Positions 1 through 24,577 are shown, counted from the first letter of the stretch. The stretch: 24,577 nucleotides of DNA from Candidatus Poribacteria bacterium (GCA_014730235.1 WJIO01000258.1:1-24577); one strand, 5' to 3'. Translations and numbers: made by a program. Notes: generated by a model from the sequence alone, not told the origin.

Positions 1-7
1 AGGTTAT

Positions 8-1852
8 ATGGGTGATGGATCAGCAAAGGTGCTTTTTGTTGATCTATCCACAGGTGAAATGAAAGATGAATTTTTTGGTGAGGACATGCTCAGGAAATTC
101 CTGGGAGGTTATGGACTTGCCGCCAAGATAATGTATGACAGGATGAAACCGGGTGTTGATCCTATGGGCCCTGAGAACATGCTGGGATTTTTTACCGGAC
201 CTTTAACGGGAACTCCTGCAATAATAGGTTCTCGTTATGTTGTAGTAGGTAAATCACCCTTAACAGGAACCTGGGGTGACGCAAATTCCGGTGGTTACTT
301 TGGCCCGGCATTAAAATTTGCCGGCTATGACGGTGTTTTCTTTACTGGCATGTCAGAAAAACCCGTATATCTTTTTATTGATAACGGTAAGCCCCAGTTA
401 ATGGATGCTGATTGGCTGTGGGGGAAAGACTGCGTCGATACTGAAGATATGCTGAAGGAAAAGCATGGTGATAAAACCAATATATCATGTATTGGCCCGG
501 CTGGTGAAAACCTTTCTCTGATTTCATGCATAATTAACGATAAAGGCAGAGCCGCAGGACGCTCGGGACTTGGCGCTGTAATGGGTTCAAAGAAGCTCAA
601 AGCTGTAGCTGTTAAAGGTAATATGGAAGTGCCATTGGCGGATGAGGCTAAAACTAAAGAGTTCAGACGTAAATATATAGGTCAGATCAATATAGGCCTT
701 GCTGACACATTAAAAGAATATGGCACAGCAGGTCTCACTGCAGGTGCATCAGAAACCGGTGATTCTCCAGCTAAAAACTGGGCAGATGCTGGTTCAGAGG
801 TTTTCCCCACTTCAGAAAAGATCAGCGATGATGCTGTAATAGAATATCAGGAAAAAAAGTGGGCATGCTGGCACTGTCCTATAGCATGCGGTGGCCACAT
901 GAAAATTCAGAAAGGACCTTTCGCTGGTGAAGAGGGACATAAACCGGAATATGAAACCCTGGCGGCTTATGGAACCATGTGTTTGAATGATGATCTGGAA
1001 TCTATAATCAAAGTCAATGACGTATGCAACAGAACAGGTCTGGATACTATCTCCGCAGGATGTACTGTGGCTTTTGCTATCGAATGTTACGAAAATGGTT
1101 TAATAACAAAAGAGGACACAGGCGGTGTGGAGCTTAACTGGGGCAACGCGGAAGCTATTATTAAAATGACCGAAAAAATGGCAGCCCGCGATGGTTTTGG
1201 TGATATATTAGCTGATGGCGCAAGGATCGCCGCCCAGAAAATAGGTAAAGGTGCTGAAAAATACGCTGTCCATATCGGCGGTCAGGAAGTACCAATGCAT
1301 GATCCCAAGTTTACTCCGGGTCTTGGTCCGACTTATCTGCTGGATGCTACTCCGGCCCGACATACTCAGGGTGGTGAATTGATAGCCCCTCCGGCGGGTG
1401 TTGATCTACCGGAACATGAAATGACAGTTTATACAGGCAGAGCACAATCTCAAAGAACTCTGATGAACTTGATGCACATTGTCAATGCCGCTGGTCTTTG
1501 TATGTTTGGCTATATATCAATGGATGCCAGATCAATTCCTGAATTTATGAGCGCAGTGACAGGATGGGACTACAGCATGGAAGAATGCCAGGAAACTGGT
1601 GAGAGAATAGGAACTCTCCGCCATGCCTTTAACCTTCGAGAAGGTCTAAATCCTCTGGAAAGAGAAGTCAACGGCAGGGCCTTTGGCGATCCTGCTTTGA
1701 ATCGCGGTCCTCTCAAGGATGTTACCATTGATATAAACACTATGGTAAAAGAATACCTGGAACTTATGGAATGGGATCCGGTTACTACCGTACCAAGTCA
1801 GAAACGTCTGAAAGAATTAGAATTGCAGGAAATTGCCGCTGATTTGAAGTAG
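8..1852 (+). CDS. aor: Aldehyde:ferredoxin oxidoreductase (AOR family, tungsten/molybdopterin enzyme)
   Basis: Seen: 614 residues with the AOR N-terminal signature (VDLSTGE near residue 11, then RKFLGGYGLAAK at 29-40), a CxxCxxxC motif at C287/C290/C294 and a late cysteine at C498. Together these four match the [4Fe-4S] ligands of the family. PEYET (313-317) and GLDTISAG (344-351) match conserved cofactor-domain blocks. Known: AOR enzymes hold a tungsto-bispterin cofactor and oxidise aldehydes to acids, or the reverse, with ferredoxin in the cytoplasm. Length is typical. The first ATG is at base 8, but the two codons before it read Gly-Tyr, and many AORs begin with a few residues followed by GYMG. 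The true start may therefore lie just outside the window. A strong terminator follows the gene. Substrate is not predictable. The family call is secure. Confidence 0.95.
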   Translation: MGDGSAKVLFVDLSTGEMKDEFFGEDMLRKFLGGYGLAAKIMYDRMKPGVDPMGPENMLGFFTGPLTGTPAIIGSRYVVVGKSPLTGTWGDANSGGYFGPALKFAGYDGVFFTGMSEKPVYLFIDNGKPQLMDADWLWGKDCVDTEDMLKEKHGDKTNISCIGPAGENLSLISCIINDKGRAAGRSGLGAVMGSKKLKAVAVKGNMEVPLADEAKTKEFRRKYIGQINIGLADTLKEYGTAGLTAGASETGDSPAKNWADAGSEVFPTSEKISDDAVIEYQEKKWACWHCPIACGGHMKIQKGPFAGEEGHKPEYETLAAYGTMCLNDDLESIIKVNDVCNRTGLDTISAGCTVAFAIECYENGLITKEDTGGVELNWGNAEAIIKMTEKMAARDGFGDILADGARIAAQKIGKGAEKYAVHIGGQEVPMHDPKFTPGLGPTYLLDATPARHTQGGELIAPPAGVDLPEHEMTVYTGRAQSQRTLMNLMHIVNAAGLCMFGYISMDARSIPEFMSAVTGWDYSMEECQETGERIGTLRHAFNLREGLNPLEREVNGRAFGDPALNRGPLKDVTIDINTMVKEYLELMEWDPVTTVPSQKRLKELELQEIAADLK

Positions 1853-1880
1853 AGGTAGTAATTGATATTAATTAGATTTC

Positions 1881-1910
1881 AATGGGCACGCTTTGGTGTG
1901 CCCATTTTTT
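1881..1910 (+). terminator. Rho-independent terminator of the AOR gene
   Basis: A 9-bp perfect stem (AATGGGCAC at 1881-1889 pairing with GTGCCCATT at 1898-1906) closes an 8-nt loop and runs into six T's (1905-1910). It starts 29 nt after the AOR stop codon. Confidence 0.88.
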
Positions 1911-1922
1911 ACATTATAAATC

Positions 1923-2537
1923 ATGAAAAATCATAAATGTCTCCCAAAGTGGTCACCAAGAGTGCGCCGGGATAAGATAAAGCACATGTATCAACTGGAC
2001 GCTCAGGGAATACTGGACGAGGAGTTAATAAATCAGGTCGCATATGCTTTCTATGCCCGTTGCAAAAGTGTTTTGACAGTAACAAAGGCATCCAGAGGAA
2101 GAGTAGAATGCCCTGAATGTGGTAATATAATTCCAAGACGTGGACACGATAAAGAACAACTATTGAAATGTGATAACTGCCCATGGCATATCACCTGGGG
2201 TGAATATTTCAAAAGCTACCATCGCAAGCAACTTCACGGAGGTGGTGCTGTTGATGTGTTCGAGGATTATATAAAGCGCTTTCCAGCGGCAAAGACTCTG
2301 CAGGATAAAATGATACTAATGGACTGGATTATCCATGAATGTCATAAAGGTTTAATCGAAGGAGAATGTAATCGCCCGGTGGCGGTAAACCTGATATCAG
2401 GTAACATGACACAGGTTATTGAACTATTAGAAGAACTGGCCTATGGTTCAGACAGCATAAGCTCCGAAGAATTACATAATACCTGGTGTGTTCGATTAAA
2501 CGAAGCCATGCGGAGATGGGGAATGAGAAGTAAATAG
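1923..2537 (+). CDS. Zinc-ribbon protein of unknown function
   Basis: Seen: 204 residues with two CxxC knuckles, C63/C66 and C83/C86, spaced like a zinc ribbon or treble-clef fold. The ribbon is followed by a His-rich segment (H100, H105) with a GGGAVDVFEDY block, and by DWIIHECHKG around 134-143 and CNRPVAVNLISG around 149-160. The C-terminal half is mostly helical. The ribbon plus downstream His/Asn-rich block is loosely reminiscent of HNH-type folds, but I see no convincing catalytic ββα motif and do not assign nuclease activity. There is no signal peptide or membrane segment. The ATG used has no clear ribosome binding site; M22 is an alternative start, also without one. It lies 12 bp after the AOR terminator, so it is probably a separate unit, and 30 bp before the cupin. 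It is probably a real conserved gene. Its function is unknown. Confidence 0.75.
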   Translation: MKNHKCLPKWSPRVRRDKIKHMYQLDAQGILDEELINQVAYAFYARCKSVLTVTKASRGRVECPECGNIIPRRGHDKEQLLKCDNCPWHITWGEYFKSYHRKQLHGGGAVDVFEDYIKRFPAAKTLQDKMILMDWIIHECHKGLIEGECNRPVAVNLISGNMTQVIELLEELAYGSDSISSEELHNTWCVRLNEAMRRWGMRSK

Positions 2538-2567
2538 GATAAAACATATTTAGGAGGACTATATTAT

Positions 2568-2909
2568 ATGATAATACAGCATTACAAGGACGTTGAGGAG
2601 ATGATCCCCCAGGAATCAGGGGTAAATGGCGTGAAAATGCGTCGGGTCATTGCAGAAAAAGAAGGCGCGGAAAACTTTGTTATGCGGGTTTTTGAAATAG
2701 AAGCCGGCGGCAATACTCCCCTGCATACCCATGACTGGGAACACGAAGTGTTTGTATTAAAAGGGCCTATTGTTATTGTGAGTTCAGAAGGGAAAAAGAC
2801 CGCTAAAAATGGGGATGTTGTTTTTGTTCCTGGTGGTGAAGAACACCAATTCAGGAATGAAAGCGATGAGGTTGTGGAATTTATTTGCCTTATTCCCATA
2901 AAAAAGTAA
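2568..2909 (+). CDS. Small single-domain cupin protein
   Basis: Seen: 113 residues that form one cupin barrel. Motif 1 is HTHDWEHE, with metal ligands H53, H55 and E60. Motif 2 is GDVVFVPGGEEHQFRN, with P88, G90, H93 and N97. All four usual metal ligands (two His, Glu, third His) are present. Known: small cupins of this size bind a divalent metal and act as isomerases, dioxygenases or sugar/ligand-binding proteins, and sequence alone does not tell which. A strong AGGAGG (2552-2557) sits 10 nt before the ATG. The gene follows the zinc-ribbon gene by 30 bp, so the two may be co-transcribed. It ends at a long hairpin shared with the convergent hflX. Confidence 0.92.
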   Translation: MIIQHYKDVEEMIPQESGVNGVKMRRVIAEKEGAENFVMRVFEIEAGGNTPLHTHDWEHEVFVLKGPIVIVSSEGKKTAKNGDVVFVPGGEEHQFRNESDEVVEFICLIPIKK

Positions 2910-2913
2910 AAAT

Positions 2914-2952
2914 TATCATAACCGCAGCAATTATATTGCTGCGGTTATGATA
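2914..2952. terminator. Shared hairpin terminator between cupin and hflX
   Basis: A perfect 17-bp stem (2914-2930 with 2936-2952) closes a 5-nt loop in the 49-bp gap between convergent genes. Read on the minus strand it is followed by a T-rich tract (ATTTTTACTTTTTT), a classic terminator for hflX. Read on the plus strand the hairpin is the same but lacks a T-run, so termination of the cupin transcript may be weaker. Confidence 0.88.
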
Positions 2953-2958
2953 CAAATT

Positions 2959-4257
2959 CTACGAAACAGCTGCCATATATTTTTCCAGCTTACCGGCGTA
3001 TTTTCTATCCATTTTGGCCCGCATATAAACTGAACTGCCTTTAAACTGGCGTTCGATTACCTCGCCGTGTTCGTATATATAGTTTACAATCTGACCCTCT
3101 TTCTGGGGAATTGTTACATCAATTTCAATCTCGTTTACAGTTACCGAATCCAGCAATCTGGTTTTCAGTTCATCAATTCCCTGACCATTTATAGCTGATA
3201 TAGCCACATGATCCGGGTATTCGTGTTTGATGACTGTCATATCAACTGAATCTTCCATGCTGTCAATCTTGTTGAATACCATCAATGTAGGTTTTTCATC
3301 AGCATCCAGTTCTTTAAGAACTTTGTCAACTGCTTCTATGCGTTCCTTTATGCCGGGTTGACTTACGTCCACAACATGCATAAGCATATTGGCTTCGTTG
3401 ACTTCTTCCAGGGTAGCCCGGAACGATGCGATAAGGTGATGAGGCAGCCTTTTGATAAAACCAACGGTATCAGTCAAAAGTATATCATGATAATCGGTGA
3501 CATGAACAACCCGGGTTGTAGAATCCAGAGTGGCGAACAACTTGTCATCGGTATATACATTTTCATCAGCCAGTGTATTTAACAGGGTTGATTTGCCCGC
3601 GTTGGTATAACCAACAAGGGCTATTGTAAACATATCCCCACGACCACCGCGTTCTACCTGTCTATTCTGCTTGATTTTTTCCAGATCCGTTTTAAGTCGG
3701 GACATCCGGTTTCTTACCAGCATTCGGTCAATTTCCAACTGCTTTTCACCGGGACCGCGAGTACCTATACCGCCGGGGCGCGTACCTGCACCGGAAACCT
3801 GACGTGATAGATGTGTCCACATTCTGGTCAGACGTGGTAATTGGTATTCAAGCTGTGCCAGTTCCACTTCCAGCATGGCCTCTTTGCTCTGGGCATGCAG
3901 AGCGAAAATGTCCAGTATCAACCTGGCCCGGTCAATAATTTTACTTTCAATAACCTGTTCCAGGTTGCGGGTCTGAGCTGGTGACAATTCCGCGTCAAAG
4001 ATAATAGAAGATGCTTCTGATCCTTTACTAAGGTTAGCGATCTGCTCTGCTTTGCCTTTGCCTATAAAATATGCTGCGTCAGGGCTATTTCGATACTGGG
4101 TTACCTCCCCAATAACTTCAGCCCCAGCAGTATCAGCCAGCCTTCCGAGTTCAGCTAGAGATTCTTCCACATCATGGGTGCTGGAGTCCGATAAGCCCAC
4201 GCCTACAAGTATAGCTTTTTCTTTATGATTATTATTTAATTTTTCTAATTGCGACAT
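2959..4257 (-). CDS. hflX: GTPase HflX, ribosome-splitting factor
   Basis: Seen: 432 residues. The N-terminal HflX domain includes the family's hallmark glycine-rich segment, SGAGTRPGGIGTRGPGEKQ (about 155-173). A helical stretch leads to a GTPase domain with G1 GYTNAGKST (216-224), G3 DTVG (263-266) and G4 NKID (329-332). Known: HflX binds the ribosome and splits stalled or hibernating 70S particles during stress, using GTP; it acts in the cytoplasm. Length is typical. The ATG is preceded by AAGGGAAATAA, a usable Shine-Dalgarno. No Hfq gene or hflK/hflC neighbours are present; the next gene upstream is an unrelated oxidoreductase, 125 bp away. Confidence 0.97.
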   Translation of the reverse strand: MSQLEKLNNNHKEKAILVGVGLSDSSTHDVEESLAELGRLADTAGAEVIGEVTQYRNSPDAAYFIGKGKAEQIANLSKGSEASSIIFDAELSPAQTRNLEQVIESKIIDRARLILDIFALHAQSKEAMLEVELAQLEYQLPRLTRMWTHLSRQVSGAGTRPGGIGTRGPGEKQLEIDRMLVRNRMSRLKTDLEKIKQNRQVERGGRGDMFTIALVGYTNAGKSTLLNTLADENVYTDDKLFATLDSTTRVVHVTDYHDILLTDTVGFIKRLPHHLIASFRATLEEVNEANMLMHVVDVSQPGIKERIEAVDKVLKELDADEKPTLMVFNKIDSMEDSVDMTVIKHEYPDHVAISAINGQGIDELKTRLLDSVTVNEIEIDVTIPQKEGQIVNYIYEHGEVIERQFKGSSVYMRAKMDRKYAGKLEKYMAAVS

Positions 4258-4382
4258 TTATTTCCCTTCAATCTATGTTTATATATCTTCGTTCTGTCAA
4301 ATCTGTCTGAAAAGCTTAAAAAAACACGCAATTACAAACCGCAATGGGAAATAGGCGTCAGGCTGCTGAATAAAAATCTAAT

Positions 4383-5441
4383 TTAACCGATTTGGCCTGC
4401 TTTGATCATTTCATCAAGAGCGTTACCGTCAACATCCAAGGGCAAATCCACACGACCTCTACGCCGGCTTGATTCCCAGCATGCAAATATAATTTCTGTG
4501 GCTATCAAAGCCCTTCGCGCGCATAATTGGCTTTCCCGACCTGTTGTTAAAGCATCAACAATATCAGCAACGGCCCGGTCTATGAACCCTGGGCCGTGTA
4601 TACTTTCGCCTTTTGTATCTATCACTTCCCATTCCGTTTGACCATCACGTTTAATCCGAAGGGGCAACTTGTTCATACTGCTTACACCCACTTCTATTAC
4701 ACCTTTTGTACCGACAATACGATCCATAGCACCGATTATAGGTGAACCAGGACCGCTGGCAGCCATACCCATTACACCGTTTTCATATTCCCATGCTGCC
4801 CAGACCTGTCCTTCATGGTCCGCGCCAAAAACCAGGTTTGGCTTGCGGTAATCTATTTGGGCGATAACCCATTTCGCCGGTGTTTCATCATTAAAGAAAC
4901 TCAGCATATCAATAAAATGTGTTCCTGTGTCAAACAGGTTTCCGCAGCCATATTGAAGTATCTGGGCTTCACCGATCTCTCCGGCTTTCAGCATTTCTTT
5001 GGCTATAACAAAAGGTGCACCGAACCTGCGTTGGTGGTTAAATGTCAACTGCACACCCAGTTCATTACAAACCTGCGCCATACGCTTTGCGTCTCCCCAG
5101 GTAGTTGCCATAGGTTTTTCACAATGAATTGCTTTAACACCCGCTTCCGCTGCGTCAATTGTCATCTGTGCATGTAAGGCCATCCATACGCATATACTGA
5201 CTATATCAAGATTTTCTTCTGCCAGCATTTTCTTATAATCGCTGTAGATATTTTTTACGCCAAAACGATCAGCGAAGGCCCTGGCATTTTTTTCAACTAT
5301 GTCTGCACAGGCTACAATTTCACATTGCTCAGAGAGTTTTTCATAAGCCTCTGCATGGGCCCAGGCCATAGCATAACCCATAGGGCCCTTCTTTTTTGTA
5401 TTATCACCACAGCCGATTACTCCAACCCTGTATTTACCCAT
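4383..5441 (-). CDS. Gfo/Idh/MocA family NAD(P)-dependent oxidoreductase
   Basis: Seen: 352 residues. The N-terminal Rossmann motif is GVIGCGDN (7-14), with an extra basic loop (TKKKGP) inside the first helix region. The family EKP motif is at E108-K109-P110, and the C-terminal α/β domain contains GTHFIDM. Known: these enzymes oxidise or reduce sugars, inositols or sugar derivatives with NAD(P); the EKP lysine belongs to the active site. Substrate cannot be told from sequence. The Shine-Dalgarno GGAGAAATATTAAC lies just before the ATG. It shares its strand with hflX but is separated by 125 bp and appears to be an independent unit. By function it fits the polyol/sugar enzymes near 21-23 kb rather than its immediate neighbours. 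Confidence 0.93.
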   Translation of the reverse strand: MGKYRVGVIGCGDNTKKKGPMGYAMAWAHAEAYEKLSEQCEIVACADIVEKNARAFADRFGVKNIYSDYKKMLAEENLDIVSICVWMALHAQMTIDAAEAGVKAIHCEKPMATTWGDAKRMAQVCNELGVQLTFNHQRRFGAPFVIAKEMLKAGEIGEAQILQYGCGNLFDTGTHFIDMLSFFNDETPAKWVIAQIDYRKPNLVFGADHEGQVWAAWEYENGVMGMAASGPGSPIIGAMDRIVGTKGVIEVGVSSMNKLPLRIKRDGQTEWEVIDTKGESIHGPGFIDRAVADIVDALTTGRESQLCARRALIATEIIFACWESSRRRGRVDLPLDVDGNALDEMIKAGQIG

Positions 5442-5509
5442 GTTAATATTTCTCCAATCGGTGAATGTTAAGTTATCTAATGATTAAACAATGGTTTCAT
5501 ATCCTCTAG

Positions 5510-5538
5510 ATTTTAAATGAAGCGGCTATTTAAAGCAA
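5510..5538 (-). promoter_or_regulatory. Possible promoter for the Gfo/Idh/MocA gene
   Basis: On the minus strand TTGCTT (5533-5538) and TAAAAT (5510-5515) are separated by exactly 17 nt, about 70 nt before the start codon. The -10 matches consensus at five of six positions; the -35 matches at only three. This is weak evidence. Confidence 0.35.
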
Positions 5539-5594
5539 GAGATTAATGTAAGCTATATTGTTATTATTGGAAAAAACAAATCGCAGGTGAGAAT

Positions 5595-5623
5595 ATGAAT
5601 ATACCTTTCTAAGGTATATTCAT
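5595..5623. repeat. Perfect 13-bp hairpin just after the radical SAM gene
   Basis: ATGAATATACCTT (5595-5607) pairs with AAGGTATATTCAT (5611-5623) around a 3-nt loop, 10 nt beyond the stop codon of the radical SAM gene on the minus strand. No proper U-tract follows (ATTCTCACC). It may be an imperfect terminator, an mRNA 3' stabiliser, or a protein-binding palindrome. Confidence 0.6.
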
Positions 5624-5633
5624 TACAGGTATG

Positions 5634-6761
5634 TTATTTATTTGCCACAGCTTTTCTGAGAGCTTTGGCCCTTTCGTGGGCTACCTTACAGAAATAATCC
5701 ACACGTTCATCCATCTGACCAGTTTCCAGATGTGTATGAGCAGGACACCAGAGACAAAGATTAATAATTGGGCATGTTCCACAGCTTTTATGATATTCTT
5801 CTTTATCTGAGGTCATTCTTAGAATCTTTGGGGTAAAGTCATTCCACGCTTCAGCCAATGTTCCAGTCTTAAGGTCATAAAGGCAGTCGGGATGCCATAA
5901 TGAACTGCAAAGACGATACACGCCATCATAACCAACAACAAAACTGTGTATACCCGAAGCACAGCCAAACAGGTAATTCTTATCATTTTTGATAGGATCA
6001 GGTAAAATGAATTTATCGCAAAGCTCTTCCATTTCCTGCGCTCTATCAGGATCAGCCCTTTCCAGTTCTACTATCTGTTGAGGGGAAAGCCTTTCTGACC
6101 TTATTTCTTCATTTCTTACAGGATCAAAGTCATATCTCATATGGAGTATAGGATCAAACCTGAAGAAATCCTTGGTTCTTTCCCGGCAAAAACGAGCAAT
6201 CTCATCCATTTCATGAAGATTTGATTTTAAAGCCATTGCTTTCAACCTGACCTTAATATCATTTTCCAGTAGCAAGTCAAGACCACGTACAAAGGCCTTA
6301 TAAGAACCTGGTTGTCTGGTTACCTTTTCATAAGTTTCTTCGCTGGCTCCATAAACGGTTACTTCCAGATTTTTAGGTGGATATTTATTAAAGATTTCAA
6401 TATGTTCTTTGGTAATCAGGCAAGCATTGGTAAATACAGTTGGAACTAAGCCTTTTTTCTTAAGCGAAATATATATTTCAGAGAAATCCTTTCTCAACAG
6501 AGGTTCACCGCCGCTTATGAGAACCCAGAGAGAACCAAGCTCTACGGCTTCATCAGCAATTCTGCCTATTACATCAACAGAAATCTCATTTCCCTTTGCT
6601 TTAGTATCTCCGGCAGGGAGATTAATATAACAGTGACGGCAATTATTATTGCATCGTGCTGTTATCTCCAGAGAAAAAGATAAGGGCACTCTTTTGGAAC
6701 TAATTTTTTTCCAAATACCTATTTCACTCATGCGACGAGAAATAACACTGGGATCACTCAT
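5634..6761 (-). CDS. Radical SAM/SPASM peptide-modifying enzyme (candidate RiPP maturase)
   Basis: Seen: 375 residues. The radical SAM motif CxxxCxxC is C37/C41/C44, followed by GGEP at 84-87. The C-terminal SPASM region has eight cysteines in the usual layout: C267, C285, C293, then C327/C330, C336/C339 and C358. That is enough to ligate two auxiliary [4Fe-4S] clusters. Known: SPASM enzymes of this architecture (PqqE, sactipeptide, ranthipeptide and mycofactocin maturases) cross-link or cleave residues in small ribosomal peptides. Start: ATG with AAGGTGG 8 nt upstream, 1 nt after the stop of the peptidase gene, so tightly co-translated. It is the last gene of a four-function locus: precursors, PqqD-like protein, S26 peptidase and this enzyme. 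A peptide substrate, the 7869-8372 peptides, is a strong inference. The chemistry is unknown. Confidence 0.93.
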   Translation of the reverse strand: MSDPSVISRRMSEIGIWKKISSKRVPLSFSLEITARCNNNCRHCYINLPAGDTKAKGNEISVDVIGRIADEAVELGSLWVLISGGEPLLRKDFSEIYISLKKKGLVPTVFTNACLITKEHIEIFNKYPPKNLEVTVYGASEETYEKVTRQPGSYKAFVRGLDLLLENDIKVRLKAMALKSNLHEMDEIARFCRERTKDFFRFDPILHMRYDFDPVRNEEIRSERLSPQQIVELERADPDRAQEMEELCDKFILPDPIKNDKNYLFGCASGIHSFVVGYDGVYRLCSSLWHPDCLYDLKTGTLAEAWNDFTPKILRMTSDKEEYHKSCGTCPIINLCLWCPAHTHLETGQMDERVDYFCKVAHERAKALRKAVANK

Positions 6762-6762
6762 A

Positions 6763-7281
6763 TTAACGCCACCTTATAATATTTTTAATAAACTGAATTA
6801 ATCTCCAAGTTGGCAAAAAAAGCCTGTAAAGCCGACCTTTGCGTGTGAAGAAAGCTATTAAATATCTTTCCAGTCCCAGGCCTAAAGAAATGCTTTTTGC
6901 GTTTCTTTCAATACCTGTAACATAACCGAGTATATAATCATCAGGAATAATACCATCTGAAACAGTAATATTATCCCCTTTTATCTTGTATCCCTTTGGT
7001 GTTTTACCATATATTCTATGTACCATAAGTTTATTATTTTTGGGATGAGTAAAAGCGACCACATTACCAATTCCGGGAGTTTTATCAATTAATGGAGATA
7101 CAGTAATAACATCCCCACCTCTTATGAAGGGGTGCATACTTGTACCTTTTGCACAGAATTTAAAAGGTAATCCTCTTTTTAATATAGAGCGGAGTAATTC
7201 GGTAAGGGCAGAATCAGAAAGTGATATTTCATCACCGTTTTTAATGGAGAAAGCAGGTTTAGTCTTGGGCAACCTCGACAA
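6763..7281 (-). CDS. S26-family (signal-peptidase-like) protein with Ser/His dyad
   Basis: Seen: 172 residues. GTSMHPFIRGGD (46-57) carries the S26 box with nucleophile S48. MVHRI (86-90) places H88 where bacterial signal peptidase I has lysine, as in the SipW/archaeal/ER type. KGDN (101-104) is the third S26 box. There is no N-terminal membrane anchor. The C-terminus (about 140-172) is hydrophobic and strongly basic, perhaps membrane-associating. The frame opens with TTG preceded by GAGAGG at about 5 nt; no in-frame ATG occurs before the catalytic serine. It overlaps the PqqD-like gene by 23 nt and ends 1 nt before the radical SAM gene, so all three are translated together. Inference: it removes the leader of the modified peptides. 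A LexA-like or export role is less likely. Confidence 0.82.
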   Translation of the reverse strand: MSRLPKTKPAFSIKNGDEISLSDSALTELLRSILKRGLPFKFCAKGTSMHPFIRGGDVITVSPLIDKTPGIGNVVAFTHPKNNKLMVHRIYGKTPKGYKIKGDNITVSDGIIPDDYILGYVTGIERNAKSISLGLGLERYLIAFFTRKGRLYRLFLPTWRLIQFIKNIIRWR

Positions 7282-7570
7282 GCATTCCTCTCTTAAGAAG
7301 CTCTTCTACAAATCCTATAACATCCTTTTCAATTTCGTCAGCAGGTGCTTCAAAATCTTCACTTAACTGTTCAATTACATTTCTAAGCTTTTTCTGAGTT
7401 TTTAATAAATCCCAGATTGCACTGCCAGTTTCATTAAGTGTGAAAAGTTCATCTTCCATATCCCCGATTCCAGCCGCCAGAGGAACTATTATCAATTCAC
7501 CTTCAATTTCTCTTGCCACTACATCATCTGAAGGAATGTAGGCAGAATCGAGGTTGACATTTATTTCCAT
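7259..7570 (-). CDS. PqqD-like peptide-recognition protein (RRE)
   Basis: Seen: 103 residues with the PqqD fold signature: a β-rich N-terminal half (GELIIVPLAAGIGDMEDELF), then LNETGSAIWDLL (about 49-60), and a helical end ending EELLKRGMLVE. Known: PqqD-type domains are RiPP recognition elements that bind the precursor leader as a β-strand and hand it to the radical SAM partner. Start: the reading frame opens seven codons earlier, but AGGAG lies 7-8 nt before the ATG at 7570, which begins MEINV, so this start is preferred. It is the first of three overlapping genes (PqqD-like, S26, radical SAM) and lies about 300 bp downstream of the precursor genes. Typical length for a stand-alone PqqD-like protein. 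Confidence 0.88.
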   Translation of the reverse strand: MEINVNLDSAYIPSDDVVAREIEGELIIVPLAAGIGDMEDELFTLNETGSAIWDLLKTQKKLRNVIEQLSEDFEAPADEIEKDVIGFVEELLKRGMLVEVAQD

Positions 7571-7754
7571 AAAATATCTCCTGATTTGCACAAATTAAAA
7601 GCTCATATATAAAAACAAGGTGAAAATTAACAAAAATAAATGTAAGATTGCAGTATCACCTGTTTTTTCAATATGAGCCACCTGATAAAACTAAAAAAAG
7701 TAAATATGCTCGTTGCTTTTTAAGATTGAATTAGCTGGTTATATATAACAAAAA

Positions 7755-7768
7755 ATCCCTTACGGGAT
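7755..7768 (-). terminator. Short hairpin with T-run in the leader of the PqqD-like operon
   Basis: On the minus strand ATCCC-GTAA-GGGAT is followed by six T's. The stem is only 5 bp. It sits between the second precursor gene and the PqqD-like gene, so it may be a weak terminator or attenuator limiting enzyme expression relative to precursor. Confidence 0.5.
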
Positions 7769-7795
7769 AAAAAACACCAATCTAAGACATGTTTT

Positions 7796-7824
7796 ATTAT
7801 ACTTAAGTAATCCTCAAAAATTAA
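7796..7824 (-). promoter_or_regulatory. Possible weak promoter for the PqqD/S26/rSAM operon
   Basis: A perfect TATAAT on the minus strand (7796-7801) has, 17 nt upstream, TTAATT (7819-7824), only a 3/6 match to the -35 consensus and inside the preceding terminator's T-tract. If used, it gives a leader of about 220 nt carrying the 7755-7768 hairpin. Confidence 0.3.
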
Positions 7825-7849
7825 GAGACATCCAAAGGATGTCTCTTAA
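7816..7849 (-). terminator. Terminator of precursor 1
   Basis: A perfect 13-bp inverted repeat, TTAAGAGACATCC (7821-7833) with GGATGTCTCTTAA (7837-7849) and a 3-nt loop, begins 19 nt after the precursor-1 stop codon. On the minus strand it runs into TTAATTTTTG. A homologous hairpin follows precursor 2. Confidence 0.88.
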
Positions 7850-7868
7850 AAAACGTGTCTCTATATTC

Positions 7869-8039
7869 TTACACAGTTTCGCAATTTCCGCAGAAGTCAC
7901 CATTAATCTGGCAAGTTGCGTACTGATCATCTGGACCCATATCATAGGGACCTTCGCCTTTGCAACCAACAAGAACACGTTCATCTGGAGTGCCTTTTAC
8001 CAGCACGATCAATTTAGGTTTCAGCCAAGTTTTCCTCAT
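7869..8039 (-). CDS. RiPP-like precursor peptide, copy 1 (56 aa, Gln39 form)
   Basis: Seen: 56 codons starting ATG, with GGAAGGA about 6 nt upstream. The N-terminal half is leader-like: basic start MRKTW, then LKPKLIVLVKGTPDE (6-20) and RVLVGCK. The C-terminal half is rich in Gly, Asp and Cys: C26, C43, C50, C53, ending FCGNCETV. It has no signal peptide and no known catalytic motif. It differs from copy 2 at one residue (Gln versus Glu at 39) and at three of 171 bases. Its position before PqqD-like, S26 and radical SAM/SPASM genes, its size, and its cysteines make it the probable substrate of that enzyme. A β-strand-forming leader (LIVLV) suits PqqD binding. The core boundary is unknown; a cut near G25-C26 or G28-G30 is a guess. 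I do not know a named family with certainty. Confidence 0.85.
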   Translation of the reverse strand: MRKTWLKPKLIVLVKGTPDERVLVGCKGEGPYDMGPDDQYATCQINGDFCGNCETV

Positions 8040-8149
8040 TTTATATCCTTCCTTCTTTTACAACGAGTATACTTACTAAGAAAATAGTTTACCCGTTAAG
8101 TTAAAGAAACTAAATAGTTTCTCCAATATAAAAATCTATAGTAATCCTT

Positions 8150-8183
8150 AAAAATTAAGAGATATCCTCTGGATGTCTCTTAA
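8150..8183 (-). terminator. Terminator of precursor 2
   Basis: The 13-bp inverted repeat at 8155-8167/8171-8183 has a 3-nt loop and one mismatch, followed on the minus strand by TTAATTTTTAAGG. It lies between the two precursor genes, so precursor 1 and the enzymes would need read-through or their own promoter. Confidence 0.8.
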
Positions 8184-8201
8184 AACCGTATCTCTGTGTT
8201 C

Positions 8202-8372
8202 TTACACGGTTTCGCAATTTCCGCAGAAGTCACCATTAATCTGGCAAGTTGCGTACTCATCATCTGGACCCATATCATAGGGGCCTTCGCCTTTGCAACC
8301 AACAAGAACACGTTCATCTGGAGTGCCTTTTACCAGCACGATCAATTTAGGTTTCAGCCAAGTTTTCCTCAT
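8202..8372 (-). CDS. RiPP-like precursor peptide, copy 2 (56 aa, Glu39 form)
   Basis: Seen: 56 residues, identical to copy 1 except Glu39. Cysteines are at 26, 43, 50 and 53. The frame can be extended eight codons upstream to another ATG, but those codons contain the Shine-Dalgarno (AAGGAAGGG) that serves the internal ATG, and copy 1 lacks the extension, so 8372 is the start. This is the promoter-proximal gene of the locus, about 108 nt from the predicted transcription start, and has its own terminator, so it should be the most abundant transcript. Leader, core and function are as inferred for copy 1. The single charge change lies in the Asp-rich segment before C43 (GPDDE-YATC) and would give two related products. 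Confidence 0.86.
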   Translation of the reverse strand: MRKTWLKPKLIVLVKGTPDERVLVGCKGEGPYDMGPDDEYATCQINGDFCGNCETV

Positions 8373-8451
8373 TTTACACCCTTCCTTTTTGTGCAACGAG
8401 CATAATTACCAATAAATAATTGCCCGTCAATCCAAAAAAAATTAACCTAGT

Positions 8452-8474
8452 TTCTACAATATTATATTGTAGAA
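8452..8474 (-). promoter_or_regulatory. 5' stem-loop at the start of the precursor transcript
   Basis: TTCTACAATA (8452-8461) and TATTGTAGAA (8465-8474) form a perfect 10-bp inverted repeat with a 3-nt loop, beginning about 6 nt after the predicted transcription start. It could be an mRNA-stabilising 5' hairpin or an operator for a dimeric repressor. Confidence 0.65.
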
Positions 8475-8486
8475 CTATCACTATTT

Positions 8487-8515
8487 ATTATACACACATT
8501 AAAGACCTATGTCAA
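8487..8515 (-). promoter_or_regulatory. Perfect-consensus sigma-70 promoter of the precursor locus
   Basis: On the minus strand TTGACA (8510-8515) and TATAAT (8487-8492) are separated by exactly 17 nt. Both hexamers match consensus at all six positions. The predicted start is near 8480. It drives precursor 2 first. Confidence 0.9.
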
Positions 8516-8660
8516 GGCCTTTTCCCACAAATCCCAAGACTTTACAGACTTGAGAACACTTAAGATAATATTTAAATACTTCTCTAATATTCTAAACCGC
8601 TATTTCTGGGGAATACTATTAATAATATTATATCATAAAGTTCATTATATGTCAAACATT

Positions 8661-8682
8661 CCAAGCATAAACCAAGCATAAA
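8661..8682. repeat. Two tandem copies of CCAAGCATAAA
   Basis: 8661-8671 and 8672-8682 are identical 11-mers head to tail, one helical turn apart, about 55 bp upstream of the -35 of the TPR/rel operon. They could be protein-binding sites. Confidence 0.5.
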
Positions 8683-8735
8683 TTTATTATGACTAACCCA
8701 TTAGATTGAGACAGATACAAATTTGAACAAAAGTT

Positions 8736-8764
8736 TTGACAAGTCAGAGTGTCTATGTTATTAT
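8736..8764 (+). promoter_or_regulatory. Promoter of the TPR protein-rel operon
   Basis: TTGACA (8736-8741, 6/6) and TATTAT (8759-8764, 5/6) are separated by 17 nt. The predicted start is near 8771, about 48 nt before the first codon. Confidence 0.75.
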
Positions 8765-8818
8765 ATAATTTAATTATACCTGAATGTAGCTGACAATGGA
8801 ATAATTGGGTCTTGAATA

Positions 8819-9793
8819 ATGTCAAAACACTTATACAGCAAAGCTTTTCTGACACTTTTTGTCTTTTCGCTTGTAGTATTTTCCCCGGTTTATTCGCAGG
8901 GCTTTACCTCTGGGCAGGATGATGCCGAATTGTTGAGTTATGCAGAAAAGGTAAGGGAAAATCCTGATAGCGCAGAAGCTCATAAAAAGCTGGGGTTAGC
9001 TTATGCAAAAAGAGGAATGTTTGAAGAAGCTTCCCGGGAGTTTGAGGTAGCTATGGACTTGGAGTATAAGCGGGGAAAAGCAGAGGGAACAAAGCGGGAA
9101 TATGTGAAAATATATACCAGTTATACTCTTATAAGCATAGCTGTTGGATTGGTAATAGCTGCCATTGTAGTACTGGTTTTGGCCTGGTCTGAGGCTTTGG
9201 AGAAACTTCAGGCTTTTCGCAGAAATAAACGAATTAGAAATTTCACAAAAAATTTTAGAAACCTTGATCCATCCTTGCAAAAACAGGCATCAGAGATAAT
9301 TCAGAGCAAAGAAAAGCTTATGGATGCCATAAATCAGGAAAACGATACAAATTTAAAAGGTGCAGCCGCTATTATTATCCCCAAGCTTGAAGACCTTATG
9401 AGACAGGCGTCCCTGTTGCTTAAGCTCCGTCAAACCCTGACAGGATATGTGGATGATATTGATTACGTTGAATTAGACAGGGAAAAACGAAACTGTGAAG
9501 AAAAACTAAAGCGAGAGACAGACGAAGAAGCCAAAAGAGCACTGGATTATCAGTTAAAACAGATAAAAAACAAGATCAATAACTATTCAAAGGCCGAAGC
9601 AAAGATCAGAACCTGTGACGCGGTATTAAGGGGAATTACAGCCCGTATTGACTCTACATCCCTGGATCTTATGAGCTTACCTTCGGTTTTACTTAAAAAG
9701 CAGGATTTTTTTGAAAGAGTTTCCGCTGAACTTGACGAAGAGATCAAATTAACCCGGCACGCAGCAGAGACGGTTATGGAAGAGACATCATGA
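8819..9793 (+). CDS. TPR membrane protein with C-terminal coiled coil, coupled to rel
   Basis: Seen: 324 residues. The N-terminal signal peptide or anchor (about 1-27) ends PVYSQG. One TPR repeat (about 48-82) reads NPDSAEAHKKLGLAYAKRGMFEEA. A transmembrane helix follows at about 101-122, then a charged, largely helical tail with a coiled-coil-like stretch (about 215-260). If the signal is cleaved, the TPR is outside and the helical tail inside the cytoplasm. The stop codon overlaps the rel start (ATGA), so translation is coupled. The Shine-Dalgarno is weak. I recognise no named family. The coupling suggests a link to stringent-response control at the membrane, or it may be only an operon fusion. 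Confidence 0.82.
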   Translation: MSKHLYSKAFLTLFVFSLVVFSPVYSQGFTSGQDDAELLSYAEKVRENPDSAEAHKKLGLAYAKRGMFEEASREFEVAMDLEYKRGKAEGTKREYVKIYTSYTLISIAVGLVIAAIVVLVLAWSEALEKLQAFRRNKRIRNFTKNFRNLDPSLQKQASEIIQSKEKLMDAINQENDTNLKGAAAIIIPKLEDLMRQASLLLKLRQTLTGYVDDIDYVELDREKRNCEEKLKRETDEEAKRALDYQLKQIKNKINNYSKAEAKIRTCDAVLRGITARIDSTSLDLMSLPSVLLKKQDFFERVSAELDEEIKLTRHAAETVMEETS

Positions 9794-11949
9794 GTATCAT
9801 ACATTCACCACAATCACTGGAACAAACAAATATAGAATGGTTTATAGAAGCCATTAAAGAATATAATCCTGCTGCGAATCTTGCCCCTATTTATGAAAGC
9901 TACAGCTTCAGCAAGATGAAACATGAGGGCCAATTTCGTAAATCAGGTGATCCATATTTTATTCACTGTATGGGAACAGCCAGAAACCTGATCGAATGGC
10001 GGATGGATGTTGATACTATTGCAGCCGGATTTCTGCACGATGTGTTGGAGGATACGGATACAATCCCCGAGGAACTACGGGAAAAGTTCGGAGAAGAGAT
10101 AACCCATATAGTAGAAGGGGTCAGCAAAATCAGTCTTTTACCCTTTAGAGGTATAGAAAGTCAGGCTGAGAATTTCCGCAAGATGATCCTGGCCATGTCA
10201 AAAGATATAAGGGTGACCCTGATTAAGCTGGCCGATAGACTTCATAATATGCGAACCCTGGAATATTTACCCCATCGTTCTCAACTGAGAATTGCCGGTG
10301 AAACTCTGGATATATATGGACCCTTAGCCCAGCGATTGGGTATGGCTGAAGTTAGCGCAGAACTTCAAGATATTTCGTTTAAGTATTTAAATAAAGAAAT
10401 TCACCAGGAATTGGAAGAAAGAGTTGAAAAAGAGATTAAAGATCGGGGTAAGTATATAGAAAATTTATCTCAGGTTATAGCAGAAACTTTAAAGCAATCC
10501 GGTTTAAACTGTAAGGTTAAAGGTCGTCGTAAGAGTTTATACAGCATATACCAAAAAATGCAATCCAGGGATATTCCCTTTGAAGATATTCATGACCTTT
10601 TTGCCTTCAGGGTTCTGGTTGATACGGTGGGTGATTGCTACGCCGGTTTAGGTATGATCCATTCCAGATGGAAACCTGTGCCGGGTAAAATCAAAGATTA
10701 CATAGCTACTCCAAAGACAAACGGATACCAATCCTTACATACTACTGTTATTGGTCCGGGTGGCAAACCTCTGGAAATACAAATACGCACACAGGAAATG
10801 CACGAAGTCGCGGAGCATGGAATTGCCGCCCACTGGCGTTATAAAGAAGGCTCAACAGCTTCTGCTGAAGATGCACGCTTTTTGTGGCTAAGACGAATTG
10901 TAGAGGATATGCAGGAACTTAAGAATCCACGACATTTTATGGAGTCGGTGAAGCTTGAGTTATTCCCGGAAGAAGTATATGTATTTACCCCGAAGGGTGA
11001 GGTGAAAGGATTACCAAAAGGTGCTACGCCTATAGATTTTGCTTATAGCATACATACAGAAGTAGGTCATCAGTGTATAGGGGCAAAGGTGAATGGTGCT
11101 ACTGTCCCCCTGAAAGAAGAGCTAAAAAGCGGGGATATAGTGGAAATTATCACCCGTTCCGGAAGTAATCCCAGCAGGGATTGGCTCAGATTTGCAAAAT
11201 CTTCCAGAGCCAGGGGTAAAATAAGGCATTGGATAAGAGAGGCAGAACGTGAGGAAAGTATACAACTTGGTCAGGATCTTCTTGAAGGTGAAATCCAGGA
11301 ACGCCGCCTGGATATAAATATGAAGAAATTGCTGAAATCAGACGAACTGCTGGAAGCTGCTAACGAACTGAATTTGACAAGCATTGATGATCTTCTGGCC
11401 CATCTTGGTTATGGAAAAGTATCAGCCCCCCATGTGATCAATCTAATTGCCCCGGAAAGCATAGAAAAGCCTGCGGCAAAACCTGCTCAGTCGGATAAGA
11501 CTTTAAGACAAAAACTCAAAGGCAGTGTTAAAGTTGGTGGACTGGGACAGCAATTTATAAGATTTGCCAAATGCTGTAATCCCATACCCGGAGATGAAAT
11601 AGTAGGATATATCACAAGAGGCAGAGGCGTAACAGTACATAGGGCCAATTGTCCGGAAATCTCAGGAGATACAGAGCGTATTATACAAACTCAATGGGAG
11701 GATGAAAAAGAATCTGTTTATACAGTGGAAATATCTATTGAATCCGACGATAGAAAAGGTATGCTGGCGGAGGTTACGGCAGCAATTGCAAAGGAAAGTG
11801 TTAATATAGAAAGCGGTAATATAAGTACTGCTGATGCAAAGGCAGCTACAAGCTTTACCGTTCAGGTAAACGATCTGGACCATTTAAGCCGGCTTATGGA
11901 TAGTATAAGTAAAATAAAGGGGATAAAAAAGGTAGAGAGAAAGAATTGA
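9790..11949 (+). CDS. rel: Bifunctional (p)ppGpp synthetase/hydrolase (RelA/SpoT family)
   Basis: Seen: 719 residues in the full long-RSH order. The HD hydrolase has H59, HDVLED (83-88) and D149 in KLADRL, so the metal-binding set is complete. The synthetase region contains GRRKSLYSIYQKM, then YIATPKTNGYQSLHTTV and LEIQIRT (about 304-333). The TGS domain (about 385-445) opens EVYVFTPKGEV. The Cys-containing linker (FAKCCNPIPGDE and HRANCPE) and a C-terminal ACT domain (about 645-719) complete it. Known: makes (p)ppGpp on uncharged-tRNA ribosomes and hydrolyses it. With both catalytic centres intact it is probably the organism's main bifunctional Rel. The residue after H59 is Cys where most homologues have Pro. 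The ATG overlaps the stop of the preceding TPR gene. Convergent with rpmB, 36 bp apart. Confidence 0.97.
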   Translation: MSIIHSPQSLEQTNIEWFIEAIKEYNPAANLAPIYESYSFSKMKHEGQFRKSGDPYFIHCMGTARNLIEWRMDVDTIAAGFLHDVLEDTDTIPEELREKFGEEITHIVEGVSKISLLPFRGIESQAENFRKMILAMSKDIRVTLIKLADRLHNMRTLEYLPHRSQLRIAGETLDIYGPLAQRLGMAEVSAELQDISFKYLNKEIHQELEERVEKEIKDRGKYIENLSQVIAETLKQSGLNCKVKGRRKSLYSIYQKMQSRDIPFEDIHDLFAFRVLVDTVGDCYAGLGMIHSRWKPVPGKIKDYIATPKTNGYQSLHTTVIGPGGKPLEIQIRTQEMHEVAEHGIAAHWRYKEGSTASAEDARFLWLRRIVEDMQELKNPRHFMESVKLELFPEEVYVFTPKGEVKGLPKGATPIDFAYSIHTEVGHQCIGAKVNGATVPLKEELKSGDIVEIITRSGSNPSRDWLRFAKSSRARGKIRHWIREAEREESIQLGQDLLEGEIQERRLDINMKKLLKSDELLEAANELNLTSIDDLLAHLGYGKVSAPHVINLIAPESIEKPAAKPAQSDKTLRQKLKGSVKVGGLGQQFIRFAKCCNPIPGDEIVGYITRGRGVTVHRANCPEISGDTERIIQTQWEDEKESVYTVEISIESDDRKGMLAEVTAAIAKESVNIESGNISTADAKAATSFTVQVNDLDHLSRLMDSISKIKGIKKVERKN

Positions 11950-11962
11950 TTAAAAAGCGGGA

Positions 11963-11998
11963 AAAGGTCGCCGCTGAGGATTTTATTAGACGACCTTT
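11963..11998. terminator. Possible shared hairpin between rel and rpmB
   Basis: AAAGGTCG (11963-11970) and CGACCTTT (11991-11998) form an 8-bp stem with a 20-nt loop, spanning the convergent gap and the last codons of rpmB. The loop is long and there is no strong T-run, so the terminator role is uncertain. Confidence 0.35.
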
Positions 11999-12213
11999 CT
12001 TACCTTACCGCCTTTTAAGCAACTGGTGCATACTCGAACTGTTTTTACTGAGCCAGCTATATTAGCCTTTATTTTCTGTATGTTTGGATACTGCCTTCTT
12101 TTGCTTTTACCTGTAATATAACGCTTTTTTCCGCTTCGGAGTTTGCTTCCTGTTCGCTTTACTGACAGCGATACCATTGGACCTTTGCCACATATATCAC
12201 ATTTCTTTGACAT
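11986..12213 (-). CDS. rpmB: Ribosomal protein bL28 (zinc-binding form)
   Basis: Seen: 75 residues starting MSKKCDICGKGP, with a C-terminal VRVCTSCLKGGKVRK. The CxxC pairs C5/C8 and C62/C65 define the zinc-containing C+ form of L28. The middle is Lys/Arg-rich as expected for rRNA binding, with the family's RRQYPNIQKIK block. Known: structural protein of the 50S subunit. Upstream AGAGATGAG provides a ribosome site, and a strong promoter lies about 60 nt before the start codon. The gene is monocistronic. Keeping the cysteines suggests an organism that is not routinely zinc-limited, or that carries a separate Cys-less paralogue elsewhere. Confidence 0.96.
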   Translation of the reverse strand: MSKKCDICGKGPMVSLSVKRTGSKLRSGKKRYITGKSKRRQYPNIQKIKANIAGSVKTVRVCTSCLKGGKVRKVV

Positions 12214-12270
12214 TTAACTCATCTCTCTTTCATTATCAATCGAAAAGTTTCGTCTCCCGCACAGAGAAAT

Positions 12271-12299
12271 ATTATATCAGAGAAATATGGTATAGTCAA
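12271..12299 (-). promoter_or_regulatory. Promoter of rpmB
   Basis: On the minus strand TTGACT (12294-12299, 5/6) and TATAAT (12271-12276, 6/6) are separated by 17 nt, with predicted start near 12264 and a leader of about 50 nt. Confidence 0.82.
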
Positions 12300-12340
12300 G
12301 TTTTTTTGCCATCTTAAATTTCGCAGGCAGGTAATGATTT

Positions 12341-14851
12341 ATGAGTGATATAAGTAAAATACTGGATACAATTAAAAAACCATTCAGGCTTGAGGCAAAA
12401 AACAACTGTCAGGACAGAATCGTTATCGGCGGATTAGGTTCATATGTAACAAATTGGGTTGATAAAGCCCTCAATATAGCTCCGGATGATCAAAAGGAGT
12501 TATTATCCAACCTTCAAAACCTTTTTGCTGATTATCCTGACGCTCAACCTGATGAAAGAAAAGATAAGCTCAGGGAAGCCATCCAGGTTATCAAACGGTT
12601 AAAGGGAGAACAAACCTCTGAACCCAGCAATAAAATCGAAAACAAAATTACAGATAATTCTGCAGAGCCAAAAAATAATCGGACTACTGAAAACAAAAAA
12701 GATCTTGACCTGAAAGTATCTCTTCAGGTTGAGGTCGCAACAGATTCTGACCTGATGACGGCCCTTTCCACATCCGTGGAAAACATCGCCGGAATAGGAT
12801 TAAAGACAGCTAAACTTTTGGGAGAAGAAGTTGGTATACATAATCTAGCTGATCTGCTGGAATATTACCCCAGGGATTATCTTGATCGCAGTCAGTTTGT
12901 GCCTATTTACCAGGTTGGTCGTTCAGGCAGTGGATATGAAACTGTCCAGGGGATAATAGTAAACCAGATGGAAATAACTCCGCGCCGCGCAAAGGCCCGG
13001 AAATTTATGAAAACAGTTATCTATGATGAAACTGGTGTTGCATGTCTGGTGGCCTTTGGCAAACGTGTGCAGTATATGAAAAACGCCCTCAAGAACGGGA
13101 TGAAACTGGTCGTAAGTGGAAAATTCAAGCGGGATTACGGCGAAATACAGACAACAGACTATACTTATGAAGTTCTATCTGATGAAGAGGCAGAACTCAT
13201 CCATACTGGTCGGATCGTTCCAGTTTATCCTTTAACGGCAAAGCTGAATCAGCGAAGCCTGCGCCGGTGGATAAAATCTGTGGTGGATAATTTCTGCGAC
13301 TATGTACCTGAGATTTTACCTGCTGATATAAGGGAACGCCAGGAGTTAATTGATCGCCCAAAAGCTGTCCGTAGTATCCATTTCCCCGAATCTAAAGGAT
13401 ATTTATCCGCAGCCCGAAAACGCCTGGCCTTTGATGAGCTATTCCTCCTTGAGTTGGGAATGGGTCTAAAGAAAAGCCGATGGGATAAGGAAGAACCGGG
13501 CATTGCTTTCCAGACGAAGACCAAAATTATACAGGATTTTGTTAAGTCTCTACCCTTTGAGCTTACAAATGCACAGAAACGAGTATTTTCTGAAATCAAA
13601 AAGGACATGGAAGATTCCACCCCTATGAACAGGTTGTTACAGGGTGATGTGGGTTCGGGTAAAACCGTTGTGGCGGCAATGGCCTTACTTATGGCCATTG
13701 ATAATGGCTATCAGGGGGCAATAATGGCCCCAACGGAAATCCTGGCAGAACAGCATTATAATACTTTGACTAACCTACTTGGTTCTATGGGATTACAGAT
13801 CGTCCTCCTGCGAGGTGATATGACTAAAAGCCTGAAAGATGAAGCTCTGACAATGATAAGCACTGGCGAGGCAAATATCGCGGTGGGAACTCATGCTCTT
13901 ATTCAGGAAGGTGTGGAATTTGCCAATCTGGGTATCGAGATTACTGACGAACAGCACAGGTTTGGGGTGATGCAGAGGGCAGCACTCAAAAACAAAGGTA
14001 TCAACCCCGATGCCCTGGTAATGACAGCAACGCCTATTCCGCGCACATTGGCCCTTACTGTATACGGTGATCTGAATGTTTCCGTCATAGATGAACTACC
14101 TCCAGGACGTAAAAAAGTCGAGACAAGATGGGTCGCTGAAGGTAAGCGAAACAGGATGTATAAGTTTATTGAAGATGAAATAACCAAGGGACGACAGGCT
14201 TATATTGTCTATCCCCTTGTTGAGGAATCGGAAAAGCTGGAAGACCTGAAAGCCGCCACAGAGATGGCCCAGCACTTCCAGGAAGATGTCTTCCCACATC
14301 TGAAAATCGGCCTTTTACATGGCAGGATGAAATCAGAGGAAAAGCAGGAGGTTATGACCCGTTTCAAAGACTGTGAGCTAAATATACTGGTTTCCACTAC
14401 TGTTATCGAAGTTGGTATTGATGTGCCCAATGCTACCATAATGCTTATAGAACACGCCGAAAGGTTCGGCCTGGCCCAGTTGCACCAGCTGCGGGGTAGA
14501 GTGGGGCGAAGCCACCATAAATCCTACTGCCTGCTGGTGGCTAATCCTAAGAATGAAGACGCTGTTAGGCGTATGAAGGCCATGACCAGAACCACTGACG
14601 GTTTTGAAATAGCCGAGGAAGACCTGGCCATAAGGGGCCCGGGTGAGTTCTTTGGAACCCGACAGGCAGGTATGCCTGATCTAAAGGTAGCCAGTCTTAT
14701 CCGGGATGCCCAGCTCCTGGAAATTGCCCGGGAAGAGGCCTTCCGTATTGCCCAGGAAGACCCGGCCCTTCTGAATCCCGAGCACCAGATGCTGAAGAAA
14801 CTGCTTCAGGAAAAGTGGCGGGAAAACTTGGAGATGATCTCTATTGGTTAG
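12341..14851 (+). CDS. recG: ATP-dependent DNA helicase RecG
   Basis: Seen: 836 residues, longer than the roughly 690 of E. coli RecG because of an extra N-terminal part: a helical domain (1-90) and a charged, low-complexity linker (about 91-125). Then the wedge/OB domain (GIGLKTAKLLGEEVG, about 151-165, then LLEYYPRDYLDRS), the helicase core with Walker A GDVGSGKT (435-442), DEQH box (536-539), TATPIPRTLA (562-571), and the motif VI region QLRGRVGR with the RecG-type C-terminus. Known: remodels stalled replication forks and Holliday junctions. N-terminal helical extensions are seen in RecG of several non-proteobacterial phyla. The start has a modest Shine-Dalgarno (CAGGTAATG). The last 11 bp overlap the end of the convergent sulfatase. 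Confidence 0.96.
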   Translation: MSDISKILDTIKKPFRLEAKNNCQDRIVIGGLGSYVTNWVDKALNIAPDDQKELLSNLQNLFADYPDAQPDERKDKLREAIQVIKRLKGEQTSEPSNKIENKITDNSAEPKNNRTTENKKDLDLKVSLQVEVATDSDLMTALSTSVENIAGIGLKTAKLLGEEVGIHNLADLLEYYPRDYLDRSQFVPIYQVGRSGSGYETVQGIIVNQMEITPRRAKARKFMKTVIYDETGVACLVAFGKRVQYMKNALKNGMKLVVSGKFKRDYGEIQTTDYTYEVLSDEEAELIHTGRIVPVYPLTAKLNQRSLRRWIKSVVDNFCDYVPEILPADIRERQELIDRPKAVRSIHFPESKGYLSAARKRLAFDELFLLELGMGLKKSRWDKEEPGIAFQTKTKIIQDFVKSLPFELTNAQKRVFSEIKKDMEDSTPMNRLLQGDVGSGKTVVAAMALLMAIDNGYQGAIMAPTEILAEQHYNTLTNLLGSMGLQIVLLRGDMTKSLKDEALTMISTGEANIAVGTHALIQEGVEFANLGIEITDEQHRFGVMQRAALKNKGINPDALVMTATPIPRTLALTVYGDLNVSVIDELPPGRKKVETRWVAEGKRNRMYKFIEDEITKGRQAYIVYPLVEESEKLEDLKAATEMAQHFQEDVFPHLKIGLLHGRMKSEEKQEVMTRFKDCELNILVSTTVIEVGIDVPNATIMLIEHAERFGLAQLHQLRGRVGRSHHKSYCLLVANPKNEDAVRRMKAMTRTTDGFEIAEEDLAIRGPGEFFGTRQAGMPDLKVASLIRDAQLLEIAREEAFRIAQEDPALLNPEHQMLKKLLQEKWRENLEMISIG

Positions 14852-16175
14852 CAAGAAATTCCGACCTGTAATTCTGAAAATGCTGCCTGTATTCTTTTAA
14901 TATATCCCCGTATTTCGGATCTTTTGCCCAATTTCTCATCTCACCAGGATCTTTTTCCAGATCCATTAACTGCTCGCGATTATCACCTTCGTCATAAAGC
15001 ATATACTTGAATCTTTCGCCGCAGACCATGTATCCGAATTCGCTTTCGATCCAAAGGTGTTTACACCATGATTCTACATCCTTGCCTTCCACCAGAGATT
15101 TAAAGCTTTTTCCACTGAGATTAGCCGGTGGATTAATCTCAGCATAGTCACATAAAGTCGGTATTAGATCAAGTCCATTGGATACCAGGTGCTTATTATC
15201 AATCATCCCTGCCGGAGTTGTTCCCTTTTGACTTACAATCAATGGAACTCTGGTTGGCTCTTCATATAATACGGTCTTATGTTCCATACCATGAGCTGAA
15301 TCCATATCGCCATGATCGCTGGAGAAAATTACCAGGGTGTTTTCCTCCTGACCGCTGTCTCTTAACGCGTCCAGCACTTTTACTATATGGGCGTCAACCA
15401 TCTCAGTCAGTCGGCAGTAGGCCCATCGGTGCATACGCCACATTTCCTCAGTCCAGTTTTCCCGGGCATTTCTCTTGAATTTACGCTGATCCAGCACCAT
15501 GCTTATGGCTTCCGGTTCATTCAACTGGGGTTTGAAGTTATCAGGCAGGGGTGGGCAGTGTTTGTCAAAGAATTCATCTTCAGAGATACCTTCCGGTATT
15601 TCTAGGGCTTTATTAAGAGCACCCAATTCATTGGTGAGTCTTTCCCAGTTTAAATCCTGATAAGCTCTTATGGCCATGTAGCAAATGTCATGGGGATTGA
15701 TAAAGGATGCTAACAGGAAAAATGGTTTATCCCGATCCCGCTGGATAAATTCCACACACGAGTCAGCCAATCCCGCCCGTTGATCCGGCGTTATGCGTTC
15801 AAAACCCATGGTTTCCGGAGTCATACCTCTGGGAAGATGTACTTTGCCGCCATAGCCTGTATCATATCCAGCGTTGCGTAATAACCAGCCCATTGATTGA
15901 TTTAAAATATCATCAGGCACAGACTCGATCCATCCCACATCGTTACTGCGGATATCCAACTTACTTGGCATAAAGCCTGTCATCATACTGAATCGGGAAG
16001 GCAGACATACCGGGTTTGAGCAGTATGCTTTATCGAATCGGATACCCGTTTCCGCGAGGCTGTCCATTCCAGGGGTTTTAAGGTATTTATTCCCTGTGCA
16101 ACTCATCATATTTGCGCTTTGCTGATCTGTGAATATATACATTATATTTGGATGATTGTCTTTTGTGTATGGCAT
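14841..16175 (-). CDS. Sulfatase (formylglycine-dependent, arylsulfatase family)
   Basis: Seen: 444 residues. The active-site signature C-L-P-S-R-F-S-M-M-T-G begins at C57, the cysteine converted to formylglycine in this family. FTDQQ near 15-19 supplies the first metal aspartate, and SSDHGD (mid-protein) the other Asp/His ligands. Known: type I sulfatases hydrolyse sulfate esters of glycans or aryl compounds; the CxPSR form is activated by FGE or the anaerobic radical SAM enzyme, neither seen here. Start: a TTG one codon earlier could open the frame, but AAGGAG is correctly spaced (about 6 nt) for the ATG at 16175. No signal peptide is visible, so it appears cytoplasmic, suggesting desulfation of imported oligosaccharides. 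Divergent from the fucosidase across the repeat island; it overlaps recG by 11 bp. Confidence 0.93.
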   Translation of the reverse strand: MPYTKDNHPNIMYIFTDQQSANMMSCTGNKYLKTPGMDSLAETGIRFDKAYCSNPVCLPSRFSMMTGFMPSKLDIRSNDVGWIESVPDDILNQSMGWLLRNAGYDTGYGGKVHLPRGMTPETMGFERITPDQRAGLADSCVEFIQRDRDKPFFLLASFINPHDICYMAIRAYQDLNWERLTNELGALNKALEIPEGISEDEFFDKHCPPLPDNFKPQLNEPEAISMVLDQRKFKRNARENWTEEMWRMHRWAYCRLTEMVDAHIVKVLDALRDSGQEENTLVIFSSDHGDMDSAHGMEHKTVLYEEPTRVPLIVSQKGTTPAGMIDNKHLVSNGLDLIPTLCDYAEINPPANLSGKSFKSLVEGKDVESWCKHLWIESEFGYMVCGERFKYMLYDEGDNREQLMDLEKDPGEMRNWAKDPKYGDILKEYRQHFQNYRSEFLANQ

Positions 16176-16260
16176 CAATAACTCCTTAATACATGGATCT
16201 GTCCCAAATCAGTAGGTTACCAAAAAAGCCATTTGCTGTATACTTTTCATGTCCGTTTTT

Positions 16261-16403
16261 ATATATAGCTCTTCCGGGTTCAGTGTAATTATCCCTCAGC
16301 TTTTCATTCCTGCTTCAAGCTTTTTCAAAAAAGCTTGAAGCAGGAATGACAGCATAAAGAAGTTTATTATCTTTACTACACTGAACCCGGAAGAGCTATA
16401 TAT
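16261..16403. repeat. Nested palindromic element A (MITE-like)
   Basis: Outer arms 16261-16287 and 16377-16403 are a perfect 27-bp inverted repeat (GCTCTTCCGGGTTCAGTGTA within the left arm). Inside, 16304-16325 and 16328-16349 form a second perfect 22-bp stem containing TCATTCCTGCTTCAAGC, with a 2-nt loop. No gene is inside. This is the shape of a small non-autonomous mobile or repetitive extragenic element. Confidence 0.82.
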
Positions 16404-16514
16404 GAAAACCCTAGGGTAATCTTATGAAAAAGAGAAACAGCAAATGGCAAAGATAATAGTAAGCATTATAACCCAGGATGGAGACAAAGAACAGGAAAAA
16501 AAAAGATAGAATCC

Positions 16515-16566
16515 AAGTATAAAATTTACATCCCTGTTTTATTGCGAAGAACGGAGTAACAAATAA
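16515..16566. repeat. Left arm of the ~50-bp imperfect inverted repeat
   Basis: Matches in inverted orientation 16769-16824, sharing an uninterrupted 19-bp core (TTATTGCGAAGAACGGAGT in the other arm's complement, with one-base differences beside it) and ACATCCCTG. The pair encloses element B. Confidence 0.75.
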
Positions 16567-16577
16567 AGTTTGCTTCC

Positions 16578-16728
16578 TTCGGGTTCAATGTGTTAAAAAT
16601 AAGAACCTTCTATATGCCGTCATTCCTGCTTCAAGCTTTTTCAAAAAGCTTGAAGCAGGAATGACAATATTTTATATTTATTTTTTAACGATTATATTTT
16701 TTTACACTTCCACACTCAAGCCGGAAGA
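16578..16728. repeat. Nested palindromic element B, with degenerate outer arms
   Basis: The inner perfect 23-bp inverted repeat (16619-16641 with 16643-16665) has nearly the same sequence as the inner stem of element A. Outer parts resemble A's arms in degraded form (CTTCGGGTTCAATGTGT on the left; CACTCAAGCCGGAAG on the right). It contains ATTTTTTAACGATTA (16680-16694), also found at the end of element C near 23.4 kb. Confidence 0.72.
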
Positions 16729-16768
16729 GGCAAAACCTCTGATACAGACTAAAAATTTACTATATATG

Positions 16769-16824
16769 TTATTGTTTCGTCACTCCGTTCTTCGCAATAA
16801 CACAGGGATGTAAAATTTATGCTT
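16769..16824. repeat. Right arm of the ~50-bp imperfect inverted repeat
   Basis: Inverted counterpart of 16515-16566. Its right end lies only 17 bp before the -35 of the fucosidase promoter. Sequences of the type TTCGTCACTCC...TTCGCAATAA resemble dispersed extragenic repeats known in several bacterial phyla; the exact family is not identified here. Confidence 0.75.
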
Positions 16825-16841
16825 TGAAAGCTTTATGGAAC

Positions 16842-16870
16842 TTGAAAATTACCTATCAGTTTGATATAAT
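16842..16870 (+). promoter_or_regulatory. Promoter of the fucosidase gene
   Basis: TTGAAA (16842-16847, 5/6... the C of consensus replaced by A) and TATAAT (16865-16870, 6/6) are separated by 17 nt. The predicted start is near 16877, about 88 nt before the ATG. Confidence 0.8.
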
Positions 16871-16879
16871 CAAAACCAG

Positions 16880-16894
16880 ACAATCAATGATTGT
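16880..16894. promoter_or_regulatory. Operator-like 15-bp palindrome after the fucosidase promoter
   Basis: ACAATCA-A-TGATTGT is a perfect 7-bp inverted repeat with a single central base, lying about +4 to +18 from the predicted start. A second perfect palindrome, TGTATATACA (16894-16903), abuts it. Position and symmetry fit a repressor operator. Confidence 0.5.
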
Positions 16895-16964
16895 GTATAT
16901 ACAAATTAGCCAATAACCAAACTACATATAATTTTATTTAAATAAGACAAAAGGAGGCGCAATT

Positions 16965-18209
16965 ATGGCTATTAAGCCAGAAGCAACGGCAGGAAATACC
17001 GACTGGTTTATTCATGACAGATTTGGTCTGTTTATCCACTGGGGTCTTTACGCCCTTCCAGCCCGGCATGAATGGGTAAAGAATCGGGAGAGAATTCCTG
17101 ATTCAACATATCAGAAATATTTTGAGCATTTTGATCCTGATTTATACGATCCGAAAGAATGGGCAAAAGCCGCCAAAAAGGCCGGGATGAAATATTTTGT
17201 AGTCACAACAAAGCATCACGAGGGTTTCTGCCTTTGGGATTCCAAACTTACCGATTACAAGGCCACAAACACCCCGGCTGGTCGGGATTTACTGAAACCT
17301 ATGGTAGAGGCTTTCCGGGAAGAAGGATTAAAGATCGGTTTTTATCATTCTTTGATTGACTGGCATCATCCCGAATTCCCCGTCGACGGGATTCATCCCC
17401 AGAGAGATGATAAGGAATTCAGAGAGAAGGAAAAAGACAGGGATATTACCAAGTATGCTGAATACCTCCACAAGCAAACCCGGGAACTTCTTACCCAGTT
17501 TGGAAAAATTGACATAATATGGTTTGATTTTTCATACTCCGGTATGGCCGATAACGGTAAAGGCAAGGACGACTGGCAGTCGGAAAAGCTTTTGGACATG
17601 GTGCGGGAACTGATGCCCGGGATCATCGTGAACGATCGTCTGGAAATCGGTGGTGATATTAAGACTCCCGAACAGGTTCAACCCAGAGAATGGGTGAAAG
17701 TTGATGGAAAACCCGTAGTATGGGAAGCCTGCCAGACATTAAACGGAAGCTGGGGTTACGACAGGGATAATCTGGACTGGAAATCGGTGGAATTACTGGT
17801 TCAGATGCTCATAGATACAGTTTCAAAAGGTGGTAATCTGCTGTTAAATGTGGGCCCTACAGGCAGAGGTTATTTCGATCCGAAAGCCATTGACCGCTTA
17901 GAGGGAATTGGTGAATGGATGAAATACAACAGCCGTTCCATATACGGAGCAAGCCAAAGCGAATTTACTGCTCCTGTAGACTGCCGGCTTACACAAAACG
18001 GTGATCGTCTGTATATTCATGTATTTGCATGGCCCTTCAAGCAGTTGCACATGGAAGGTATGGCAGGAAAGATTAAATACGCCCAATTGCTGCATGACGC
18101 ATCAGAAGTCAGATACAGCGAAAATATGGATAATGGAATGGTCTCCTTTAATCTGCCAGTCCAGAGACCGGATGTAGTAGTTCCGGTTATTGAACTTTTC
18201 CTGAAATAA
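16965..18209 (+). CDS. Alpha-L-fucosidase (GH29)
   Basis: Seen: 414 residues. The GH29 opening is RFGLFIHWGLYALPARHEW (19-37), then TTKHHEGFCLWDS (81-93) and the nucleophile region IDIIWFDF, with D188 the expected catalytic Asp. GGNLLLNVGPTGRG is the late family block. Known: retaining glycosidases that release terminal L-fucose from glycans. No signal peptide, so it should act in the cytoplasm on imported oligosaccharides. It is shorter than many GH29 enzymes because it keeps only the catalytic barrel and a short C-terminal β-domain. AGGAGG (16952-16957) is ideally placed 7 nt before the ATG. With the divergent sulfatase this suggests use of sulfated fucose-containing glycans. A hairpin follows the gene. 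Confidence 0.94.
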   Translation: MAIKPEATAGNTDWFIHDRFGLFIHWGLYALPARHEWVKNRERIPDSTYQKYFEHFDPDLYDPKEWAKAAKKAGMKYFVVTTKHHEGFCLWDSKLTDYKATNTPAGRDLLKPMVEAFREEGLKIGFYHSLIDWHHPEFPVDGIHPQRDDKEFREKEKDRDITKYAEYLHKQTRELLTQFGKIDIIWFDFSYSGMADNGKGKDDWQSEKLLDMVRELMPGIIVNDRLEIGGDIKTPEQVQPREWVKVDGKPVVWEACQTLNGSWGYDRDNLDWKSVELLVQMLIDTVSKGGNLLLNVGPTGRGYFDPKAIDRLEGIGEWMKYNSRSIYGASQSEFTAPVDCRLTQNGDRLYIHVFAWPFKQLHMEGMAGKIKYAQLLHDASEVRYSENMDNGMVSFNLPVQRPDVVVPVIELFLK

Positions 18210-18216
18210 TTCAACT

Positions 18217-18244
18217 GTAGTAACACGATATTCCGTGTTACTAC
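18217..18244 (+). terminator. Hairpin after the fucosidase gene
   Basis: GTAGTAACACG (18217-18227) pairs perfectly with CGTGTTACTAC (18234-18244) around a 6-nt loop, 7 nt past the stop. There is no T-run, so it is a terminator candidate only. Confidence 0.5.
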
Positions 18245-18305
18245 TACAGGAATATATGTAATACTTATCCAGGTTATTAATAACTAAGAAAGGTAAAAAT
18301 TTTAT

Positions 18306-18962
18306 ATGAGAGAAACGGATAACCGATGGATGCCCCCGTCGCCTCATAAAGAGGCTGTTCTGGAATTTTTAAGACGCGGAAGAGCTCATATAGAGGAGCG
18401 AGGTCATAACTTAGCGCCTCTCCTGATTTTTGAAGACGGTGGAGTGATGGAATTACCCCAGGCCAGGTATAAAGACGGCAATTTCTCCCCGGCAGAAGGA
18501 ACATCAACCAGACAAACAAGCTTTTACGATGTCTGTGGAACTGTAGACGAATTGAAAAAGCTTATGGAAGAAAACCCGGAAATAGCATCGTCCAATCCAG
18601 AACGGCTGTTTGAGTTGATCGATGATGCCTGCTACATGCTATCCCGCATGCAAAGACGACGGGAAAAGTACCAGGAATTTGCCCAGAATGCAAAGGCTGT
18701 GGCTGAAAAGCTTAATCAGGTAAAAGGCCCCAAAACAGAGGACGCATTTGAAAATGCGGATAATCTAAAAATCTTTCTAAGGGAGCATCCAGACCAGTTA
18801 TCAGACAAACTTAACGACGCCTTTGATATGGCCGAAGGTATAAGAGACGTGGCAAACAGAATGGAAAAAGAAGTTCTCTATGCCTATAGAGACCTGGCCA
18901 TCGAGTTAGGAACTCTTTATAGCCAGATCAAAGGTAGCAGAAAATGGGAAAAAGGTGAGTGA
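18306..18962 (+). CDS. Unknown helical protein upstream of Hsp20
   Basis: Seen: 218 residues, soluble, no signal peptide or membrane segment. The N-terminal part (1-75) is mixed. The C-terminal two thirds is Lys/Glu-rich and helical, with two similar blocks: DELKKLMEENPEIASSNPERLFELIDDA (around 80-107) and ADNLKIFLREHPDQLSDKLNDAFDMAE (around 150-176). Both share a pattern L-hydrophobic-x-E/R-x-x-P-x-x-x-S/D-x...L-x-D-A, so this is probably an internal repeat of a helical hairpin. I recognise no family. The stop lies 5 nt before the Hsp20 ATG and inside its Shine-Dalgarno region, so the two are translationally linked. A stress-related or co-chaperone role is only inference from that context. 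The start has a distant AAAGG and is less certain. Confidence 0.75.
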   Translation: MRETDNRWMPPSPHKEAVLEFLRRGRAHIEERGHNLAPLLIFEDGGVMELPQARYKDGNFSPAEGTSTRQTSFYDVCGTVDELKKLMEENPEIASSNPERLFELIDDACYMLSRMQRRREKYQEFAQNAKAVAEKLNQVKGPKTEDAFENADNLKIFLREHPDQLSDKLNDAFDMAEGIRDVANRMEKEVLYAYRDLAIELGTLYSQIKGSRKWEKGE

Positions 18963-18967
18963 GAAAT

Positions 18968-19531
18968 ATGTCACTTATAAAGTGGAAAGATATTACCGAT
19001 TTAACAAGCATTAAAGATAAAATGGATGAAATTTTTGACCGAATGTTCGGAGAAAATTCAATTAGTTCTATGGAAGAAAGATATTCCCTGGTTTCGTCGG
19101 GAATACCAAGCCCTGAGACAAAGACATTCCAACGCGGAAATGATACAGTTGTGCAGGTCAATTTACCCGGTTTTGAAAAGGGAGATATTAAAGTAACAGT
19201 TTCGGGTAACATGTTGGCCATAGGGAGTGAGGTAAGTAGAGAACAGGAATTCAGAGGTGATAATGCCTACAGATATCGCCGTTCTAAGGGTAGTTTCTGT
19301 AAAGTTATGGAGATACCCGCAGGTGTGGATACAAATAGAATTACTTCGACTTACAGGGACGATATACTGGAAATTGTAATGCCCAGATCAGGTGGTAAAG
19401 ATGTGATTACAGTAGAAGTGTCCGAAAAAAATCAATCAAGGTTAAATCAAAATAACCTACCTGTAAATGCTGATACAAAACCTGTATTAACTACAGACCT
19501 CACGCCGGATATTTATGATGAAGAAGATTAG
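18968..19531 (+). CDS. Hsp20/alpha-crystallin family small heat-shock protein
   Basis: Seen: 187 residues. After an N-terminal helical part (SIKDKMDEIFDRMF) comes the alpha-crystallin domain (about 48-145), with VQVNLPGFEKGDIKVTVSGNML, YRYRRSKGSFCKVMEIPAGVD and the closing DILEIVMPR. The C-terminal tail is long and disordered-looking, rich in Asn, Asp and Thr. Known: ATP-independent holdase that keeps unfolding proteins soluble. A GTG nine bases earlier opens the frame, but AAAGGTGAG is well spaced for the ATG at 18968. It ends overlapping by 4 bp the stop of the convergent VWA gene. No heat-shock promoter or CIRCE element is recognised upstream of the pair. Confidence 0.93.
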   Translation: MSLIKWKDITDLTSIKDKMDEIFDRMFGENSISSMEERYSLVSSGIPSPETKTFQRGNDTVVQVNLPGFEKGDIKVTVSGNMLAIGSEVSREQEFRGDNAYRYRRSKGSFCKVMEIPAGVDTNRITSTYRDDILEIVMPRSGGKDVITVEVSEKNQSRLNQNNLPVNADTKPVLTTDLTPDIYDEED

Positions 19532-20664
19532 CCCGAACTGGCCAAACGCATTTGACCGCCGTTCTGTTCTGTAATAACTTTAAGAAGTTTGGCAAGCCGG
19601 CCATCAGGCTTTGGCTCCCAGACTTCTACGCCAATTCCATAGATACGGGTATTAGTTTTATTAATACGTTTTACCTCTTCAGCTATTTTATTTTCGTCAA
19701 CTTCACCGCGAGTAGGTTGTATATCGGTTATAAGAACTATAACGGCCGGTTCCATGCTCAGGGAATATCTTAGAGCAGTCAGTATATCAGTACCTAGATT
19801 ATTTTCAATACTCTTAGCTGTAAAAGAGTCCAGATATCTGCTGGCTTTTTCTATGTTTTTCATACTGGCAGGTACAGCTTTTTTCCGAAAACTCTGTACC
19901 TGAGAATGGAAAGTTACTATGTTAAACTCATCAAAATCCCCAAGCTGAAGCATTGATTCTTTCAAAGATTTTACAGATACGGGCAGTTTTGAACCCATAG
20001 ACATACTTGCCGATACATCCAGCAGATAAACTATCTTTTGAGGTCCATCACCTTCATCCATAAACTTAATTATGCCAAGGGGATCAAGTATTCCGCCGCC
20101 GGTTCCCCCACCTGTTCCAGTGCCAAAGCCTTCACCTGCGCCACCCAGACCAAGGATGGAAGCTCCACTTCTGGTTCCATCGCCGTTGCCCTTGGCTCTA
20201 ACTCGATCACCCAGTATACCTCGACCATCAATAGGGCCTGCTTCTGTGGAAACAAGGCTGGATAAGGGAGAATCGTTGCTGTTAATTTCTGCGGATGTCA
20301 TAACATCTGGTATCTGATCCCTCTTGGGACCATCATTCATCTCAACGCTTTTCTCTATAACTCTATCGCTTAGCTTCTTCACCCATATCTTCTTGCTGGG
20401 TGAAGCCCTGTTTGTTTTCTTTTTGCCGCTGGTATCAAAATCCCTGTTTGGATCGAATTTCTGTTCTATGGGTTTTTTAGGTGTTTCTCTTTGTAGTTGA
20501 GGTTCTGGAACATTTTCGACCCAATCCACTGACAGAGAGGAACCGGTTTCCTGAATATGTTTACTTATAGGATACGCCATAACCAGAATCGCTACAGCTA
20601 TATGTATGGACAAGGATATTAAAAAAGCATTACTTGTCTTTTGATTTTCATTCCTTAACATCAT
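19528..20664 (-). CDS. Membrane-anchored VWA-domain protein with glycine-rich linker
   Basis: Seen: 378 residues. A short cytoplasmic N-terminus is followed by one transmembrane helix (about 14-33), a proline/charge-rich stretch reminiscent of TonB-type linkers (PEPQLQRETPKKP), a long Ser/Asp-rich region, a glycine-rich segment (about 160-195), and a VWA domain (about 210-375) with an intact MIDAS motif D216-V-S218-A-S220 and a downstream ITDIQPTRGE. Known: VWA domains bind metal-dependent ligands in protein assembly or adhesion; the topology puts this one outside the membrane. There is no TonB C-terminal domain, no cognate receptor nearby, and no MoxR ATPase neighbour. Shine-Dalgarno AGAGG sits before two adjacent ATGs, either of which could be used. 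Specific role unknown. Confidence 0.85.
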   Translation of the reverse strand: MMLRNENQKTSNAFLISLSIHIAVAILVMAYPISKHIQETGSSLSVDWVENVPEPQLQRETPKKPIEQKFDPNRDFDTSGKKKTNRASPSKKIWVKKLSDRVIEKSVEMNDGPKRDQIPDVMTSAEINSNDSPLSSLVSTEAGPIDGRGILGDRVRAKGNGDGTRSGASILGLGGAGEGFGTGTGGGTGGGILDPLGIIKFMDEGDGPQKIVYLLDVSASMSMGSKLPVSVKSLKESMLQLGDFDEFNIVTFHSQVQSFRKKAVPASMKNIEKASRYLDSFTAKSIENNLGTDILTALRYSLSMEPAVIVLITDIQPTRGEVDENKIAEEVKRINKTNTRIYGIGVEVWEPKPDGRLAKLLKVITEQNGGQMRLASSG

Positions 20665-20782
20665 TTATCATCGCCTCTTTCAAAATATAAATGCGTCCCT
20701 TCCTTGCGCCAAAAAGGCTATAAATCCATTCAATATTATTAACAGTTTGCTAGTGTCCATTATTCCTATAAGCATGGTAAAG

Positions 20783-20814
20783 ACATAAAGCCCTGAGCGC
20801 TCAGAGCTTTATGT
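20783..20814 (-). terminator. Hairpin after the Zn-dehydrogenase gene
   Basis: ACATAAAGC...GCTTTATGT encloses CTGAGCGCTCAG, giving a long stem (20783-20814) with one internal mismatch and almost no loop. It lies about 38 nt past the stop codon on the minus strand, followed by a short T-rich stretch only. Confidence 0.55.
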
Positions 20815-20851
20815 TCTTGTATTATATATAACGTTTTAGATGACACTTTAA

Positions 20852-21928
20852 TTACATGGTAACAACTGCCTTCATGACGTTATCTTTTCTTTCCCGGACA
20901 TCACTTAAACCCTGAGCAAGATTCTCAAGATCAATGGTATGTGTAACCAATGGATCAACGTTTACCAGTCCGTTAGCCAGAGCTTGCAGGGAGGTTGGCC
21001 ATGTAAACGGAGCCAACCATGAGAATTGTATAGTCTTGTCCCAGAAAATCGTATCCAGAGCGGGAATACCTATCTTGTCATCAGCACCCGGAAGACCAAA
21101 GAATACTATTCGGGATCTGCGTCCCGAAATTTCAAAGGCCATTTCCATAGCTGAGATAGCACCGGTAGGAGTTAATACTACATCGGCAAACTTTTCATCA
21201 GTCATTTCACCGATCTTTTCTTTGAGATCAGCGACATAATAAGGTGAATTTGTGTCTTTATTATTTATTACTGTTTCAACACCTACAGCCTTGCCAACTT
21301 CCAGTCGGTAATCCCTTGTACCTACCAGAACAACTTTACCAGCACCAGCAGACTTAACCAACTGGGCCATCATGATTCCAATAGCTCCGGGGCCAATAAC
21401 AACAGCAAAATCACCCGGGTTTACTGATGCGTTTTGCAAAGCATAAGTAGCGCAGGCCAGGGGTTCTGTCAGCGCTCCTTGTTCAAAGGAAACGTTATCC
21501 GGCAGCTTATGTAAACCAGTATAATGGGATATTGAATATTCGGCAAAACCACCATCAGCCGAAACACCCAGCACCTCTTTATTTTCGCAGAGATTTACAT
21601 ATCCCCGCTTGCATATCTCACATGCATTACAGTATTGCACAGGATCGAGAACAACCCTGTCGCCAGGTTTAAAGAGACCCAATTTTTCAGGGATGGCTCC
21701 GACTTCAGCCACTTCACCTGAATACTCATGACCAAGAACCAATGGGCCCTTGCCATCAGGAGTTTCCAGAGGGCTTTCACCCCAGTAATAGGCAATATCC
21801 GAACCACAGATACCACATGCCTTAACCTTGATTAAAACCTGTTCATCTGATGGTGTAGGAATATCTCGCTCTTTCAGTTCCATCTTCAATGGCTCATAGA
21901 ATACCTGAGCCTTCATTTTTCCAGCCAT
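20852..21928 (-). CDS. Zinc-dependent medium-chain dehydrogenase (sorbitol/polyol or threonine dehydrogenase type)
   Basis: Seen: 358 residues. The catalytic zinc site is C41 (in CGICGSD) with GHEYSG (H67, E68). The structural zinc cysteines are C100, C103, C106 and C114. The Rossmann motif GPGAIG lies near 174-179. Known: MDR enzymes of this class oxidise secondary alcohols of polyols, sugars or amino acids with NAD(P). The exact substrate is not predictable. A strong GGAGGATGTATA precedes the ATG. It follows the sugar-phosphate isomerase-like gene by 113 bp on the same strand, with a hairpin between, so the two may be co-regulated in a polyol or inositol-type pathway. Length is typical. Confidence 0.94.
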   Translation of the reverse strand: MAGKMKAQVFYEPLKMELKERDIPTPSDEQVLIKVKACGICGSDIAYYWGESPLETPDGKGPLVLGHEYSGEVAEVGAIPEKLGLFKPGDRVVLDPVQYCNACEICKRGYVNLCENKEVLGVSADGGFAEYSISHYTGLHKLPDNVSFEQGALTEPLACATYALQNASVNPGDFAVVIGPGAIGIMMAQLVKSAGAGKVVLVGTRDYRLEVGKAVGVETVINNKDTNSPYYVADLKEKIGEMTDEKFADVVLTPTGAISAMEMAFEISGRRSRIVFFGLPGADDKIGIPALDTIFWDKTIQFSWLAPFTWPTSLQALANGLVNVDPLVTHTIDLENLAQGLSDVRERKDNVMKAVVTM

Positions 21929-21965
21929 TATACATCCTCCTCATAAAACAAATAAAAATGCTTTT

Positions 21966-22001
21966 GTAGGTTGTGGTTGAATCTGTGAAACCCCAACCTA
22001 C
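21966..22001 (-). terminator. Hairpin between isomerase and dehydrogenase genes
   Basis: GTAGGTTGTGGTT (21966-21978) and AACCCCAACCTAC (21989-22001) form a 13-bp stem with one mismatch. On the minus strand a T-rich stretch follows after a short gap (AAAAGCATTTTTATTTG). It may be a terminator or attenuator between the two genes. Confidence 0.5.
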
Positions 22002-22041
22002 TACATATTTTACCTATAACCGAAATCCAACTATTTTAAAA

Positions 22042-22950
22042 TCATCCATATTTTTCAATATAAGGTTCCAGGAATTTCTTGGCATCTTCGGTTACATCCC
22101 AGGCTTCAGGCCAGAAGCAAAGGTCAATAGTCCACCATTCACCGTCGAAACCCGATTCCTTGATAGCGGTAAGAATTTCATCAAAATCAAGGACACCTTC
22201 GCCAAATGGACAGTGGGTGCTGGTCTCGTCACCATGCAGAGTCTCATCCGAGTCAATTAGATGCACATGACCGATTTTACCTTTAAGCATCTCGATGAAT
22301 TCCACAGCTCCGCCTTTAAGAATCTCTTTTGGTTCAGGCTGGCGTGCTCCAACAGCGGCAACCATATGCGCATGACATGAATCCAGCATTATCTTGAAAT
22401 TGGGATGATTTACATCTTCCACCATTTTGACGATTTCGCTGGGTTTGTTATACATAAAGCCAGGTTCAAATTCCCATGTCATTAGAACACCGTTTTCCTG
22501 GGCCAGTTCAGCGCATCTATGCCACAGGGATGCAATTCTATTCCACACCACATCCGGGTCAACCCCGGGAACACCTTCATCTGGAGGTGAAACAGTATCA
22601 ACACGGATCATCTTTGATCCCAGATCCAGGCAAAGTTGTAAATTCTTCTTGAAAAGCTTGAAATAAGCATCATCTTCCTGGGCTTCATCGGTACCAGGGC
22701 CTGGATCACCCCAAAAATCTGCCGCAAGGCCGGAAACACCAAGACCGTAATAGTCTATCAAACCCCTTACGGCATCCCGGTCTTTTTTCATGGGATAATC
22801 ATCAGGATGAATATGGGGTTTAAATCCGCCGATTTCCACACCGTCATAACCTAATTCACTGAGAGTTTTAACCACAACGTCAAAAGGAACTGGATTATCT
22901 TCGTAAGGCCCAAAAGCATAAGCCCAGCTTCCTATGGAGAGTTTTGCCAT
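22042..22950 (-). CDS. Sugar phosphate isomerase/epimerase (xylose isomerase-like TIM barrel)
   Basis: Seen: 302 residues of the AP-endonuclease-2/xylose-isomerase barrel. The start SIGSWAYAF is followed by ELGYDGVEIGGFKPH, then KMIRVDTVSPP, a mid-protein TWEFEPG (metal Glu), MLDSCHAH (metal Asp/His), GHVHLIDSD and the terminal GEWWTIDLCFW. Known: the family covers inosose dehydratases, hydroxypyruvate isomerases, tagatose/psicose epimerases and 3-keto-sugar enzymes; a metal-dependent isomerase or dehydratase is expected, but not which. The upstream AAAGGAGTTATTCA is a strong ribosome site. Upstream of the Zn dehydrogenase on the same strand. Together with the Gfo/Idh/MocA enzyme at 4.4-5.4 kb it fits inositol-like or keto-sugar catabolism. 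Confidence 0.92.
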   Translation of the reverse strand: MAKLSIGSWAYAFGPYEDNPVPFDVVVKTLSELGYDGVEIGGFKPHIHPDDYPMKKDRDAVRGLIDYYGLGVSGLAADFWGDPGPGTDEAQEDDAYFKLFKKNLQLCLDLGSKMIRVDTVSPPDEGVPGVDPDVVWNRIASLWHRCAELAQENGVLMTWEFEPGFMYNKPSEIVKMVEDVNHPNFKIMLDSCHAHMVAAVGARQPEPKEILKGGAVEFIEMLKGKIGHVHLIDSDETLHGDETSTHCPFGEGVLDFDEILTAIKESGFDGEWWTIDLCFWPEAWDVTEDAKKFLEPYIEKYG

Positions 22951-23012
22951 TGAATAACTCCTTTCATATCCAAAAGTTATAGTTATTATTTAACTGAATC
23001 ACCAGATAATTG

Positions 23013-23064
23013 GTCTTTTGTAGAGACACAATTCCTGTAAGTTCAAAGCGTCCCTATAAAAGAC
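23013..23064. repeat. Degenerate palindrome (GTCTTTTGTAGAGAC / GTCCCTATAAAAGAC)
   Basis: The two 15-bp arms (23013-23027, 23050-23064) are complementary at 13 positions and flank a 22-bp middle. The middle GACACAATT...GCGTCCCTA resembles dispersed extragenic palindromes of the GCGTCCCTA type. It looks like an eroded copy. Confidence 0.5.
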
Positions 23065-23282
23065 AAAAACTTAGTTATCAGTATTATATTGAATACACAG
23101 AATTTATATCATACTTTAACATGATTTTAGGAATATTTCAATAGGTTTTGTAAATTAACTGATCTGATTCATAAGGTCGAGTTGCTATCTATACATTTTT
23201 GGTGTTTTTTAGAATCAAAGACCTGATTAAATTATTCAAAACGACTAAAACTGAAGGGAATGTTAAAAATTAATTCTTATGT

Positions 23283-23416
23283 GTAATCGTTGAAAAATGG
23301 ATATAATTTAGTTGTCATTCCTGCTTTTGCAGGAATGACAAATTTTGTAATTTACCATCATTATAAAGGTATTTTCAGGTATTTTCTAAACACATTTTTC
23401 ATTTTTTAACGATTAC
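23283..23416. repeat. Nested palindromic element C (MITE-like)
   Basis: Outer arms GTAATCGTTGAAAAATG (23283-23299) and 23400-23416 are a 17-bp inverted repeat with one mismatch. The inner perfect 13-bp hairpin TTGTCATTCCTGC-TTTT-GCAGGAATGACAA lies at 23312-23341. The inner sequence matches the inner stems of elements A and B, and the right arm shares 15 bp with element B. Confidence 0.78.
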
Positions 23417-23463
23417 TATGTGTATCATAACTTCGATTTATTAACATATGGGAGGAAAACTTT

Positions 23464-24534
23464 ATGCTTGATAGATACATACTTAGATATAGATATTGCC
23501 GCATTGTGGTTTTAGCTGTAATTTATATTTTTGCTTATCATAATTTAGCTTATTCAAACCCCCTGGATGACCTGCTGATCTTTCCAGGAATTGAATCGCG
23601 ACAAATGTCTACGCAAATTAAATCTAACCCATATAATCCGGAATTATATTACAAACTTGGTCAAGCCTATGCAAACCGAGGATGGGACAAAAAAACGGCT
23701 CAATATATAAGCAAATGGCTTCAATTGAGCAAAAGCGGTATAGTAAATGACGGCACAAATACTTTTGTATTGGATGAAAAAAACGATAAGCTTTTGGTGC
23801 TAAATTCCAGAAATAATAAATTAATAAAGAAGATCGATTTGGGTTGGTTGCCTAAATGTCTTATACCGACGCCGGACAAAAAACATTTATATGTTCCAAA
23901 CGCCCTCTCAAACACTGTTTCCACCATTAATACAGAAAGCCTTTTGCTGGAAAAAAACATAAAAGTAGGAAAGCTTCCCTGGAATGGTAAAATAAGTCCG
24001 GATGGTGATCAGGTTTATGTAACAAACCTGAAAAGTGATGATATTTCTGTTATAAACACAAAAACAAATTCGGTAATTGAAAACATAGACGTCGGAAACG
24101 GTCCCTGGGGTGTTGCTGTTTCACCTAACGGCAAAAGACTATACGTCTCCAATCAGGAAAGTCGTAATATTCAGGTTGTGGACACTGGAAATTATAATAT
24201 CATTGATGTTATAGCCTTGGAAATAGTTCCCGGTGAAATAGCTTTAGCTCCTGACGATGAGAAAAAGCTTTATGCTCTGAATAGCAGCATAACCGGGGAA
24301 AATCTGGAGATATATGTACTTGATTTATCAGAGAATAAGGTAGCAAATTCCATGAAAGTTCCCGGTGAAGCGGATCAGTTTCTGTCTAAAATCAATGCAG
24401 AAAGCATAATAAAACAAATCCGGGAGTCAAAGAAAAATATACCAATTCCTGAAATTGTTGATTCAAAATATGATACTAAATTCCAGAAATCCAGCTTAAA
24501 TGAATATAAACCTATGTTCCGCACCTTTAAGTAG
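23464..24534 (+). CDS. Secreted/anchored TPR and YVTN-type beta-propeller protein
   Basis: Seen: 356 residues. A hydrophobic N-terminal segment (about 14-32, ending AYSNP) is a signal peptide or anchor. One TPR-like repeat (about 52-86) reads NPYNPELYYKLGQAYANRGW. Next comes a run of YVTN-type propeller blades: LYVPNALSNTVSTINT, VYVTNLKSDDISVINT and LYVSNQESRNIQVVD, each followed by a PxG/SPDG turn. The tail is short and polar. Known: YVTN propellers occur in extracellular or surface proteins as ligand- or protein-binding scaffolds. Only about five blades are visible, so the propeller may be small or completed by a partner. Shine-Dalgarno GGGAGGA precedes the ATG. The TPR resembles the one in the 8819-9793 protein in size and position, though TPRs are too common to prove kinship. 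Confidence 0.85.
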   Translation: MLDRYILRYRYCRIVVLAVIYIFAYHNLAYSNPLDDLLIFPGIESRQMSTQIKSNPYNPELYYKLGQAYANRGWDKKTAQYISKWLQLSKSGIVNDGTNTFVLDEKNDKLLVLNSRNNKLIKKIDLGWLPKCLIPTPDKKHLYVPNALSNTVSTINTESLLLEKNIKVGKLPWNGKISPDGDQVYVTNLKSDDISVINTKTNSVIENIDVGNGPWGVAVSPNGKRLYVSNQESRNIQVVDTGNYNIIDVIALEIVPGEIALAPDDEKKLYALNSSITGENLEIYVLDLSENKVANSMKVPGEADQFLSKINAESIIKQIRESKKNIPIPEIVDSKYDTKFQKSSLNEYKPMFRTFK

Positions 24535-24577
24535 CGTTTGAGATAATATTGTGTTATCCTCTTTGTTCATGGAGGAT
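24535..24577. other. Window end after the beta-propeller gene
   Basis: GATAA...TTATC is a possible short hairpin just past the stop, and ATCCTC/GAGGAT flank a 10-nt gap at the very end. The final GGAGGAT may be the ribosome site of a gene beyond the window. Confidence 0.3.

Follow-up and report, generated by a model that had tools for sequence, protein, structure and literature searches.

A Candidatus Poribacteria locus as the likely leader-handling half of an RRE-dependent radical-SAM RiPP pathway

Organization of the locus

Do two short Cys-containing peptides, encoded beside a leader-binding protein, a peptidase and a radical SAM enzyme in Candidatus Poribacteria, belong to a RiPP pathway, and is that pathway complete where it stands? 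The stretch analyzed (GCA_014730235.1 WJIO01000258.1:1-24577; hereafter the window) has 24,577 nucleotides. The earlier note had described twin peptides of 56 residues with PqqD-like, S26, and radical SAM/SPASM genes on one strand, and the open reading frames, ribosome sites, and domain matches place all of them at the positions it gave. The five genes span positions 5634-8372, all on the minus strand, and the features of the locus are the following:

8627..8655, minus strand: second sigma-70 consensus promoter-like site, upstream of precursor copy 1 (12/12 matches; TG before the -10)
8487..8515, minus strand: sigma-70 consensus promoter-like site, TTGACA-17-TATAAT, upstream of precursor copy 1 (12/12 matches)
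8202..8372, minus strand: precursor copy 1, 56 aa (open reading frame and ribosome site; family profile E 1.1e-19)
8155-8183: imperfect copy of the precursor 2 hairpin, behind precursor 1
7869..8039, minus strand: precursor copy 2, tandem copy, 56 aa (family profile 8.3e-20)
7821..7849, minus strand: intrinsic terminator-like hairpin behind precursor 2 (13 pairs, then TTTTT)
7259..7570, minus strand: discrete RRE, PqqD-like putative leader-binding protein, 103 aa (PF05402, 60 bits)
6763..7281, minus strand: S26 peptidase with Ser, His, and Asp motifs, 172 aa, candidate leader peptidase (shared motifs; weak TIGR02228 and TIGR02754)
5634..6761, minus strand: radical SAM/SPASM enzyme 3, 375 aa (CX3CX2C and seven-Cys SPASM pattern)

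Both sigma-70 sites are matches to the consensus, with putative promoter function. The precursors are carried by a tandem duplication (235 nt at 93%), and each is preceded by a GGAAGG-type ribosome site. They are 98% identical, with E39 versus Q39 as the sole residue difference, and the coding change amounts to two synonymous and one conservative (E/Q) substitution. Both carry C26, C43, C50, and C53 and end in FCGNCETV. The PqqD gene starts with ATG at 7570 behind an AGGAG ribosome site, the S26 gene starts with TTG and overlaps it by 23 nt, and the enzyme 3 gene begins one base past the S26 gene. The G+C content of the cluster is 37% versus 41%, a difference too weak for use.

The PqqD-like protein clearly matches its family (PF05402, 60 bits versus a cut-off of 23), as does the radical SAM domain (PF04055, 81 bits), and the S26 protein scores weakly (TIGR02228, 46 bits versus 52; PF00717, 22.8 versus 23.3). 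The precursors had no match of any kind in Pfam and NCBIfam. The locus is nevertheless far above chance, because its enzyme shares 53-61% identity with its orthologs from other phyla, archaea included, the precursor copies differ mostly silently, and this leader recurs next to equivalent genes in unrelated genomes.

A leader shared by bacteria and archaea

Single-sequence searches of 145 relatives, plasmids, and viral contigs gave nothing convincing, and their weak matches were chance-like, except for one true distant member in a KSB1 genome (G127). A degenerate leader pattern (at most three mismatches) found this same genome as the one true distant relative in another bacterium; its precursor is surrounded by PqqD, S26, methyltransferase, HPrK-like, and radical SAM genes. 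A DNA leader pattern built from the window and G127, which was then run as an exact pattern on reference genomes, matched 77 stretches in many bacterial phyla and in archaea and was silent in the viral collection. By record title, the bacterial stretches belong to Aminicenantes, Omnitrophota, Deltaproteobacteria, Thermoleophilia, other Actinomycetota, Chloroflexi, Acidobacteria, Chlorobiaceae, KSB1, Lentisphaerae, Planctomycetota, Edwardsbacteria, and Bacillota, and the archaeal ones to three groups (Methanothrix, another euryarchaeon, and Hodarchaeota). The pathway is spread over a dozen or more phyla, bacterial and archaeal alike, and its leader, far from being peculiar to the window locus, is widespread. 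A profile search found about one hundred precursors, in 49/49 of the matched genomes searched and up to six per genome. Among 84 genomes of the window's phylum, only the window's own had members (the 83 others were negative). No model of this precursor/enzyme family was found in Pfam or NCBIfam, 29 representative precursors had no credible match among curated families, and the leader letters had none in the open literature searched.

The family leader follows the consensus WxxPxLIVLxRxxPEExVLxxCK. Residues demanded by the search pattern were discounted as evidence, and conservation was judged on the other columns and on the profile-found precursors. In columns left free by the pattern, a Trp stands three residues ahead of the Pro in 79/79 precursors where this position is visible, a Leu precedes the I/V-V-L stretch, the turn carries Gly, Ser, or Asn, and the final residue is Ser in 73 of 82. 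Of the 91 distinct precursors in the fetched stretches, 90 keep the CK, and 81 end in Ser and 7 in Thr. The cores are hypervariable across the family; their tails nearly always hold two to four Cys, of which the last two are often at a distance of three or four residues, and a CX2C close to the C terminus is common.

The window enzyme is of the enzyme 3 type (511 bits versus the Methanothrix seed), and all radical SAM and SPASM cysteines (CX3CX2C and the seven-Cys SPASM set) are invariant among 15 enzyme 3 orthologs. In the enzyme 3 tree, where the window's own position is not settled, the orthologs group tightly but their branching is scrambled with respect to taxonomy, a pattern suggesting that the family spread horizontally. 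Together with the absence of the family from the other 83 genomes of the phylum, this pattern also suggests horizontal gain in the window's genome.

Gene neighborhoods and the nature of the product

The usual operon of the family encodes three radical SAM enzymes, one of them fused to an HPr-kinase-like (HPrK-like) domain, together with PqqD and S26. The commonest order is enzyme 1-HPrK fusion, enzyme 2, PqqD, S26, enzyme 3, precursor, with the precursor first or mid-operon in some loci. Seventeen stretches had at least 6.5 kb visible on both sides; enzymes were nearby in 14 of them, and PqqD, S26, and enzyme 3 were together in 13. In the three stretches with no nearby enzyme (G390, G403, and G405), enzyme 3 was found elsewhere in each genome. 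Precursor homologs adjoin PqqD, S26, and radical SAM genes in most loci, and the consistent lack of such neighbors that would have spoken against the earlier reading was not seen. Enzyme 3 orthologs were detected in 14 of 20 genomes picked mostly for enzyme-distant precursors (the window's genome included), the other six being drafts whose small contigs were not covered, which is no proof of absence. Methyltransferase genes recur at some loci and NTP_transf_5 genes at 22 of the 49 core loci. The missing exporter remarked on at the window locus extends to the family, since no open reading frame with a P-loop and LSGGQ (the ABC ATPase signature) was found in the 49 loci. Taken with the predicted docking of the leader on the RRE (see below), conservation and co-location support the earlier reading of a radical-SAM RiPP-like locus with a leader-binding PqqD-like protein.

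The product could in principle be a peptide-derived redox or metal cofactor of the PQQ or mycofactocin kind that is kept in the cell: PqqD and SPASM enzymes resemble those of cofactor pathways, and an exporter signature is missing from all 49 loci. We consider this unlikely, given the hypervariable cores, the up to six different precursors per genome, and enzyme scores far below the cut-offs of the PQQ and mycofactocin models (PqqE, 62 bits versus 381); the PqqD model, at 38 bits versus 46, was also below its cut-off. Cores this variable, and several precursors per genome, point to a diversified product more than to a cofactor.

A pathway probably split between two contigs

The locus had been described as compact, with four parts, but set against the family norm of three radical SAM enzymes and HPr-kinase-like domains it does not look self-contained. 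Enzymes 1 and 2 and the HPrK-like kinase were not found at the window locus (contig C191). They lie instead on a different contig (C423), the only place in this genome where the kinase occurs: enzyme 2 at 10136-11320, enzyme 1 fused to HPrK at 11343-13301, and a free HPrK-like protein at 13324-14235, with their respective motifs (CX3CX2C, SPASM, P-loop) all intact. Conversely, no PqqD, S26, enzyme 3, or precursor was found on C423. The PqqD, S26, enzyme 3, and precursors of C191 make up the standard family set when joined to the C423 genes, and the two closest paralogs of the window enzyme in its own genome are both on C423. All this strongly suggests that the two loci are halves of one pathway; since the genome is a draft bin with 91.6% completeness and 4.8% contamination in which C191 and C423 are separate contigs, their partnership is short of proof. 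A second PqqD gene, on contig C304, lies in an unrelated setting, and the two NTP_transf_5 genes of this genome are not adjacent to the cluster.

The compactness of the operon, which has its own promoter-like sites, would also suit a complete small pathway in which enzyme 3 alone modifies the twin precursors while the C423 genes serve otherwise, or come from another organism of the bin, as the separate contigs and the 4.8% contamination would allow. This is distinctly unlikely, since enzyme 3 usually stands alongside enzymes 1 and 2 where whole operons are visible and since C423 carries exactly the missing genes, with the genome's only other close paralogs of enzyme 3. We favor the view that the window probably holds that half of an RRE-dependent RiPP pathway which handles the leader. 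The whole model, in which RRE docking, three radical SAM enzymes, the HPrK kinase, and the S26 cut operate with C191 and C423 together, is in our judgment quite likely.

Proposed leader recognition and removal

In the order of steps that we propose, the PqqD-like protein would first bind the leader as a beta strand, via the WxxPxLIVL motif, and present the precursor. Among solved structures, the window RRE is closest to the lasso RRE TbiB1 and to two chaperones of the PqqD family. One Omnitrophota genome carries natural in-frame fusions with PqqD ahead of the precursor (two are whole and three run off contig ends). The AlphaFold model of one fusion gives leader residues 151-160 (WEKPQLIVLV) a pLDDT of 94, with a strand at 156-160, most of the linker being uncertain (pLDDT 56-67). 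The RRE part of this fusion resembles TbiB1 (Z 10.7, rmsd 2.0, 83 aligned; Foldseek probability 1.00) and TfuB1 (Z 10.2), and both of these structures were solved with lasso leaders. The RREs of lasso peptides and of linear polyphosphorylated peptides (LPP) recognize the motif [Y/W]xxPx[L/V/I/F/A] (PMC13381572), which the start of the family leader, WxxPxL, fits; W/Y/LxxP-type recognition has been reported widely (PMC12710340).

The S26 protein had been proposed to trim the leader, and this role is probable in view of its motifs and of the analogy with LppS. The motifs SMHP, VHRI, and GDN....D (Ser, His, and Asp) are present in the window protein and in the family, and LppS, an S26-type peptidase, cuts its leader only with the RRE and needs S29, H68, and D93 (PMC13381572). 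No transmembrane or hydrophobic segment was found in the window S26 protein. Such a membrane-free peptidase, together with the RRE, would cut the leader most likely after PEE/PDE. The LPP leader is cut after FET, 16 residues from the Tyr as counted on the published motif (PMC13381572), and PEE lies at the same distance from the Trp of the family leader. Because of this equal spacing, we expect the window precursors to be cut after PDE (residue 20), which would give a leader of residues 1-20 and a core of residues 21-56, the 36-residue RVLVGCKGEGPYDMGPDDQYATCQINGDFCGNCETV, with C26-K27 inside the core. That the mature peptide instead binds metal through free Cys, and that the S26 protein acts like the Ni-SOD maturation protease in exposing a metal hook, would suit the weak match to TIGR02754 (37 bits versus 63) and the common CX2C near the C terminus but is very unlikely, as three radical SAM/SPASM enzymes imply chemistry on the core and the leader carries an RRE motif.

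Predicted core modification and a possible kinase step

In the RiPP pathway that we favor, enzyme 3 of the window and enzymes 1 and 2 of C423 would act on the Cys-bearing C-terminal part of the precursor, most probably by introducing thioether or C-C cross-links. The C-terminal Cys region had already been named as the substrate, and the Cys-bearing core, in which the expected cut would leave C26-K27, remains the likely target.

The HPrK-like domain is weakly matched by sequence models (PF07475, 25 bits versus 33; ScmC, 40 versus 125). Its structural model has a pLDDT of 87; in the fold comparison all of the top matches are PEPCK and HPr kinases, at Z 10 to 11, and across the family the residues of the P-loop and of CDD are fully or almost fully conserved. 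Sequence matches of the kinase profile in the PDB were mostly ABC P-loops, and the fold comparison was preferred. PadeK phosphorylates a conserved C-terminal Ser (PMC9266682), and LppK phosphorylates the LPP precursor (PMC13381572). By analogy, the HPrK-like domain, whether fused to enzyme 1 or free, may phosphorylate the C-terminal Ser where a precursor has one. Since the window precursors end in Val and lack a terminal Ser, the kinase step may be absent or moved for these peptides.

A bolder proposal, which we make tentatively and rate somewhat short of an even chance, is that these systems form an undescribed class of RiPP in bacteria and archaea. One RRE would serve three radical SAM enzymes and a kinase; the peptide would be multiply cross-linked, phosphorylated at its C terminus, and freed by an intracellular enzyme resembling signal peptidases, with no dedicated pump, and one set of maturases would serve several divergent precursors in trans. 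The near-invariant leader and the tight enzyme set recur in dozens of mostly uncultured lineages and offer a handle for genome mining. The family would couple three radical SAM enzymes, probably on one shared substrate, and would add, after LPP, a second RiPP system with an S26-type leader peptidase.

Comparison with known systems

Every NCBIfam equivalog tested failed. The maturases of sactipeptides and ranthipeptides (AlbA, StsB, PapB, and SkfB) are also radical SAM/SPASM enzymes acting on Cys peptides, and SkfB is the solved structure nearest to the window enzyme by sequence profile. The corresponding models score far below cut-off (StsB, 67 bits versus 625; PapB, 51 versus 340; AlbA, 57 versus 850), and the window system differs in its discrete RRE and in having four Cys rather than six in forty-five. 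The SynChlorMet cassette (NCBIfam ScmC-ScmF) shares HPrK-like and PqqD-like proteins and two radical SAM/SPASM enzymes, but its models are also far from their cut-offs (ScmD, 28 bits versus 100; ScmE, 85 versus 400; ScmC, 40 versus 125).

Paeninodin-type lasso systems have a WxxP leader motif, a discrete RRE, and an HprK-like kinase whose target is a conserved C-terminal Ser, whereas the family described here has an S26 peptidase and three radical SAM enzymes. Lasso precursor models run on the 29 precursors gave nothing above chance (best E of 0.036, in 4 of the 29, none of them from the window).

Together with paeninodin, the nearest characterized relative is LPP from Bacillota (Popov et al. 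2026, PMC13381572). LPP and the family both have a discrete RRE with an aromatic-xxP leader motif (in the window, the RRE adjoins the peptidase) and an S26/SipW-like leader peptidase of the Ser-His-Asp type, whose activity is predicted for the window. They also share an NTP_transf_5 gene (22/49 family loci) and a Glu at equal distance from the aromatic residue (FET in LPP, PEE in the family). The HprK-like kinase of LPP has a counterpart that is usual in the family but in the window's genome is restricted to C423, away from the window locus. The differences are that radical SAM enzymes go unmentioned in the LPP paper (PMC13381572), that LPP has an MsbA-like exporter, of which the 49 family loci have none, that the LPP leader reads YxxPxVLxHQxIxFETxxS versus WxxPxLIVLxRxxPEExVLxxCK, and that LPP is phosphorylated on Ser3 of the core and not on a terminal Ser. 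On the transporter and the leader motif, the family falls outside LPP. Judged by its sequences, it is a family of RRE-dependent radical-SAM RiPPs with a leader handling related to that of lasso and LPP systems; if this is true, it links the peptide chemistry of radical SAM enzymes with the lasso/LPP lineage and its phosphorylation.

Fusions and copy number of precursors

In one Omnitrophota genome, the PqqD domain and the precursor were found fused in frame, with a long charged linker between them. Two of these fusions, each on its own DNA stretch, were complete, and three more (L064, L085 and L099) were incomplete, running into contig ends.

Complete PqqD-precursor fusions
L080, 4472-5137: PqqD domain, charged linker, precursor
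L127, 237-845: PqqD domain, charged linker, precursor

In one Omnitrophota locus (L208, 3294-12055), four precursors were accompanied by two PqqD-S26 pairs but by a single enzyme 3, the third radical SAM/SPASM enzyme of the family. Six different precursors were dispersed across the genome of an uncultured Geobacter (G390; stretches L166 and L218), and its single enzyme 3 was encoded on a contig other than theirs.

Genomic surroundings

A recurrent feature, present in six loci, was an additional radical SAM gene lying ahead of the operon.

Additional upstream radical SAM gene
L210, 3469-5166; similar genes in L117, L126, L161, L181 and L182

On contig C423 of the window's own genome (stretch L044), a formyltransferase-like gene (9290-10132) comes immediately after that of enzyme 2, and a further radical SAM protein, with a zinc-finger tail (14260-15420), is encoded ahead of the free HPrK gene. 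A short inverted repeat (CATTCCTGCGAAAGCAGGAATCC..., about 15460-15540) has the appearance of a small element of mobile or REP type.

The window also encodes an aldehyde ferredoxin oxidoreductase-like protein (8-1852), adjoining genes for a zinc-ribbon protein (1923-2537) and a cupin-like protein (2568-2909); no connection of these genes (8-2909) to the peptide locus was seen. A 17-nt motif, GTAAnTATGCTCGTTGC, occurs three times in the window (7700-7716, 8060-8076 and 8393-8409): each precursor is preceded by one copy, and an inverted copy lies upstream of the PqqD-like gene. The motif may be an operator site.
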